Below, in pieces: positions 1-64,000 of a stretch of DNA of 64,000 nucleotides. The translations under genes were made by a program, and so were the position numbers. Each line of letters begins with the position of its first letter. Position 1 is the first letter of the stretch. The notes below the pieces were generated by a model. The model worked only from the letters and a program-made list of their open reading frames with translations, made no database searches and was not told where the DNA came from. The stretch comes from an uncultured Endomicrobiia bacterium (GTDB taxonomy: Bacteria > Elusimicrobiota > Endomicrobiia > DTEH01), in NCBI GenBank assembly GCA_937928765.1, contig CALFVX010000017.1, forward strand, positions 1 to 64,000, written 5' to 3'.

Positions 1-70
1 TGTATTATTAAAATTATTAAAACAATTTTGACAAGATAATAATAATTCTTTAAAAAGGAGGATAATTTCT

Positions 71-574
71 ATGTTAATAGGAATAATTTCTGACACACAC
101 GAAAATATGCAATCTATAGATAAAGCAGTAGAAATCTTTAACCAAAGAAATGTAGAACTTGTATTTCATGCAGGAGATATTATCTCTCCAATAACATTTT
201 CACATTTTGATAAACTCAACTGCCCAATACATCTGGTTTTTGGCAACAACGATGGTGAAAAACAGATGTTGAAAGAAAAATATTCAAAACGTGGTTCAAT
301 TATACAAAATCCACCACTTGAATATAATATTAAAGAAGATAATAAAATTATAAAATTTATTATTTTTCATGAACCTCCGCTAGAAATCTACGAGTTAGCA
401 AAATTAGGTAAATATGATTACATAATATATGGACATACACATAAAAAAGATTTAAAGATTGCTGGTAAAACAACAATAATTAATCCAGGAGAATCTGGAG
501 GATGGCTGTTCGGAGAAAAAACTGTTGCTGTAGTTGACACTAAAACACAAAAAGTTGAATTTTTAGATTTGTAG
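71..574 (+). CDS. MJ0936/YfcE-family metallophosphoesterase
   Basis: A 167-residue calcineurin-like phosphoesterase of the small MJ0936/YfcE type, a cytosolic two-metal phosphodiesterase family with poorly known natural substrates. The metal-binding motifs occur in order: SDTH near residue 8, AGD near 35, GNND near 58, a lone His in FHEPP and a terminal GHTHK. The length is normal for the family. The start is fixed by a strong AAGGAGG about 10 nt upstream. A TTGACA lies about 40 nt before the start but no good -10 box follows at the right distance. It converges with ccdA, leaving only 8 nt between the stop codons. The family call is firm; the substrate is unknown. Confidence 0.92.
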   Translation: MLIGIISDTHENMQSIDKAVEIFNQRNVELVFHAGDIISPITFSHFDKLNCPIHLVFGNNDGEKQMLKEKYSKRGSIIQNPPLEYNIKEDNKIIKFIIFHEPPLEIYELAKLGKYDYIIYGHTHKKDLKIAGKTTIINPGESGGWLFGEKTVAVVDTKTQKVEFLDL

Positions 575-582
575 TTATTAAA

Positions 583-1242
583 TCAAAAAATTAATTTTAT
601 AGCTTTAGATAGATAAAAAAAAGAAATTATCAAAAGAATTACTGCAAAAAATTTTTCAATATAAACCATCCACACACCCTTCTTTGGAAGCCTTATAATA
701 AGTCCAGTAAATATCCCTGCTAAAAATATTGTTGTAGAAAGACCTAATGCAAAACTAAACAGTAAAAAAATACCAAAAACAACATTCTTTTTTGTAGCAA
801 CAATTGTTAATATTGTTCCTAAAACAGGTGTTGTACAAGCAGAAAATACAGCACCAGAGCTAGCTCCTAATAAAAATGCGCCAAAATATCCTTTGAAAAT
901 TTGTGGATTCAAAAATTTCATTATTTGAAAATTAATATTAAATATACCAAACATAGATAAAGAAAATATTAAACATATAACACCAACGACAAAATTTGCT
1001 AAAAAACTATTTTGAGTAATACCAAATACAGAACCTGTAAATGATGCAATGGCTCCTAAAGTGGAATATGTAACTGCTGTCCCTAAAATATAAATTAATG
1101 TTAAAAAAACCTTTTTCTTCTGTGAAGAATTTGTTTGTGAACCAATAAAACTAATTATTATAGGTAAAATCGGATATACACAAGGTGTAAAACTTGTCAT
1201 TACACCAGCTAAATATGCTGCTATAAATGATAATCTTTCCAT
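583..1242 (-). CDS. ccdA: CcdA/DsbD-type thiol-disulfide transmembrane protein
   Basis: A 219-residue membrane protein with about six hydrophobic helices. It carries the two CcdA cysteines: Cys21 in FTPCVYP and Cys136 in SACTTPV. CcdA passes electrons from cytoplasmic thioredoxin across the inner membrane to periplasmic thiol proteins, for example for cytochrome c maturation or disulfide reduction. No periplasmic thioredoxin partner or cytochrome assembly gene is in the window. It starts 13 nt after the stop of the BirA-site-linked TonB receptor gene and has no Shine-Dalgarno, so it is probably cotranscribed with that gene. The reason for the linkage is not obvious. Confidence 0.88.
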   Translation of the reverse strand: MERLSFIAAYLAGVMTSFTPCVYPILPIIISFIGSQTNSSQKKKVFLTLIYILGTAVTYSTLGAIASFTGSVFGITQNSFLANFVVGVICLIFSLSMFGIFNINFQIMKFLNPQIFKGYFGAFLLGASSGAVFSACTTPVLGTILTIVATKKNVVFGIFLLFSFALGLSTTIFLAGIFTGLIIRLPKKGVWMVYIEKFFAVILLIISFFYLSKAIKLIF

Positions 1243-1255
1243 AAAATTTTAAATA

Positions 1256-3028
1256 TCAAAATGTTGTCTGCAATTTAAACAAAATTCTCTGAGGAGATTG
1301 TTGTATTGCTGGAATTTCTTCATATTTATTATTAAACAAATTCTCTATCCCTAAAACAACTTCTAAATTTTCAAAAAATTTCTTACTGATTGTAAGATTT
1401 GTAATAAGATATTCTTCTGGATTTGTTTTAGTATATTTTTTATAAATATTATTTACTGATGTTTCAAAACCTATAACTGGTGGTAAGAATAATAAAAATG
1501 ATAAAGAATTTGTAGGATAATTATCTATATATTTTAATTCAATATTCTGTGGTAAATCAAATTTTTTATTAACAAAAGTATATATTAGTTTGGAGTTTAT
1601 AAATTTATAATTAAAATTAAATTTAAAATCTAAAACATAAGTTTCAAGTTTTGCAATATTTGTAACTTTCCAACTAGAAGTCCCTGATTCTCTTGCCCAA
1701 TCAATAGAATTTGTCGGTTCATAATAACTTCCTGATAAAGAAAATCCTATATTTTTGTTAATTTTAAATCCGACACCAGCCGAATAATTCATTGTTTGTT
1801 CTATCTTCAAATCTTCTTGTGATTGATGGTTAGGATCCCAATAAAATAATTCTGTATATGAAGGAATACGATATACTTTTGAAATGTTAGCAAATGTTTC
1901 TATATTAAATTTTGGTTTAAAAACAAATTTCTGTCCAAATTGTGATAGATAATTATATCTTGAAAAATAATTAATTCTAAAGCTTGTTTCAGAAGAAAAT
2001 TTATTTTTATCAAAAACAATATTTGTAAAGATTGTTTTTTCTTCATCATAGAAAATTCCCATACCTCGCCATGACGGATAAAGTTTACTTTCACCTTTAC
2101 TATCAAGATTTTTATATACAACTTCTATCCCAGGCTGAATTTTTAAGCTTCTTGTGTAGATAAAATCAATCTTAGTAGTCGTTCCATAAACATAAGAATT
2201 ATGACGATTTCTATATATCTCAGGATAGTCTCTTTGTGTAGTATAATAATCATATCCTGCCCTTAAAAAAATATTAAAATCAATCTTTAAATTTCTTTTT
2301 AAGTTTGACTTATAATTAATATTTGTAAAAAAAGTTTGTGTTTGTTCATATTCTTTTCTGTTTAAAGCATAAAAATCTTGTGCACCAAAATCTTTATTTA
2401 AAAAACCAAGCAAAAAACTCAAATTTTTATAATCTAAAGAACCGTAAAGGTTATAATAAGTATAATCTGTATTCTCTCTATAACCATCAGAACTGCATAA
2501 ATCAAAAGATAGATTTTTATTATCTTCATATGAAACTCCAGAAAATGAAAAAGTATTAAAACTTCCATAACTTAAACTAATATTATTACTATTATATTTT
2601 TTAGTTACTATATTAATTACGCCACTGAAAGCATTATTACCATATTTTGAAAAATTATCTGATTTTATGATTTGAATATAATCTATATTTTTTAAATTCA
2701 ATGGTATATTAAAACTATGATGCCCAGTTTGTGGATCATTCAAAACAACGCCATTAAGCAAAATTTTTATTTGTTCAAAACTACCTCCGTTTAATGACAC
2801 ATCCTGTTGCATATCACTACGAGAATAAATATCCACATTATACATTTTCAAAAGTTCTGAAAAATTTTTAGGTGATAGTTTTTCTATATCTTTTTGTGTT
2901 ATAATAATATCTGATGGTAAAAAAAATGATTCTTTATCAGCATATTTTATTGCATCTAAAAAAATTTCTGATGAAAACAAATAAATATTTTTAGTTATGA
3001 TAAAAAAAATTAAAAAATTTTTTCTCAT
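1256..3028 (-). CDS. TonB-dependent outer-membrane receptor, predicted biotin transporter
   Basis: A 590-residue receptor with an N-terminal hydrophobic segment, a plug domain at about residues 37-145 (ITQKDIEKL, ILLNGVVLNDPQTGHHS, GVINIVTKK) and a beta barrel ending in the terminal Phe typical of barrel insertion. Its length is on the short side for the family, close to BtuB. TonB-dependent receptors import scarce ligands across the outer membrane with energy from TonB-ExbBD. The ligand cannot be read from the protein. The promoter region, however, contains a perfect BirA-type operator just after birA, so biotin or a precursor is the best guess. The receptor family call is firm; the ligand is an inference. 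Confidence 0.88.
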   Translation of the reverse strand: MRKNFLIFFIITKNIYLFSSEIFLDAIKYADKESFFLPSDIIITQKDIEKLSPKNFSELLKMYNVDIYSRSDMQQDVSLNGGSFEQIKILLNGVVLNDPQTGHHSFNIPLNLKNIDYIQIIKSDNFSKYGNNAFSGVINIVTKKYNSNNISLSYGSFNTFSFSGVSYEDNKNLSFDLCSSDGYRENTDYTYYNLYGSLDYKNLSFLLGFLNKDFGAQDFYALNRKEYEQTQTFFTNINYKSNLKRNLKIDFNIFLRAGYDYYTTQRDYPEIYRNRHNSYVYGTTTKIDFIYTRSLKIQPGIEVVYKNLDSKGESKLYPSWRGMGIFYDEEKTIFTNIVFDKNKFSSETSFRINYFSRYNYLSQFGQKFVFKPKFNIETFANISKVYRIPSYTELFYWDPNHQSQEDLKIEQTMNYSAGVGFKINKNIGFSLSGSYYEPTNSIDWARESGTSSWKVTNIAKLETYVLDFKFNFNYKFINSKLIYTFVNKKFDLPQNIELKYIDNYPTNSLSFLLFLPPVIGFETSVNNIYKKYTKTNPEEYLITNLTISKKFFENLEVVLGIENLFNNKYEEIPAIQQSPQRILFKLQTTF

Positions 3029-3242
3029 TTTATTTTCTTATCCTTTCTTATTTTTTGTTAAATTCATATTTCATATTAAGAAACAACTTTTATTATCTCT
3101 GTATATAAAAACCAAAAGCCTTTTTGATAAATATAAATAAAACACTAAACCATATAATTTATCAAAGATGGATAGACAAGTATTTGTTATTGTATTATTT
3201 TTTTCATTATAAAAATATAAAGATTTAACAAAAAATTATATT

Positions 3243-3276
3243 TTTGTTAACCAAATATATAATATTGGTTAACAAA
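3243..3276. promoter_or_regulatory. BirA operator overlapping the TonB receptor promoter
   Basis: A perfect inverted repeat with 12-nt arms (tttgttaaccaa / ttggttaacaaa) and a 10-nt centre. Written in the usual BirA form it is TTGTTAACC-N14-GGTTAACAA, the consensus and spacing known for biotin repressor sites in many bacteria. On the minus strand a promoter TTGAAA-N17-TATATT (3282 to 3254) is covered by it, so bound BirA should block transcription of the receptor gene. The birA gene encoding a BirA with a DNA-binding domain ends 19 nt upstream. About 215 nt of leader follow before the receptor start; no recognisable riboswitch was seen in it. Confidence 0.85.
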
Positions 3277-3294
3277 TTTCAAGATTTGAAAAAA

Positions 3295-4266
3295 TTATCT
3301 TAAATGCACACAATCGCCTGACAAAACTTCTTTCAAACCATATTTTGTTTTTACAACTAACGCTCCTGTTTGTGGTAAAATTTTTATTGCTTTACCCTGT
3401 ATTCTTTCATTAAAAGTAACAATCTCTACTTTTCTATTAATTGTAGAAGATAACTCAACCCATCTATTTACGATATCTAAATATTCCCCTTGAATAAATA
3501 TTTGATACCATTTGTCTATTTCATAAAATAAATCAATTAAAAATTTTGTTAAATTACAACTTATTTTAGTCTCTGCTAAAACAGAGGTTGCTTTAATATC
3601 ATTTTGGACAAAAAAATATTCTTTAATATTAACATTAATTCCAACCCCTACGATACACCAGTTAACATTATCTATCTCAGTATTTGTTTCTATAAGTATG
3701 CCACAAATTTTTCTATCATTAACTAAAACATCGTTAGGCCATTTTGTTGTCGCATTGATAAAATATTTTTTTCTTAAAGTTTCAGCTACTGCAACTGAAA
3801 AAAGATAATTTAAAATAAAAATATTTTTAGGCGAAATTTGTGGTTTTAAAATTAAAGAAAAATAAATTCCTCCTTTAGGAGAAAACCATCTTCTTTGTAT
3901 TCTTCCTTTGCCTTCAGTTTGTTTTTCTGTAATAATCAAGATTTTATCTATTTTTTGATTTTTTTTATTTATGATTTCTTCAGCTATATTCATAGTAGAA
4001 GTAGTTTTTTTGTAGTAGTATATTTCATTAATAAACTTAAAATTTTGTTTTAAAATTTCTTCAGGTAAAAGTGAAGTATGTATAAGTTTATATCCTAATT
4101 TTTTACTCTTTATTATTTTATATCCCTCCTTATTTAATTTATTAATAATTTTATAAACCCCTGCACGAGAAATCTTTGTTAATTTTGCAATATTTTCGCC
4201 AGATACAAAATTTCCAAAATTTTGTTTTAAAACTTCTAATACTTTTAAAGTTTTATTTTTTTTCAT
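3295..4266 (-). CDS. birA: Bifunctional biotin-protein ligase / biotin repressor
   Basis: A 323-residue class II BirA. A winged helix-turn-helix occupies about residues 5-62 (ENIAKLTKISRAGVYKIINKL). The ligase core follows with the adenylate loop GKGRIQRRW at 119-127, KWPNDV at 175-180 and GVGINVN. An SH3-like C-terminal domain ends the protein. It adenylates biotin and attaches it to carboxylase lysines. The DNA-binding domain makes it a biotin-responsive repressor as well. It overlaps the end of the pabB-pabC gene by 14 nt and is probably translated from the same mRNA. The operator for it lies downstream, before the TonB receptor, and not before birA itself. Confidence 0.95.
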   Translation of the reverse strand: MKKNKTLKVLEVLKQNFGNFVSGENIAKLTKISRAGVYKIINKLNKEGYKIIKSKKLGYKLIHTSLLPEEILKQNFKFINEIYYYKKTTSTMNIAEEIINKKNQKIDKILIITEKQTEGKGRIQRRWFSPKGGIYFSLILKPQISPKNIFILNYLFSVAVAETLRKKYFINATTKWPNDVLVNDRKICGILIETNTEIDNVNWCIVGVGINVNIKEYFFVQNDIKATSVLAETKISCNLTKFLIDLFYEIDKWYQIFIQGEYLDIVNRWVELSSTINRKVEIVTFNERIQGKAIKILPQTGALVVKTKYGLKEVLSGDCVHLR

Positions 4267-6202
4267 ACGAAATTTTTATTTCTCTAATACCCAAAACAGA
4301 ATTTGTTAAATAAATTTTTTCAGCAGTATTTATATCCTCTAAAGTTAAGATTTTTTCTTTAATTTTATCTATATTTTTATTAAATAAATACTCTCTAAAA
4401 ACACCTTTTAAAAGCCCACAGTGTACTGGCGGAGTATAAAAAATATTATTAATCTTTAAAAAAATATTACCGCGAGAAGTCTCTGTAATTTGGTTATTAT
4501 TATTAAGAAATAATACATCAAAGAAATTTTTATTTTTAAATTTTTTATATTCTCTACTATAAATTTCTCTATGAGTAGTTTTATGATATAAAAATATATC
4601 TTCTTTGTTAGTTTTTTTATTTGACAAAATTACATTTTCTATATTTTTACTACAAAATTCCTTTTCATTAAAATCATAATCTTCTATATCAACTTTACCT
4701 GACTTCGAAAGCAGTAATCTTATACGTTTACTTTTTTTAATCTTTTTACTTAATAAGTTTAATTTTTCTAAAACCTCATCTTCTTTATATCTAAAATCAA
4801 AATACAATGCTGAATTTTTTAATCTTTCAATATGATATTTCAAAAGAAAATATCCACTTTCAAATTCTAATTTTGTAATATTTAGCTTTAAACCATTAAA
4901 ATTTTTTATTTCTTTATTAAATTCTGGATAGTATAATATTGTTTCAACTAACTTAAATCTAGGAGGTTTCTTTAACAAAAACATACTTTTAAGTTTACAT
5001 TCTTCAAACTCTTTTTCTGGTTTAGAATCAGAAACAATTCCGCTGCCTATACCCATCTCTGCTGTAGCATTTTTATAAATTAAAACTGTTCTTATAGCAA
5101 CATTAAAAACAGCATTTTTTTTTGGAGTAAAAAAACCAATTGCTCCAGTGTAAACTTTTCTATCTTCCTTTTCTAACTCTTTTATAATCTGCATACTTCT
5201 AATTTTTGGTGCTCCTGTTACAGAACCTGATGGGAAAATTGATCTAAAAAGTTTATATAGATTAATATTTTTATCAATTTTTGCTTGTATAGTAGAAGTC
5301 ATTTGAAATAAAGTTTCGTATTTTTCTATTTCAAACAATTTTTTAGTTTTTACTTCTCCGTATTTTGAAATTTTTCCTAAATCGTTTCTTAGTAAATCTA
5401 CTATCATAATATTTTCAGCACGGTTTTTTATACTATTTTGTAATTTTTTTATTTGCATTTCATCTTCAAAAACATTTTTTCCACGATTTATTGTCCCTTT
5501 CATCGGTTTCATTATTATTAAATTATCAATTTTTCTAAAAAACAATTCCGGAGAAAAAGAAAGTATGGAAAATTTTTTTGTTTTTATAAATGCTGCATAA
5601 GAAACTTTCTGATTTTGTTTTAAAAAATTATAAAATTTTAATAACGCTCCTGAAAAATTAAATTTTGTCTTTATAGTATAATTCACCTGATAAGTATCTC
5701 CATAAGAAATATATTTTTTTATTTTTTTTATTGCGCCAAAATATTCCTCTTTTGATACATTAAGATTAAGGTTTGTTATAAAAAATCTATTATCTTTTAC
5801 TTTGGTCCTATATTCTGAAAAATCTTCTAAAATTTTTGTATTTCCTAAAAAATTATAGTTTTTATGATTGAAAATAAGTGGTGGATCAAAAACATAGAAA
5901 AATGCTAGTGGAAAATCGAATTTTTTTTTAAAGGATTCTCCATTATTTTTATAATCTAAGAAATATCCCAATTCATAAGAAAAAAAGCCTGCAAGATAGT
6001 ATCCTAAAGAGAGATATTTTTCTAAAATTAAGAAAAATTTTTTTGTGTTTTTAAATTTGTATAATACTAACTCTTTTTTTGGTGATATAAAAAAATAAGA
6101 AAAAAAATTTTCTTCGTCAACCTTTAATGTTTCAAAAACTATAAATTTTTCATATTTATTATATATATACTCAATTAATTTTGATATTTCATAATTCAAC
6201 AT
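4253..6202 (-). CDS. pabB-pabC: Aminodeoxychorismate synthase component I fused to aminodeoxychorismate lyase
   Basis: A 649-residue fusion for 4-aminobenzoate synthesis, the pABA branch of folate. Residues about 1-390 are PabB: PMKGTINRG, IVDLLRNDLGKIS, SGSVTGAPKIRSMQII and GIGSGIVSDSKPEKE are chorismate-binding signatures. Residues about 410-649 are a class IV PLP fold (PabC) with the lysine region HKTTHREIYSREY and ITETSRGNIF. The fusion is known in other bacteria. The glutamine amidotransferase PabA is not in the window. The folE and folP genes lie about 48 kb away, so the pathway genes are scattered. The ATG start has no clear Shine-Dalgarno. Confidence 0.93.
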   Translation of the reverse strand: MLNYEISKLIEYIYNKYEKFIVFETLKVDEENFFSYFFISPKKELVLYKFKNTKKFFLILEKYLSLGYYLAGFFSYELGYFLDYKNNGESFKKKFDFPLAFFYVFDPPLIFNHKNYNFLGNTKILEDFSEYRTKVKDNRFFITNLNLNVSKEEYFGAIKKIKKYISYGDTYQVNYTIKTKFNFSGALLKFYNFLKQNQKVSYAAFIKTKKFSILSFSPELFFRKIDNLIIMKPMKGTINRGKNVFEDEMQIKKLQNSIKNRAENIMIVDLLRNDLGKISKYGEVKTKKLFEIEKYETLFQMTSTIQAKIDKNINLYKLFRSIFPSGSVTGAPKIRSMQIIKELEKEDRKVYTGAIGFFTPKKNAVFNVAIRTVLIYKNATAEMGIGSGIVSDSKPEKEFEECKLKSMFLLKKPPRFKLVETILYYPEFNKEIKNFNGLKLNITKLEFESGYFLLKYHIERLKNSALYFDFRYKEDEVLEKLNLLSKKIKKSKRIRLLLSKSGKVDIEDYDFNEKEFCSKNIENVILSNKKTNKEDIFLYHKTTHREIYSREYKKFKNKNFFDVLFLNNNNQITETSRGNIFLKINNIFYTPPVHCGLLKGVFREYLFNKNIDKIKEKILTLEDINTAEKIYLTNSVLGIREIKISYEKK

Positions 6203-6260
6203 CTTTAAAATTTAAACCCCAAAGAAAATTATGACTTTAATTTATTTTTTATTTTGAATA

Positions 6261-7013
6261 TCATTTCTCTAAATTTTTTATTATAATTTCAGCAGCTTTT
6301 TTCCCAGACATAAACATACCACCAAAAATTGCGCCCATCCGTGGAGAACCAAAAAATGCATTCGCTGCCATACCACAAACAATAAGTCCATCACAGACTT
6401 CTTTTGTATTTTCTAAAATTACTTTTTCAGCTTTTTGTGCCCACATTGATTGCTCTCCTTTTATAGAAATCCAACCTAATTTTCGTTCAACAATTCTTGC
6501 TATTTCGCAATCATGTCCTGTGGCATCAACAACATATTTTGATACTACAGATATAGGATCCACATGAAGTTTTGCTTGTTCAACTGCTGTCCAATTCAAT
6601 ACAACACCACAAATTCTTTTTTCTCTTATTACAACATCTTCTACACTAAAAAGATTAAAAATTTTAGCATTTTGTTTTACTGCTTTGTAAGTCAATGCAG
6701 ATATCGTTTCAATGCTATCCGCGACATATAAATCTTCATTATAATTTTTATATGAAATCCCAAGTTCTTCTAATATATATAAAACTTCTTTTTGGAAAAT
6801 AATTTTGTTAAACATAATTCCACCGCCAGGCATACCACCACCAACTTTAAGATGTTTTTCAAAAATAGCTACTTTAATATTTTGTTTTGCTAAATAATAA
6901 CCACATAAAAGTCCGCTTGGCCCTGCACCACAAATTGCTACATCTACTTCTGTATTTTCAATTAATTCTTTAAGATAACTTTCAATAATTGCTTGAGTAA
7001 TAATTTGTTCCAT
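6261..7013 (-). CDS. thi4: Thi4-type thiazole synthase (histidine type)
   Basis: A 250-residue FAD/NAD-binding protein of the Thi4 family, which makes the thiazole moiety of thiamine. The dinucleotide motif GAGPSG is at residues 29-34, followed by KVGGGMPGGG, LNWTAVEQAKLHVDP and DATGHD. In yeast Thi4 the residue before VDP-like sequence is a cysteine that gives up its sulfur once per enzyme. Here it is His150, as in the archaeal enzyme from Methanocaldococcus jannaschii, which is catalytic and uses free sulfide with iron. The start has an AAGGAGG. No other thiamine genes are adjacent. It sits between envC-like and pabB-pabC, all on the minus strand. Confidence 0.93.
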   Translation of the reverse strand: MEQIITQAIIESYLKELIENTEVDVAICGAGPSGLLCGYYLAKQNIKVAIFEKHLKVGGGMPGGGIMFNKIIFQKEVLYILEELGISYKNYNEDLYVADSIETISALTYKAVKQNAKIFNLFSVEDVVIREKRICGVVLNWTAVEQAKLHVDPISVVSKYVVDATGHDCEIARIVERKLGWISIKGEQSMWAQKAEKVILENTKEVCDGLIVCGMAANAFFGSPRMGAIFGGMFMSGKKAAEIIIKNLEK

Positions 7014-7062
7014 AAATTCCTCCTTATTAAAAGTAAATTTTTAAAAATTATAAAAATATCAG

Positions 7063-8199
7063 CTATTCTAAATAGATTTCTGGATCTACTGGGATAAAAT
7101 TTTTCCTTAGTTCAAAATATATTTGTCCTGAAGAATCTGTTTCAGCAATAGTTTGACCTTTTTTAACTTCTTCTGCTTCAGAGACAAGAATTTTTCCAGC
7201 TTGACCATATATTGAATGTATTTCATCTTTATGTTCTATAATAATTAATTTTCCATAGCTTCTAAAATTTTGTGAAATAAAAATTACTTTACCATCTTCA
7301 ATAGAAACAACTTTATCAAAAGATATACCCTGAATAATAACACCATTACGTACTATACAACTTCCGTCTTTATTAATTTGTTCTTTACCAAATTTACATA
7401 CAATTTCTCCAGAAATTGGTTTTATAAAAGTTCTATTTATTTTTTGTATAGTACTTGCCTTTTGTGAAGGTAAGGCAAGTTTTTTCTTTTCCTGTTCTTC
7501 CTTAAGTTTTCTTAATAATTTCTCAAGCGTGTTTTGTGTTGAAATCAACTCTTTAATTTCTTCTTCTATTTGTTTCTTTTTAGCAGAAGTTTGTGTTAAC
7601 AATTTATTTTTTTCTAAAAACAAACTTTTTTGTTTTTGTTTTTTTTCTTCCAATTGTTTAAAATAATAAATTAACTCATTTTGTTTAATTTCATATTCTT
7701 GTTTCAGTCTTAATACATAATTTTTTTGTGTTTTTGATTTCATAACTTGTTGTAAATATTTCTTTATCACATCTTTTTTCATTCTGCGGATAAAATTATT
7801 TTCAATAAACGGTTTTTTTAGTATATATTGTTTCACAAAATTATTTAAACTTATGTTTAATATTTGAGAATAAAATTCTATATCAGAATTTATTATCTCA
7901 ATATTTTTTTCAATGGATGAAAGTGTAATTTTTACTTCTTGTATTTTATTTTCTATTTTTCTTTTTTGGTTTTCTATTTTTTTTATTTCTATTTCAATAT
8001 TTTTAAGTTGATTTTGTAATTCTTTCAGTTTTTTATCATAACTTTGTTTCTGTTTAGTTTTTTGTTGTATATCTTTTTTTGTTTTTTCTATTTCTTTTTG
8101 TGTCTTTTTTATATCTTGCTGAGAAAAAATTAATTGACAAAAAAATATAATATTTAAAATTACAAAATATTTTTTAAAAAATTGAATGTTTGTTTTCAT
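7063..8199 (-). CDS. envC: EnvC-like murein hydrolase activator, coiled coil plus degenerate M23 domain
   Basis: A 378-residue secreted protein. A signal peptide (hydrophobic to about residue 26) is followed by long Lys/Glu-rich coiled coil to about residue 245 and a C-terminal LytM/M23 fold. The zinc ligands of active M23 peptidases are missing: the HxxxD position reads NGVIIQG and the HxH position reads IYFELR. That is the EnvC pattern, where the protein activates amidases instead of cutting peptidoglycan. It overlaps ftsX by 4 nt. FtsX is the membrane partner that controls EnvC-type proteins in division, which supports the call strongly. Confidence 0.87.
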   Translation of the reverse strand: MKTNIQFFKKYFVILNIIFFCQLIFSQQDIKKTQKEIEKTKKDIQQKTKQKQSYDKKLKELQNQLKNIEIEIKKIENQKRKIENKIQEVKITLSSIEKNIEIINSDIEFYSQILNISLNNFVKQYILKKPFIENNFIRRMKKDVIKKYLQQVMKSKTQKNYVLRLKQEYEIKQNELIYYFKQLEEKKQKQKSLFLEKNKLLTQTSAKKKQIEEEIKELISTQNTLEKLLRKLKEEQEKKKLALPSQKASTIQKINRTFIKPISGEIVCKFGKEQINKDGSCIVRNGVIIQGISFDKVVSIEDGKVIFISQNFRSYGKLIIIEHKDEIHSIYGQAGKILVSEAEEVKKGQTIAETDSSGQIYFELRKNFIPVDPEIYLE

Positions 8200-8915
8200 T
8201 TATCTTCATTAACTAATAAGGCAGAAATAATATATGTTAGCATATAAAATGTTATATCATAATATTTCAAATTTATTTTTGATGATATTATAAAACTTAA
8301 AACTTTTAAATTTGTTAAAACAAGAAAAATATATAGTAGGGTAAAAAATATTGTTGTTAAATATAAAGCCTTATTACTTTTTAATAATAACAATATTTGT
8401 ATAGCAGTACTCAAAAACATTATAATTAAAAAAATATATTTAGCAATATTTAAATTTTCTGTTGATTTATATAATCGGGTAAGATATGATCTTATATTAT
8501 GGTCAAAAATTATTTCTTTTACAAAAGGTTTAGATTTTAAAAAAGTGTTAAGTTTTACAAATTCTTCTTCAGAATATTTCAGAAATTTAATTTTTAAAAA
8601 ATCAAAAAATGGATTTTCTTCAATTACACTTAATATCGCACTAAATTCTGGATTTTGTTTAATTTCGTTAAATAAATTTTCTTTTGTTATAAAATCAACA
8701 TTCTTAAATTTTAAATTTTTAGATTCAAAACTTTTTATCTCTTTAATAAAATTTTCAACATTTTCATTTTCGGAAATAATAATGCTTATCTCGAATTTAT
8801 CTAAAAATTTTAAGTTCAACCATTTCAATAAAATATATCCATCATATACAATTAACAACCCCACTGTTAATAATATTCCAAGTAAAAATCTTGACATCCT
8901 ATTATAAAATTTCAT
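8196..8915 (-). CDS. ftsX: FtsX-like cell division membrane protein
   Basis: A 239-residue protein with one N-terminal helix (residues about 10-28), an extracytoplasmic loop of about 140 residues with alternating charged segments, and three C-terminal helices. This is the four-helix FtsX plan but shorter than the usual ~300 residues. FtsEX transmits ATP hydrolysis to periplasmic hydrolase activators at the septum. The pairing with an EnvC-like gene supports the role. No ftsE ATPase gene is adjacent; csaB lies 16 nt upstream. AGGAGAG before the ATG fixes the start. Sequence similarity by eye is weak, so the identification leans on topology and context. Confidence 0.75.
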   Translation of the reverse strand: MKFYNRMSRFLLGILLTVGLLIVYDGYILLKWLNLKFLDKFEISIIISENENVENFIKEIKSFESKNLKFKNVDFITKENLFNEIKQNPEFSAILSVIEENPFFDFLKIKFLKYSEEEFVKLNTFLKSKPFVKEIIFDHNIRSYLTRLYKSTENLNIAKYIFLIIMFLSTAIQILLLLKSNKALYLTTIFFTLLYIFLVLTNLKVLSFIISSKINLKYYDITFYMLTYIISALLVNEDK

Positions 8916-8931
8916 AATTTTTCTCTCCTGA

Positions 8932-9936
8932 TTATATATAATTGTTATATACTAATAATTTTAATTTTTTAAAAATCTCTTCTTTATATTTTAATCTTTT
9001 TTCTACAGAAACTAATATAATGTTTGCCTTAATATCAAAGTGTTCAATATTAAATTTATTCAATAAAAAAACTTCTTTCCCAAAATTATTAACAAAATTT
9101 TTTAGTTTTTCATCTTCAGAAAAACAAACAAATGGTATAGCTAAATTTATAGCAACAACTATACCATGTAATCTAGAGGTTACTATTAAATCTACATTTC
9201 TAAAAATATTTTTATAATTTTCTACTTTATCCCAAACTCTTATTTCACAATTTTTAATATATTTAATTAAACTAAGACAAAATTTATAATCTTCTTCAAG
9301 ATGAAAAGGAACAAAAACTAATTTATATTTTTCAGAAAGATTTTTTAAAAAAGAAATTATAAGTTTTTTATTAAAACCATATTTTTTTAAAACTAAACCA
9401 ATTGTTTTTATATCATCTATTTTTTTGTTGTTTATAATTTCTTCATAAGATAAACAAATATCTGGACAAAATTCTACTTTGGAATTTAATTTTTTAATTT
9501 TGTTAAATTCAATTTGATTTCTTACAAATATAACATCTGTAGCTTTTATTAAAAATTTTAAAATTTTTTTAGCAAACTTGTTATTAACAACAAATTCTGT
9601 ACTTAAAATACAAATTTTATTCTTAAAAATTTTTGCTAATAAAAATATTGTAAAATAATAAAAAAAACTTAAAATACTTGTTTGATCCTGGAATATTCCT
9701 CCACAAAAAATCAATGTATTAGAAATTTTTAAAGTTTTAATAATTTCTTTAAAATCTAATCTTGGAATATAAAATAAATTATTGTTTATTTGCAATATTT
9801 TTTTGGTATTATATAATACAAAAATCTTTTTATTTCTTTCTTGCAACTTTAAAATTATTTTGTAAAGCGCATCCAACAACCATTCGTCACCAAAATTATT
9901 AAAACCAAAATATCCACAAATACAAATATTTTTCAT
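8932..9936 (-). CDS. csaB: CsaB-family polysaccharide pyruvyl transferase
   Basis: A 334-residue protein with the pyruvyl transferase features GYFGFNNFGDEWLLDAL at residues about 8-24 and the C-terminal TSRLHGIVVAINLAIPFVCFSED. CsaB adds ketal pyruvate to cell-wall polysaccharide, which in many bacteria is the ligand for S-layer homology domains. Its start overlaps the stop of the DUF5693 gene by 4 nt, an association seen widely in genomes that carry both. No SLH-domain protein is in the window, so the target polymer is not visible here. Confidence 0.88.
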   Translation of the reverse strand: MKNICICGYFGFNNFGDEWLLDALYKIILKLQERNKKIFVLYNTKKILQINNNLFYIPRLDFKEIIKTLKISNTLIFCGGIFQDQTSILSFFYYFTIFLLAKIFKNKICILSTEFVVNNKFAKKILKFLIKATDVIFVRNQIEFNKIKKLNSKVEFCPDICLSYEEIINNKKIDDIKTIGLVLKKYGFNKKLIISFLKNLSEKYKLVFVPFHLEEDYKFCLSLIKYIKNCEIRVWDKVENYKNIFRNVDLIVTSRLHGIVVAINLAIPFVCFSEDEKLKNFVNNFGKEVFLLNKFNIEHFDIKANIILVSVEKRLKYKEEIFKKLKLLVYNNYI

Positions 9937-11384
9937 ATAATGTTTCTTTCACGATTAATTTTTTTTAAAATAAAAATTATAATTTCACCAATTAACAATC
10001 CTAAAAATATACCTATTATACTCCTTAAAATACACAAATGTATAGGAGTATGTATGTGTAAGAATGTATTAATTACTGAAACTTGACTCAGTATACTAAT
10101 ACAAAATAACATTTTTGTCCAAATAATCTTTTTATATCTTTTCATTAAATATAAAGAAAACAAAAATAAAGGTTGTGCAAAAAACATTTCTTTAAATCTA
10201 GGTCTAAACAAAATTTTTTTCTCTATAAATTCTCTAAAGCAAATCTCATATCTTAAAACAAATTCTTTTCCTATATTACCTGTTCTTAAAAAAATATATA
10301 AAAAAATAATTGCTAATACCAAAATCACAAAAATATCTCTCAACTTAACCTCATATCCTGAAATTTTTTTTAGTTCTGATTTATCAAAAATAAAAAATGG
10401 TGATAAAATTATAGGCAAGAAAAACATAATTTTTGTACCTATAATTTTTTTTTCTAAAACAATATATTCATATCCTTGCATAAATCCCCAGATAAAAATT
10501 CCTAAAGATAGCACTAAAAAATTAGTTTTTATATACACAAATTCTAGTTTTAGTTCTATTTCATTAAAAGGTATATTTTTGTAAATCATCAAGGGAACAA
10601 TTATTGCAAAAAATAACACTAAAATATTATTTATTTTACCAAATGAGATTGTATTAAAAGTCGTTATTTTAAAATTATTTCTAATAACAAAATTTTTTAG
10701 CATATCTTTTATCAAGTTAATATTTTCATCATAATTTAAATATTCTGATGGTATAATATAAATTAAATTACAATTTCTTTCAAATATTGCTTTTTTTATT
10801 TTTAATACTGCGAGGTTTTTCTGTTGAGTGAGATTTAATTCTTTATTAATGTTTAAATCTAACATGAAACTTCTTAATGCTAAAGTTTTCTCAGAAAAAA
10901 TTTTTTCTTTATTAAACTCAAAATTTAATTTTATAAAATTATTTTTTTCAATCAACAATTTTAATTCTTTGTTAGTAATTTTTTTATCTGAATTACTATT
11001 TAATTCTTTAGGCTCAAAACAGTTAATATTTATCTGAGGAGAAAATATAATTGAAAAAATTTTATCACTGTAATATTCAATAAATTCTGAAATCTGATAA
11101 AAATCATATCTTTTGTCTTTATCTATTTTTAATATAACTTCTTTGTTTAAAAAACTACTATAATTATTTAAAAAAAAATCGTAGTTTACACTGAAAAAAA
11201 TTCTATAATTTAGATCTGTTTTTATTCTTTCTATATCATTGATTGGAAAATAATCAATGTCTATAACAAAAAATTTTTCTTTTTGATGATTTTCCCACTT
11301 TATTCTTGAGATTATGTTATAAATAGATATAAAAAAAAATAAAAAAATTGTAATCGAAAAAAAAATTTTTTTTATTTTATTCAT
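9933..11384 (-). CDS. DUF5693-family multi-spanning membrane protein
   Basis: A 483-residue protein with one N-terminal helix (residues about 7-25), a soluble extracytoplasmic region to about residue 255 and at least seven hydrophobic helices in the C-terminal half. Topology, size and the directly overlapping csaB gene match the DUF5693 family, whose members usually neighbour CsaB. The biochemical function is unknown. Since csaB pyruvylates cell-wall polymers, a part in assembling or exporting the same polymer is a reasonable guess. It overlaps glgA by 4 nt on the other side. Confidence 0.7.
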   Translation of the reverse strand: MNKIKKIFFSITIFLFFFISIYNIISRIKWENHQKEKFFVIDIDYFPINDIERIKTDLNYRIFFSVNYDFFLNNYSSFLNKEVILKIDKDKRYDFYQISEFIEYYSDKIFSIIFSPQININCFEPKELNSNSDKKITNKELKLLIEKNNFIKLNFEFNKEKIFSEKTLALRSFMLDLNINKELNLTQQKNLAVLKIKKAIFERNCNLIYIIPSEYLNYDENINLIKDMLKNFVIRNNFKITTFNTISFGKINNILVLFFAIIVPLMIYKNIPFNEIELKLEFVYIKTNFLVLSLGIFIWGFMQGYEYIVLEKKIIGTKIMFFLPIILSPFFIFDKSELKKISGYEVKLRDIFVILVLAIIFLYIFLRTGNIGKEFVLRYEICFREFIEKKILFRPRFKEMFFAQPLFLFSLYLMKRYKKIIWTKMLFCISILSQVSVINTFLHIHTPIHLCILRSIIGIFLGLLIGEIIIFILKKINRERNII

Positions 11385-12868
11385 TTTCTGTTTCTTTTAA
11401 TAATATTTTGCTTTAAAAGATTTTCGTATATTTCAACATATTTTTTGGCAGAGACATCCCAAGAAAAATTTTTTTTCATACAGTTTATTCTTAAAATTTT
11501 AAAAATTTCTTTATTATTAAAAACTTCAATTGATTGCAAAATCTTATTATAAAATTGTTCCACTGTATATTGTTCAAAGACAAATCCACAACCTTTATTT
11601 GTTAAAACATCAAATTGTTCAACAGTATCAGCAAGACCACCTGTTTTATATACAATAGGTATTGTTGCATATCTCATAGCAATCATTTGTGATAATCCAC
11701 AAGGTTCGGAATTTGACGGCATTAGGAAAAAATCTGCTGCTGCGTATATTTTATGTCCCAAAGGATTGTTAAATTCAATGAACAATTTAAATTTATTCTT
11801 ATGTTTTATACTTATTTGTTCTAATTTTTCCTGAAGATCTTTTCTTCCTTTGCCAAGAATTACAACTTGAACTTCTTTTTCAAAAAGTAATTTTGGTAAA
11901 ACTTCTATTATTAGATCAAATCCTTTAAGAGGATCTATTCTTGAAACCATAACATATAGAGGAACTTCCTGTTTTATTTCCAACCCGCAAATTTGTTGTA
12001 GTTCTTCTTTACATAAAGATTTTTTTTCTATTTGTTTAATATTATAATTTGTTTTAATATATTTATCTGTTTCAGGATCCCATTCTTCATAATCAATACC
12101 ATTTAAAATTCCAACAAACTTTCCTTCTGAATACTTTTTTGAAAGTACACCTTCAAGCCCTCTACCTTCATTATGAGAATCACAAATTAATTTTGCATAA
12201 CTTGGTGATACAGTTGTAACAATATCAGCAAATACAATCCCTGTCTTCATAAAGTTTATCTTATTGTAGTATTCAAACTTTTCAGGTATAAAATCGTATG
12301 AAGAGAATCCTGCTAGCTCAAAAATTTTATAATCATATAGTCCCTGATATGCTATATTATGTATTGTAAAAATACTTTTTGTATGTTGAAAAAACGCATC
12401 TATAGAATATAGAGTTTTAAGATATGCAGGTATAAGTCCTGTTTGCATATCATGACAATGAATAATATCTGCTTTAAAATCCACTGCTTTTAATGTTTCA
12501 AGAACTCCTCTGCTAAAAAATATAAATCTTAAAGGGTTATCTTCATAGTCTGCTTCTGAAGTAGAATAAACTTCTTCTTTCCCAAAAAATCTATCGTTTT
12601 CTAACAGATAAAATTTTATATTCTTATTTAACTTTGACTCCCAAACTTTCCCTTCTATATACTCTTCTTTTAATGGTATTAAAACTTTTTGTTTTGTTTC
12701 TCTTAACTTAAACTTTTTTTTATCTATTTTTTTGCTATGTAATGGTATGATGACTGTTATATCAATTTTTTGTTGTTTAAGAAATTTTGGTAAACTTCCT
12801 ACTACATCTGCTAATCCACCAACTTTTACAAATGGTGAACATTCAAAACTTGCAAAAACAACTTTCAT
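11381..12868 (-). CDS. glgA: Glycogen synthase (GT5)
   Basis: A 495-residue GT5 glycosyltransferase with the N-terminal KVGGLADVVGSLPK loop (residues about 15-28), HCHDMQTGLIP, the central VSRIDPLKGFD and the C-terminal SNSEPCGLSQMIAMRYATIPIVYKTGGLADTV. It extends alpha-1,4-glucan from ADP- or UDP-glucose. A Shine-Dalgarno GAAAGGAG precedes the ATG. It is 24 nt after galT and overlaps the DUF5693 gene. No glgC, glgB or glgP is in the window, so the sugar nucleotide supply may depend on the adjacent GalT-like enzyme. Confidence 0.95.
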   Translation of the reverse strand: MKVVFASFECSPFVKVGGLADVVGSLPKFLKQQKIDITVIIPLHSKKIDKKKFKLRETKQKVLIPLKEEYIEGKVWESKLNKNIKFYLLENDRFFGKEEVYSTSEADYEDNPLRFIFFSRGVLETLKAVDFKADIIHCHDMQTGLIPAYLKTLYSIDAFFQHTKSIFTIHNIAYQGLYDYKIFELAGFSSYDFIPEKFEYYNKINFMKTGIVFADIVTTVSPSYAKLICDSHNEGRGLEGVLSKKYSEGKFVGILNGIDYEEWDPETDKYIKTNYNIKQIEKKSLCKEELQQICGLEIKQEVPLYVMVSRIDPLKGFDLIIEVLPKLLFEKEVQVVILGKGRKDLQEKLEQISIKHKNKFKLFIEFNNPLGHKIYAAADFFLMPSNSEPCGLSQMIAMRYATIPIVYKTGGLADTVEQFDVLTNKGCGFVFEQYTVEQFYNKILQSIEVFNNKEIFKILRINCMKKNFSWDVSAKKYVEIYENLLKQNIIKRNRK

Positions 12869-12892
12869 AAAAAATTCTCCTTTCTTTACTTG

Positions 12893-13891
12893 TCATCTTA
12901 TTTTAATTTCTCTTAAAAACTTCGCGTCATTTTCTGGTAAAGAAGAATTTATTGACATACCAGTGCCTATTTCAAACCCAGCTGTTTTTATTAATCTAGG
13001 CATTATAGTTATATACCAATGATAATACTCTTTACCTCTTTCATTTACTGGAACACTACGAATTACAAAATTATAATCTGGATTTTCTAATCCATAGTAA
13101 AGTTTTGATATTGTTAACTTAAGGTTTTTTGCTAAATCTGTAATTTCAGCATCGTTTATCTCTCCAAAAGATTCTGTATGTCTTCTTGGTAATATCCACA
13201 TATGAAATGGTGCTAATGCCGCATAAGGAACAAATGAGACAAAATGTCCTGTTTCTACAACAATTCTTTCCTGTAGTTTAAGTTCTTCTTCTAACATCTT
13301 ACAAAATACGCATTCTCCTGTCTCATCAAAATATCTCATTGCTTCTTCTATTCTGTATCTTATATGAAAAGGGACTACAGGAATAGCAATAAGTTGTGAA
13401 TGTGGGTGTTCAATTGATGCTCCTGCTTGTTCTCCATAATTTTTAAACACAATAATCATTTTTATTCTTCTATCTTTTTCTGCAGCAAGATATCTTTCTT
13501 TATAGACACTTATAACTTTTTCCAAATCTTTTTCAGGCATAAAAGGTATTAACATATTATGCTTGGCTGATTCTATTATAACTTCTGCGGTACCTACTCC
13601 TGTAACTTTTCTTTTTATTCCTTCCATTTTATATTCTACTGTCCCTTCTTGAAAAACTGCAGGATATTTATTAGGTATAACTCTTATCTTCCATTTTCCA
13701 TTTTCGTCATTTATAACAAAACTTTCGTAAGGTGTCATCTGTTCATTTCCTGGGCAAAACGGACATTTAGAAGAATGCTCTTCTAAAGCTTTTTTTTCTT
13801 TTATTGATTTAAAATCTTCTGGACGTTTTGCTCTTTCAGTAGAAATTACAACCCATTCTTTTGTTGCAATATTTTGTCTTATTTCTGGCAT
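12893..13891 (-). CDS. galT: GalT-family hexose-1-phosphate nucleotidylyltransferase
   Basis: A 332-residue HIT-superfamily enzyme. It has the active-site His-Pro-His at residues 162-164 (SIEHPHSQ), a CPFC zinc pair at 43-46 and a second C-x2-C at about 194-197. The classical reaction swaps UMP between UDP-glucose and galactose-1-phosphate. No galK or galE is nearby. The gene is directly upstream of glgA, so a role in sugar nucleotide supply for glycogen is possible, as in GalT-related ADP-glucose phosphorylases. GGAGG precedes the ATG. The family is certain; the preferred nucleotide sugar is not. Confidence 0.9.
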   Translation of the reverse strand: MPEIRQNIATKEWVVISTERAKRPEDFKSIKEKKALEEHSSKCPFCPGNEQMTPYESFVINDENGKWKIRVIPNKYPAVFQEGTVEYKMEGIKRKVTGVGTAEVIIESAKHNMLIPFMPEKDLEKVISVYKERYLAAEKDRRIKMIIVFKNYGEQAGASIEHPHSQLIAIPVVPFHIRYRIEEAMRYFDETGECVFCKMLEEELKLQERIVVETGHFVSFVPYAALAPFHMWILPRRHTESFGEINDAEITDLAKNLKLTISKLYYGLENPDYNFVIRSVPVNERGKEYYHWYITIMPRLIKTAGFEIGTGMSINSSLPENDAKFLREIKIR

Positions 13892-13934
13892 ATAATATTG
13901 ACCTCCTTATTTTTCAAAAATTTTGTATTAAATT

Positions 13935-14345
13935 TTACTCACCAAAAATTTTTATCCAAACTTTTCTCTGTCTTGGCCCATCAAATTCACAAAAAAATAT
14001 TCCTTGCCAGGTTCCCAGTTTTAATTTGTTGTTGGAAATAAAAACATTTATTGATGTTCCTACAATTGAAGATTTTATATGTGCATCAGAATTACCTTCT
14101 ATATGAGTGTAATATTTTTCGACCTCTGGGATTAAATCTTGAATTTTTTTCATAATATCTTCTATAACTGAAGAATCCGCATTTTCGTTAATTGTAATTG
14201 CGGCAGTTGTATGGGGTACAAAGATATGACAAATACCATCTCCAATATTTGATTCTTTTATTATCTGTGTAACTTTTGAAGTTATATCTATGAACTCAAC
14301 ACGAGATGATGAGTTAATAATTAATTCTTTTGTAAAAATCTTCAT
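13935..14345 (-). CDS. YjbQ/UPF0047 family protein
   Basis: A 136-residue protein of the YjbQ (UPF0047) family. Conserved blocks are FVPHTTAAITINENAD (residues about 44-59), the HIEGNSDAHIKSSIVG segment with two histidines, and GTWQGIFFCEFDGPRQRKVW at the end. Some members have weak thiamine-phosphate synthase activity, but the physiological role is unsettled. It starts 5 nt after the ttcA stop and without a Shine-Dalgarno, so translational coupling is likely. The length matches the family. Confidence 0.92.
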   Translation of the reverse strand: MKIFTKELIINSSSRVEFIDITSKVTQIIKESNIGDGICHIFVPHTTAAITINENADSSVIEDIMKKIQDLIPEVEKYYTHIEGNSDAHIKSSIVGTSINVFISNNKLKLGTWQGIFFCEFDGPRQRKVWIKIFGE

Positions 14346-14350
14346 TAGAT

Positions 14351-15082
14351 TTATAATAAATATTCAAGTTTTATTTTTTTTAAACTGTTAAATATATTAA
14401 GTTTTATGTTAGGGTAGTACTTTTGTAAATTTTCAACAATAACCTCGAGATATTTTCTTCGTTGAATTTTATCAGTTGTATAATATGGACATTTATTTTT
14501 CACAACAGGTAAATTTTTTAATTCTGCATATTTTTTTGTTTCTTCAGAAAAAATATATATAAGTGGGCGAATTATCACTATTTCTCCTTTAAACATTTCA
14601 ATTTTTGCTGGCATTGTAGAAATTTCTCCATGATAAAATAAATTCATCAAAAAAGTGACAATCACATCATCCAGATTATGTCCAAACGCAACTTTTTTGC
14701 AATTTAACTCTTTTGCTAAAAGAAAAATTTCTTTTCTTCTATTCCAACTACACCAAAAACAATTAAATTCTTTATCACTTTTTGGTAATGATTTTTTTAT
14801 AAAAAAATATTTTATATTAATACTCTCAAGGTGTGATTTCAAACAATTTTGAAATTCAGGATCAATAAATCCATAATCTATAGTTGTAGCAAAAATTTTA
14901 AATCTAAAAGGAAGAATTTTTTGTTTCTCTTTCAAAACATCAATTAAAACTAAACTATCTTTTCCTCCAGAAAGAGCTACAAGAACATTATCATTTTCAC
15001 CTAACATTTTATAGTCACCCAATGCTTTGCCTACTTTTTTTAATATATGTTTTATTATTTTATCATCTTTAATTTTATTCAT
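14351..15082 (-). CDS. ttcA: TtcA-type tRNA 2-thiolation protein
   Basis: A 243-residue PP-loop ATPase. The PP-loop SGGKDS is at residues 38-43, CFWC gives cysteines at 108 and 111, and a third cysteine sits in KNKCPY at 198. These three cysteines bind the iron-sulfur cluster in TtcA, which thiolates C32 of certain tRNAs. GHNLDD near 134-139 is also family-typical. It diverges from purA. Related PP-loop proteins with other tRNA targets cannot be fully excluded. There is no Shine-Dalgarno; a -10 box lies 9 nt before the ATG. Confidence 0.85.
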   Translation of the reverse strand: MNKIKDDKIIKHILKKVGKALGDYKMLGENDNVLVALSGGKDSLVLIDVLKEKQKILPFRFKIFATTIDYGFIDPEFQNCLKSHLESINIKYFFIKKSLPKSDKEFNCFWCSWNRRKEIFLLAKELNCKKVAFGHNLDDVIVTFLMNLFYHGEISTMPAKIEMFKGEIVIIRPLIYIFSEETKKYAELKNLPVVKNKCPYYTTDKIQRRKYLEVIVENLQKYYPNIKLNIFNSLKKIKLEYLL

Positions 15083-15091
15083 AATTTTATA

Positions 15092-16447
<1,356 letters not shown>

Positions 16448-16473
16448 AATATTATATTTCTAACCTAATAAAT

Positions 16474-18603
16474 ATGAAAAATATTCGCTTGCCATTTTTT
16501 TTAAAATTTATTTTGATATTTATATCTTTATCCACTACTCCTCTTATAATTGTGAGTTTTCAATCTAACAAAATTTTAAAACCTGCTTTAAGAACAATTT
16601 ATTTAGAATTACATACAAAAACTATTACTAATATCGCTACAAAAATAAATACCTATTTTGAAACACTATATAGTATTTTGCCTTTTATAGAAGAAGTTAT
16701 CTCTAAACCAGATATTCCCTGGGATAATAAACAAAGAATACTTGAAACTTTAATTAATATGAACAAAAATATCGTCTCCATCTCAATTTTAGATATAAAT
16801 GGAAAAGAAAAAATAAAAATATATAATCCTAACATAATCGTTCAACCTTTGTTGGAAAATTTAAGTAATAACAAATATTTTAAGAATTTAAAAAATTCCA
16901 ACCTTAACACTATTTTAAGCAAACCTTACTTTTATGAAAATAGTTTTATGATAGAAAGTTTTTATAAAAAACCAAATTTTTATATCCGGATATGTTTATC
17001 TTTAAATTCTTTATTTGAACAATTACAAGAGACAAAAGTTGGCAATACTGGTTTTATATTTATTTCTGATATAGAAGAAGATTCTATAATATTTACAAAT
17101 TATAATTCTACTATAAAAAATAAAGATCAAATTTTACCACAATCAATTAATCAACTTGCCAAACAATCAGTTTCTATTGGATCTAAAGAATTTTACCTCA
17201 ACAATACAGGATATATCGCCTCATATATATCACTGCCTTTAATTAATTGGATTATTTTTTTAAGACAACAACAACAAGAGGCATATTTTACAAGTAATAT
17301 TTTAACAAAACAAACAACGAGATTGATCTTAGTTTTGATTTTTATTTCTTCCTTAGTTTCTTTTTTGATAGCAACTGGTATTTCTAAACCAATATTAAAA
17401 ATCATAAATGCTGCAAAAACTGTAGCTTCTGGAAATTTTAATGTAAAAATAAACATAAAAACTTTTGACGAATTAGAAATTTTAGGTGAAACATTTAACT
17501 ATATGGCAAAAAAACTTAACGAATATGCAGAAATACAACTTGATAAACTTATTGCTGAAAAAACTAAGACCGAAGCTATTATTTTTTCAATCAATGACGG
17601 TATTATATTGACAAATTATAACGCAGAGATTTTATTAATTAATAACAAAGCAAAAGAAATTCTTGGATTACAAGAGAAAGAAAATTTATTAAATTTAAAT
17701 ATTTTCAATTTATTAGATGAAAGAATAAAACTTATTCTTGAATCCGCAATAAACGAACCTAACAAAATTTTTGAACTAAATCTAACAGATGAGAATTCCT
17801 CAAAGTATTATCAAACAATATCAATTCCTGTTGTTACACCAAAGAAAAAAGAAAAAATAGGTGTTGTAACAGTGCTACATGATATTACTTTAGAAAAAGA
17901 AATTGATAAAATGAAAGAGGATTTTCTACATTCTATAACTCACGATTTAAGAAACCCAATGACATCTTTACGTGGGTTTATAAAATTTTTATACGATGGT
18001 GTTGGTGGTCCTATAAATGAACAACAGAAAAAAATGTTAGAGACAATGGACAGAGCATCGTTTAAATTATTAAATATGATAAACGATATCTTAGATATTG
18101 CAAAACTTGAAGCAGGTAAATTAGAATTAAATCTTGAAAAAATAAGTTTAATACAAATTATAAATTCTGTGAAAGAATTGTTGCATCCTCAATATACAAG
18201 GAAAAATATAAAATTAATGTTCGACATACAACAAAATAAAGATATTGTTATATATGCTGACGATAAATTATTAGAACGTGTGTATATTAATCTTATTGGT
18301 AACGCAATAAAATTTACTCCTGAAGGAGGAGAAATTACTGTTGGTGTAGAAGAAAATGAATTTTCAGTAATAAGCTATGTAAAAGATACGGGTGAAGGAG
18401 TACCGAAAGAATATCTGGATAAAATTTTTGAAAAATTTTCCCAAGTAAAAGCTAAAAGCAGAGGTGGTACTGGTTTAGGTCTTACAATTTGTAAATATAT
18501 AATTGAAGCACATAAAGGTAAAATATGGGTAGAATCAGAGTTGGGCAAGGGATCAAAATTTTCTTTTGAACTACCAAAAATTGTTAGAGTTGAAAATTTA
18601 TGA
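16474..18603 (+). CDS. Membrane sensor histidine kinase (extracytoplasmic sensor, HAMP, PAS)
   Basis: A 709-residue kinase. Helix 1 is at about 10-30, followed by an extracytoplasmic Cache-like region to about 280 and helix 2 at about 283-303. HAMP runs to about 355 and a PAS-like domain covers about 362-470. HisKA has the phosphoacceptor His490 in HSITHDLRNP, and the ATPase domain contains KIFEKFSQ and GTGLGLTICKYIIEAHKG. It autophosphorylates on sensing an unknown signal outside the inner membrane. Its stop overlaps the LysM-FecR gene by 4 nt. The only response regulator in the window, at 20184, is convergent and not in the same transcript, so the partner is uncertain. Confidence 0.93.
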   Translation: MKNIRLPFFLKFILIFISLSTTPLIIVSFQSNKILKPALRTIYLELHTKTITNIATKINTYFETLYSILPFIEEVISKPDIPWDNKQRILETLINMNKNIVSISILDINGKEKIKIYNPNIIVQPLLENLSNNKYFKNLKNSNLNTILSKPYFYENSFMIESFYKKPNFYIRICLSLNSLFEQLQETKVGNTGFIFISDIEEDSIIFTNYNSTIKNKDQILPQSINQLAKQSVSIGSKEFYLNNTGYIASYISLPLINWIIFLRQQQQEAYFTSNILTKQTTRLILVLIFISSLVSFLIATGISKPILKIINAAKTVASGNFNVKINIKTFDELEILGETFNYMAKKLNEYAEIQLDKLIAEKTKTEAIIFSINDGIILTNYNAEILLINNKAKEILGLQEKENLLNLNIFNLLDERIKLILESAINEPNKIFELNLTDENSSKYYQTISIPVVTPKKKEKIGVVTVLHDITLEKEIDKMKEDFLHSITHDLRNPMTSLRGFIKFLYDGVGGPINEQQKKMLETMDRASFKLLNMINDILDIAKLEAGKLELNLEKISLIQIINSVKELLHPQYTRKNIKLMFDIQQNKDIVIYADDKLLERVYINLIGNAIKFTPEGGEITVGVEENEFSVISYVKDTGEGVPKEYLDKIFEKFSQVKAKSRGGTGLGLTICKYIIEAHKGKIWVESELGKGSKFSFELPKIVRVENL

Positions 18604-20180
18604 AAAAATTGAAAAATTTTGCTATATGTTTTTTAATATTATTAATTTTTAAAAATTTAGCTTATTCACAACAATTACTTAAAATTCAAGAATCAAAGGA
18701 AGAAGAGATATTATTACAAGAAATTGAAGTTAAAGAAGGTCAAACATTGTCTTTTATTGCAAATTATTATTTAAAAGATTCGAAAAGATGGCCTGAAATT
18801 TTAAAATACAACAAACTTTCTACAAGCGATATCTATGCTCCACTACCTGGAATGAAACTTAAAATTCCAATTATCTTAGTTAAAGAAAAATTCCGTCCTG
18901 CTTATCTTATATATATATTAAACAAAGTGCAATATAGAAAAAAAGGAAGTGTTGATTGGAAAGATGCTACTATAAACTTAGAATTATACAATGACGACTC
19001 TATCACTACACATGAAAATTCTCGTGCTAATATAAAATTCTATTCAGGAGAAATTTTATTAATTGACGAAAATTCTTTTATAACAATTCGTCCAGAACTA
19101 AAACAAGAAGAGGTAACTTTGCTTAAAGGAGGTATCCGTGCAACAAAAGCTAAAGTTATTACTGAAAATGCAGAAATTTTACCTAAAATTGATCCTAAAA
19201 CACCAAAAACAGATTTTAGAACAAAAATTCGCGAAGAGGATAAAACAACATTGGTTGAAGTATACGAAGGAGCAGTAGATGTAACAGCACAAGGAAAAAC
19301 TGTATATGTTCCAAAAGGATTTGGTACAGAAGTAAAACCTTTTTCTTCGCCATCTTTACCAAAATTATTACCACCTACTCCTGAATTAAATTTAAAATCT
19401 GAAAATATAAAACTAACCACTGAAAACGAAATCGTTTTAACAAAAAATATGTCAAATTTATCTTTACAATTTATTGAACCTAAAATAGAAACATTACCTT
19501 CTATGTTTAAAATCTCTACTGAATCTAAACCTATTGTAGAAAAAAAACAACAAACAAAAGTTTTAGGTAATATTATAAAAAAATATCGTTTACAAATTGC
19601 AAAAGACATTGAATTCAAAAAAATATTATATGAAGAAATAAAAGAAATTAATCCACAAAATATTGTTAATTTTGATGTAAAGTCCTTGAATTTACCTGAT
19701 GGGAAATATTACTACAAACTTTCTTATATTGACGAATTAGGGTTTGAAAATCCCACTAAAACGCAGACTTTTATTATCGATGCAACTCCACCATTTATCA
19801 AATTAGATCTTCCAGAAACAGAAATAAAGACAGACCAAGAGCTTATAAATATCAAAGGAGAAACAGAACCAAAATCTATACTTAAATTAAACGATAGAAA
19901 TGTTCAAGTTGAAGAAGATGGTAAATTTTCAGTTGCTGTATTGTTAAAACCTGGTAAAAACGAATTAAAATTTGTTGCAAAAGATTATTGTGGAAATGAA
20001 ACAATTATCACATACAATGTTGAAAGAGTAAAAGAATTAACAAAAGAAGAAAAAAATATTTTAAAATTTTCTGCTGAACCAAAAAATACTCAACAAAAAG
20101 AACCTTTTTTAGGCAAGATTACTGCATTTTTAATCTCTAGCGGAATTATTATATTAGTTGTTATGTTTTTTGTTAAATAA
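18600..20180 (+). CDS. LysM-FecR domain envelope protein with C-terminal membrane anchor
   Basis: A 526-residue protein. After a signal segment (about residues 5-23) comes a LysM-like domain (EVKEGQTLSFIANYYL, about 38-92), then a FecR domain at about 105-245 (ENSRANIKFYSGEI, TLLKGGIRA, VEVYEGAVDVTAQG). Two Ig-like stretches follow (DATPPFIKLDLPETE, GKNELKFVAKDYCGNE), and a helix at about 505-525 ends the protein. LysM binds peptidoglycan glycans. FecR domains occur in anti-sigma regulators and in structural envelope proteins. With no sigma factor beside it and an overlapping histidine kinase upstream, it may be a wall-bound sensor or scaffold for that kinase. That function is inferred. Confidence 0.8.
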   Translation: MKKLKNFAICFLILLIFKNLAYSQQLLKIQESKEEEILLQEIEVKEGQTLSFIANYYLKDSKRWPEILKYNKLSTSDIYAPLPGMKLKIPIILVKEKFRPAYLIYILNKVQYRKKGSVDWKDATINLELYNDDSITTHENSRANIKFYSGEILLIDENSFITIRPELKQEEVTLLKGGIRATKAKVITENAEILPKIDPKTPKTDFRTKIREEDKTTLVEVYEGAVDVTAQGKTVYVPKGFGTEVKPFSSPSLPKLLPPTPELNLKSENIKLTTENEIVLTKNMSNLSLQFIEPKIETLPSMFKISTESKPIVEKKQQTKVLGNIIKKYRLQIAKDIEFKKILYEEIKEINPQNIVNFDVKSLNLPDGKYYYKLSYIDELGFENPTKTQTFIIDATPPFIKLDLPETEIKTDQELINIKGETEPKSILKLNDRNVQVEEDGKFSVAVLLKPGKNELKFVAKDYCGNETIITYNVERVKELTKEEKNILKFSAEPKNTQQKEPFLGKITAFLISSGIIILVVMFFVK

Positions 20181-20183
20181 TTT

Positions 20184-21107
20184 TTATCCCCAAACAACAA
20201 CATTATTAGTTGTTTCCTTGCATTTTTCTTTTGCTAAATTTAAAAGTTCATTTAAGTAAGTCAATAATTCTCCGTGATGATTAAACTTTCCTTTAGGAAC
20301 TTTTGCTACTGCTACAGCAAGGTTTATCAAACTTGATTTTTCTTCACTTCCATCTGGTAATAAATAAGTAAAATATCCTCTATCTATTGTTTCTTTATCA
20401 AATATTTTATTAATCAAATTTTTGAACAAAATCATAACATTTTCTATAATTATTCCAATATCTTCATCTATATAAGAAATTACTGTAAATCTGCTAGCAT
20501 GAATATGATAAAAAGAATCTTTTTTTGTTCCTAAATTTGTAACTGTTGACCTTATAATACCAGAGAAAAGCTTTAAAAGGTTATCGCCATTTTGAAATCC
20601 GTATTTTAAATTATAAGGTTTGAAATTAAGAATATCAAAATATATAATATTAAAATCTTTAGAAGAATTTATTAAATTTATAATTTGTTTCTCAAAAATA
20701 TTTTCTCCTGGAAGTTTTGTTAGTAAATTTACATTATCATAATATTTTTTTAACAAGTTCTCTACCCATGCAACAATTTCATATGGTTCTATGGGTTTTA
20801 CTAAATATTCATCTGCACCAAGTTTAAGTCCTGTGAGTTTATCTTTTGGTTGAGATAAAGAAGTTAACATTATCACAGGAATTAAACAAGTTTCTGGATC
20901 ATTCCTTATTTCTGTAACAACTTCAAATCCATTCATTTCTGGCATCATCACATCAAGTATAATTATATCGGGAACAACTTGTTTTATTTTATTCAACGCT
21001 TCTCTACCATCATATACCTGATAAACTTCATATCCAGCAGATCCAAAAGTAAATTTTGCTAAATCTTGAAATTCTAAATCGTCATCTACAACAAGTATTT
21101 TTGCCAT
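20184..21107 (-). CDS. Response regulator with degenerate GGDEF output domain
   Basis: A 307-residue protein. The receiver domain (residues 1-120) has the acidic pocket D8-D9, phosphoacceptor Asp52 in ILDVMMPEMNG and Lys104 in YLVKPIEP, so it should be phosphorylated. Residues about 130-307 follow a GGDEF fold (LTKLPGENIFEKQI, FDILNFKPYNLKYGFQNGDNLL), but the catalytic GGDEF loop reads ASRFT, so diguanylate cyclase activity is not expected. It may be a protein-protein or nucleotide-sensing output. It is convergent with the LysM-FecR gene with 3 nt between them, and lies 28 nt after the degQ stop. Confidence 0.87.
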   Translation of the reverse strand: MAKILVVDDDLEFQDLAKFTFGSAGYEVYQVYDGREALNKIKQVVPDIIILDVMMPEMNGFEVVTEIRNDPETCLIPVIMLTSLSQPKDKLTGLKLGADEYLVKPIEPYEIVAWVENLLKKYYDNVNLLTKLPGENIFEKQIINLINSSKDFNIIYFDILNFKPYNLKYGFQNGDNLLKLFSGIIRSTVTNLGTKKDSFYHIHASRFTVISYIDEDIGIIIENVMILFKNLINKIFDKETIDRGYFTYLLPDGSEEKSSLINLAVAVAKVPKGKFNHHGELLTYLNELLNLAKEKCKETTNNVVVWG

Positions 21108-21135
21108 ATAGACAACTTAATATAAAAAAATTTTA

Positions 21136-22680
21136 TCATTTAATATATGAAATATAAATCTGTCTTCCATCACGAATAATATCAAATACAATACCTTTTT
21201 TAAGATTTATATCTTTTACTATTTTTTTAAAATCTTGTATGTTTTGTATCCTTTGTTGGTTCACTGCAACAATTACATCTCTTTCAACTAAACCTATATC
21301 TTCATAATCTTTACCATCATAATTAACCTTTACTACAAAAACACCATTAATATCGTCTGAAATTCTAAGTTTTTCTTTTAAATCTTTTGTGAGGTCCATA
21401 AATTCATAACCTAACCATATAAACCTTCCTTCTTTCATCTGCTTATTTTCAGTAATTTTAGTTGGTTCCTCTGGAAGTTCACCCAAAACCACTGATAAAA
21501 AAATTTCTTTATTATCTCTAAAAATTTTTAGTTCTATTTTTTCTTTTGGTGCTAAAGAGGTAATTATATCCTGAAGTTCTTGAGTAGAATTTATTTCTAA
21601 AACTTTATTTTTTGCTTTCACACTTAATATTATATCTCCACGTTTAAGTCCTGCTTTTTCAGCAGGCGTGTTTTCTAAAACTCTGTTTATTAAAACACCT
21701 TGTTTCTTTCTTAACCCAAACTGGTTCGCAATAGCTTCGTCTACTGCAATAATTTCTACACCTAACCATCCACGAGTAACTTTACCTTTATGTATTAAAT
21801 CATCTAATATTTCTTTAGCACGATTACTCGGTATTGCAAATCCTATACCTGCAAAAACTCCAGTTGGTGCATATATAGCAGTATTAATTCCAATAACTTC
21901 TCCATTCAAATTTACTAAAGGACCGCCAGAATTTCCTCTATTTATTGCAGCATCTGTTTGAATAAAATCTTTATATTCTCTATTTTCTACTCTAACTCTT
22001 TGCCTCACTGCAGAAATAATCCCAAAAGTTACTGTTTGTTCAAGACCAAATGGCGAACCTATTGCAAAAACCCACTCTCCAATACGAATCTTGTCTGAAT
22101 CTCCAAGTTTTGCATATACCAAATTTTTTGCATTAATTTTTACTACAGCAAGGTCTGTACGAGAATCTCGGCCTACAACTTTACCTTTAAATTCTTTATT
22201 AACACCATCAATGTTAACTATAACCTTAATTTCAGTCGCATCTTTTATAACATGTTCATTTGTAAGAATATATCCGTCAGGAGAAATTATTACTCCACTA
22301 CCACCGCCTTCTGCTTTATATTGTCTATATCTTCTTTGAGGTTGTCTTTTAGGCCTTGGTATATCAAACTCAAAAAATTCTCTAAAAAATTCTTCAAATG
22401 GATCACCAAAATAAAAATTTGGTATCTCAACTTCGTATGTATACACAGTTGTAATACTTACCACTGCAGGTTTTACTTGCTGAATAACTTCAACAAACGT
22501 TTGTTGTAAAGAATAAAAATCTTGCTGTTGTAATGGTTTATTAACAAGAGTTATTGACTTAGAGGGTTGTTTTGTATAAAAAGGTTTAATTATTGGATTG
22601 CCTGAGATTAAAATTATACCTAAAAATAAAACTAAGATTATAATTCCTAGTTTAAAAAATTCTTTTTTCATATGTTTCAT
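21136..22680 (-). CDS. degQ: HtrA/DegQ-type periplasmic serine protease
   Basis: A 514-residue protease with an N-terminal hydrophobic anchor or signal (about residues 8-27). The trypsin-like domain has the triad His143 (LTNEHV), Asp176 (SRTDLAV) and Ser251 (GNSGGP). Two PDZ domains follow at about 305-405 and 420-514. It degrades or refolds damaged envelope proteins. A Phe/Arg-rich insert between strands (FFREFFEFDIPRP) is like the LA loop of DegQ proteins. AAAGGAT precedes the first ATG; a second ATG three codons in is also possible. It follows tolB by 55 nt, within the envelope gene run. Confidence 0.94.
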   Translation of the reverse strand: MKHMKKEFFKLGIIILVLFLGIILISGNPIIKPFYTKQPSKSITLVNKPLQQQDFYSLQQTFVEVIQQVKPAVVSITTVYTYEVEIPNFYFGDPFEEFFREFFEFDIPRPKRQPQRRYRQYKAEGGGSGVIISPDGYILTNEHVIKDATEIKVIVNIDGVNKEFKGKVVGRDSRTDLAVVKINAKNLVYAKLGDSDKIRIGEWVFAIGSPFGLEQTVTFGIISAVRQRVRVENREYKDFIQTDAAINRGNSGGPLVNLNGEVIGINTAIYAPTGVFAGIGFAIPSNRAKEILDDLIHKGKVTRGWLGVEIIAVDEAIANQFGLRKKQGVLINRVLENTPAEKAGLKRGDIILSVKAKNKVLEINSTQELQDIITSLAPKEKIELKIFRDNKEIFLSVVLGELPEEPTKITENKQMKEGRFIWLGYEFMDLTKDLKEKLRISDDINGVFVVKVNYDGKDYEDIGLVERDVIVAVNQQRIQNIQDFKKIVKDINLKKGIVFDIIRDGRQIYISYIK

Positions 22681-22735
22681 TTATCCTTTCTAAAATAAAT
22701 ATAATTTTAGGTTATATAAAATATTTAATTTAAAA

Positions 22736-24028
22736 TCAATATTCTATTATCCTTCTTGGTGTCCAACAAGGAGTATATGAATTCCCTTTGATGTTAGCTA
22801 CTCTTCTTTGATTGGAACCATCTAAAAACATAGTATAAAGTTCCCATCTACCACTACGATTTGATGAAAAAACTATAAATCTTCCATCAATAGAAAAATA
22901 TGGATTTTCATTACTTGAAGAATCTTGTGTTAATCTATAATATTCATTTTTTGCTATATCATAAAGATAAATATCAAAAACACCCTTTTCTCCTTGCATA
23001 TTAAAAACAATTTTATCCCCTTTTGGAGACCATACCGGTGAGCTTGAATATCTTTCTGTAGGTAACCTTCTAATACTGCTGCCATCAATGTTAGCGATAT
23101 ATATCTGAGGTATTCCTATGCGGTCAGAAACAAAAACAATTTCTCTACCATTAGGTGAAAAATAACCTGCAACATCAAAGTTGTTTCCATAAGTTATTCG
23201 TTTAAGTAATTTTGTATTAATATTCATAATATACATATTTGGTGAATGTTTTGCCTTTGTTAAAGTAATTATAATATTTTCTAAATCAGGCGACCAGTTG
23301 GCTGTGACATTTAATCCTTGAAATATAGACAAAGCTTGTTTATTTTTTCCTTCTATATCCATAATATATAAATCCGGATTTCTATGTTTATATGTTGTAT
23401 ATATGATTTTTTTACCATCTGGTGAAACACGAGGATATATATTTATACTTTTGTCATTTGTAAGTTGTTTCAAATTATAACCATCATAATCAATAATATA
23501 AATCTCTTTATATCCGCTAGAATCGTTTACAAAAACAATTTGTGTAGTAGCAATGCCATATTCTCCTGTAAATATATAAACAATATTGTCTGAAAACAGA
23601 TGAGATACATATCTTAAATCTTTACTTTTAAATTTTTTCTCATAGATTTTTTCAGTTGTTGAAACATCATACATTGTACCTAACAAAATATATTCCCCAT
23701 CTTCATATTTCATTTCACCACATACAACAACATCAATCCCGTATTTTTGCCATTTTTCTGATATTACTCTATTAGGTAAATACTGCCATCCAGGTTCTAC
23801 AATATTAAATAACCTTGTAAACATCAAATCATCTCTTACAACTTGTTGAATTTGTTCTGCAGATTTAAAATCAGTTAATGTTTTACTAACAAATTTAGAA
23901 ATTCCTATATTTATTCTTTTACCTGCTTTAACTGCTTGAATGTAAACATCTACTCCACTAAAAAGTGTGGTATAATAAAAAATAAAAACTTTAAGTAAAA
24001 TAAAAAACCTTTTCTTTAAAAAAACCAT
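22736..24028 (-). CDS. tolB: TolB-type beta-propeller protein
   Basis: A 430-residue periplasmic protein with a signal segment (about residues 8-25), an N-terminal TolB domain (GISKFVSKTL) and a six-bladed propeller of WD40-like repeats such as YPRVSPDGKKIIYTT and NPYFSIDGRFIVFSS. TolB docks to Pal and takes part in outer-membrane constriction at division. The neighbours TonB/TolA-like, CpoB and Pal in the same orientation support this. A Shine-Dalgarno AAGGAGA precedes the start. The tolQ and tolR motor genes are not in the window. Confidence 0.93.
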   Translation of the reverse strand: MVFLKKRFFILLKVFIFYYTTLFSGVDVYIQAVKAGKRINIGISKFVSKTLTDFKSAEQIQQVVRDDLMFTRLFNIVEPGWQYLPNRVISEKWQKYGIDVVVCGEMKYEDGEYILLGTMYDVSTTEKIYEKKFKSKDLRYVSHLFSDNIVYIFTGEYGIATTQIVFVNDSSGYKEIYIIDYDGYNLKQLTNDKSINIYPRVSPDGKKIIYTTYKHRNPDLYIMDIEGKNKQALSIFQGLNVTANWSPDLENIIITLTKAKHSPNMYIMNINTKLLKRITYGNNFDVAGYFSPNGREIVFVSDRIGIPQIYIANIDGSSIRRLPTERYSSSPVWSPKGDKIVFNMQGEKGVFDIYLYDIAKNEYYRLTQDSSSNENPYFSIDGRFIVFSSNRSGRWELYTMFLDGSNQRRVANIKGNSYTPCWTPRRIIEY

Positions 24029-24057
24029 TTATTTTTTCTCCTTGTTTTTTTAAATTC

Positions 24058-24666
24058 TTATTCTTTATACTTAAATTCAAAATACACACCTAAATAATCT
24101 TCCTTAAATCCTTCAGGCAATGGTGGAAATGGTGCAGAAACTTCTACTGCTCTTAGACAAATATTATCATAAAATCTATTTTTTGATGATTCTTTAATAT
24201 GCAACTCTTTAATTTCTCCTGAACGAATAATTTTAAAATAAACAACTGTTTTTAACTCACCTGAATAATTCTGTGACCATACCCAATTTTCTACAATCTT
24301 TTTCCTAATCTGGTTTACATAATATGAAAAAGGAAATTTGGCTGTTTCTAAAGACAAAGATGGTAAAGTTGTTGGTTGTGATTCTATTTTTGTAGTTTCT
24401 TGTAAATTTTTTTCTTCTATTTTTTTAACTTCTTGTTTTTTATGTTTTTTTACTTTTTTAGGAATTATAATTTCTTCTTTTTTTTGTATCTGTTGTGGAA
24501 TCTTTTCTTCAATTTGTTTTTCTACAGACGGAAGTGTTATAAGTTCTACTGGGAAAGAAATTACTATTGGTCTACTTCTTGGTATAAATTTTACTCCTGA
24601 AAGCAATAAAAAATGGATTATACAAGAAAGTAAAAAAGATATTTTTATCCTTAAAGAATCTATCAT
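24058..24666 (-). CDS. TonB/TolA-like energy transducer
   Basis: A 202-residue protein with one N-terminal helix (IKISFLLSCIIHFLLLSGV), a Pro/Lys/Glu-rich spacer across the periplasm and a C-terminal TonB-like domain (about residues 115-202: FSYYVNQIRKKIVENW, FKIIRSGEIKELHI). The S-x3-H spacing in the helix (SCIIH) is that of TonB and TolA helices that contact ExbBD or TolQR. The position between tolB and cpoB argues for TolA; the two TonB receptors in the window also need such a protein. I prefer the ATG at 24666 to the track TTG at 24684. Confidence 0.82.
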   Translation of the reverse strand: MIDSLRIKISFLLSCIIHFLLLSGVKFIPRSRPIVISFPVELITLPSVEKQIEEKIPQQIQKKEEIIIPKKVKKHKKQEVKKIEEKNLQETTKIESQPTTLPSLSLETAKFPFSYYVNQIRKKIVENWVWSQNYSGELKTVVYFKIIRSGEIKELHIKESSKNRFYDNICLRAVEVSAPFPPLPEGFKEDYLGVYFEFKYKE

Positions 24667-24684
24667 ACATAATTTTTTACACAA

Positions 24685-25380
24685 CTATTCTGATGATAAA
24701 AGTTCTTTTGTTTCTTTACTGTTAGGATAATTTTTTTTTATATAATTAAAAATTTCTTTTGCTTGGTTATCCATTTGAAGATATTGAAAACATAAACCTT
24801 TTTTGTATAACATTGAAACAAGAAATTCATCTTTTTGATATTTTGCTAAATACTCATCTATAATTTTAATACATTCTTGATATTGTTTTTTTGCATAGTA
24901 AGAATCTGCTAAATAATAATATGCTTTATTAGAAAGTTCACTATCTGGATATCTTGAAAGATAATCTTTAAACCCTCTAACTGCTAAATCGTACAATCCT
25001 CTTGAATAGTCATTGTATGCAATGTTAAAAAATTCTGTAGGTGAAGGTAAAATTGGCATATCAACTTTTGGCAATTGTTTAGACAAAATATCCATTCTTT
25101 GTGTTAAACTTGAATGAATATCATCCATTTTTTGTGCTAAAAATGACATTTTGTATTTATTTTCTTCAAGTTTTTCGGTATAAATTTGTAGATTAGAATC
25201 AAGTTGTTTCATTTGAAGATTTAGTTCAGCTTGATTTCTTCTTATTGTTTGCATCTCTGATCTTAAAAGAGAAATCTCTTCTTTTAACAAAACTATATCG
25301 TTTGAAGTGGCAACACAACTATAAAAAATTGTACTAAAGAATAAAAAGTAAATTATAATAAATACATATTTTCTTATCAT
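24685..25380 (-). CDS. cpoB: CpoB/YbgF-like Tol-Pal associated protein
   Basis: A 231-residue envelope protein. The N-terminus has a hydrophobic segment ending in FYSC, a possible lipobox. Residues about 28-95 are coiled coil (EISLLRSEMQTIRRNQAEL). Residues about 112-230 carry three TPR-type repeats starting at FFNIAYNDYSRGLYDLAVRGF. This is the CpoB plan, a protein that coordinates peptidoglycan synthesis with outer-membrane constriction through Tol. It overlaps pal by 4 nt and directly precedes the TonB/TolA-like gene. Confidence 0.88.
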   Translation of the reverse strand: MIRKYVFIIIYFLFFSTIFYSCVATSNDIVLLKEEISLLRSEMQTIRRNQAELNLQMKQLDSNLQIYTEKLEENKYKMSFLAQKMDDIHSSLTQRMDILSKQLPKVDMPILPSPTEFFNIAYNDYSRGLYDLAVRGFKDYLSRYPDSELSNKAYYYLADSYYAKKQYQECIKIIDEYLAKYQKDEFLVSMLYKKGLCFQYLQMDNQAKEIFNYIKKNYPNSKETKELLSSE

Positions 25381-25889
25381 TTCTTAACTCTAACTTTTGT
25401 TTCAACTCTACGGTTAGGTTTGCATAGAGGAGAATCTGGAGGAGCAACATTTTTGTTTATGGGTTTTTCTTCTCCATATGAAACTGTAGCTATTCTTCCT
25501 GAAGGAATACCTAAGTTTACATAATAATCTTTTACAATTGATGCACGTTTTTGTCCTAAGGCTAAATTGTATTCATTCGAGCCGCATTCGCAACAATGCC
25601 CTTCTATTAAAACCTCATATTGTGGATTTTCCATCAAAAATTTTGCATTTTTTTGTAAAATATTTTTTGCTTCTTCAGTAAGATAAAACTTGTCAAATTC
25701 AAAATATACATTTTTTAATTCTTCAATAGATACAAAATCCTCTCCTGTACGAATATCTGGTTCTTCTGTTGTTATTTCTTTTTCATATTGAGGTTTTTCT
25801 ACTACTGGAGGTTTTACTTTTTTAGGACAACCAAAAAATGAAATAACTAAAATTAAAGCAATAAATTTAAGCATTTTTAAGTTTTTCAT
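25377..25889 (-). CDS. pal: Pal-type peptidoglycan-associated lipoprotein with altered binding loop
   Basis: A 170-residue lipoprotein: signal peptide with lipobox ending at Cys21 (SFFGC), then an OmpA-like domain at about 60-168 (VYFEFDKFYL, NLALGQKRASIVKDYY, GEEKPI, NRRVE). Pal anchors the outer membrane to peptidoglycan and binds TolB. The usual loop EGHxDERG reads EGHCCECG here, so the aspartate that contacts diaminopimelate in typical Pal is a cysteine and two further cysteines appear. Strong AAAGGAGGG before the ATG. First gene of the pal-cpoB-tonB/tolA-tolB run. Confidence 0.93.
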   Translation of the reverse strand: MKNLKMLKFIALILVISFFGCPKKVKPPVVEKPQYEKEITTEEPDIRTGEDFVSIEELKNVYFEFDKFYLTEEAKNILQKNAKFLMENPQYEVLIEGHCCECGSNEYNLALGQKRASIVKDYYVNLGIPSGRIATVSYGEEKPINKNVAPPDSPLCKPNRRVETKVRVKK

Positions 25890-26019
25890 AAATTATAACC
25901 CTCCTTTTAGTAATAATTATTGTAGTAATAAAATTATATTTTTTGGTGTTCTATTTTAATAATAAAAAAACTAATATTTTTCAATATATTAAAAAAAATT
26001 TATTATTATAAACTTAAAC

Positions 26020-26093
26020 CGCCCCTAACAGGACTTGAACCTGTAACCGTCTGGTTCGAAGCCAGCTGCTCTATCCAATTGAGCTATAGGGGC
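26020..26093 (-). tRNA. tRNA-Arg (anticodon UCG)
   Basis: A 74-nt cloverleaf on the minus strand. The acceptor arm GCCCCTA pairs perfectly with TAGGGGC, the D arm GCTC/GAGC and the T arm ACAGG/CCTGT are complete, and the discriminator is G. The anticodon loop CTTCGAA gives UCG, which reads CGA (Arg). The first anticodon-stem pair is a G-A mismatch. The CCA end is not encoded. It lies between the PASTA gene and pal. Confidence 0.95.
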
Positions 26094-26106
26094 GGTAAAG
26101 TATCAA

Positions 26107-26865
26107 TTATTGCTCTTCTGCATTAATAACTATATTTATTTTGCTTCCTTTTGAAACTAAACTTCCAGCTTTAGGCGTTTGAGAAAGAATTATATCAAAC
26201 TCTTTATTTTCATCACAGACTTTTTTTATATTACCAATAACCAAGCTTTGTAATTCAACAATTTTTTTTGCTTCAATTAATGTTTTACCCACAATATTTG
26301 GAACTTTAACTTTTTCAACTACAGGAGAACCTTTGCTTAATAAAATATTTATTTTCGTATTTTTTTTAACTTCAACTGCTTGTGGTGGTTCTGTATCAAC
26401 TACGTTTTCTTTCTCAACTTCAGAAGAATAAACTTCTTTTACTTCTCCTATCTGTAATCCTATCTCTGACAAAATCTTTTTTGCTTCTTCAAGTGATTTA
26501 GATTTTAAATTAGGAATTTTTACTAAAGAAATTCCTCTTGAAACGATTAAATTTATTATGCTATTTTTTCTGACTAAACTTTTAGGAAGTGGTGTTTGAG
26601 AAACTATTTTTCCTGAAGCAATATTTTCTGATTCTTCTTCTGCTATAATATCATATTTAAGATCTAACTTACTAATAATACTGATTGCTTCTGAAACAGA
26701 TAAATTTCTTACATCTGGTGTTCTTACTAAAAAATATTTTTTTTCAACTTGTGGAAATATATAAAAATAAGTAAAAAAAGATACACAAAATGATACAATG
26801 ATTGATATCAATATAACAATTAAAACACTTAATCCTCTTGATGCTTGTTTAATTTCTTCGCTCAT
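26107..26865 (-). CDS. Membrane-anchored protein with three PASTA domains
   Basis: A 252-residue protein with one helix at about residues 14-35 and three tandem PASTA domains (VRTPDVRNLSVSEAISII, VKIPNLKSKSLEEAKKIL, VKVPNIVGKTLIEAKKIV). PASTA domains bind muropeptides and usually end Ser/Thr kinases or penicillin-binding proteins. Here no kinase or transpeptidase domain is attached. It is probably an inner-membrane protein that senses or binds peptidoglycan from the periplasm. Strong AAAGGAGG before the start. The partner is not visible. Confidence 0.88.
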   Translation of the reverse strand: MSEEIKQASRGLSVLIVILISIIVSFCVSFFTYFYIFPQVEKKYFLVRTPDVRNLSVSEAISIISKLDLKYDIIAEEESENIASGKIVSQTPLPKSLVRKNSIINLIVSRGISLVKIPNLKSKSLEEAKKILSEIGLQIGEVKEVYSSEVEKENVVDTEPPQAVEVKKNTKINILLSKGSPVVEKVKVPNIVGKTLIEAKKIVELQSLVIGNIKKVCDENKEFDIILSQTPKAGSLVSKGSKINIVINAEEQ

Positions 26866-26896
26866 AATTCAACCTCCTTTAAACTAAACAATCTTC

Positions 26897-28948
26897 TTAT
26901 TTTCCTAAAATAATTTCTATTCTACGGTTTTGTGCTCTACCATATTTTGATTTATTTGATGCAATAGGTCTTTCTTCACCACACCCTTTTGCTTCAAGCA
27001 AATTTTCTTGGAGTCCTAATTCTTTTACAAAATAAGAATAAACCGCCCACGCATATTTTGATGATCTTGCTTTATTTTCTTTATCATCACCTACAGAATC
27101 TGTATGACCTTCAATAATAATGTTTTTATCTTTAAATTTTGTTTTTATTATTTCACCTAAAGAATTAAGTGATTGTTTCATATCTGGATTTATTTCTGTT
27201 GTATTTTTAATAAATAATTCGTCTGTAGAATAAATTACTACTATTCCTCTTTTATCTATAATAACCTTTGCTGCTTCAATATAAAATAAAACTTCTTCTT
27301 TTTCTACGACTTTTTCAACAATCTTTTCTGGTTTTTTAGGTGCAATATATACATTAAATTTTTCTTCTTTTATACTTTTATTTCCTGCTTTATCTTTAAC
27401 AGAACACAGAATTTTATATACACCATTGGGTACAACTTCTTTATATATTTCATCTTTACCATCCCAAAGAAAATTTACCTCAAAATCTTTTTGTAATGGT
27501 TGTAGTTGTATCGTTTTGTAAGTATAAACCTTTTTATCATCAACTGTTAATATATTAACATTAAAACTTTCTATAGGATTTTCATCCATTATATAAATAT
27601 TAAATTTTATATCATCATTATTTCCATCTCCGTCAGGAGAAAAGGTTGTTGTTGAAAGTTGAATTTTTATAAGTGGTGGCGCCGTATCTACTACAAAAAA
27701 TTCTTTTTGTGAAGTGTATATTATTACCTCTTCTTCTGCATCATCTCTTAATACAAATTCTACACTATATTTTCCATCTTTTAATGTTTCACCAGATAAA
27801 TCTTTAGCATCGTAGGTATAAAAACTATCTATAATATTTTTTGCTGAAGTTGATTTTATAACCTTCACAACTTTATTTTTATCATCTTTGATTACATAAT
27901 TTAACAGCGTTATATTTGTAAATGTAGAAACATTATGTCTAAAAAAAATATTGTCTAAATATCCATCTTCGTTAGGAGAAAAATAATATGGTTCAACAGT
28001 AAGTTTTGCTTGAAGATTTACTGTTGGTTTTTCTTTCCTTACAGAAACAAATTTGTAATATACTCCTATATTATGTGTTGTTCCTAAAACAGAATTTGGT
28101 AAATATGAATAATCTATACCAAAACTACCAATTCTTAAACTAAATCCTGCTGTGAAAAATGATATATTATCATAAATACCAAGTTTTGTTTTCTCATCAT
28201 CGTAAACATAACCTGCTCTTAATCCTAAAACATTTGATCCCCAATGTTCTATACCAAAACTATAAATTATTTTATTAGTTTTATAATCAACTTTTGCTGA
28301 AGTAAGTAAACTAAATTCTGTTTCTTGTTGTGGCATACTTAAGGTTAACTTTGTGCCTACATTATAATTTGTAGGGATAGAATATCTCTCAGAAATATTG
28401 TAATTTTCCAAACTACAAGAAATACTAAAAATATCATTTGATGTCTTTAATAAAAATCCTGTATCATATAATAAAACAGTATCTTCTTCATTATATATTT
28501 TTTCATTAACATATTTAACACCAAAACCAAAACTTAAATTTTCTGATATTTTTAAAGACAAAGAATTGTTTATTAAAAAAGAAGTGGCTGTAAAATTACC
28601 TAAATTTTTATAATTTTTTATAATAGGAATATCAGAAGTAGAAAACATCTTTCCTGTGATACCTACTCCTATTTTCCCTAACGGAAGAACTAAAGATAAT
28701 TGTTGAATTTTGCTTTCTAAAAAATAAATCTGATATGCTAAAGATAGTTCATAATTAGGACAAAACACTCCTACTGCAGGATTATAAAACAATCCTTCTG
28801 ATGTATTATACATTGAGACAAAGCTTCCTGCAACACCAGATGCTCTAACTCCTGATGGTATTGACAAAAAATCAAAATTGTAGTTACTAAAAGATATAGA
28901 TATTAAAAATATAGAAGATAAAAGATTTATTATAAAAATTTTTCTCAT
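26897..28948 (-). CDS. PorV-like beta barrel fused to Ig-like modules and an OmpA domain
   Basis: A 683-residue outer-membrane protein. After a signal peptide, residues about 22-305 form a PorV/PorQ-like barrel (SIPSGVRASGVAGSFVSMYNTSEGLFYNPA). Two modules with the calcium-loop-like FSPNEDGYLDNI and FSPDGDGNNDDI follow at about 315-560. The C-terminal OmpA peptidoglycan-binding domain (about 565-683) has IIEGHTDSVGDD and RAQNRRIEI. It should span the outer membrane and hold peptidoglycan. A Shine-Dalgarno AGGAG precedes the start. Homologues of the barrel act as shuttles in type IX secretion, but no other such genes are in the window. Confidence 0.85.
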   Translation of the reverse strand: MRKIFIINLLSSIFLISISFSNYNFDFLSIPSGVRASGVAGSFVSMYNTSEGLFYNPAVGVFCPNYELSLAYQIYFLESKIQQLSLVLPLGKIGVGITGKMFSTSDIPIIKNYKNLGNFTATSFLINNSLSLKISENLSFGFGVKYVNEKIYNEEDTVLLYDTGFLLKTSNDIFSISCSLENYNISERYSIPTNYNVGTKLTLSMPQQETEFSLLTSAKVDYKTNKIIYSFGIEHWGSNVLGLRAGYVYDDEKTKLGIYDNISFFTAGFSLRIGSFGIDYSYLPNSVLGTTHNIGVYYKFVSVRKEKPTVNLQAKLTVEPYYFSPNEDGYLDNIFFRHNVSTFTNITLLNYVIKDDKNKVVKVIKSTSAKNIIDSFYTYDAKDLSGETLKDGKYSVEFVLRDDAEEEVIIYTSQKEFFVVDTAPPLIKIQLSTTTFSPDGDGNNDDIKFNIYIMDENPIESFNVNILTVDDKKVYTYKTIQLQPLQKDFEVNFLWDGKDEIYKEVVPNGVYKILCSVKDKAGNKSIKEEKFNVYIAPKKPEKIVEKVVEKEEVLFYIEAAKVIIDKRGIVVIYSTDELFIKNTTEINPDMKQSLNSLGEIIKTKFKDKNIIIEGHTDSVGDDKENKARSSKYAWAVYSYFVKELGLQENLLEAKGCGEERPIASNKSKYGRAQNRRIEIILGK

Positions 28949-28976
28949 TATATAAAACTCCTAAAATAAAATTTCT

Positions 28977-29693
28977 CTATTTATCCACAATAGCAATAAA
29001 TTTTGAAATTGAAGAATTGCCTTCAACAATTAACGAAACAATATACAATCCTTTAGTAACAACTTCACCATTTTCATTTTTACCATCCCAGTCTATTGTA
29101 TAAAGCATATCTTTAATTGCAACAGTATCTGCAAGTTTTCTTATTGGTTTACCTGAAAGTGTAAAAATATAAATTTTTACTGGAAAATCTTTATCTTTTA
29201 TCAAATATCTTATCTTAGTAATCTCACCATTTTTAGGACAAAATGGGTTGTTGTAATCAATTTCTAAAGAAATATTATCTTTCAAGCTTACTGCTGATTC
29301 TGTAGTAAAAAACTTATCATTAATTGTTTTTGTATCTGCTAAGATATCATATATTGATAATAACAAAAAATAAGTTGTATTTTCTATAAGAAAACTTTTA
29401 GGAATTTCTTCTCTTACCATATAATTTATAGTATTTTCTGTATTCGTACTACTTAACAAATACCATATTGTGTTACCTGAAAATAAATTTTGTGTAGATG
29501 TTGCAAGTTTTATCTCGTAATATGTGATAACATCATATTTTGTGTATTCAAAAAATACAACAGGATCTCTATTTTTTATCATAACATTAAAATTATTTGA
29601 TGAACCATCAACACCATATGAAATTATCTCTAACGAATATAATGTACTAGCAAAAAAAATTGCTATTAAAAAATATATTATTAGTTTTTTCAT
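28977..29693 (-). CDS. Secreted protein with FlgD-like C-terminal Ig domain
   Basis: A 238-residue protein with a signal peptide (MKKLIIYFLIAIFFASTLYS) and an unrecognised middle. A C-terminal FlgD-type Ig module covers about residues 150-238 (YIFTLSGKPIRKLADT, IDWDGKNENGEVVTKGLYIVSLIVEG). Such modules form the C-terminus of many surface proteins in the FCB and candidate-phylum genomes and resemble type IX sorting tails. I use the ATG at 29693 because it overlaps the pit stop in an ATGA and starts a clean signal peptide; the track start at 29777 lies inside pit. It is followed by the PorV/OmpA gene. Confidence 0.75.
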   Translation of the reverse strand: MKKLIIYFLIAIFFASTLYSLEIISYGVDGSSNNFNVMIKNRDPVVFFEYTKYDVITYYEIKLATSTQNLFSGNTIWYLLSSTNTENTINYMVREEIPKSFLIENTTYFLLLSIYDILADTKTINDKFFTTESAVSLKDNISLEIDYNNPFCPKNGEITKIRYLIKDKDFPVKIYIFTLSGKPIRKLADTVAIKDMLYTIDWDGKNENGEVVTKGLYIVSLIVEGNSSISKFIAIVDK

Positions 29694-30718
29694 AAATTTA
29701 AAACTTTTACTCCTTCTAAGATTATAAAATATAAGAAATACGAAATAATTAATGACAAAGGTATTGTTAAAATCCAAGTTAAAAATATATCTCTACTAAC
29801 AAGCCATTTTACTGCTTTAATTCTTTCTGCTGCACCTGTGCCCATAACTGAAGTAGTAACTACGTGTGTTGTTGACAAAGGTATACCTAATAAAGATGCA
29901 AGATATACAACTATAGTCGAGGTAACCTGTGCAGAAAAACCGTTTATATGTTTTATCCTATAAATATTCATACCAACAGTTTTTATCACACTTAAACCAC
30001 CAAACATTATACCTAAACTTATACTTAAAGCACACAACACTATTATCCATGAAGGAACAAAAAAATTTCCATCTTTTGGATAAGAAATTACTCCTAATAT
30101 CATAAGTCCAAAAGTTAAAATTCCAACATTGCGTTGACCATCATTAGAACCGTGTGCTAACGCACATCCTAAAGAGCTTATAATTTGTAAATTTTTATAA
30201 AAATTGTTTATTTTCAAAGTTGCTTTTCTAGATAAAAAATATGAAATTTTTGTTAGCAAATATGAAAATATGAAAGATATTATTGGTGCAAAAATTAACA
30301 TTGAAAAAATTTTTAATACATTACTCCACCTTACCACATTATACCCAAAAGCAGCAACACTGCTTCCAACAAACCCGCCTATCAAAGCATGTGATGCAGA
30401 AACAGGTATACCAAAAGTTGTACAAATTATGTTCCAAAATATAGAAGTTAATAATGTAGAAAATAAAATAATTATAGCATAACTGTTATCAAAAAAGATA
30501 TTTATCTCTACAATACCAACTGCTATTGTTTTTGCTACTTCTTTACCAAAAAAATATGTTCCTATAAACTCAAATATAGAAGCTAAAATTAACGCTTTTG
30601 TAGGAATCAACGCTCTAGTAGCAACAGGAATAGCAATAAGGTTAGCAGAATTATTATATCCATTTGAAAAACTAAAAATTAAACATAACAAAATTACTAT
30701 AATAATTAAAACTGACAT
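29690..30718 (-). CDS. pit: PiT-family inorganic phosphate transporter
   Basis: A 342-residue membrane protein with about ten helices and the duplicated PiT signature: GYNNSAN near residue 20 and AHGSNDGQRNVGI near 190. It imports metal-phosphate with protons or sodium across the inner membrane. No PhoU-like protein is adjacent, though one often accompanies bacterial Pit. The ATG has no Shine-Dalgarno. Its stop codon overlaps the start of the FlgD-tailed gene. Confidence 0.93.
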   Translation of the reverse strand: MSVLIIIVILLCLIFSFSNGYNNSANLIAIPVATRALIPTKALILASIFEFIGTYFFGKEVAKTIAVGIVEINIFFDNSYAIIILFSTLLTSIFWNIICTTFGIPVSASHALIGGFVGSSVAAFGYNVVRWSNVLKIFSMLIFAPIISFIFSYLLTKISYFLSRKATLKINNFYKNLQIISSLGCALAHGSNDGQRNVGILTFGLMILGVISYPKDGNFFVPSWIIVLCALSISLGIMFGGLSVIKTVGMNIYRIKHINGFSAQVTSTIVVYLASLLGIPLSTTHVVTTSVMGTGAAERIKAVKWLVSRDIFLTWILTIPLSLIISYFLYFIILEGVKVLNL

Positions 30719-30751
30719 AATTTTAAAAATTCAAAAATTAAAACACTTAAA

Positions 30752-31261
30752 TTATTTTTTTAACAACAGATCTTTTATTTTTTCTGCAAACAACTTTGCA
30801 GCAAAAGGGCCTGCTGCAGTAACAATTTTGCCATCAACCTCAACATCTTTTGCTGTATAGTTTACTCCAAATGATTTAATATTCTCAGCTTCAGAAGAAA
30901 ATACAGTAGCTTTTTTACCTTTTAAAACTCCTGCTTTAGCTAATATCATAGGAGCAATACATATAGCTGCTAAAACTTTGTTTTGTTTTACAGCTTCTTG
31001 TGCAATATTATGGGCTAATTTTTTATCAAAATATTCTGTTGCTCCAAAACCTCCTACAAAAATTATCACATCATAATCTTGTACTTTAATATCTTCTATT
31101 GTTTTATCAACCTCTATAGTGGCTCCTAACATACCTTTTGCTATTCCTTTGGAACTACTAAATGTATAAACTTCAAATCCTGATTCAATAAAAATCTCTT
31201 TTGGATGTAAGTATTCTTCATCACGAAAATTATTTTTTGCAATTATCATTGCTATCTTCAT
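30752..31261 (-). CDS. DJ-1/PfpI family protein
   Basis: A 169-residue protein with the flavodoxin-like DJ-1 fold. It contains IFVGGFGATEY and the nucleophile elbow LAAICIAPMILA, where the central cysteine is the catalytic residue. Members include proteases, chaperones and glyoxalase or deglycase-type enzymes; the activity here cannot be told. I use the ATG at 31261, which has AAGGAAGGAT upstream and starts the conserved MKIAMIIAKN. The track start 18 codons earlier reads through this ribosome site. A tiny secreted-peptide ORF lies just upstream. Confidence 0.9.
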   Translation of the reverse strand: MKIAMIIAKNNFRDEEYLHPKEIFIESGFEVYTFSSSKGIAKGMLGATIEVDKTIEDIKVQDYDVIIFVGGFGATEYFDKKLAHNIAQEAVKQNKVLAAICIAPMILAKAGVLKGKKATVFSSEAENIKSFGVNYTAKDVEVDGKIVTAAGPFAAKLFAEKIKDLLLKK

Positions 31262-31268
31262 AATTTTT

Positions 31269-31358
31269 TTATCCTTCCTTGGGAAATATTTTTTTATTAG
31301 ATTTAGCTGAAACAAAAACTATTAAAATAATCATTAAAAATAAAATTATTTTTTTCAT
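31269..31358 (-). CDS. Possible 29-residue signal-peptide-like small protein
   Basis: A short frame too small for the ORF track: ATG, two lysines, a hydrophobic core (IILFLMIILIVFVSA) and a polar tail ending in PKEG. It looks like a signal peptide or single-helix protein. Its stop codon lies inside the DJ-1/PfpI ribosome site region, suggesting coupled translation. There is no clear Shine-Dalgarno. It could also be a remnant of a larger secreted protein. Reality is uncertain. Confidence 0.35.
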   Translation of the reverse strand: MKKIILFLMIILIVFVSAKSNKKIFPKEG

Positions 31359-31368
31359 AATTTTTAAT

Positions 31369-31731
31369 CTAATCTAAAAATTGTATCCCAAAATCAATCA
31401 TATCACTATCATCCCATACTTTAAACCATTTTATCTCATATTGATGCTCAATTTTTTTGCCTTCTATTTCTGTATAAATTTTCCCTTGAGAAATAATCTC
31501 TATAACTTTATCTAATTCATAAATATAACAATTATTATTTTTCTTACATATAATATAATCATTTATAGGATAAAACTCACAATTTTCACAACAAAATGTT
31601 TTATAAAAAGTAATCTTCATACCTTTAGCAGAAATATTTCTAATCCACACTGGAATTTTTTTTGCACTTTTTGAAGATATTAACACTGCCTCTGCTATTA
31701 TAGGTCTTCTATCAAACTTTCTTCTTTCCAT
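31369..31731 (-). CDS. PilZ domain protein with cysteine-rich insert
   Basis: A 120-residue PilZ protein with the c-di-GMP motifs RRKFDRR at residues 3-9 (RxxxR) and NISAKGM at 32-38 (NxSxxG), so it should bind c-di-GMP. Between the strands it has five cysteines: Cys47, 48, 51, 62 and 68. That spacing could hold a metal site or be redox sensitive and is not part of the normal fold. No active GGDEF gene is in the window; the only GGDEF-like domain, at 20184, is degenerate. It precedes the small-peptide and DJ-1 genes. Confidence 0.85.
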   Translation of the reverse strand: MERRKFDRRPIIAEAVLISSKSAKKIPVWIRNISAKGMKITFYKTFCCENCEFYPINDYIICKKNNNCYIYELDKVIEIISQGKIYTEIEGKKIEHQYEIKWFKVWDDSDMIDFGIQFLD

Positions 31732-31742
31732 ATAATTTATCT

Positions 31743-32438
31743 TTAAAATGCTGCTATTAAAGCAAATATTGAAATTATTAATGTTGTCAATACTAGATAC
31801 GGAGATTTAGTAATTCTTTTCAAGTTTGGATCTTTTATTTCAGAAATATTTTGGAGTCTCTGCTCTTCTTTAATTTCTAAAATTTCTCTTTTTAACCCAT
31901 CTATTTTTTTATTCAATGTTTCTATATCATTAATTTCTGATTTTTCTTTTATTTCGTAATCTATAGTTTCTTTTTTTTGACTAAAATTCTTATCTAAGAC
32001 TACTATATCTTTACTTCTTTCAATTGTTTCAATTCTTTCTTGTAACTCAATATTATCTTTCTTTATATTTGATATTTCTGTTGAAAGACTCTCAATTTTT
32101 TTTAACAAATCTAAAATGTCATTATTTAACTTTTCTATTTTGCGGTTTAATTCTATTAATGAAGAAGAAGTTTCTTTTACATCTTGTGTGTTAATCTCAA
32201 GTTGAGTGTTAATTTTATCTAATTCTTTATTGTAATATTCTATTTGTTTTGCTAAATCTTTAATTTTTGATTTTAAAGAAGAGATCTCTTGATAAGATCT
32301 ATCTATTGTGGTAGTTTGTTGTGTAGATGATGCTTGTGTAGGTTGAGAAAAAGAAAAATTAAAATTTATTACTACAATGATAAATATGATAAAAAAAATT
32401 TGAAATCTTCTGGTAATTCTGCAATAAATATTTTGCAT
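31743..32438 (-). CDS. Exported coiled-coil protein with C-terminal helix
   Basis: A 231-residue protein I do not recognise. It has a hydrophobic signal or anchor at about residues 13-30, coiled coil over about 48-205 (Lys/Glu/Ile/Leu heptads) and a terminal helix SPYLVLTTLIISIFALIAAF. With both ends hydrophobic it may form a rod anchored in the inner membrane. The start lies 67 nt inside rluD and has its own Shine-Dalgarno (CAGGGAG, 6 nt spacing), which supports it. It is followed 11 nt later by the PilZ gene. Confidence 0.7.
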   Translation of the reverse strand: MQNIYCRITRRFQIFFIIFIIVVINFNFSFSQPTQASSTQQTTTIDRSYQEISSLKSKIKDLAKQIEYYNKELDKINTQLEINTQDVKETSSSLIELNRKIEKLNNDILDLLKKIESLSTEISNIKKDNIELQERIETIERSKDIVVLDKNFSQKKETIDYEIKEKSEINDIETLNKKIDGLKREILEIKEEQRLQNISEIKDPNLKRITKSPYLVLTTLIISIFALIAAF

Positions 32439-33289
32439 TTTTTACTCCCTGGGTAAAAAAATTCTATAGAATAGGCATGTAACATCATCCTAGGAACTTT
32501 TTTATCAATTATTTTTTCTTCTCCACCATAGATTTTATCACCTATTATTGGATGACCTATGAATTTTAAGTGTGTTCTGATTTGATGTGTCCTACCAGTT
32601 TTTGGATACAACTCTAAATATGAAAATGTTTTTGTATAAGAAAGAACTTTAAATTTTGTTTCTGCTTTTTTACCCAAAAAATTTATTTTTGATAAATTTT
32701 TTTCTTTTTTTATTGGCGCTAAAATTTCTCCTTCAGAAATTTTTACTTCGCCAGAAACTATTGAACGGTAAATCTTTCTTATTTCTCTTTTCTGAAATTG
32801 TTCTGAAAGAATAAATTGCATTTGTGGCGTTTTTGCTATAAGTAAAACTCCCGAAGTTTCTCTATCTAGCCTGTGAACTAAAAATGGCCTGTTTAAAAAC
32901 CAGTTTTTATTTTTCAAAGAAGGAAATTTTTCTATTAAAATATCTATTAAAGTAATTTCTTTATCAAACTTTTTTGCAGGATGTACTTTTAAAAATGGCG
33001 GTTTATTAATAACCATCAAATCATCATCCTCATAGATCACATCTAAATTTTTCAATTCAAGATTTTTTTCTTCAATAAAATCTTTTCTTTCAGGAAGGAT
33101 AACTTCAATTTCATCACCAAAATTAACTTTTTTATCAGGTTCTACATACTTGTTATTAATTTTTACCATTTTGTTTTTACAAAGATCTTTAATATATTCT
33201 CTTGAATATTCTTTTAAAACTTCTTTTAAATATTTATCAACTCTTTTATCTTTTATATCTTCAGCTATTTTGAAACATCTCTTTTCCAT
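32372..33289 (-). CDS. rluD: RluD/RluA-family pseudouridine synthase
   Basis: A 305-residue enzyme. An S4 RNA-binding domain covers residues about 14-66 and the RluA catalytic domain follows, with HRLDRETSGVLLIAK at 139-153 and catalytic Asp142, then GRTHQIRTHLKFIGHPIIGD. It isomerises uridines in 23S rRNA. The length is normal. It overlaps lgt by 25 nt and the coiled-coil gene by 67 nt, forming a compact lspA-lgt-rluD run, an arrangement seen in many bacteria. Confidence 0.93.
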   Translation of the reverse strand: MEKRCFKIAEDIKDKRVDKYLKEVLKEYSREYIKDLCKNKMVKINNKYVEPDKKVNFGDEIEVILPERKDFIEEKNLELKNLDVIYEDDDLMVINKPPFLKVHPAKKFDKEITLIDILIEKFPSLKNKNWFLNRPFLVHRLDRETSGVLLIAKTPQMQFILSEQFQKREIRKIYRSIVSGEVKISEGEILAPIKKEKNLSKINFLGKKAETKFKVLSYTKTFSYLELYPKTGRTHQIRTHLKFIGHPIIGDKIYGGEEKIIDKKVPRMMLHAYSIEFFYPGSKKCKIFIAELPEDFKFFLSYLSL

Positions 33290-34044
33290 TTTTTAATATA
33301 AAATATTAATAAAAAAAACAATGAAAAAACTATTATACTTATAAACTGAGAAGGATAAAGCCCTAATATCAAGCTACCTCTATCATCTCCACGAATAAAT
33401 TCGTTTAGAAATCTAAAAAAAGAATAAATCATTGCTCCTAAAAAAAATATTCTATACTTTAACAATTTTTTTTGTAACAAAAAATGCGTGATTAAAAAAA
33501 TTATAAAAGCATATAAAGACTCAAACAATTGCGTAGGAAAAATTTTTACTCCTATAGGAGCTAAAGACTCAGGATGAAAAAAAACAACGCCTAAAAAATC
33601 CAAACTTTGATGAACTTCTTTACCATAACAACATCCAGCACAAAAACATCCTATCCTACCTATACTTAAACCTAAATATAAAGCAGGTGTAAGAATATCC
33701 ATTACAAAAAGCAAATCTTGTCTATTTAATAAAGTATAAATTATTCCAAAAATTAATCCTGAAAAAAATCCTCCATAAAAAACTAAACCGCCTTGCCAAA
33801 TTTTTATTACAGATAAAATATCTGTCTTGTAATAATCAAAATTTAAAATTACATATAGCAACCTACCACCTAATAATCCCACTAAAACACAAAAAAATAT
33901 CAAATTACTTAAAAATCTCCAATTAAGATTTCTTTTTAATGCTTGATATTTAACATAATTATAAGCAAAGATCACTCCCAAAGCAACAAAAAATCCATAA
34001 GTCCTTAAAGTTAAACTTCCTATTCTTAAAAGAGTTGGAAACAT
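33265..34044 (-). CDS. lgt: Prolipoprotein diacylglyceryl transferase
   Basis: A 259-residue membrane enzyme with about seven helices and the Lgt signature GRIGCFCAGCCYGK at residues about 128-141. Also present are YGGFFSG and the C-terminal RFLNEFIRGDDRGS. It transfers diacylglycerol from phosphatidylglycerol to the lipobox cysteine, the first step in lipoprotein maturation. The substrates in this window include Pal and the M23 lipoprotein. It overlaps lspA by 19 nt and rluD by 25 nt. Confidence 0.95.
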   Translation of the reverse strand: MFPTLLRIGSLTLRTYGFFVALGVIFAYNYVKYQALKRNLNWRFLSNLIFFCVLVGLLGGRLLYVILNFDYYKTDILSVIKIWQGGLVFYGGFFSGLIFGIIYTLLNRQDLLFVMDILTPALYLGLSIGRIGCFCAGCCYGKEVHQSLDFLGVVFFHPESLAPIGVKIFPTQLFESLYAFIIFLITHFLLQKKLLKYRIFFLGAMIYSFFRFLNEFIRGDDRGSLILGLYPSQFISIIVFSLFFLLIFYIKKWKRDVSK

Positions 34045-34529
34045 TTTTTGTCATCCTTTAAACTTTTTATTACCTTTACAAAATACTTAATTATCATAAT
34101 CCACACACCAATAAAAACATAACTATCAGCAAGATTAAAAACAGGCCATATGTTTTTATAATTGAATTGTAAATCAATAAAATCTATAACTTTACCTAAG
34201 AAAATTCTATCAATCAAATTCCCTATACCACCACAAAAAATAAATGTGATCACAAAATTACCCAAATTTTCTCCTAAATCATTTCTAATACTTTTTGCAT
34301 AGATTATTAATATCAAAAGAACTATAACTATTACTATTGAAAAAAAGAAATTGAACCCTTCAAAAAATCCAAAAACAATACCTGTATTTGTTGTATATGT
34401 AAATGCAAGAAAAGAGGTTATTTGTTTTGTCTGATAAAGAACAAAATTTTTCCTTATTAAAAACTTACTTATTTGATCTAAAAAAATTAAAAAAAAACAC
34501 AAAATATAAAATTTTAATTTTTTTTCCAT
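34026..34529 (-). CDS. lspA: Signal peptidase II
   Basis: A 167-residue four-helix aspartic protease that removes lipoprotein signal peptides after Lgt acts. The conserved blocks are FLIFLDQISKF, GGIGNLIDRIFLGKVIDFIDL (first catalytic Asp) and VFNLADSYVFIGV (second catalytic Asp). It lies 15 nt after ileS. The ileS-lspA order is common in bacteria, and lgt follows directly, giving a lipoprotein maturation pair. Confidence 0.96.
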   Translation of the reverse strand: MEKKLKFYILCFFLIFLDQISKFLIRKNFVLYQTKQITSFLAFTYTTNTGIVFGFFEGFNFFFSIVIVIVLLILIIYAKSIRNDLGENLGNFVITFIFCGGIGNLIDRIFLGKVIDFIDLQFNYKNIWPVFNLADSYVFIGVWIMIIKYFVKVIKSLKDDKKCFQLF

Positions 34530-34544
34530 ACTTATTTTTATTTC

Positions 34545-37352
34545 TCAATCAAATATTGCTTCCTCACATTTTTCACAAACACCTTTCTCTGTCAACTTTT
34601 CGTAATAGACCCAGCATCTTGGACACTTCACACCATCAAATTTTTTAACTTTTATTTCAAAATATTTTTCTTGTCTTTTGCTATCATACTCAACTTTCAA
34701 AGATGAAACTATAAAAATCTGTTTTAACAAATTAGAATACTTTTCAACTATAGATTTTAAATCATCATCATAAATTTTCAACTCAACTTCTGCTTCAAGA
34801 GAACTTCCAACAATATTTTCTTTTCTTAACTTTTCTAAAGCTATATTTACTTCATCGCGCAACTGTAAAATTTTTTTCATTTCAGACTCAATAGTAGAAT
34901 TCTTAAATTTTTTTAATTCTTTAAAATCAAAATTTACTAAAAATATACTTTCTTTATTTACTAAACCCATTGACTTTGCTTCTTGCCATGCTTCCTCAGA
35001 TGTAAAACTTAATATTGGAGAAATTAATGGTAAAACTGAAATAAGAATTTTATATAGAACAAACTGTGAACCCCTTCTGTATGGAGAGTCTTTTTTATAA
35101 GTATAAAGTTTATCCTTTAAAATATCAAAATAAAAATTTGACAACTCTTTAATAAAAAAGTTGCTTATAACATTTATTACATTATAAAATTTATATTCTT
35201 CATAACAGGAGATAACCTCCTCTACAATATCTGATAATCTTGATAACATATATTCGTCTAAAAAATCAAACTTATACTCTTTAAATTCAATATTAAAATC
35301 ATAAAGGTTGCCAATAATGTATCTTATAGTATTTCTTATTTTTCTATAATTCTCAACCAACCTGTCTAAAATCTCTTTTGAAATTCTAATATCTTCAGAG
35401 TAATCAGCAGAAGCGCTCCATAACCTTAAAATTTCTGCTCCATGATGTTTTATTATTTCCTGTGGGAAAACAACATTTCCTAACGATTTTGACATCTTTT
35501 TCCCTTCGCCATCTACTACGAACCCGTGAGTTAAAACAATACTATATGGTGCTTGCGCCTCACAAGCAGAAGAAACTATTAAAGAAACCTGAAACCAACC
35601 TCTATGTTGGTCAGAACCTTCAAGATACATTATATCTTTAGACGAAATTTTGGAAATATAAGCTGTGGAATGTGAAGTATAAAGTATTTTGTATGAAACA
35701 GAAGAGTCATACCATACATCAAAAATATCTTTTTCTTTTTTAAATTCATTACTACCACATCTTTTACATACAAAATCTTTTGGTAAAAAGTCTCTTACAT
35801 CTCTTATAAACCAACTATCTGAACCTTCTTTTGAAAATATTTCTTCAACTTTTTCTAAAATCTCTTTATCAATATAAACTTCATCACAACTTTTACAATA
35901 AACTGCAGGTATAGGAACACCCCAGTATCTCTGTCTTGATAAACACCAATCAGGTCTAAGTTGCACCATTGAAGAAATACGGTTTTCACCATATTCTGGT
36001 ATCCATCTGACAGATTTAATATTTTCTAGAATTCTATGTCTTAGATTTTTATGGTCAATAACTAAAAACCATTGTTCTGTTGAACGAAAAATTACTGGTT
36101 TTTTACACCTCCAACAATGTGGATAAGAATGTTTGATTTTTCCACTAAAAAGTAATAACCCTTTTTCTCTTAAATAATTAATTATTATACCGTTTGCGTT
36201 AAATACTTGTTCACCAAAAATTTTTAATTCTAAATTTTTTAATTTTTCATCTGCAAATTTTCCTTTATCATCTACAGGTGAATAAATTTCAAGATTATTC
36301 TTTATACCAAGATGATAATCTTCTTCTCCATGACCCGGAGCTATGTGTATCACACCAGTACCATCATCAACAGAAACATTTTCATAAGGAATACAATAAG
36401 AAATTTTCTCAATAAAAGGATGTTTGCATAAAGTGGTTTTTTGTTTATCTTCATCTGCTATATCAGAACCATAAATTTCATAAATAAATTCTAAATTTTT
36501 AGATAAAACCTTTTGTATTTCTTCCGCCCTACTTTTCATAAAAATAAGATATTCTTCATTGTTTTTTGCTACAACATATTTTACATCAGGTTTTATTGCT
36601 AAAGCTAAATTTGCAGGTAATGTCCATGGAGTAGTCGTCCAGATTAAAATATATAATTTATCCTTCGGTATTTCTAAGTTAGATTTTAATTTTTCTACGG
36701 GAAATTTAACAAATATAGAATCCGATATTTTATCTTCATACTCAACTTCAGCTTCTGCTAATGATGTCTCACAGTGGATACACCAATAAACAGGTTTCTT
36801 ACGCTTTATAATATATCCTTCTTCAACCAATTTTTTAAATGTTGAAATAATATTTTTTTCATATAAAGGATCCATTGTCAAGTACGGTTTATCCCATTCG
36901 GCTAAAATCCCTAATCTTATAAATTCTTCTTTCTGTATTTCTATATACTTTTTAGCATAGTCTTTCGCTTTTTTTCTAAATTCAACTTGTGAAATTTGAT
37001 CTTTTGTAATCTTTAACTCTTTCAATAACTGATATTCGATTGGTAAGCCGTGGCAATCCCAGCCTGGAATATAAGGTGAATAGTATCCCTGCATTGATTT
37101 GTATTTTATTACTATATCTTTCAAAATCTTATTCAATGAATGACCTATATGTATATGTCCGTTTGCATATGGAGGCCCATCGTGTAAAACAAATATTTTT
37201 TTCCCTTCGTTATTTTTTAAAATTTTTTCATAAATTTTATTTTCCTGCCAAAACTTTATAATCTGGAGTTCTTTTTGAGAAAGGTTTGCTTTCATCGAAA
37301 AATTTGTCTTAGGAAGGTTTACAGTCTTTGAATAATCTATCTCTTGTTGCAT
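34545..37352 (-). CDS. ileS: Isoleucyl-tRNA synthetase
   Basis: A 935-residue class I synthetase. It has the HIGH-type GHIHIGHS near residue 70, the editing domain (WTTTPWTLPANLALA), KKMSKSLGN near residue 600 and a C-terminal zinc finger CPRCW...CEKCEE, so it is the bacterial type with C-terminal zinc. I use the ATG at 37352, which has GAGGAG 7 nt upstream. The track start is a TTG that overlaps this ribosome site. No T-box was seen in the 100 nt upstream. Confidence 0.97.
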   Translation of the reverse strand: MQQEIDYSKTVNLPKTNFSMKANLSQKELQIIKFWQENKIYEKILKNNEGKKIFVLHDGPPYANGHIHIGHSLNKILKDIVIKYKSMQGYYSPYIPGWDCHGLPIEYQLLKELKITKDQISQVEFRKKAKDYAKKYIEIQKEEFIRLGILAEWDKPYLTMDPLYEKNIISTFKKLVEEGYIIKRKKPVYWCIHCETSLAEAEVEYEDKISDSIFVKFPVEKLKSNLEIPKDKLYILIWTTTPWTLPANLALAIKPDVKYVVAKNNEEYLIFMKSRAEEIQKVLSKNLEFIYEIYGSDIADEDKQKTTLCKHPFIEKISYCIPYENVSVDDGTGVIHIAPGHGEEDYHLGIKNNLEIYSPVDDKGKFADEKLKNLELKIFGEQVFNANGIIINYLREKGLLLFSGKIKHSYPHCWRCKKPVIFRSTEQWFLVIDHKNLRHRILENIKSVRWIPEYGENRISSMVQLRPDWCLSRQRYWGVPIPAVYCKSCDEVYIDKEILEKVEEIFSKEGSDSWFIRDVRDFLPKDFVCKRCGSNEFKKEKDIFDVWYDSSVSYKILYTSHSTAYISKISSKDIMYLEGSDQHRGWFQVSLIVSSACEAQAPYSIVLTHGFVVDGEGKKMSKSLGNVVFPQEIIKHHGAEILRLWSASADYSEDIRISKEILDRLVENYRKIRNTIRYIIGNLYDFNIEFKEYKFDFLDEYMLSRLSDIVEEVISCYEEYKFYNVINVISNFFIKELSNFYFDILKDKLYTYKKDSPYRRGSQFVLYKILISVLPLISPILSFTSEEAWQEAKSMGLVNKESIFLVNFDFKELKKFKNSTIESEMKKILQLRDEVNIALEKLRKENIVGSSLEAEVELKIYDDDLKSIVEKYSNLLKQIFIVSSLKVEYDSKRQEKYFEIKVKKFDGVKCPRCWVYYEKLTEKGVCEKCEEAIFD

Positions 37353-37469
37353 AAAATTGTTCTCCTCAATCAATCTATAGCTAAAATATTTTTTATTAAT
37401 CTATCATAAATAAAAATAAAATATTATATAAAATTTTATTCAAAATCAAGTTTTTTATCTTTTGGAATA

Positions 37470-38897
37470 TCATACGAAATTTAAATAATTCATAGGAAAT
37501 ATATTATCTAAAGATAAAATACATTGTGGATCAAAAACTTTTTTTATTTTCGCCATTTCTAGCACACCTTCTTTACCATACATCAATTCAAGATACTTGT
37601 TTTTTGTTTTTCCAACGCCATGTTCTGCAAAACCACTACCACCTAAAGATACTGCTTTTTTTATAGATTCTACATAAATTTTTTCTGCAAGTTCTTTTTG
37701 TAGTTCATTCCTAGGGAAAAGATTGAAATGTAAGTGATTTTCTCCAATATGACCAAAAATTACCGTCTGAAGATTTAAATTTTCTTTTTGTATTTTTTTA
37801 TAAAAATTATATAATTGAGCAAATTTTTCTTGTGGGACTGAAGCATCAATTGCTATCTTTATACTTCCTATTTTCTTAAAATAAGAATTAATATTCTCAG
37901 GAAGTTTATATCTAAAATCTATAAGTTTTTTATAATCAGAAAAACTTTCTGAAATAACTGTATCTTTATAGTTTATTTTTTCTAAAATTTCATCTAAAAG
38001 ATAAATTTTTTCTTTATCTGCTTCAATATATATTGCACAATTTTGCCCTACAACAAAATTGTATTCTTCTTTTAAAAATTCTAATGAATTTTTGTCAAAA
38101 AATTCAAGTGAAAAAATATTCAACTTATCTTTTTGTTCCTTAATTTTTGAAATAATCTCGGGAATATCTTCATCTTTATCAAAAAATATTATTATTATAA
38201 ATCTTTCTGGAAGTTTATCAATTAGAGATAACTCTACCTCTGTGATTACTCCTAATGTTCCTTCAGAACCTATAATTAAGTCTATTGTATCCATTTTATC
38301 CTTAATATAATATCCAGCAGAACATTTCACATCCGGAGTTCTATAGCTTGGCATTTTTATTTTAAATATTCCATAATCTAAAAATCCTTCTTTTTCAAAC
38401 AATTCACCTCGTTTTATATCTAAAACTTTTCCACTACTAAGTATCAACCTTATTCTTTTAATATAATTTCTGGTAGGACCAAACCTAAAACTATACTCAC
38501 CTGAAGCATTAGTAGCAATATTCCCACCAATAAATGCATTACGTTCAGTAGGAAATGGTGGGTAAAAAAGATTAATTTTTTCTATTTCTTTCAAAAAATC
38601 GTTTACAACAACACCTGATTGCAAAACAGCTATCTTATTTTTGGAATCAATTTTTATAATTTTATTCAAACTTTCAGTAGATAAAATTACCCCTTCAGTA
38701 GGAATTCTACCTGCAACATTACCAGTTCCTGCTGCTGAAATTGTCACAGGAATTTTTTCTTTACAACAATATTTTAAAATTTCAATAACTTCATCTTCAT
38801 TCTCAGGTATATAAACTTTATTTGCTTTGCCATTTTTAAAATTTGAAGAATCTTCTAAATATCCAACAATACTTAATAAATCGTCTTTTGTTTTCAT
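37470..38897 (-). CDS. GlcD-type FAD-linked oxidase
   Basis: A 475-residue FAD-binding PCMH-type oxidoreductase of the GlcD / D-lactate dehydrogenase group. N-terminal FAD binding is shown by VTISAAGTGNVAGRIPTEGVILS and PPFPTERNAFIGGNIATNASGEYSFRFGPT. The C-terminal cap ends with GGSGFAEHGVGKTKNKYLELMYG. It oxidises a 2-hydroxy acid such as glycolate or D-lactate. The iron-sulfur partner (GlcF type) and lactate permease are not adjacent, so substrate and electron acceptor are unknown. It has no Shine-Dalgarno. Confidence 0.88.
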   Translation of the reverse strand: MKTKDDLLSIVGYLEDSSNFKNGKANKVYIPENEDEVIEILKYCCKEKIPVTISAAGTGNVAGRIPTEGVILSTESLNKIIKIDSKNKIAVLQSGVVVNDFLKEIEKINLFYPPFPTERNAFIGGNIATNASGEYSFRFGPTRNYIKRIRLILSSGKVLDIKRGELFEKEGFLDYGIFKIKMPSYRTPDVKCSAGYYIKDKMDTIDLIIGSEGTLGVITEVELSLIDKLPERFIIIIFFDKDEDIPEIISKIKEQKDKLNIFSLEFFDKNSLEFLKEEYNFVVGQNCAIYIEADKEKIYLLDEILEKINYKDTVISESFSDYKKLIDFRYKLPENINSYFKKIGSIKIAIDASVPQEKFAQLYNFYKKIQKENLNLQTVIFGHIGENHLHFNLFPRNELQKELAEKIYVESIKKAVSLGGSGFAEHGVGKTKNKYLELMYGKEGVLEMAKIKKVFDPQCILSLDNIFPMNYLNFV

Positions 38898-38933
38898 AGT
38901 TTCATCTACTTTTATAATTTTACCAACTAACTT

Positions 38934-39740
38934 TCAACTTTTAAAAACTCTACTAAATAAAATACCAAAAATAAACAAAAAAACTACTATTGTAGGAGTT
39001 GATGGTAAATCTATAATGAAAGAAAAAATTAATCCTAAAATTGTTGAAACAACTGATATGATTAGATTTTTATAAATCAGTTGTTTTATATTTGGTGAAG
39101 AAATTAATGCAAAACTACATGGAATAACTAAATAACTAAAACTTAGTATTAAACCAATGCTTCTTAAAAAAAATATTATGTTTAATCCAACAATTATAAA
39201 AAAAATAAAATTTAAAATTTTATAGTTTATACCAAAAACATAACTTGTATGAGTATCTGAATACATAAAAAATAATTGTCTGTTAAACAAGATGAAAAAT
39301 ACTATGCTAACTAAAAATATAAATATGCTAAAAATTAAGTCCCAATTTTTAACTATAAGAATATTTCCTGACAAAACATCCAAAATATATGTCTCAAAAA
39401 AATTAGTTTTAGATAAAAGTAATACACTCAAAGAAAATGAAACTGCATATACTATTCCAACCAAACTGTCTTCTGAAAAATTTTTGTCTTTTTTATAGAA
39501 ACTAAACAGACATAAACCTAAAAAAGTAACTAATATCATACTTAAATACGCATTAAAAGAAATTATGATTCCTGCAACCAAACCTAAAACTGCAAGTTCT
39601 GCTATAGCTAGGGTTATAAATATTGCTCTTTTTAAAACTACAAAAATTCCTAATAAACTAAGTGTTATAGATGAAAAAATCCCTATAATTAAAGATTTTA
39701 AGAAAAGATTTTGAGTTAAATGCTCTAAAATAGTATTCAT
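38934..39740 (-). CDS. znuB: Metal ABC transporter permease (ZnuB type), cluster I
   Basis: A 268-residue permease of the ABC-3 (ZnuB/MntB) family with about eight helices. Typical segments are SLLGIFVVLKRAIFITLAIAELAVLGLVAG near the N-terminus and LPSTPTIVVFLFIFG at the end. It overlaps the ATPase gene by 4 nt. Together with the two genes upstream it forms a complete cluster A-I metal importer. Zinc is more likely than manganese because the linked outer-membrane protein is histidine-rich, but that is an inference. Confidence 0.88.
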   Translation of the reverse strand: MNTILEHLTQNLFLKSLIIGIFSSITLSLLGIFVVLKRAIFITLAIAELAVLGLVAGIIISFNAYLSMILVTFLGLCLFSFYKKDKNFSEDSLVGIVYAVSFSLSVLLLSKTNFFETYILDVLSGNILIVKNWDLIFSIFIFLVSIVFFILFNRQLFFMYSDTHTSYVFGINYKILNFIFFIIVGLNIIFFLRSIGLILSFSYLVIPCSFALISSPNIKQLIYKNLIISVVSTILGLIFSFIIDLPSTPTIVVFLFIFGILFSRVFKS

Positions 39741-40480
39741 ACTTTAATAAATTTCCAATCTTCAATTTTATGAATTTTTATATCTACTTTAAAAACTTCT
39801 GATATTTTTTTTCGTAAAAAATCTATATCTTCGACTTCGTCAATTATATCAATAGCTCCATTGTATACTAAAAATAACCTATCTACATAATTTAAAACTG
39901 TTTCTAAGTTATGAGATGCAAAAATTACAGCAAAATTTTTATCTTGTTTTATATTTTTTATGAACTCAAGCACCATTTTTGTATTAAATAAATCTAAATC
40001 ATTTGTAGGCTCATCTAAAATTAATATATCTGGCTGTTTTAACAAACTTCTAAGTATTAAAACTTTTTGCTTTAATCCTCCAGATAAATTTCTATAAAGT
40101 TCAAACTTTAAATCTTTTATATTAAATTTTTCTATTATATCGTCAATTTTTTGTTTATCTTCTATCTCAAGATTTAATTTAAAATTTTTTAAAAAAGCAA
40201 ATGATAAAATTTCATAAACACTAAACGGATATGTTTCATTAATTGTAAAAATCTGTGGTACATAACCAAATTTTAAATTTCTATTTTTTATAATTTTACC
40301 TTTTAAAGGTTTAATTATACCTAAAATAGTTTTTAAAAAAGTAGTTTTACCAGATGCATTAGGACCAACTAACCCTATAAACTCACCTTCATAAATTGAA
40401 AAACTTAATCTTTCTAAAACTTTTTGTTTTTTATTATATCCACAAAAAAGATTTTTTACCTCTAAAATTTTATTTTTCAT
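39737..40480 (-). CDS. znuC: Metal ABC transporter ATPase (ZnuC type), cluster I
   Basis: A 247-residue ATPase with Walker A GPNASGKTT at residues about 37-45, Q-loop YVPQIF, signature NLSGGLKQK, Walker B ILILDEPTNDLD and switch His in FASHN. It powers the adjacent permease. Its start overlaps the binding-protein gene by 11 nt and its stop the permease gene by 4 nt, so the three are one transcription unit. Confidence 0.92.
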   Translation of the reverse strand: MKNKILEVKNLFCGYNKKQKVLERLSFSIYEGEFIGLVGPNASGKTTFLKTILGIIKPLKGKIIKNRNLKFGYVPQIFTINETYPFSVYEILSFAFLKNFKLNLEIEDKQKIDDIIEKFNIKDLKFELYRNLSGGLKQKVLILRSLLKQPDILILDEPTNDLDLFNTKMVLEFIKNIKQDKNFAVIFASHNLETVLNYVDRLFLVYNGAIDIIDEVEDIDFLRKKISEVFKVDIKIHKIEDWKFIKV

Positions 40481-41375
40481 ACTTACATATTGCTTCTATA
40501 ATTGTATCAATTAAAGTAATATAATCTTTTATTTCTTTACTTCCGCCAACAGATAAAGCCACAACTTCATATCTTACACCAACAGATTTTGAAACAAAAT
40601 CTGTATATTTTGTTGAATAAAAATTTTCATGCAATATAACTGTTGGTTTTTCATCTTTTAATTTTTCTATTAAATATTTAATGTATTTAGGACTTGGTGG
40701 TACAGAAGGTTTTGGCTCTAAAGTTGCAATTTCTTTAAGTCCAAAGAAATCACAGAAATAGGCAAAACTTTTATGGTATGAAACGACTTTTTTGTTATTA
40801 ATCTTTGCTATTTTTTCTTTCCATATATAAACTTTTTCTTCAAGTAATTTTAAATATCTATTTTTGTTTGTCTCAAAATAACTCTTAAAATCAGGCATAA
40901 GAATAGCTAGACGTTCAGTTATGTCTTCCAAAATAATTTTTGCATTTTCAGGAGACAACCAATAGTGAGGATTACCAAATATATGAATCTCACCCATGCT
41001 AGCATCTATTTTACTCTGAGGGACTTCAAGTTTTTTTATTCTTAAAGAAACATCTAAATTACCAACTTCGCCATAGAAAACTTTTTTATTCCCTGAAGTA
41101 AAAATCAAGTTATCAACCCAACTATCTAAATCCATACCAATTCTTACAATCAAATCTGCTTTTCTTATATTAGCAACCATTGAAGGTCTTAATTCAACAT
41201 TATGCGGATTCTGCCATCCGTAACTTAAAGTTATAACTTCTGCTTTATCTTCAGCAATAACAGAAACAAAATGGGCTAAATCTTGTGTTGTTGTTACCAC
41301 ATAAATTTTATCTTTAACTTTAGAAAAACAAAAATTAAATAATATCAAACTTATAAAAAAAATCCCCCTCTTCAT
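40470..41375 (-). CDS. znuA: Metal-binding protein of ABC importer (ZnuA type), cluster I
   Basis: A 301-residue cluster A-I binding protein with a signal peptide. The usual metal ligands are visible as His in NPHNVELRP, His in NPHYWLSPE and His in SYHKSFAYF, with a further candidate in ILHENFYS. There is no His-rich loop. The classical NPH...NPHYW...H set suggests zinc or manganese. I use the ATG at 41375: GGAGG lies 5 nt upstream, and the track TTG overlaps that site. Upstream by 50 nt is the histidine-rich outer-membrane protein gene. Confidence 0.9.
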   Translation of the reverse strand: MKRGIFFISLILFNFCFSKVKDKIYVVTTTQDLAHFVSVIAEDKAEVITLSYGWQNPHNVELRPSMVANIRKADLIVRIGMDLDSWVDNLIFTSGNKKVFYGEVGNLDVSLRIKKLEVPQSKIDASMGEIHIFGNPHYWLSPENAKIILEDITERLAILMPDFKSYFETNKNRYLKLLEEKVYIWKEKIAKINNKKVVSYHKSFAYFCDFFGLKEIATLEPKPSVPPSPKYIKYLIEKLKDEKPTVILHENFYSTKYTDFVSKSVGVRYEVVALSVGGSKEIKDYITLIDTIIEAICKYEK

Positions 41376-41425
41376 ACTATCCTCCAAATTAAAAAATCAA
41401 TATAATTTAGCAATTATAAAAAAAT

Positions 41426-42514
41426 TTATTCTAACATATGGCTGTGGGGACCAAAACCAAAAACAAATTGGAGATATAATCTATGATTGTTGTCTTGCTC
41501 GTTCTTATATTGTGTCCTAAAGTATGTTGATTCAGTAATGTTTCTTGTAATAACAAAACTTAGGGAAGAAAATACTTCTTTTTTTTCAAGTTCTTGTTCA
41601 TCTACAACTTTTGGTTCTTCAACATAATCTGTTCTTATTCCTAAGGCCCAATATTTAGAAATTTTGTAATCCAAAAACAAATATCCACCTAATCTGTTAT
41701 ATATTCCTAAAGGTATATCTCGGATAAGATGAAAAATTTCTGTTTGAACTTTAAAAACTTTATAAGCAGAAATTATATGTTTATAAGTGAAATCTAAACT
41801 TAATATATTAACATCATCTTTATGATAAGAAAAATCGGGGCCTTTACAAACCAAATGATTTAGTCCAAGTTCTAACTCTGAGATCTTACTTAATGGAAAA
41901 CTTAACCACAGCTTAGAATTATAACCTCTATCAGATAAAGAAAAATTTTCATTGTTATGTTCATCTTCATTATCATGGTTATGTTGATGAAACTTAGGAA
42001 TATCCCATATACCAAATGTTATTCTTGAAAAAAAATTAAAAGGTAAATTATAATTTAACCAAAAACCATCGCCAACTAAATTATGTTCACCAAAAAATTT
42101 TTTCATAAACTCTGGTTGGTCAAAATATCCTCTATGATGAGGATGAATTTTGTTTATTTTGCCAAAATCTATGTATTTTCTACCAAAATCCAAACCTAAG
42201 CCTCCAACAATTGTCTGAAAACTCACATATCCTTCATCTAGTTCAACTTCAAATATATTTTCATGTCTATGTAATGACCATATTATATCTGAACGAATTT
42301 GAGGATAAAGATAGCCTTGAAATACTAACTCTATTTCTTTTATATTTAATAAATTTTTTGATTCTTTAGAAATTTCGCTATAAAAATTACTAATTATGGA
42401 AATATCTGGAAGCTTATATAGGATATTTTTATTAGCAGATAGTGATGTTTGAGTATAAACTGTTAGGTTAAAAAATAAAGATATATATAAAAATGTTAAT
42501 AAAATGTTTTTCAT
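41426..42514 (-). CDS. Histidine-rich outer-membrane beta-barrel protein linked to metal importer I
   Basis: A 362-residue protein with a signal peptide and alternating aromatic beta strands. It has histidine-rich loops (KINKIHPHHRGYF, FHQHNHDNEDEHNN) and ends in GFGPHSHMLE. There is no plug domain, so it is not a TonB receptor. Its place just upstream of the ZnuA-type gene and its His/Asp/Glu loops suggest an outer-membrane metal-binding porin that supplies zinc to the periplasmic protein. No named family could be assigned by eye. AAAGGAG precedes the ATG. Confidence 0.7.
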   Translation of the reverse strand: MKNILLTFLYISLFFNLTVYTQTSLSANKNILYKLPDISIISNFYSEISKESKNLLNIKEIELVFQGYLYPQIRSDIIWSLHRHENIFEVELDEGYVSFQTIVGGLGLDFGRKYIDFGKINKIHPHHRGYFDQPEFMKKFFGEHNLVGDGFWLNYNLPFNFFSRITFGIWDIPKFHQHNHDNEDEHNNENFSLSDRGYNSKLWLSFPLSKISELELGLNHLVCKGPDFSYHKDDVNILSLDFTYKHIISAYKVFKVQTEIFHLIRDIPLGIYNRLGGYLFLDYKISKYWALGIRTDYVEEPKVVDEQELEKKEVFSSLSFVITRNITESTYFRTQYKNEQDNNHRLYLQFVFGFGPHSHMLE

Positions 42515-42589
42515 AATTAAACTCCTTTTTACTTTAATAAAAAATTTAAAATTTTTGATATATTGAATTTTAAATTATTGTGAGAATTA

Positions 42590-42859
42590 TTAATATGGTG
42601 GTGCGCGAGAGAAAACTAAATCAAAAAAGATAGTTAAAGGAAGTTTTAAAAAAGTTATTTTTAATATAAAGACAAAAATTATCAAAAAAACAAAATTTTG
42701 AAAGTTAACTGTTAAGTTTTTAAATTGCTCTGTTATAATACATATTAAACATCTATACTCTTCATCTGAAAGAGAATCATGTAAATGAATATGCGAGATT
42801 ATTTCAAAAGAAGTAAACAAAAACAAAAAAATTATAAGTAATAGTAAGTTTTTCTTCAT
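42590..42859 (-). CDS. Small His/Cys membrane protein (DUF2946-like) heading metal importer I
   Basis: An 89-residue protein with a signal or anchor helix (residues about 2-20), then HIHLHDSLSDEEYRCLIC (three His and a CxxC), a second helix and the terminal SRAPPY. Small proteins with HxxxC/CxxC and a C-terminal R-x-P-P motif are often annotated DUF2946 and occur with metal uptake genes. It is probably the first gene of the znu-like operon and may bind zinc or copper. The start at ATG 42859 is set by the promoter 7 nt upstream; the track start lies before it. Confidence 0.6.
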   Translation of the reverse strand: MKKNLLLLIIFLFLFTSFEIISHIHLHDSLSDEEYRCLICIITEQFKNLTVNFQNFVFLIIFVFILKITFLKLPLTIFFDLVFSRAPPY

Positions 42860-42866
42860 ATTAATT

Positions 42867-42895
42867 ATATTATCAAAATTATTTTTAAAAATCAA
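42867..42895 (-). promoter_or_regulatory. Promoter of metal importer operon I with no leader
   Basis: On the minus strand TTGATT (42895-42890), 17-nt spacer, TAATAT (42872-42867), then AATTAAT and the ATG at 42859. Transcription would begin at the ATG. It is back-to-back with the promoter of the M23 lipoprotein gene. No clear Fur/Zur palindrome was found over it. Confidence 0.55.
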
Positions 42896-42903
42896 CCTAA
42901 TTA

Positions 42904-42932
42904 TTGAGATTTATAGCAGATTTTAGTATAAT
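42904..42932 (+). promoter_or_regulatory. Promoter of M23 lipoprotein gene with very short leader
   Basis: TTGAGA (42904-42909), 17-nt spacer, a perfect TATAAT (42927-42932), then 11 nt and the ATG at 42944. The mRNA would have only about four leader bases and no Shine-Dalgarno. Confidence 0.6.
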
Positions 42933-42943
42933 TTATAAAAATT

Positions 42944-44131
42944 ATGAAAAAAATCTACAGAATATTTTTTTTAATTTTACAACTACCAATATTTATTTTT
43001 TTATTTTCTTGTGTTAAAAATGATAAAAAAAATTCTGTTGAAGTTATAGTTTCAACGGGAACAATTAAATCAGGTGATATTTTAGAAAATATTTTTAAAA
43101 ACAAAAATTTTAATAAAAACGATATAAAAAATATAATTTCAACAATAAATAAAAATTATGATATAAGAAAAATCTTTCCTAAAGATTACTACGAAATTTT
43201 TTACACAACCTTCAATACTATAGTAAAATTCAATTATTGGTTGAATCCGTCAGAGTATTTCTCAGTTATAAAATCTAGTAATGAAATTTTTGAATTCAGT
43301 AGAATGAAACTAAATTACAAAGAAAATTTAGTTATAAAAGATGGTGAAGTTGAAGATTATTTGTGGAATGCTATGATAAAGCAAGATATTACTCCAGAAA
43401 CTATACTTAATTTCACAGACATCTTTTCCTGGCAGATAGATTTTTTAACAGAAGTAAGAAATGGAGATAAATTTAAAATTGCATATAAACAACTTGAATA
43501 TGAAAATGGATATAAAAAGGATGGAAATATTTTAGCAGCAAAATATTCTGGCAAAGCTACAAATAAACATATAGCCTTCTATTTTGAAAGTAAAGATGGA
43601 AACTTTAAAGGATATTTTTCAGAAGATGGTAAATCAGTCAAAAAAATATTTTTAAGGGCACCACTTAACTATAGAAGAATTTCTTCAGGATTTACAAAGA
43701 AAAGGTTTCATCCGATATTACGTATTTTTAGGCCACATCATGGGACTGATTTTGTAGCACCTATTGGTACACCAATAGTCTCTATAGGTGATGGTGTTAT
43801 AGAATACGCAGGATGGAAAACCGGTTATGGCAATGTTGTAATAATAAGGCATAATTCAACATATAAAACATTATATGGGCATCTTTTAAAAATAGAAAAA
43901 AATATAAAGCCAAAGACAAAAGTTTTCCAAGGACAACTCATTGGCTATCTTGGTTCCACAGGTATTTCTACAGGACCACATTTACACTTTGAGATTCATG
44001 TAAACAATAAACCAACAAATTTTTTTTCTTTAAAATTTCCGCCATCAGAAAGTATACCTGAAAAATATAAAGCTGAATTTGAACAAACAAAGCAAATTTT
44101 GTTGAAATATTTAGAAGAAAAAATAAACTAA
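42944..44131 (+). CDS. M23 peptidase lipoprotein
   Basis: A 395-residue lipoprotein with lipobox cysteine at 23 (FLFSC). Residues about 30-235 resemble the N-terminal domains of OapA/MepM-type endopeptidases. The C-terminal M23 domain is complete: His265 and Asp269 (HHGTDF), YGH near 311-313 and His346-x-His348 (PHLHFEIH). It should be an active zinc endopeptidase cutting peptide cross-links, unlike the EnvC-like protein at 7063. It diverges from metal importer operon I, so metal supply and a zinc enzyme share a promoter region. Confidence 0.92.
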   Translation: MKKIYRIFFLILQLPIFIFLFSCVKNDKKNSVEVIVSTGTIKSGDILENIFKNKNFNKNDIKNIISTINKNYDIRKIFPKDYYEIFYTTFNTIVKFNYWLNPSEYFSVIKSSNEIFEFSRMKLNYKENLVIKDGEVEDYLWNAMIKQDITPETILNFTDIFSWQIDFLTEVRNGDKFKIAYKQLEYENGYKKDGNILAAKYSGKATNKHIAFYFESKDGNFKGYFSEDGKSVKKIFLRAPLNYRRISSGFTKKRFHPILRIFRPHHGTDFVAPIGTPIVSIGDGVIEYAGWKTGYGNVVIIRHNSTYKTLYGHLLKIEKNIKPKTKVFQGQLIGYLGSTGISTGPHLHFEIHVNNKPTNFFSLKFPPSESIPEKYKAEFEQTKQILLKYLEEKIN

Positions 44132-44161
44132 ATTAAATATTTTTTAATTAATCTGTCTTTG

Positions 44162-44767
44162 CTATTTATTTTCTGTAGCAACAAAATAAATCTTTTTGTT
44201 ATCTAAAAATTCTTTTATTGTAAATTTTATTTTTTTAAACCATAAGAAAAGCTTATATTCTTCAGGCAAAAGGTCATCTTTTATAACACCACCTGTTTTT
44301 ATATGATTTTTATTAACTATATTTTTATTTTCTGAATGCACAATAACAAAATATCCTTTAGGTTTTAATACTCTTTTTATCTCTTTTAATACTTTTAACT
44401 TATAAACAAAATGTGGGAATGTATCAAAACATACAATGCAATTGAATTTTTTGTTTTTAAACGGCATATTATATGCATTAGCTTTTATATATAAAAATTT
44501 ATCGCCAAACTTTTCTTTTGCTTTATTTAACATTTTTTCTGAAAAATCTAATGCATATACTTCACCTTTATCCCCTACAATAGATTTTAAATATGGCAAC
44601 AAAATCCCTGTACCACAACCTAAATCTAATACTACATCATTATGTTTTATGAATTTTTTTAACAAAGGGAAGATTTTTTTCTCAATTATTTTTTTTCTTT
44701 TTATAAAATTTTTAGATTCTTCAGTCCAAGAGATTGCAAGATTGTCAAAAAATTGTTTTCTGTTCAT
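44162..44767 (-). CDS. Class I SAM-dependent methyltransferase at end of nickel operon
   Basis: A 201-residue UbiE-like methyltransferase with motif I VLDLGCGTGILLPYL at about residues 46-60, then VYALDFSEKML, IVCFDTFPHF and LKPKGYFVIVHSENK. The substrate is unknown. It overlaps the cluster II permease gene by 4 nt (ATGA), so it is the last gene of the TonB receptor-importer operon. A role tied to metal use, such as cofactor or metallophore methylation, is possible but unproven. Confidence 0.85.
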   Translation of the reverse strand: MNRKQFFDNLAISWTEESKNFIKRKKIIEKKIFPLLKKFIKHNDVVLDLGCGTGILLPYLKSIVGDKGEVYALDFSEKMLNKAKEKFGDKFLYIKANAYNMPFKNKKFNCIVCFDTFPHFVYKLKVLKEIKRVLKPKGYFVIVHSENKNIVNKNHIKTGGVIKDDLLPEEYKLFLWFKKIKFTIKEFLDNKKIYFVATENK

Positions 44768-45561
44768 AATAGATAATTTCTTTTAGGTGATATTAATAAA
44801 CTTATAAAATAAATTAAATTTGCAAAAATAATTATAGTTGCTGCTGTAGGTAAAGATAAAAAATAAGAAATAATAAGTCCAAATATAGAAGATATCAATG
44901 CGAAAATTATTGATAAAATATACATTGTCTTTAAATTATAAGTCAGCTGATATGAAGTTAAAGCAGGCAAAGTAATCAAACTAAAAACCAAGATGCCGCC
45001 TATATAATTAAGATTTACTGCAACTGTTATACTACATAAAAACAGTAAACTATAAAAAATAAATTTTTCATATATCCCAACAGATTTAGCAATTTCACGA
45101 TTAAACAATACAGCAAAAATTTCTTTATTAAACAAAATTATAAAAATAACTATTACAATAAAAATAATGCTTAAAACAAATAAAGAAGTCCAATTTACTG
45201 CAAGAATGTTTCCCCAAAGAAAATTCAAAATTTCATTTTTTGGCCATTTGATTAATCCTGCTAAAAGAAAACTCAAACCTAAAACAAAAGAAAAAATTAT
45301 ACTTGTAGAGATGTTCAAAGAGATGTTTCCTTCTTCAGCTAAAGGTCCTATAAACATAGAAAAAGTTATGCAAAAAATTATTGATGATAGCAGTGGATTT
45401 ATATTAGATAAAATTCCAAAAATTGCACCTAAAAATGCTGAGTGTGCCATTGCAACACTTATGAAAGGAATATTTAACAATACAACCCATACGCTTACAA
45501 TACCGCAAATTATACCACTCAAAATTGAAACTAAAAAAATTCTTAAAAAAAATTGGTTCAT
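44764..45561 (-). CDS. Metal ABC transporter permease (ABC-3 family), cluster II, predicted nickel
   Basis: A 265-residue permease with about eight helices (IICGIVSVWVVLLNIPFISVAMAHSAFLGAIFG, LPTAATIIIFANLIYF). It is the same family as the cluster I permease, but clearly divergent and in a different operon. Histidine in AMAHSAFLG is typical of the family. It would move the metal released by the Cys-Pro-Gly-His binding protein. Metal identity (nickel, perhaps cobalt) is inferred from the NikR sites upstream of the operon. Confidence 0.87.
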   Translation of the reverse strand: MNQFFLRIFLVSILSGIICGIVSVWVVLLNIPFISVAMAHSAFLGAIFGILSNINPLLSSIIFCITFSMFIGPLAEEGNISLNISTSIIFSFVLGLSFLLAGLIKWPKNEILNFLWGNILAVNWTSLFVLSIIFIVIVIFIILFNKEIFAVLFNREIAKSVGIYEKFIFYSLLFLCSITVAVNLNYIGGILVFSLITLPALTSYQLTYNLKTMYILSIIFALISSIFGLIISYFLSLPTAATIIIFANLIYFISLLISPKRNYLL

Positions 45562-45564
45562 CTT

Positions 45565-46353
45565 TTAAGGATGTATAGGATCTATGTGAAAATGTCTTTT
45601 ATTGTCTATATTTTCTACTTGGACCTCACATTCATAAAGATTTGACAAAAAATCTTTTCTTAAAACTTCATCTGGTTTACCAGAGGATATTATTTTCCCA
45701 TTTTTTAAAAGTATTATTTTATTACAACAACTTTGGATATGATTTAAAATATGTGTTACACAAATTGTAGTTATATTTTTTTGCTTATAAATATTTTCTA
45801 TAATATCTAACAGCTCATATTGAGATTTTGGGTCTAAATTTGATGTTGGTTCATCTAATATTAAAATTTTTGGTTGTTGGACGAGAACTCTTGCAATGTG
45901 TACTTTTTGAAATTCTCCACCGGAAAGATGTCCTATGGGTTTTTCTGTCAAACTATCAATTTTTAAAAAACTTATTACTTCATCAATTATAATTTTATCT
46001 TCATAGTTAAGGTTCTTAAAAAATCCAAGTTTGCCAAACCTACCTAAAGAAATTATGTCTTTTACTAAAAAAGGTAGTTTTTTATCTATTAAATAATTTT
46101 GTGCTACATATCCAATTTCCTTTCTTACCTCAACAATATTTTTTCTACAAAGTTTTTTTCCAAACACATAAACCTCTCCAAAAGAAACTTTCTTTAACCC
46201 ACTTATAACATTAAGCAAAGAACTTTTACCAGCACCATTAGGTCCAATAATAGTAAGAAAAGTTTTTTCTTCTAAGTCTAAATTTATATCTTCCAATATT
46301 ATCTTTTTTTTACCATACCACAACCAAACATTTTTCAATTCTATTACTTTCAC
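45565..46353 (-). CDS. Metal ABC transporter ATPase, cluster II, predicted nickel
   Basis: A 262-residue ATPase with Walker A GPNGAGKSS near residue 38, signature HLSGGEFQKV, Walker B ILILDEPTSNLD and switch His in CVTHI. The C-terminus HFHIDPIHP is histidine-rich and could bind metal, a possible feedback site. It overlaps the binding-protein gene by 4 nt and ends 3 nt before the permease start. Confidence 0.92.
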   Translation of the reverse strand: MKVIELKNVWLWYGKKKIILEDINLDLEEKTFLTIIGPNGAGKSSLLNVISGLKKVSFGEVYVFGKKLCRKNIVEVRKEIGYVAQNYLIDKKLPFLVKDIISLGRFGKLGFFKNLNYEDKIIIDEVISFLKIDSLTEKPIGHLSGGEFQKVHIARVLVQQPKILILDEPTSNLDPKSQYELLDIIENIYKQKNITTICVTHILNHIQSCCNKIILLKNGKIISSGKPDEVLRKDFLSNLYECEVQVENIDNKRHFHIDPIHP

Positions 46354-47123
46354 TTCAATACCTTTTCAATTTTATAGATGTTTTCTTTAAATGTATTAAT
46401 ATAATTATCTTTTACAAAATTTGTTAAAACAATATGTTTTATTCTAAGATCTTTTGCAAGCTGTTTTGTAATTTTATAACCACTTTGTAGGTTGTCTGCT
46501 ACAAAAATAATTTTTCCATACATTGAAAAAATATTTTTGAAATCTTTTAAACTCACCTCTTCTTGTCTAGGATAAGAATATATAACTTCAAAACCTAACC
46601 AGTTAAGAAATTCTTTTTGATGTTCAGAAGAAATCACTTTATAACCTTTGTATTTTACAAATTTTTGTTTTATTTCTCTAACATACTCATTTACTTTATT
46701 TTCGTATTCTTCATAATTTTTCTCAAAGTATTCTTTATTTTCTGGCTGAAGTTCACATAGAAGTTTAAAAATTTCTTTACCAACAGTAAGATTTGTTTCT
46801 GGCAACATAAGATTTTTATCAACAGAAATTTTATAAATTTTTTTTGTTTTATCTAAAATTTTTTTCACCCAAATTTCCCAACCATGATAAATAAACAGAT
46901 CTGCATCAAAAATATTTTTTAAATCTTTTATAGACAAATCAAAATGTCCAGGACAAGTACTATAAGGTATTATGTTGATAACTTCTGCTTTATTTTTTAC
47001 AATCTCCTTAACAATTGCAGAAATATTTGTAGTAGTTGAAACAACTTTTATTTTCTTTGTTTCAGAATTAATAAACTGTGTTAAAAAAATTAATATTAAA
47101 ATAATAAACTTTATTTTTTTCAT
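46350..47123 (-). CDS. Cluster A-I binding protein with CPGH motif, predicted nickel
   Basis: A 257-residue secreted protein of the ZnuA fold. Where classical members have NPHxFEP, it has STCPGHFDL with Cys57 and His60. Further ligand candidates are His80 (IYHGWE), His168 (SSEHQKEF) and Asp in FVADNLQSG. It lacks the His-rich loop and is shorter than usual. The changed ligand set suggests a metal other than zinc, and the adjacent nikR and NikR-like sites point to nickel. It starts 6 nt after the TonB receptor stop. Confidence 0.85.
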   Translation of the reverse strand: MKKIKFIILILIFLTQFINSETKKIKVVSTTTNISAIVKEIVKNKAEVINIIPYSTCPGHFDLSIKDLKNIFDADLFIYHGWEIWVKKILDKTKKIYKISVDKNLMLPETNLTVGKEIFKLLCELQPENKEYFEKNYEEYENKVNEYVREIKQKFVKYKGYKVISSEHQKEFLNWLGFEVIYSYPRQEEVSLKDFKNIFSMYGKIIFVADNLQSGYKITKQLAKDLRIKHIVLTNFVKDNYINTFKENIYKIEKVLK

Positions 47124-47129
47124 AAAAGT

Positions 47130-48920
47130 TTAAAAATTACATACTACACCTAACCCAAAAGTTCTTTTCGGCATTTGATAAATCCCACTTGCAGAAGGTA
47201 CTTCTGTATAAATTTTGTATTCTATATCAAAAATATTATCAACAGTAGCATAAATATTTAAATTTTTCATTACCTCATAATTAAGCTTTAAATTTGTAAC
47301 ATTATAATCATCAATTCTTTCTTTTACATTATTTGAAAGATAATAATACTCGCTCACATATTCGTTATACAAACTGCTACTTAATCTTCTAATATTAAAG
47401 CTTACTAAACCTACCACTTTGTTCTTAGGTTGAGCAACAACTTTGTCTTTTGTATCAATATATCCGTAACTTAGATAAAAATTTAAAAATTTCAAAGGAT
47501 TTATTTCTGTAATTATTTCTAAACCATCAAAGTCAAACTTTCCTATGTTTTTTTTCTTGCCAGAAACAACTTGTATTAAATCTTCTCCTTTCATATTAAA
47601 AACTGTAAAATCAAAATATATAATATCAAATAATTTATTTCTTACACCAAACTCTATATTTGTCACTTTTTCAGGTTTCAACTCAGTATTTGAATTATTA
47701 AAAAGGAACAAATCGTTAATATGTGGTGGTCTAAAACTGTTTGTCCAAAAGGTTCTTAGTGTTGTATTTTTAGATAATTCAAAAACAACTCCTGCTTTTG
47801 GTGTTAAAAAACTTTTAGCATATTCGTCATAATGATATCTTAAACCAAAATTAAGAGTAAATTTTTTAAACAATATATGCCTATCATCAAAATAAAGACC
47901 GTAGTCATATTTCTTATATTCTTTTAAAAAATTTTGTGGTGCACCAGAAATTACCTCGCCCCATTGGTTTCTAAAATCAAAGCCATAGGTTAAAATATTA
48001 TCTCTAAACAAAACACTATTTCCATAAACCATAACACCATCTGTTATATCTTTAGAATGCCACCCGTCAGAAAATTTGTGTTCACCAAAACTGCGATAAA
48101 ATTTTGTTGTTAAATTCATAAATTTAAAATTATCTTCATAATTTAAATCTAACGAACCACGATTATAGTCATTCCAAGTACCTACGGATGCAGGCAAAGG
48201 TTCATACTTTATACCATCAAAATATTTAAAAGAAAAATTTAGTTTTGAAGTATTAAAGAAATTATAACCTACAGATCCGCTAAAATCTGTTGCTTTATAC
48301 GAAGAATTTGTTGTATGCCCATCAGAATATCTTCTGTCTGCTGAAATAAAATAATTAAATTTAGAAAAATTTTGTCCTAACTGAAACCTACCTATTTCAG
48401 TGTTATAAGAACCACCATATAGATTTAAACTTGCTTCAAAATCTTTCTTTGTTTTTTGAGTAATAATATTAACAATACCACCAAATGCTTCAGGACCATA
48501 TACAACAGATTCTGGTCCACGAATTATTTCTATTCTGTCTACATTGTTGAAAGGCAAAGTATTAGTTACTGAACATCCAAAAATAGACATCTTATCTGGC
48601 CTACCATCTATAAAAATTCCAAGCCGTCTTCCGTTATCACCTAAACCACGAATATTTACATCTGCTCTGCCAAAAGCAGAAGTTTTTGTTATAAAAACTC
48701 CAGGGATTAATTCTAATATATCAGTCGTCTGATAAAAGTTTAAAACTTTTATATCTTCTTTAGTTAAAACAGAACATGACAACGGCAAACTTCTTATTTC
48801 CATATCATATCTTGTAGGAGTAGAAACAATTCTTTCAGCAGAAATATAAATTTCTTGTTGTTGAGCAAAAGATAAAGTCGTAAATAAAATTATTAGAACA
48901 AAAATTAAAAACATTTTCAT
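47130..48920 (-). CDS. TonB-dependent receptor, predicted nickel transporter
   Basis: A 596-residue receptor: signal peptide (to AQQQ), TonB-box-like EIYISAERI, plug (SLPLSCSVLTKEDI, DVNIRGLGDNGRRLGIFIDGRP, VDRIEIIRGPESVVYGPEAFGGIVNIIT) and a barrel ending in the terminal Phe of GLGVVCNF. It is the first gene of the operon with binding protein, ATPase, permease and methyltransferase. I use the ATG at 48920: GGAGGT lies 8 nt upstream, and the track start reads through that site. The ligand may be nickel or a nickel chelate, based on NikR context only. Confidence 0.9.
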   Translation of the reverse strand: MKMFLIFVLIILFTTLSFAQQQEIYISAERIVSTPTRYDMEIRSLPLSCSVLTKEDIKVLNFYQTTDILELIPGVFITKTSAFGRADVNIRGLGDNGRRLGIFIDGRPDKMSIFGCSVTNTLPFNNVDRIEIIRGPESVVYGPEAFGGIVNIITQKTKKDFEASLNLYGGSYNTEIGRFQLGQNFSKFNYFISADRRYSDGHTTNSSYKATDFSGSVGYNFFNTSKLNFSFKYFDGIKYEPLPASVGTWNDYNRGSLDLNYEDNFKFMNLTTKFYRSFGEHKFSDGWHSKDITDGVMVYGNSVLFRDNILTYGFDFRNQWGEVISGAPQNFLKEYKKYDYGLYFDDRHILFKKFTLNFGLRYHYDEYAKSFLTPKAGVVFELSKNTTLRTFWTNSFRPPHINDLFLFNNSNTELKPEKVTNIEFGVRNKLFDIIYFDFTVFNMKGEDLIQVVSGKKKNIGKFDFDGLEIITEINPLKFLNFYLSYGYIDTKDKVVAQPKNKVVGLVSFNIRRLSSSLYNEYVSEYYYLSNNVKERIDDYNVTNLKLNYEVMKNLNIYATVDNIFDIEYKIYTEVPSASGIYQMPKRTFGLGVVCNF

Positions 48921-48949
48921 AAATTTTACCTCCATTATATAAAATTTTT

Positions 48950-49067
48950 GTTAACTTTATTAACTTACTAACTTTTTATAAATTGCATCATACTTTCTAC
49001 CAATTAAATATGAAATCAAAATAGATTAAACAACTTAATCACTATTTACTAACTTAATAAAGCTAAC
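48950..49067 (-). ncRNA. Candidate structured leader of the TonB receptor operon
   Basis: In the minus-strand RNA a 5' arm at 49067-49046 can pair with a 3' arm at 48972-48950: about 20 of 22 positions pair, counting one G-U, with two mismatches. Inside are two smaller hairpins: GATTAA/TTAATC with a 5-nt loop (49040-49024) and AATTG/CAATT (49005-48981). This gives a three-way-junction-like layout ending about 15 nt before the ribosome site. The DNA is AT-rich, so chance pairing is a real concern. Confidence 0.35.
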
Positions 49068-49193
49068 AACATTATATCCTTTTTTTACTTTTTCAATTTT
49101 TCGCTTCTACCAACCATCTAATTATCTTTTTATTTATCTTAATAATTATAACTTAAAAGATTACTAAGGTTAACAAATTTATAGAAATTTTAT

Positions 49194-49220
49194 GTGTTAC
49201 TTTTATAAAATTTGTGCTAC
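49194..49220. promoter_or_regulatory. Candidate NikR operator before TonB receptor operon
   Basis: On the plus strand GTGTTAC (49194-49200), 13 nt, GTGCTAC (49214-49220): a direct repeat with 20-nt period, two turns of DNA. The same architecture recurs before nikR. It lies 10 nt upstream of a possible -10 box of the TonB receptor operon, well placed for repression. Confidence 0.6.
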
Positions 49221-49267
49221 TTAAATATAGATTTTACTATGTTAACTATATTATAAAATATTTACTG

Positions 49268-49675
49268 TTATAAACTTGATGTGATACTTAATGTACCGTG
49301 TTGGACACCTTTCATTGAGGAAAGATTATCTTTTAGTTGTTTTATCAAAGACGCTTTGCCTTTTACTATTATTACTTCAAGACAATGATGATGATCTAAG
49401 TGTATGTGTAAAGATGAAATAATTAACTTTTGATAGTTATGTTGAACATCAACAATTTTATCTACAAGTTCTCTTTTTTGATGATTATATACAATAGATA
49501 TTGAACCAGCAACTATTTTATCAGAAACCCAACTTTCTTTAACAAACTCAGCACGGATTAAATCTCTTATTGCTTCAGAACGATTTTTATAATTTTTACT
49601 TTTTATATATTTATCAAATCTATTAAGCAGATCTCTAGGTATTGCTACACCAAAACGTTTTAATTTTGAGTTCAT
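49268..49675 (-). CDS. nikR: Nickel-responsive regulator NikR
   Basis: A 135-residue ribbon-helix-helix regulator. The N-terminal DNA-binding strand is KLKRFGVAIPRDLLNRFD, with RSEAIRDLIR as the helix. The C-terminal ACT-like domain has all four high-affinity nickel ligands: His79, His90, His92 and Cys98. Their spacing of 11, 2 and 6 is identical to Escherichia coli NikR (76, 87, 89, 95). It represses nickel uptake genes when nickel is abundant. The gene lies upstream of the TonB receptor operon on the same strand, with a candidate operator in each promoter region. Confidence 0.96.
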   Translation of the reverse strand: MNSKLKRFGVAIPRDLLNRFDKYIKSKNYKNRSEAIRDLIRAEFVKESWVSDKIVAGSISIVYNHQKRELVDKIVDVQHNYQKLIISSLHIHLDHHHCLEVIIVKGKASLIKQLKDNLSSMKGVQHGTLSITSSL

Positions 49676-49682
49676 ATTTTTA

Positions 49683-49709
49683 GTAACACAATTTTTATTT
49701 TTGTAGCAA
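49683..49709. promoter_or_regulatory. Candidate NikR operator before nikR
   Basis: On the minus strand TTGCTAC (49709-49703), 13 nt, GTGTTAC (49689-49683), ending 7 nt before the nikR ATG. Spacing and half-sites match the site at 49194-49220. A promoter TTGAAA-N17-TACAAA on the minus strand has its -10 box inside this repeat, so NikR would repress its own gene. Confidence 0.6.
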
Positions 49710-49779
49710 AAAATTTTTTAATTTTCAATAGGTTCTAAAAATTTTTTCTTAAATTTATTTTTTACTATTAATAATTATC

Positions 49780-49808
49780 TTGTTTTAAAGGCTAAAATTT
49801 TATATTTT
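49780..49808 (+). promoter_or_regulatory. Promoter of COG2521 methyltransferase gene with no leader
   Basis: TTGTTT (49780-49785), 17-nt spacer, TATTTT (49803-49808), then 8 nt and the ATG at 49817. No Shine-Dalgarno. Transcription would start at or one base before the ATG. Confidence 0.45.
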
Positions 49809-49816
49809 AATTTTAT

Positions 49817-50470
49817 ATGAAAGACTTTGAGGAAATAAAATTCTTTAATAAACATTACTATAAACTTGTAAAAACCTCCGGATGGCCTACAATACAGATT
49901 GATGGTATTCAGATGCATAGAATATCAAAATTTACTCCAGAAATTGATGCATCAAAAAAAGTTGATGCCTTAAATCCAAAACCTGGAAGTTTAGTATTAG
50001 AAATTTGTACTGGATTAGGATACACAACAATATTTTTACTTAAAAATAATTGTAGTGTTATAACTATAGAAAAAGACGAAAACGTAATATATATCGCAAA
50101 AAATAATCCTTACTCAAAACCATTATTTGACAATCTTACAGAACAACAAATTCCTTGCTTAGGTAAGGCAAGACTTATTTTTGGTGATGCCACAAAAATT
50201 ATAAAAACTTTTGAAGATAAATATTTTGAATATATTCTTCATGATCCGCCAAAGTTTAACATAGCAGAAGAACTTTATTCTTATGAATTTTATAAGGATT
50301 TGTATAGGATATTAAAACCTAAAGGAAGAATTTTACATTATATTGGCTCGCCACAGATAAAGTTAAAAAATAAAAATATTATTGCAAATGTAGTTCGTAG
50401 ATTAAAAGAAGTTGGATTTAAAAAAGTAGAACCTATAAAAGAAATAGAATGTTTTTTAATAACAAAATAA
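49817..50470 (+). CDS. COG2521-type (archaeal-like) SAM methyltransferase
   Basis: A 217-residue methyltransferase with the block pattern of COG2521: GWPTIQIDGIQMHR, then LVLEICTGLGYTTIFLL (SAM motif I), VITIEKDENVIYIAKNNP, LIFGDATKII, ILHDPPKFNIAEELYSYEFYKDLYRILKPKGRILHYIG. This family is known chiefly from archaea and lacks an assigned substrate; the DPP motif resembles amino-methyltransferases acting on bases. It starts the run with tilS, hpt and ftsH, 10 nt upstream of tilS. It could be an old transfer from archaea. Confidence 0.8.
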   Translation: MKDFEEIKFFNKHYYKLVKTSGWPTIQIDGIQMHRISKFTPEIDASKKVDALNPKPGSLVLEICTGLGYTTIFLLKNNCSVITIEKDENVIYIAKNNPYSKPLFDNLTEQQIPCLGKARLIFGDATKIIKTFEDKYFEYILHDPPKFNIAEELYSYEFYKDLYRILKPKGRILHYIGSPQIKLKNKNIIANVVRRLKEVGFKKVEPIKEIECFLITK

Positions 50471-50480
50471 TAAAATTTTT

Positions 50481-51500
50481 ATGAAACAAATTCCAAATAA
50501 ACTCTACGAAAAATTTGTTCTAAGATTAAAACCTATATTAACTTTATTGAATAAAACAAAAAAAGTTATTGTAAGCATATCTGGCGGTCCTGATAGTATG
50601 TTTTTGTTTTTTTTAACATATAAATTTTCATTGAAAAACTATTTTAAAATAATTCCCGTATATATAAACCATAAAGTTAGACCAAAAAAAGAAATAGAAG
50701 CCGAAATTAAAATAATAAAAACTTTCTGTAAAGAAAAAAATTTAACTCTTATAACAGAACAAATAAATCCTAGAAAGTTTGATGAAAATACATTAAGGCA
50801 ATTAAGATATGAAAAAATTTTGGAAATCTCTAAAAAACAAAACTGTCAATTAATTTTTACAGGACATACCCAAAATGATGTAGTTGAAACTTTTTTCATA
50901 AATTTATTAAGAGGTAGTGGAGTAAAAGGTCTCTGCAGTATAACACCAATAAGAGAAATTGAAAAGTCTAAAAAAAAATTTTATATAGTCCGTCCAATTA
51001 TTGATATAAAAAAAGAAGAAATTATTAGAGTTTTAAAAAAACAGAATATCAAATATGTAACAGATACTACGAATTTAAAACTAAAATATACTCGAAATTT
51101 TTTAAGAAGAAAAATATTGCCATTATTAAAAAATATAAATTCAAATTTTGAAGATAATATTTTGTCAACAATAGAAATTCTAACACAAACAAACAATTTT
51201 GTTACAAAATATGTAGAAGAAAAAATTAAAAATTTTGTAGTCCAAAAAAATTCTTGTATTTATATTGACTTGAATAAATTTTTAATGTATAATGATTTTA
51301 TAAAAAAAGAGAGCTTATATAGAATCATTTCTGAAATTGCTTTAAAAAGAAATTTAAATTTTCAGCTAGGATATAAGAAAGTTGTTAATCAAGTTATAAA
51401 CTTTTTAAATAGTAAGAAAAACACTTTAGATATTAATAAAAATTTAAAGTTAAAAAAATCTAATAAAAAACTTTATATCATTATTTGTGAAAAAAAATAA
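50481..51500 (+). CDS. tilS: tRNA(Ile)-lysidine synthase
   Basis: A 339-residue PP-loop enzyme with SGGPDS at residues 34-39, VYINHKVRP, FTGHTQNDVVETFFINLLRGSGVKGL and RNFLRRKILPLL. It converts C34 of tRNA-Ile(CAU) to lysidine so that it reads AUA, essential in an organism with this many ATA codons. The C-terminal domain is short. The following hpt and ftsH genes repeat a gene order conserved across many phyla. Confidence 0.95.
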   Translation: MKQIPNKLYEKFVLRLKPILTLLNKTKKVIVSISGGPDSMFLFFLTYKFSLKNYFKIIPVYINHKVRPKKEIEAEIKIIKTFCKEKNLTLITEQINPRKFDENTLRQLRYEKILEISKKQNCQLIFTGHTQNDVVETFFINLLRGSGVKGLCSITPIREIEKSKKKFYIVRPIIDIKKEEIIRVLKKQNIKYVTDTTNLKLKYTRNFLRRKILPLLKNINSNFEDNILSTIEILTQTNNFVTKYVEEKIKNFVVQKNSCIYIDLNKFLMYNDFIKKESLYRIISEIALKRNLNFQLGYKKVVNQVINFLNSKKNTLDINKNLKLKKSNKKLYIIICEKK

Positions 51501-52008
51501 ATTAAAAATTCTAATCACAGAAGAAAAAATTATAAAGCAAGTATCTTATCTTGCCAAAAGAATATCTAAAGATTATAGAAGGAAAGGTAAACTTTTAATA
51601 GTAGGAATTTTAAAAGGTAGCATGATATTTTTAAGCGATCTTGTAAGACAATTAGAAATTGATTGTGAAATAGATTTTATTTCAATTCGTTCTTACGATG
51701 GAAAAAATTCATCTGGGGTAGTGCAGTTAATACTTGACTTATATGACAATCCTGTCGGCAAAAATATACTTATTGTTGAAGATATTGTCGATACCGGAAG
51801 AACATTGAAATTTTTAAAAGAAAATCTTTTAACAAGAAAAGCAAAATCAGTAAAAATTTGTGTCCTTTTAAACAAAATTGGTAGAAGAAAAACAAATATA
51901 AAAATTGATTATAAAGGTTTTGATGTCCCTAATAAATTCATCGTTGGTTATGGTCTTGATTATAAAGAAAAATATCGTAATCTACCATATATTGCTAGTA
52001 TAGATTAG
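51487..52008 (+). CDS. hpt: Hypoxanthine phosphoribosyltransferase
   Basis: A 173-residue phosphoribosyltransferase with the PRPP loop VEDIVDTGRT at residues 97-106 and GILKGSMIFLSDL near the N-terminus. It salvages hypoxanthine or guanine to IMP or GMP. The start is GTG, overlapping the end of tilS by 14 nt, so translation is coupled. The length is normal. Confidence 0.94.
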   Translation: MKKNKLKILITEEKIIKQVSYLAKRISKDYRRKGKLLIVGILKGSMIFLSDLVRQLEIDCEIDFISIRSYDGKNSSGVVQLILDLYDNPVGKNILIVEDIVDTGRTLKFLKENLLTRKAKSVKICVLLNKIGRRKTNIKIDYKGFDVPNKFIVGYGLDYKEKYRNLPYIASID

Positions 52009-52064
52009 TTTTTCTTCTTTTTATATTTTTAGAAATTTTTAAAAAATTTGGAGAATGTTATATT

Positions 52065-53870
52065 ATGAAAAAAAACGAATTAAAATCATTAATTTCATGG
52101 ATATTAATATTTTTTTTAATCTTTTTATTCATCCGCGGATTAAGAGAATTGCAAGTTGAAAAAGAAATACCATATTCTGAATTTAAGATACTTCTAAAAG
52201 AAGGTAGAATATCTGAAGTAAGAATTAAATCTGATATAATATTTGGAAAATACTCTGATGAACAAAATAAAATTGTACAATTTAAAACATATCGTGTATT
52301 AGAAGATACAAAACTTATAGATGAGTTAGAAAACAAAAATGTTAAGTTTGCTGCGGTTGGAGACAAAGGAAGCTGGATATGGTCAGTTCTATTAAATTTT
52401 GGTCCTGTATTATTAATTTTTTTATTATGGTATTTATGGACAAAACAACTACAATCCGGCGGCAAACAAGCTATGATGTTTGGTAAATCGCGTGCAAGAT
52501 TGTATGTTGGAAAAAATAAAAGTGATGTTACATTTAAAGATGTAGCAGGTTGTGATGAAGTTAAAGAAGAATTACAAGAAATTATAGAGTTTTTAAAAGA
52601 TCCGAAAAAATTTCAACGTTTAGGTGGAAAAATACCAAAAGGTGTGTTATTATATGGTCCTCCAGGTACTGGAAAAACACTTCTAGCAAAAGCAGTTGCA
52701 GGTGAAGCAGGGGTGCCATTTTTTTCTGCTTCTGGTTCAGAATTTGTAGAAATGTTTGTAGGAGTTGGAGCATCGCGTGTAAGAGATTTATTTGAACAGG
52801 GAAGAAGGTATGCTCCATGTTTGTTATTCATTGACGAGCTTGATGCTGTAGGAAGACATAGATTTGCAGGTATTGGTGGTGGACATGATGAACGAGAACA
52901 AACTTTAAACCAACTTCTTGTAGAACTTGACGGCTTTGATACAAAAGAAGGTGTGATATTAATTGGTGCAACAAACAGGCCAGATGTATTAGATCCTGCA
53001 TTGCTTCGTCCAGGAAGATTTGATAGACACATTGTTGTTCCTGTGCCTGATATTAAAGGAAGAGAAGAAATTTTGAAAGTTCATTCAAGAAAAGTAAAAT
53101 TATCAGATGATATTAACTTATCAATTATAGCACAGAGAACGCCTGGATTTGTAGGAGCAGATATTGCAAATTTAGTAAATGAAGCAGCTTTGCTTGCAGC
53201 AAGGAAAAATAAAAATGCAGTTGATATGTCAGACTTTGATGAAGCAATCGAAAAAGTGATGGCTGGCCCTGCAAGGAAATCTAGAGTTATCTCTGAAAGA
53301 GAAAAAAAGATTATCGCTTACCATGAATCAGGTCATGCCTTGGTAGCAAAACTTACACCTGGATGTGACCCTGTACACAAAATTTCTTTAATTCCGCGAG
53401 GCCCTGCTTTAGGATATACACTACAACTTCCTGCTGAAGATAAATATATAATTTCAAAACAAGAGTTGTTAAACAAAATTTCAGTATTATTGGGTGGAAG
53501 AACTGCAGAAAAAATTATATTTAATGATTTTACAACTGGTGCACAAAATGATCTTTCAAAAGCTACAGAAATCGCTACAAAGATGGTTACAGAATATGGT
53601 ATGTCTGAAAAAATTGGTCCTTTGACATTAAGAAAACGTGAAGAAGAAATTTTTTTAGGTCGTGATTATTTAACCCGCGAGAAAATGTATTCTGAAGCAA
53701 CTGCAAAACTTATTGATGAAGAAATAAAAGATATTATTGAAAAATGTGAACAAAGTGTTGAAAAATTGTTGTCAGAAAATATTAAAAAATTGCATAGTTT
53801 AGCACAAAGAATTATTGAAAAAGAAGTTCTTGAATCACAGGAAATTGACGAAATTATTGCAAATAATTAA
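52065..53870 (+). CDS. ftsH: ATP-dependent zinc metalloprotease FtsH
   Basis: A 601-residue AAA protease anchored by two helices (residues about 8-24 and 104-125). Walker A GPPGTGKT is at 198-205, Walker [11 protein letters not shown] follows, the second region of homology is [18 protein letters not shown] and the zinc motif HESGH is at 420-424. It degrades membrane and regulatory proteins. Part of the tilS-hpt-ftsH cluster. GGAG lies 11 nt before the ATG. Confidence 0.97.
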
Positions 53871-53888
53871 AGAAAGTAAATTTTAAAA

Positions 53889-54464
53889 ATGATTAAAAAA
53901 ATTGATAAAGAAAAAATTGAAAAAGCAGTAAAAGAGATTTTGTTAGCAATAGGAGAAGATCCTGACCGTGAAGGATTAAAGAATACTCCAAAACGTGTTG
54001 CAAAATTTTATGAAGAAGCCTTATCTGGATATTTTCAATCTCCTAAAGATATACTCACTGTATACTATGAAACTGAAGAATATTCAGAGGTTGTTTTAGA
54101 AAAAAATATACCATTTTATTCTATTTGTGAACATCATTTACTACCTTTTTTTGGAAAAATTCATATATCTTATATTCCTAACAAAAAACGACTTTTAGGA
54201 ATATCAAAACTTGCCCGTTTAGTTGAATTATTTTCAAAGCGGTTACAACTACAAGAAAGGCTTACTAAACATATTGCTGAAACAATAATGCAAAAAGCAA
54301 AACCTTTAGGTGTAATAGTTGTATGTGAAGCTGAACATTTGTGTTTATCAATGCGTGGTGTTAAAAAACCTGGACATAAAATTATAACTTCTTGTATGCG
54401 TGGTATATTTTTAAGAGACTTGCGTGCAAGAATGGAAGTTTTAGAGTTGATTAAAAATACTTAA
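53889..54464 (+). CDS. folE: GTP cyclohydrolase I
   Basis: A 191-residue enzyme that opens GTP to dihydroneopterin triphosphate, the first step of folate synthesis. Signatures are GLKNTPKRVAKFYEE, the zinc site CEHHLLPFFGKIHISYIPN with the later Cys in ITSCMRG, and LSMRGVKKPGHK. It lies 18 nt after ftsH and 5 nt before folP. Confidence 0.96.
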   Translation: MIKKIDKEKIEKAVKEILLAIGEDPDREGLKNTPKRVAKFYEEALSGYFQSPKDILTVYYETEEYSEVVLEKNIPFYSICEHHLLPFFGKIHISYIPNKKRLLGISKLARLVELFSKRLQLQERLTKHIAETIMQKAKPLGVIVVCEAEHLCLSMRGVKKPGHKIITSCMRGIFLRDLRARMEVLELIKNT

Positions 54465-54469
54465 TTTTT

Positions 54470-55312
54470 ATGAAAATTGTTGGTATTATTAATATCACTC
54501 CTGATTCTTTTTATGATGGTGGAAAATATTTAGAGTTATTTAATGCGATGAAACACGTAGAAAAGCTTATAGAAGAAGGTGCAGATATCATAGATATTGG
54601 TGGTGAATCAACTCGTCCTGGAAGCAATCCTATAACTGTAGAAGAAGAAATAAACCGAGTTATTCCAATAATCAAAGAAATTAAAAAAAATTTCCCAAAG
54701 ATAACTTTATCTATTGATAGCTATAAATACGAAGTTGTTAATCAAGCGATTGATTTAGGAGTAGAAATCATAAACGATATTTACGCATTAAGATATTCAA
54801 AAAATATTGTCGATTTACTTAAAAAATATAAAAATGTAAAGATTATTCTTATGCATATGAAAGGAACACCACAAAGTATGCAAATTAATCCTCAATATCC
54901 AATTGGTGTAGTAGAGGAAATAAAAGATTTTTTTTCTGAAAGAGTAGAGTTTATGCTACAACACGGAATAGAAAAAGAAAGAATTATTCTTGACCCAGGT
55001 ATAGGTTTCGGAAAAACTACACAAAATAATATAGAAATTTTAAAAAATTTAGAAAAGTTCAAAGAGGTAAAAATAAACACTACTTATTTTTCTTTTCCAC
55101 TTCTTATAGGACTTTCAAGGAAAAGTTTTATTGGCCGTATTTTAGGTTCAGAAGAAAGTCCTCTTGCACCTGAAGAACGCTACGAAGGGACAATTGTTCT
55201 TCATACATATTGTATTTTAAAGAAAGTTGATTACCTAAGAGTGCACGATGTAAAACCTGTCAAACAAGCAATAAAGTTGTTAGAACCAATTATCGGATAT
55301 TTAAAAAATTAG
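54470..55312 (+). CDS. folP: Dihydropteroate synthase
   Basis: A 280-residue TIM-barrel enzyme joining pABA and the pterin. Motifs are INITPDSFYDGGK at the N-terminus, DIGGESTRPGSNP, ILMHMKGTPQSMQ, LDPGIGFGKT and the C-terminal RVHDVKPVKQAI. It follows folE by 5 nt. pABA would come from the PabB-PabC fusion at 4253. folB and folK are not in the window. Confidence 0.96.
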   Translation: MKIVGIINITPDSFYDGGKYLELFNAMKHVEKLIEEGADIIDIGGESTRPGSNPITVEEEINRVIPIIKEIKKNFPKITLSIDSYKYEVVNQAIDLGVEIINDIYALRYSKNIVDLLKKYKNVKIILMHMKGTPQSMQINPQYPIGVVEEIKDFFSERVEFMLQHGIEKERIILDPGIGFGKTTQNNIEILKNLEKFKEVKINTTYFSFPLLIGLSRKSFIGRILGSEESPLAPEERYEGTIVLHTYCILKKVDYLRVHDVKPVKQAIKLLEPIIGYLKN

Positions 55313-55476
55313 TTTTGTTTTTTTGCACAAAAATTATTTAGTTTTGTTAATCCAACAGCATAGTTAAATAAAATCAAATTTTGTCAGAATATTATTTTTT
55401 AAATTAAATATTTATTACCAAAGATGCATAATTTAAGAATATTATATTTTTGAAAAAATATATATCCTATATTTTT

Positions 55477-56067
55477 TTAAACACTTTCTTCTAACATCTT
55501 CTGTCTTGCTTTAGTAAAAAATTCTATTGCTTGGGGCAATCTATAGTCTGGATATGTCCAATCCAAAGTCTGAAAATTTTTGTTTTTATACAACAAAGTA
55601 ACTTCTGCAAATATACCTTCTTCTAAATACACCCTGTGTGAGTAATTTTTTGTAGAAAAAAGAACAAGCTTTGAGCCTTCAATATATCCAGAATCTATGT
55701 TTACCTTACGATTTTTATTTTCATCTGAAAAAATTTCTGTTTCAATTTCGTTAGTTAAAACTTTTATTTTATAAATATCTTTTGCATAAATCACAGGTGA
55801 AAAACTTATCCAATAACGAAAGATTTCTTCGCCCATTTCATCTTTATAATAATCTGTAGTATCAAACTTTATAACCTTACTTTGTAAGTCAACTTTTAAA
55901 AATATTTTTAATTTTTTACTAAAATTTTCTTCAATTATAGAATTTATATTCCTTGCAATAGAACTTAAATCTTCATAGTTATAATTAAACTTCTTAGCAC
56001 AATATAAAGAGTTAAATAATATTCCACAGATAATTTTTATTTTATAATCTTTTTTTATAATGCCCAT
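55477..56067 (-). CDS. DUF4416 family protein
   Basis: A 196-residue protein with the DUF4416 pattern: KIICGILFNS at the start, FDTTDYYKDEMGEEIFRYWISFSP, LTNEIE, RKVNIDSGYIEGSKLVLFSTKNYSHRVYLEEGIFAEVTLLYKNK and LDWTYPDYR near the end. The function is unknown; it is a soluble cytoplasmic protein. It is convergent with folP across about 160 nt, in which I see only AT-rich palindromes and no convincing terminator. The sigma factor gene diverges on its other side. Confidence 0.85.
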   Translation of the reverse strand: MGIIKKDYKIKIICGILFNSLYCAKKFNYNYEDLSSIARNINSIIEENFSKKLKIFLKVDLQSKVIKFDTTDYYKDEMGEEIFRYWISFSPVIYAKDIYKIKVLTNEIETEIFSDENKNRKVNIDSGYIEGSKLVLFSTKNYSHRVYLEEGIFAEVTLLYKNKNFQTLDWTYPDYRLPQAIEFFTKARQKMLEESV

Positions 56068-56169
56068 TTTTTAAGAAATATCAAAATATCCAATATTATT
56101 TCAACTATTGATTATAACTAAAAAATTTCTTATTTAAAAATTAAATTTAAAACTAAAAATTTTTATTTT

Positions 56170-56787
56170 ATGAACCAAAAAACAAAAATTGATGACAACT
56201 CATTGGTTGATCTTGTAAAAAAAGGTGATATCTCTGCTTTTGAAGAACTTATAAAACGCTACGAAGACAAAATTTATTCTTTAGCATACAGAATTTTAAA
56301 TGACAAAGAAGAAGCATACGACGTATTACAAGAAACATCAATCAGCGCATTTAAAAATATAAACAAATTTAAAGGTAAATCATCATTTTCTACCTGGATA
56401 TACAGAATTGCGTTGAACTTTGCCTTGATGAGAAAAAGAAAACAAAAAAGTTTACTAAAAAAGGCACAAATCGTCGAACCAGAGAATGATGATAAACTAC
56501 CACAATTTACTGAAATTTCAGAACAAAAAAGTATAACTGATTGGTCTGAAAATCCTACACTTAATTTAGAAAATGAAGAATTAAGAAATTTGTTATTAAA
56601 CTCTTTAAACAAATTACCGCAAAAATATAGAAATGTATTAATTTTGAAAGAACTTGAAGGTAGATCTGTAGAAGAGGTGGCAAAAATTCTGGGTATCTCA
56701 AACTCTGCAACAAAAACACGTCTTCATAGAGGAAGACTTTATTTAAGAGAACTATTAGATAAATATATCTCACAAGGATATTTTTAA
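56170..56787 (+). CDS. ECF (sigma-70 family group 4) RNA polymerase sigma factor
   Basis: A 205-residue sigma factor. Region 2 is at about residues 12-85 (FEELIKRYEDKIYSLAYRIL, DVLQETSISAFKNI, SFSTWIYRIALN) and region 4 at about 140-197 (NSLNKLPQKYRNVLILKELEGRSVEEVAKILGISNSATKTRLHRGR). The linker is charged and a little long. It is followed 39 nt later by a small zinc-finger protein, its likely anti-sigma factor. The target genes are not evident. Confidence 0.94.
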   Translation: MNQKTKIDDNSLVDLVKKGDISAFEELIKRYEDKIYSLAYRILNDKEEAYDVLQETSISAFKNINKFKGKSSFSTWIYRIALNFALMRKRKQKSLLKKAQIVEPENDDKLPQFTEISEQKSITDWSENPTLNLENEELRNLLLNSLNKLPQKYRNVLILKELEGRSVEEVAKILGISNSATKTRLHRGRLYLRELLDKYISQGYF

Positions 56788-56826
56788 CAAAATTTTAAAA
56801 ATCTTAGTTTAAGGAGTAGAGGATAA

Positions 56827-57096
56827 ATGATAATAAGATGTAAAGATATTATTGACTTGTTATCAGACTTATACGAACATAAATTAGAACAAGAACTTGA
56901 AGAAACTCTTATGGAACATATTTACGAATGTAAAAGATGTCTTGCAATGTTTCATACTTTTGAAAAAACTCTATATTTATTGCATAAAGTAGAACCACAT
57001 GTGAAACTTGAAAGAAAGAAAAAAAATGATTTTCATAAATGGTTAAGAGTAGAAATACGGCGTATAACAATAAAAAGATATTATAAAAAATTCTAA
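56827..57096 (+). CDS. Small zinc-finger anti-sigma-like protein without membrane anchor
   Basis: An 89-residue protein with an N-terminal Cys5 and HIYECKRC, the C/H-x3-C-x2-C layout of the anti-sigma zinc finger (zf-HC2). The C-terminal half is basic (WLRVEIRRITIKRYYKKF) and has no helix long enough to span a membrane, unlike most partners of ECF factors. It is probably a soluble anti-sigma factor for the gene upstream. AAGGAG and GAGG precede the start. Confidence 0.75.
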   Translation: MIIRCKDIIDLLSDLYEHKLEQELEETLMEHIYECKRCLAMFHTFEKTLYLLHKVEPHVKLERKKKNDFHKWLRVEIRRITIKRYYKKF

Positions 57097-57114
57097 AATT
57101 TTTAGGAAAAAATT

Positions 57115-57444
57115 ATGTCATTAAAACCATATGAACTTGTAGAAAAAATTGTTTTTTTTGAACAACAAAAAGAAGATGAAATAATGAAATTTAAAGAGGA
57201 AAAAACAAAAGAATTAGAGTTATATGAACAACAATTACAAAAAATTTGTGACGAAAAAATAAAAAATTATAAAAATTTGTTAGAAAAAAAATTTTTTGAA
57301 GAAGTAAAAAATTATACTCTTACAATAGAAAAAGATTTCCAACAAAAAATTGACATATTTTTAAATAAAATAAAATCTATAGAAAAAAATTTTGACAGCA
57401 TTGTAGAAAAAATAGACATACTTAAATATTATGGCAATAGATAA
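57115..57444 (+). CDS. V-type ATPase peripheral-stalk subunit (G/H-like coiled coil)
   Basis: A 109-residue, almost wholly coiled-coil protein rich in Lys and Glu. It overlaps the V-ATPase subunit I gene by 14 nt. In archaeal-type and bacterial V/A-ATPases a small coiled-coil subunit (AhaH, V-ATPase G) is encoded just before subunit I and pairs with subunit E in the peripheral stalk. The identification rests on composition, size and position. Subunit E is not found here. Confidence 0.7.
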   Translation: MSLKPYELVEKIVFFEQQKEDEIMKFKEEKTKELELYEQQLQKICDEKIKNYKNLLEKKFFEEVKNYTLTIEKDFQQKIDIFLNKIKSIEKNFDSIVEKIDILKYYGNR

Positions 57445-59392
57445 AATTAAAAAATCTGTATTTTTGATACCACAGGATATTTATGAAGAATTTCTTTTAG
57501 AGTTAAAAAAAATTTCCGCAGTAGAAATTATCCCTCAACAACAAACAACTTCTAAAAATTTGATTGAAGAAAAATTCTTAGGTTATTCTTATAACACAAT
57601 TAAATTGCTCATCACAAAATTTGAATCTATAATTTCTTTATGGAAAAAATATGATACCAACACTAATATAAAGATAGATACACAAATATTTATATCTAAC
57701 AGTTTAGAAGATGACTTAGCTGAAATAGAAACTATTTTCTCTGAAATAGAAGAGATAAACAAAGAAATAAAGTCACTTCAAAACATATCACAGAAAATAG
57801 AAACAAAAATTTCTCTATTAAAAAATTTTTATGGAATAAATCTTAAATTTGACAAACTTAAACAATTAAAAAATATAAAATATTATTTTCTAAAAATTGA
57901 TAAAAAAAATTTAGAAAATTTTTTAAAAGAAACTAACAAAACAGAAACTATTTATGTATGGGTACAAAAAAAATTAAAAGAAACTATTTTTTTGTTTGTT
58001 TTGTTGCACAACGAAATAAATGAAAAATTTTTAAACATTTTAAAAAAATCTGAAGGACAGATTTTAAACTTGCAGGAAGAAATTTATCATTCAACTATTG
58101 AAGAAGAAATAAACTTCCTTCAAAAAGAATTTGAAGAAAAACAAAAATTGTTAATAGAAAAAAAAGAAAAAATTACAAAAATTTTTGAATCCAACATTCA
58201 AAAAATTTTAAATCTCTACTATCAGATCTTAGAATTACAGGATTTTCTTTCTGTTGAACAAACAGTTTATAAAACAAAATATCTAAAAATTATATGTTGC
58301 TGGATACCACAAAAGTTCATAAATAAAGTTAAAAATTTAGCAAGTAAATTTAAACAAATAAATCTTCTTTTTTTTGATCCACAAAAAGATGAAGATGTGC
58401 CTGTTGTTCTTAACAATAAAAAAGTAATTGAACCTTATGAGTTTGTTACTACATTATACGGATATCCAAAGATAGAAAGTATTGATCCTACGGAATTTCT
58501 TGCACCTTTTTTTACTATATTTTTTGCTTTATGTTTAAGTGATATGTTTTATGCTATTTTAATGATTCTTCTATGGTTATTTTTGAAAAACAAAGTTGAA
58601 AAAAATTCTGAATATTATAAATTTATACAATTATTTAAATATCTCGGTTTAACATCTATAATTTGTGGATTGTTTTTAGATAGTTTTTTAGGATTTAGTA
58701 TCATAAAAAACTTTAGGTTTCCTTTAAACCTAGCAATCTTTGATCCTTTAAATCGACCTATTGATATGTTAAAATTTACATTTTTATTAGGTTTTATACA
58801 AATCATTTCTGGTTTACTAATAAGTTGTATAAAAAGTTTTAAAGAAAAAGAAATTTCTTCTGGGATTGACAATCTTAGTTGGGTAGTATTTATAGTAGTT
58901 TTTTCTCCTTTAGTATATAAACTTTTTTTTCCACAAGATGTTGATTACAAAATATCAAATATTTCAAGCAAGGTTAGTTTGTTTATTTTTATTTTTATAA
59001 TTATATATCAATCTCGTAATATAAAACCTATTTTTTTAAAACCTATAAATATTTTTGTTAAAGCATATAATACAATTGGTTATTATGCAGACATTTTGTC
59101 CTACTCAAGAATTTTAGCTTTAGCGTTAGCATCTTCTGCTATTGCTCAAACTATAAATCTTCTTGTCTTAAGGTTATTTAATGCTGAACTTTTAGGCATA
59201 AAGTATGTAGAACCAATTTTAGCACCTATAGTTTTCATAGCAGGACATCTGTTTAATTTTGTTATGAGTGTATTAAGTGGACTTGTGCATTCGGCAAGAT
59301 TACAATATTTAGAATTTTTTTCAAAATTTTTTGTCAGTGGAGGAAGAGCAATAAGGTTGTTTTCGCCTGTAAGAAAATTAAATGCAGATTGA
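57431..59392 (+). CDS. ntpI: V-type ATPase subunit I (a subunit)
   Basis: A 653-residue protein with a cytoplasmic coiled-coil N-terminal half (to about residue 330) and a C-terminal membrane half of about seven helices. LYGYPKIESIDPTEFLAPFFTIFFALCLSDMFY marks the entry to the membrane part. The essential arginine lies in SYSRILALALASSAIAQT. It forms the ion half-channels of a rotary V/A-ATPase. The expected next genes (c-ring, E, C, F, A, B, D) do not follow; a decayed region does. It may serve an ATPase encoded elsewhere or be left over. Confidence 0.93.
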   Translation: MAIDKIKKSVFLIPQDIYEEFLLELKKISAVEIIPQQQTTSKNLIEEKFLGYSYNTIKLLITKFESIISLWKKYDTNTNIKIDTQIFISNSLEDDLAEIETIFSEIEEINKEIKSLQNISQKIETKISLLKNFYGINLKFDKLKQLKNIKYYFLKIDKKNLENFLKETNKTETIYVWVQKKLKETIFLFVLLHNEINEKFLNILKKSEGQILNLQEEIYHSTIEEEINFLQKEFEEKQKLLIEKKEKITKIFESNIQKILNLYYQILELQDFLSVEQTVYKTKYLKIICCWIPQKFINKVKNLASKFKQINLLFFDPQKDEDVPVVLNNKKVIEPYEFVTTLYGYPKIESIDPTEFLAPFFTIFFALCLSDMFYAILMILLWLFLKNKVEKNSEYYKFIQLFKYLGLTSIICGLFLDSFLGFSIIKNFRFPLNLAIFDPLNRPIDMLKFTFLLGFIQIISGLLISCIKSFKEKEISSGIDNLSWVVFIVVFSPLVYKLFFPQDVDYKISNISSKVSLFIFIFIIIYQSRNIKPIFLKPINIFVKAYNTIGYYADILSYSRILALALASSAIAQTINLLVLRLFNAELLGIKYVEPILAPIVFIAGHLFNFVMSVLSGLVHSARLQYLEFFSKFFVSGGRAIRLFSPVRKLNAD

Positions 59393-59465
59393 TTAAAATA
59401 ATAAATTGAAAAATTAAAAAGTGCTAAAAAATAAAAAATCTAAAAGCAAGGCATCATCTTTTAAA

Positions 59466-59486
59466 TGCAATGACTATTTTATTGCA
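59466..59486 (+). terminator. Weak candidate terminator after V-ATPase subunit I gene
   Basis: A 6-bp stem TGCAAT/ATTGCA with a 9-nt loop is followed by AAAAATTTTTTT. The stem is short and AT-rich, so this is only a possible intrinsic terminator. Confidence 0.25.
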
Positions 59487-59546
59487 AAAATTTTTTTCAG
59501 ATTTTTTTACTACATTACACCATTTATGTTTTGTTAAGTTTAAAAT

Positions 59547-60239
59547 ATGAAAGATGTTTTTTATGATAAAAAGTTTTCTTTTTTATCACTTTTAAAGTTG
59601 CCTATTTTAAGAGGTCCACTTAAAGGATATAAATGGGTAGTTGGAAGTTGTGGAAAATTGTTGAGATTTTTAACTTCAACTTATGAGTATGGATTGACAA
59701 AATGTTTTGAAAGAATGCTAAAAAAAGGTGATATTGTTTATGACATAGGTGCTCATGTTGGGTATTTTACACTTCTTGCTTCTGTACTAGTAGGAGATGA
59801 AGGTAAAGTTATTGCGTTTGAACCTTCTTTAAGAAATTTTTTGTTTTTAAAAAAGCATATAAAAATTAATAAATTAAAAAATGTTATCTGTTTAAATGTT
59901 GCAGTTTCAAATAAAAGTGCAAAAAGTTTTTTTAAAAAAGGTTATGGAATATAGACAGGAAAACTTGCAGAAGGTGGTGAATACGAAATAAATACAGTGA
60001 GTTTATATAACATAGTTTTTTTAGAAAAATTCCCCCCACCGGATATAATAAAAATAGATGTAGAAGGTACAGAAATTTTAGTGTTAGAAGGTGCAAAAAA
60101 GGTTTTAGAAGAAATGTCTCCAATATTGTTTATAGAAATAAAGGAATTTGATAAATCTACTGAACTGTTAAATAGGTTAGGATATAAATTACAACCTATA
60201 AAAGGGCATAATGAGTTGTTTTTTGCATATAAAGTATAG
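59547..60239 (+). pseudogene. FkbM-family methyltransferase interrupted by one in-frame TAG
   Basis: A 231-codon frame carries an FkbM methyltransferase: DIVYDIGAHVGYFTLLASVLVG (SAM motif I), KVIAFEPSLRNFLFLKKHI and, after the break, PPPDIIKIDVEGTEILVLEGAKKVL and LFIEIKEFD. The only interruption is a TAG at 59952-59954 (codon 136). Both sides are in the same frame and keep family sequence, so the break is one base change or a sequencing error. The family often methylates sugars of surface polysaccharides. The ORF track shows only the two halves. Confidence 0.85.
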
Positions 60240-60405
60240 TCATCAAATATAATTGAAAATCTTTTGGTATGGCCAAAAATTTTTATATCTAATAGCAAAA
60301 TAAATCCTTAATCTACTCAATAGACAGTACTAAATTATTTGAATAGATATCCATATATACAGCTTCTAAAAAGAGATTTAACAAAACTTAATATACAAGG
60401 ATGGC
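60240..60405. other. Non-coding stretch between two decayed genes
   Basis: About 165 nt of AT-rich sequence in which I recognise no gene, RNA or repeat. It lies between the broken FkbM gene and the LemA remnant and is probably relic DNA. Confidence 0.5.
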
Positions 60406-60678
60406 AAAATTATTATAGTTTATCTATTCATAGTAATTCTTATTGTTTTAGTTGTATTTTTAATAAGTATAATTATCTATTTAGTTTCCATATATAACCA
60501 ACTTATACAACTAAAAATTAGCATTGACAAATCTTTGCTAAATATAGAATTCCTTGAAAAATGACATTACGATGAAATACAAAAACTTATAAAAGTTTGT
60601 AATAGAACAAATTCTAGATATCTTTTTTTCAAATTTGTAGGATATAAAGAGAAAGAGTTGTTTAAAGCTTTAGCATAA
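60406..60678 (+). pseudogene. lemA: LemA-family remnant
   Basis: In one frame the sequence encodes a hydrophobic helix (IIIVYLFIVILIVLVVFLISIIIY), then SIYNQLIQLKISIDKSLLNIEFLEK, a TGA at 60562-60564, and HYDEIQKLIKVC...GYKEKELFKALA before two stops. This matches the LemA start (helix, YNxLVxLRxxVDxAWxxIDVLLKRRYDLIPNLVxxV...GYxxHE). The TGA sits where the family has Arg, which a single CGA-to-TGA change explains. No ATG opens the frame and the C-terminal half is missing, so it is a pseudogene. It is absent from the ORF track. Confidence 0.65.
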
Positions 60679-60747
60679 TAAAAAGGTTCTTCTGAGATAA
60701 AATTTGTATTTACTAAATAAAAATTTTCCAATTTTAATTAAAAAATT

Positions 60748-61488
60748 TTAGCAAACTCTAATTTTGTCTGTTTTTGACCAAAACGAAATCGTTTTGTTTT
60801 TAATTATACATACAAAAATTGTTTCATTAAAACTTTTTGCAAACTCTACTGCAGTTTTAATATCAGATTCTGTTTTAACTAAATTTCCAGTAGCAGTTGC
60901 TAATGTATCAGAAAAACTTGCTGAATTAGAAATTATAATAACAGCATCTGAACTGCCAAAACTTAAAGAATGTCCTACAGTGCCTGAAGAAGTACAAATA
61001 CCTAAAGGTTGATTAAGTAAATTAATTTTTAGAATTAGTTTACCTGTAAATGGTGAAGTTTCTGATGCATAGATCGCTATGTTTATTGGCTCGTCTATAT
61101 AAGCAAAAATATCACCACCATTTTCTATAATCAAAAATTTTTTAAAATTTTCTTTTTCTATCCAATTTAATATTTTATATCCTAAAAATTCAGCAATAGT
61201 TCCTGCAACAGCAGACATAGGTCCAACACCAGTCTTTTGTGATACAAAACACATTTTTTTTATAATTTCAGGAGCATATTTTTTTGGCTCTATAGGTTTT
61301 AATGAAGTTAAAAATTCTGGATTTTTTTTTATATAATTTTCAATAGGTTTTCTTAAAGAAATCAAATTTTTTAAAATTCTAATTTTAAAATTTTTTTCTA
61401 ACTTAATAAGAAGATAAGTTTCTTTATAAACTACTTCATAGGATAAAACTTTTTGTGTTTCATTTATATATGTTCTGTATTTTAACAT
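60748..61488 (-). CDS. UPF0280 (COG2122, ApbE-like) protein
   Basis: A 246-residue protein of UPF0280. Signatures are SQKTGVGPMSAVAGTIAE, LIIENGGDIFAY and GICTSSGTVGHSLSFGSSDAVIII. The fold is related to the flavin transferase ApbE. In Methanosarcina acetivorans a COG2122 protein is needed, with a COG1900 (DUF39) and a NIL-ferredoxin protein, for making homocysteine from aspartate semialdehyde. The next gene upstream here (61528) is exactly such a NIL-ferredoxin, 39 nt away, so the same pathway is likely. The COG1900 gene is not in the window. Confidence 0.9.
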   Translation of the reverse strand: MLKYRTYINETQKVLSYEVVYKETYLLIKLEKNFKIRILKNLISLRKPIENYIKKNPEFLTSLKPIEPKKYAPEIIKKMCFVSQKTGVGPMSAVAGTIAEFLGYKILNWIEKENFKKFLIIENGGDIFAYIDEPINIAIYASETSPFTGKLILKINLLNQPLGICTSSGTVGHSLSFGSSDAVIIISNSASFSDTLATATGNLVKTESDIKTAVEFAKSFNETIFVCIIKNKTISFWSKTDKIRVC

Positions 61489-61527
61489 ACATATAAGATA
61501 AGCAAGCTTTGAAGTTTTTTTATTTTT

Positions 61528-61944
61528 TTACAAAATTAATTTTATAGCTTTTGGTGGACAAACTTTTACACACAACTCGCATAGAATACATTTGTTTTTA
61601 TCAAAAGATACCGTATATGTTTCTTTATCCATCTTTAATGCACCAACAGGACATATTGGTATACAAACACCACAATGATAACATATCTCTTCATTAAACT
61701 TAATATCTTTACTTAAAGGTTCAACTTCTATACCAAAATTTCTTAAAAATTTAACTCCTTCATCAAAATTCTCTTTTTTGCCTGAAATCTCTAAAACTAA
61801 AACACCTTCTGCATCAGGTTGAATAGTGGCTTTCAAAATATTTATCATCAGATCATAATCTTTAACAAGATGATACACAACAGGTTTATCAATTAAATGT
61901 TTTGGAAATTTTAAAACAAGTTTTCTTATTAAATCTTTTGTCAT
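61528..61944 (-). CDS. NIL domain plus 2[4Fe-4S] ferredoxin
   Basis: A 138-residue protein. Residues 1-75 form a NIL domain (KPVVYHLVKDYDLMINILKATIQPDAEGVLVLEISG), a small ligand-binding fold also found at the end of methionine ABC ATPases. Residues about 83-138 are a ferredoxin with two clusters: CYHCGVCIPICPVGAL and CILCELCVKVCPPKAI. It probably supplies electrons for sulfur insertion in homocysteine synthesis together with UPF0280 and DUF39 proteins. Pairing with UPF0280 directly downstream supports this. Confidence 0.92.
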   Translation of the reverse strand: MTKDLIRKLVLKFPKHLIDKPVVYHLVKDYDLMINILKATIQPDAEGVLVLEISGKKENFDEGVKFLRNFGIEVEPLSKDIKFNEEICYHCGVCIPICPVGALKMDKETYTVSFDKNKCILCELCVKVCPPKAIKLIL

Positions 61945-61980
61945 AAAAATATCCTCATCTTTTTAAAATTACTATTTTAT

Positions 61981-63666
61981 TTAATAATCTTTATTTTCTT
62001 CTTTTGGTGAGATAATCTTTCCAGAAAATGCTTTACAAAACTTTTCTACTTCAGGAGTAATTCTTGTTTTCTTTGGTTTTATTTCAATAGGTTTTAAATC
62101 GTTAAGTTGCTTATTAGAAGAAACTTCTTCTGATAAAACAATTTTTTGTTCAGATTGTATATCGTATACAACTTTAAAATTCTTTGTTGTAAGTTGATAA
62201 AGAATTTTTTCTAAATTCAAATTATGCTGTTGCAACATGTGTTTTACATATTTGTTAGGAAATAGTATTTTTAAGGTATCGTTTAGAAAACAAACCTTTG
62301 ATTCTAAAAGTATAGGATAGCTTAGCGGTTTTTCAGTTTTTATTTTCTCTAATACTTGTTCCCATAAAGATTCTAAAGTTTCTTTATTAAAATTAAATTC
62401 TTGTTTATCAACAGAAATATCTTGTTGTTTAAGCTCCTCTTGATTAGAAGATGAAGAATTTTTTTCTAAAACTTTATCATCTTTAGTTAATTTTTTATCT
62501 TTCAAACCAACTTCATCTTTTTGTTTTTCAATAATATCATAAGTATTATAATTTTCAATATATTTTATAATTTCACTAATTTCAAAATATTGTCTTATAA
62601 GTTTTACACTATTAATTTCAAGCAAAATTTTTGGAAATTCTGTTCTTTTAATTTCTTCAACTAAATAAAGTAATTGTTGAATGTAAGATATAATATGTGT
62701 TGTTGAAAAAAGATCTTTAAATTGTTCTAAATTATAAATATTGTCTTCTTGGATACTCGCAGTTCTAAAATACAATAACTTTCTAAAAAATTCTAAAACA
62801 TCTTTTGCAAATTGTATAAGATCTATCCCAGAGTTATAAATCTCGTCAACAAATTCTAAAATTGATTTTACATCATCTTTGGTTATTAATTTTACATATT
62901 TTTCAACATACTCAGTTGGTGTTGAACCCCAAAGCTGAAGTATAACTTTTGAATCAACCTTAGCATACAATTCCGTTAAAGCAAGTATCTGGTCTAGCAA
63001 ACTTAGAGAATCTCTTACAGAACCTAAAGAAAATTCTGAAATTAATTTCAAAGCATCATCAGTGATTTTGTCTATTTTGTTTTCAGATTTTACAACAAAT
63101 TTTAATCTTTCAAATATAATATTTTTTAAAACAGGCCTGAATTGAAAAACTTGACATCTAGAAATAATTGTTTGTGGCAAGGAATTAAATTCTGTTGTTG
63201 CAAGAATAAAAATTACATAACTTGGTGGTTCTTCTAAAGTTTTAAGAAAAGCATTAAATGCAGCTTCAGTAATTTGGTGTGCTTCATCAATTATATAAAC
63301 TTTATATTTACAACTTACTGGAACATACTTTACACTTTCTGTCAATGAACGTATTTCGTCAATACCACGGTTTGATGCTGCATCTATCTCTATTACGTCT
63401 ACACAATTACCCTGAGTTATCTCTGTACAATTTTTACATTGGTTACAAGGTTCAAAATCAACAGTTGGAGATAAACAATTTATTGCTTTTGCAAAAATTC
63501 TTGCAGTAGAAGTTTTACCAGTACCTCTTGTGCCAGAAAAAATATAAGAATGCCATACCTTGCCAGATTTTAGTGCATTTTTTAATGTTGTAACAATATG
63601 TTGTTGGCCAATAATTTCACTAAATTTTTGTGGTCTATATTTTCTTGCTAAAACTAAATAACTCAT
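61981..63666 (-). CDS. dnaX: DNA polymerase III subunit gamma/tau
   Basis: A 561-residue clamp-loader ATPase: KYRPQKFSEIIGQ at the start, Walker A GTRGTGKT at residues 45-52, zinc module CNQCKNC with Cys88, DEIRSLTESVKYVP, DEAHQ and the sensor ATTEFNSLPQTIISRCQ. The C-terminal part past about 370 is variable and ends in a charged tail. Its start overlaps the pyrF stop in an ATGA. I saw no A/T slippage run typical of the gamma frameshift at the domain border, but did not test this rigorously. Confidence 0.95.
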   Translation of the reverse strand: MSYLVLARKYRPQKFSEIIGQQHIVTTLKNALKSGKVWHSYIFSGTRGTGKTSTARIFAKAINCLSPTVDFEPCNQCKNCTEITQGNCVDVIEIDAASNRGIDEIRSLTESVKYVPVSCKYKVYIIDEAHQITEAAFNAFLKTLEEPPSYVIFILATTEFNSLPQTIISRCQVFQFRPVLKNIIFERLKFVVKSENKIDKITDDALKLISEFSLGSVRDSLSLLDQILALTELYAKVDSKVILQLWGSTPTEYVEKYVKLITKDDVKSILEFVDEIYNSGIDLIQFAKDVLEFFRKLLYFRTASIQEDNIYNLEQFKDLFSTTHIISYIQQLLYLVEEIKRTEFPKILLEINSVKLIRQYFEISEIIKYIENYNTYDIIEKQKDEVGLKDKKLTKDDKVLEKNSSSSNQEELKQQDISVDKQEFNFNKETLESLWEQVLEKIKTEKPLSYPILLESKVCFLNDTLKILFPNKYVKHMLQQHNLNLEKILYQLTTKNFKVVYDIQSEQKIVLSEEVSSNKQLNDLKPIEIKPKKTRITPEVEKFCKAFSGKIISPKEENKDY

Positions 63667-64000
63667 TTTTTGTTTATAAAAATTAAATCATTTAAGTATT
63701 TTAAAGTTTTATTTATATTTTCTGATTCATAAATACTTCTTCCAACAACAACATAGTCTGCATCTAAAGATAAAACATTCTCAATTGTGTTAGTTCTTTT
63801 TTGATCAACATTTTTATTACCTAAAGTTATTCCAGGAACTAAAGTTAAAAATTTTTCCCCACAAGTTTTTTTTATAATTTTGACCTCATTTGCTGAACAT
63901 ACTACCCCATCTAAACCACAACTTTTTGCTAATTTAGCAAGATTGAGAATAGTTTCTTTTATGTTTGTTTTGAAACCAAAATATTTTAAATCTTCTTCTT
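63663..64000 (-). CDS. pyrF: Orotidine 5'-phosphate decarboxylase, 3' part
   Basis: A frame open from the window edge encodes the C-terminal 111 residues of PyrF: AKSCGLDGVVCSANEVKIIKK, FLTLVPGITLG, VDQKRTNTIENVLSLDADYVVVGRSIYES, ending FINKK. It makes UMP from OMP. It is not listed in the ORF track because the start lies outside the window. The TGA overlaps the dnaX ATG by ATGA, so the two genes are translationally coupled. Confidence 0.93.
   Translation of the reverse strand, partial: EEDLKYFGFKTNIKETILNLAKLAKSCGLDGVVCSANEVKIIKKTCGEKFLTLVPGITLGNKNVDQKRTNTIENVLSLDADYVVVGRSIYESENINKTLKYLNDLIFINKK

Follow-up and report, generated by a model that had tools for sequence, protein, structure and literature searches.

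A NikR-linked ZnuABC-like operon with a TonB receptor as a predicted nickel uptake system in an uncultured Endomicrobiia bacterium

The window analysed here, the first 64,000 nucleotides of contig CALFVX010000017.1 from an uncultured Endomicrobiia bacterium, carries a gene for the nickel-responsive regulator NikR close to genes for an importer resembling ZnuABC, and the question that this locus raises is which metal the importer carries. The initial annotation had placed nikR, a TonB receptor, a cluster A-I binding protein, an ATPase, a permease and a methyltransferase in a single run, and had proposed that a ZnuABC-like pump has been recruited for nickel under NikR control. All of these genes are present on the minus strand where they had been placed (Table 1). 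The nikR product combines a ribbon-helix-helix domain with a NikR_C domain bearing a His-His-His-Cys site; it scored 104.9 bits against the NikR_C profile (cut-off 22) and 172 against the NCBIfam NikR equivalog (cut-off 105), and its gene is the sole NikR gene of the host genome. The four nickel ligands that had been noticed are H79, H90, H92 and C98, and their spacing is the same as that of the E. coli set H76, H87, H89 and C95.

The claim of a single run held in part. From the receptor to the methyltransferase, the genes form a tight five-gene operon on the minus strand, from 48920 down to 44162; of its four successive junctions, the first and third are gaps of 6 and 3 bp, and the second and fourth are overlaps of 4 bp each. 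The nikR gene is not part of this run, as 347 bp separate its stop codon from the receptor start and a predicted operator lies between them; because of this separation, the uptake operon is probably transcribed from a promoter of its own, with nikR as a neighbour outside it. The receptor reading frame is open to 48935, but the start at 48920 is preferred because GGAGGT lies 8 nt upstream of its ATG, whereas the ATG at 48935 lacks a comparable Shine-Dalgarno site. A His-rich tail of the ATPase was considered as a feature of the gene set and was rejected, because only a few relatives have it.

Table 1. Genes and predicted operators of the nikR region, with positions in the window
Feature	Position	Strand	Basis
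Predicted NikR operator, direct repeat TTGCTAC-N13-GTGTTAC	49683..49709	-	7 bp upstream of nikR start
nikR, nickel-responsive ribbon-helix-helix regulator, 135 aa	49268..49675	-	profile matches, ligand residues
Predicted NikR operator of uptake operon, direct repeat GTGTTAC-N13-GTGCTAC	49194..49220	+	~270 bp upstream of receptor start
TonB-dependent outer-membrane receptor, BtuB-like fold	47130..48920	-	Plug and barrel domains, model, Shine-Dalgarno
Periplasmic binding protein, PF01297 (cluster A-I fold), CPGH variant	46350..47123	-	profile, alignment, model, tree
ABC ATPase, GTG start	45565..46353	-	profile; 4 bp overlap with binding-protein gene
ABC-3 family permease, ZnuB-like	44764..45561	-	PF00950, 170.7 bits
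Class I SAM-dependent methyltransferase, last gene of the operon	44162..44767	-	profile, alignment

The regions upstream of nikR and of the operon share the pattern KTGYTAC-N13-GTGYTAC, which was spotted by eye and tested afterwards, so that its test is post hoc for the window. Its core, TGYTAC-N14-TGYTAC, had exactly two matches in the whole 1.54-Mb genome, one before nikR and one before the operon, and none in 100 shuffles of the window. The published consensus, the relatives and a spacing control are independent of the window pattern. The NikR signal of the delta-proteobacteria is GTGTTAC-[N13/14]-GTAACAC, and everted pairs occur at some targets (PMC545781). We counted pairs of half-site cores at spacings of 8-21 in 74 related loci collected by a search with the binding protein. 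Direct pairs occurred ten times at N14, once at N15 and at no other spacing, and inverted pairs occurred seven times at N13 and once at N14, with one stray at N17; the background was 0-0.4 per spacing, and everted pairs showed no enrichment in these loci. The inverted form in the relatives is the published delta-proteobacterial consensus. In 22 of 25 nikR-bearing loci, the best pair of the whole locus preceded nikR, the receptor or the binding-protein gene, although two of these 22 are four-mismatch matches that carry no weight. The window sites thus have the paired GTGTTAC-type half-sites, 13-14 bp apart and upstream, by which the NikR regulon is recognised, but their pairs are direct, whereas the published sites are inverted or everted. 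The predicted operators have no further match in the genome, keep their position among relatives and agree with the published consensus; the proposed NikR control of the neighbouring operon thus gained support, and we consider such control likely; nikR itself is probably autoregulated.

Similar sites were seen elsewhere. In the congeneric genome G088 (L165:11316-11817), a site identical to the operon operator at 25 of 27 positions precedes a different outer-membrane-type protein at the end of a contig. The possibility that this protein corresponds to the gene heading the NikKLMQO-like cluster in genome G134 was considered, but no BLAST similarity was found between the two. Desulfotalea psychrophila has an unexplained two-gene operon (422176-177) with two NikR sites (PMC545781, Table 4), which may be part of a related uptake system.

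A comparative search for nikR next to CPGH-type binding proteins, proposed earlier as a check, showed that this linkage extends across several families of the phylum and beyond it. Among elusimicrobiotes, nikR lies beside the receptor, binding protein, ATPase, permease and methyltransferase genes in several families. Outside the phylum, the cassette was found in WOR-3, Stahlbacteria, Sumerlaeota, Latescibacterota, FCPU426 and Auribacterota, and also in Acidobacteria, Syntrophales, Syntrophorhabdales and Desulfovibrio. In Bacillota, Armatimonadota and Chloroflexi, the loci comprise the three ABC components (binding protein, ATPase, permease), in most cases accompanied by the methyltransferase, and a TonB receptor is missing from most of them. 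Where there was enough flanking sequence, the receptor was directly upstream in 44 of 59 loci and nikR was present in 14 of 40, the other 26 having no nikR within the stretch examined, which counts against the nickel reading. The recurrence of the arrangement, within the phylum and outside it, is more than chance would give.

Variants of this arrangement were also observed. In three loci (L168, L169 and L170, from G020, G044 and G033), nikR adjoins a cassette-type receptor, and the genes for the binding protein, ATPase and permease are elsewhere in the genome; here the link between receptor and nikR is independent of the ABC genes. Loci L089-L127, from Thermodesulfobacteriota and others, carry a TonB receptor of another subfamily, in which an FGQVLGD plug loop replaces the KM-FGC loop. 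A divergent second NikR-like protein, seen at L179:10463-12901 and as weak NikR_C matches in family f16, adjoins a TonB receptor and in several genomes is near an ordinary ZnuA; this protein may sense another metal.

Could the operon encode an ordinary zinc or manganese importer that adjoins nikR by chance? Its binding protein has the fold and family of cluster A-I proteins, which mostly carry zinc or manganese: the PF01297 profile gave 88.5 bits (cut-off 29), and an AlphaFold model (pLDDT 93) showed the cluster A-I fold, with a TM score of ~0.79 to YfeA and PsaA. Metal-uptake genes, moreover, cluster generally in these genomes; some elusimicrobiote genomes, G018 and G068 among them, have ordinary ZnuA genes close to nikR, and for this reason the proximity of nikR to a ZnuA-like gene was not taken as decisive. 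The assignment to cluster A-I stood as to fold and family, but the initial annotation had missed the loss of the canonical ligands. Its sequence includes CPGHFD, and two canonical ZnuA ligands, the second and third His, are absent, so that the full set of four ligands of ZnuA/PsaA-type proteins (His, His, His/Glu and Asp/Glu) is not there. In an alignment of 50 sequences, C57, P58, G59 and D62 do not vary, H60, Q169 and D210 hardly vary, and a DNLQSG motif accompanies the invariant CPG. Scores against the named ZnuABC and AztABC equivalogs were all below the curated cut-offs, and the binding proteins of the cassette form one clade apart from ordinary ZnuA with 100/100 support, in a tree whose outgroup comprises only three different proteins and whose branches are long. 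This separation and the lost ligands argue against zinc or manganese, as do the NikR operators that precede the operon, a second, canonical ZnuABC-like set a few kb off, and a distribution complementary to that of NikM, described below. Taken together, we regard a chance neighbour of this kind as very unlikely. The second set, at 38934-42514 on the minus strand of the window, has a binding protein with canonical H/H/H/E ligands, is headed by a His-rich outer-membrane-type protein (41426-42514) without a Pfam match, and is probably the zinc system.

We then asked what the gene content of the host implies for the cargo. The genome (1.54 Mb, 96.5% complete) was read stretch by stretch, covering ~1.53 of the 1.54 Mb. 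The nearest relative of the binding protein is a protein of an uncultured Endomicrobia bacterium, and related loci of the host's class are mostly labelled Endomicrobiales or Elusimicrobia, which fits an endomicrobial elusimicrobiote as the very probable host. The genome encodes a single [NiFe]-type large subunit, which has the two Cys pairs (RICGIC and DPCYCC) and lies in a group 4, complex-I-like cluster. Matches to hypC, hypD, hypE and hypF were above their cut-offs, and a hydrogenase protease is encoded as well. No hypB match was found in the assembly, but hypB may be missing from the assembly rather than from the cell, because hypD runs off a contig end. The host genome has neither the CbiM/NikM component that a NikMNQO ECF nickel transporter would have nor a NiCoT permease (PF03824); it has one SBP_bac_5 protein, and the NikA model matches were far below their cut-offs.

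Among genomes of the class that bear NikR, CbiM/NikM was present in eight of the nine without the cassette binding protein and in one of the 19 with it (Fisher p 2.5e-5); for CbiM in the sampled phylum, the counts were 22 of 58 and 1 of 20 (Fisher 0.0045). These values are indicative only, since the genomes are related, so that the test overstates their independence, and some are incomplete. In the sister genome G134, a DUF4198-DUF4198-CbiM-CbiQ-ATPase cluster lies ~3.2 kb downstream of nikR. Genes of the hyp or hydrogenase kind also neighbour the cassette in relatives: HypE, HypF and HypB in L102, HypE in L059 and HypB in L120, whereas L062 has a VhuA-like hydrogenase large subunit. Genes beside the binding protein in family f2 were at first guessed from their lengths to be hyp genes, but translation identified them as purine and mnmA genes. 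The hydrogenase with hypCDEF in a host without NikM, NiCoT or CbiC, the complementarity with NikM and the hyp and hydrogenase neighbours support nickel as the likely main cargo, and lend weight to the proposal that a ZnuABC-like pump was recruited for this metal.

The same neighbourhoods bear on whether its cargo is cobalt, or both nickel and cobalt indiscriminately, with NikR sensing either metal. CobN-type genes lie near the cassette in two loci (L080, from Ammonifex, and L096), and among NikM/CbiM systems nickel and cobalt importers interconvert, both of which favour this reading. Against these two loci, however, stand the four with hyp or hydrogenase genes. The host genome has no CbiC, and because of this absence the host is very probably without corrin ring synthesis and has no obvious cobalt demand; it also has a separate B12-salvage-like locus (L215), with BtuF/BtuC-like genes, a cobA-type adenosyltransferase and a second TonB receptor. 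In the loci tested, no cobalamin riboswitch was found close to the cassette; the sole match (L119) is ~7.6 kb from the binding-protein gene and next to an ECF cluster. A cobalt or mixed cargo thus appears improbable.

The form in which nickel would arrive is a further question, and the receptor and the methyltransferase bear on it. The receptor model (pLDDT 86) has BtuB as its nearest solved fold (TM 0.82/0.90), but the receptor scored only 140 against the BtuB equivalog (cut-off 836), and its plug loop, KM-x-x-FGC-x-x-T, is conserved. The methyltransferase METHYLTRANSFERASE belongs to a distinct set in which W14, H119, H144 and H155 are invariant among relatives. Its presence in the run had been noticed, but not its status as a conserved part of the cassette: it occurs in 47 of 56 related loci with enough flank, monoderms included, and it stays with the ABC genes where nikR and the receptor lie elsewhere (L045, L046) and in Bacillota loci where no receptor was seen. 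A cytoplasmic step tied to import, either ligand release or ligand synthesis, is its possible role, and this is the least certain part of our proposal.

One could envisage from these proteins that the cassette carries a metallophore or another organic ligand that holds nickel only sometimes, and that the methyltransferase helps to make this ligand. BtuB-like receptors are normally a class for chelates, the binding protein is without the full set of four canonical protein ligands, and the conserved methyltransferase has three invariant His residues. In the loci examined, however, the cassette is not repeatedly accompanied by any further gene for biosynthesis or export, and the persistence of the methyltransferase with ABC genes whose receptor is elsewhere or not seen also speaks against this possibility, which we consider doubtful. 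It overlaps with nickel uptake if the ligand normally holds nickel. In a nested clade of family f2, from the same class (L037-L053), the His of CPGH is missing (CPSNND, CPGSYD); members without nikR are often without a hydrogenase match too, and the receptor loop His is replaced by Gln as well, the window receptor having Asn at this position. The cargo may have changed in this clade, and the joint loss of the CPGH His and the receptor loop His suggests a changed ligand or chelate cargo.

Based on these comparisons, the operon is likely to be a nickel uptake system that is repressed by nickel-loaded NikR. Under nickel shortage, NikR would leave both predicted operators, and the BtuB-like receptor, powered by TonB, would bring nickel through the outer membrane, probably in the form of a small chelate. 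Nickel would then pass by way of the CPGH-type binding protein to the ABC-3 permease and its ATPase, the methyltransferase may act in the cytoplasm on a nickel ligand or metallophore precursor, and the imported nickel would supply the group 4 [NiFe] hydrogenase. A tentative extension, in our view a long shot, is a separate and widespread importer family with a methyltransferase partner, in which a nickel chelate enters through the receptor and the CPGH protein and ligand methylation in the cytoplasm frees the metal or recycles the ligand. If the nickel assignment is correct, many uncultured anaerobes (Elusimicrobiota, WOR-3, Syntrophales, Bacillota and others) would have nickel importers whose proteins are likely to be annotated as importers of zinc or manganese, the missing nickel-entry step would be filled for a genome with a [NiFe] hydrogenase and neither NikMNQO nor NiCoT, and CPGH...DNLQSG would be a sequence signature for recognising such importers. 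Cultured carriers such as Desulfofundulus and Desulfoscipio would allow direct tests.

Judged by its sequence features, the cassette looks like an undescribed family of nickel importers. A literature search found no ZnuABC-type nickel importer; subscription journals were thinly covered in it, and an earlier prediction may exist. NikABCDE is likewise an ABC importer for nickel under NikR control and also has a periplasmic binding protein, but its binding protein and permeases are of the peptide/opine family, unrelated to PF01297 and PF00950. FrpB4 and NiuBDE of Helicobacter resemble the cassette in pairing a TonB receptor with an ABC importer for nickel, although NiuBDE is of the FecCD/siderophore type and not ABC-3. 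NiuBDE has been named as a nickel importer (PMC7840056). BtuB and CirA share the barrel and plug, and BtuB is the nearest solved fold, yet both are only ~20% identical to the cassette receptor, which is set apart by its low BtuB equivalog score and its plug loop. With ZnuABC, AztABC and PsaABC, which carry zinc or manganese, the cassette shares the binding-protein fold, the ABC-3 permease and the ATPase; unlike them, it has predicted NikR operators in place of Zur, MntR or Fur control, the CPGH and DNLQSG motifs, a methyltransferase gene, a separate clade and lost canonical ligands. NikMNQO and NikKMLQO, the NikR-regulated nickel importers of delta-proteobacteria (PMC545781), are alike in NikR control, in GTGTTAC-type half-sites 13-14 bp apart and in a predicted role in nickel supply, but they are ECF systems with CbiM/NikM, whereas the cassette has an ABC-3 permease, a cluster A-I binding protein and operators that are direct repeats.
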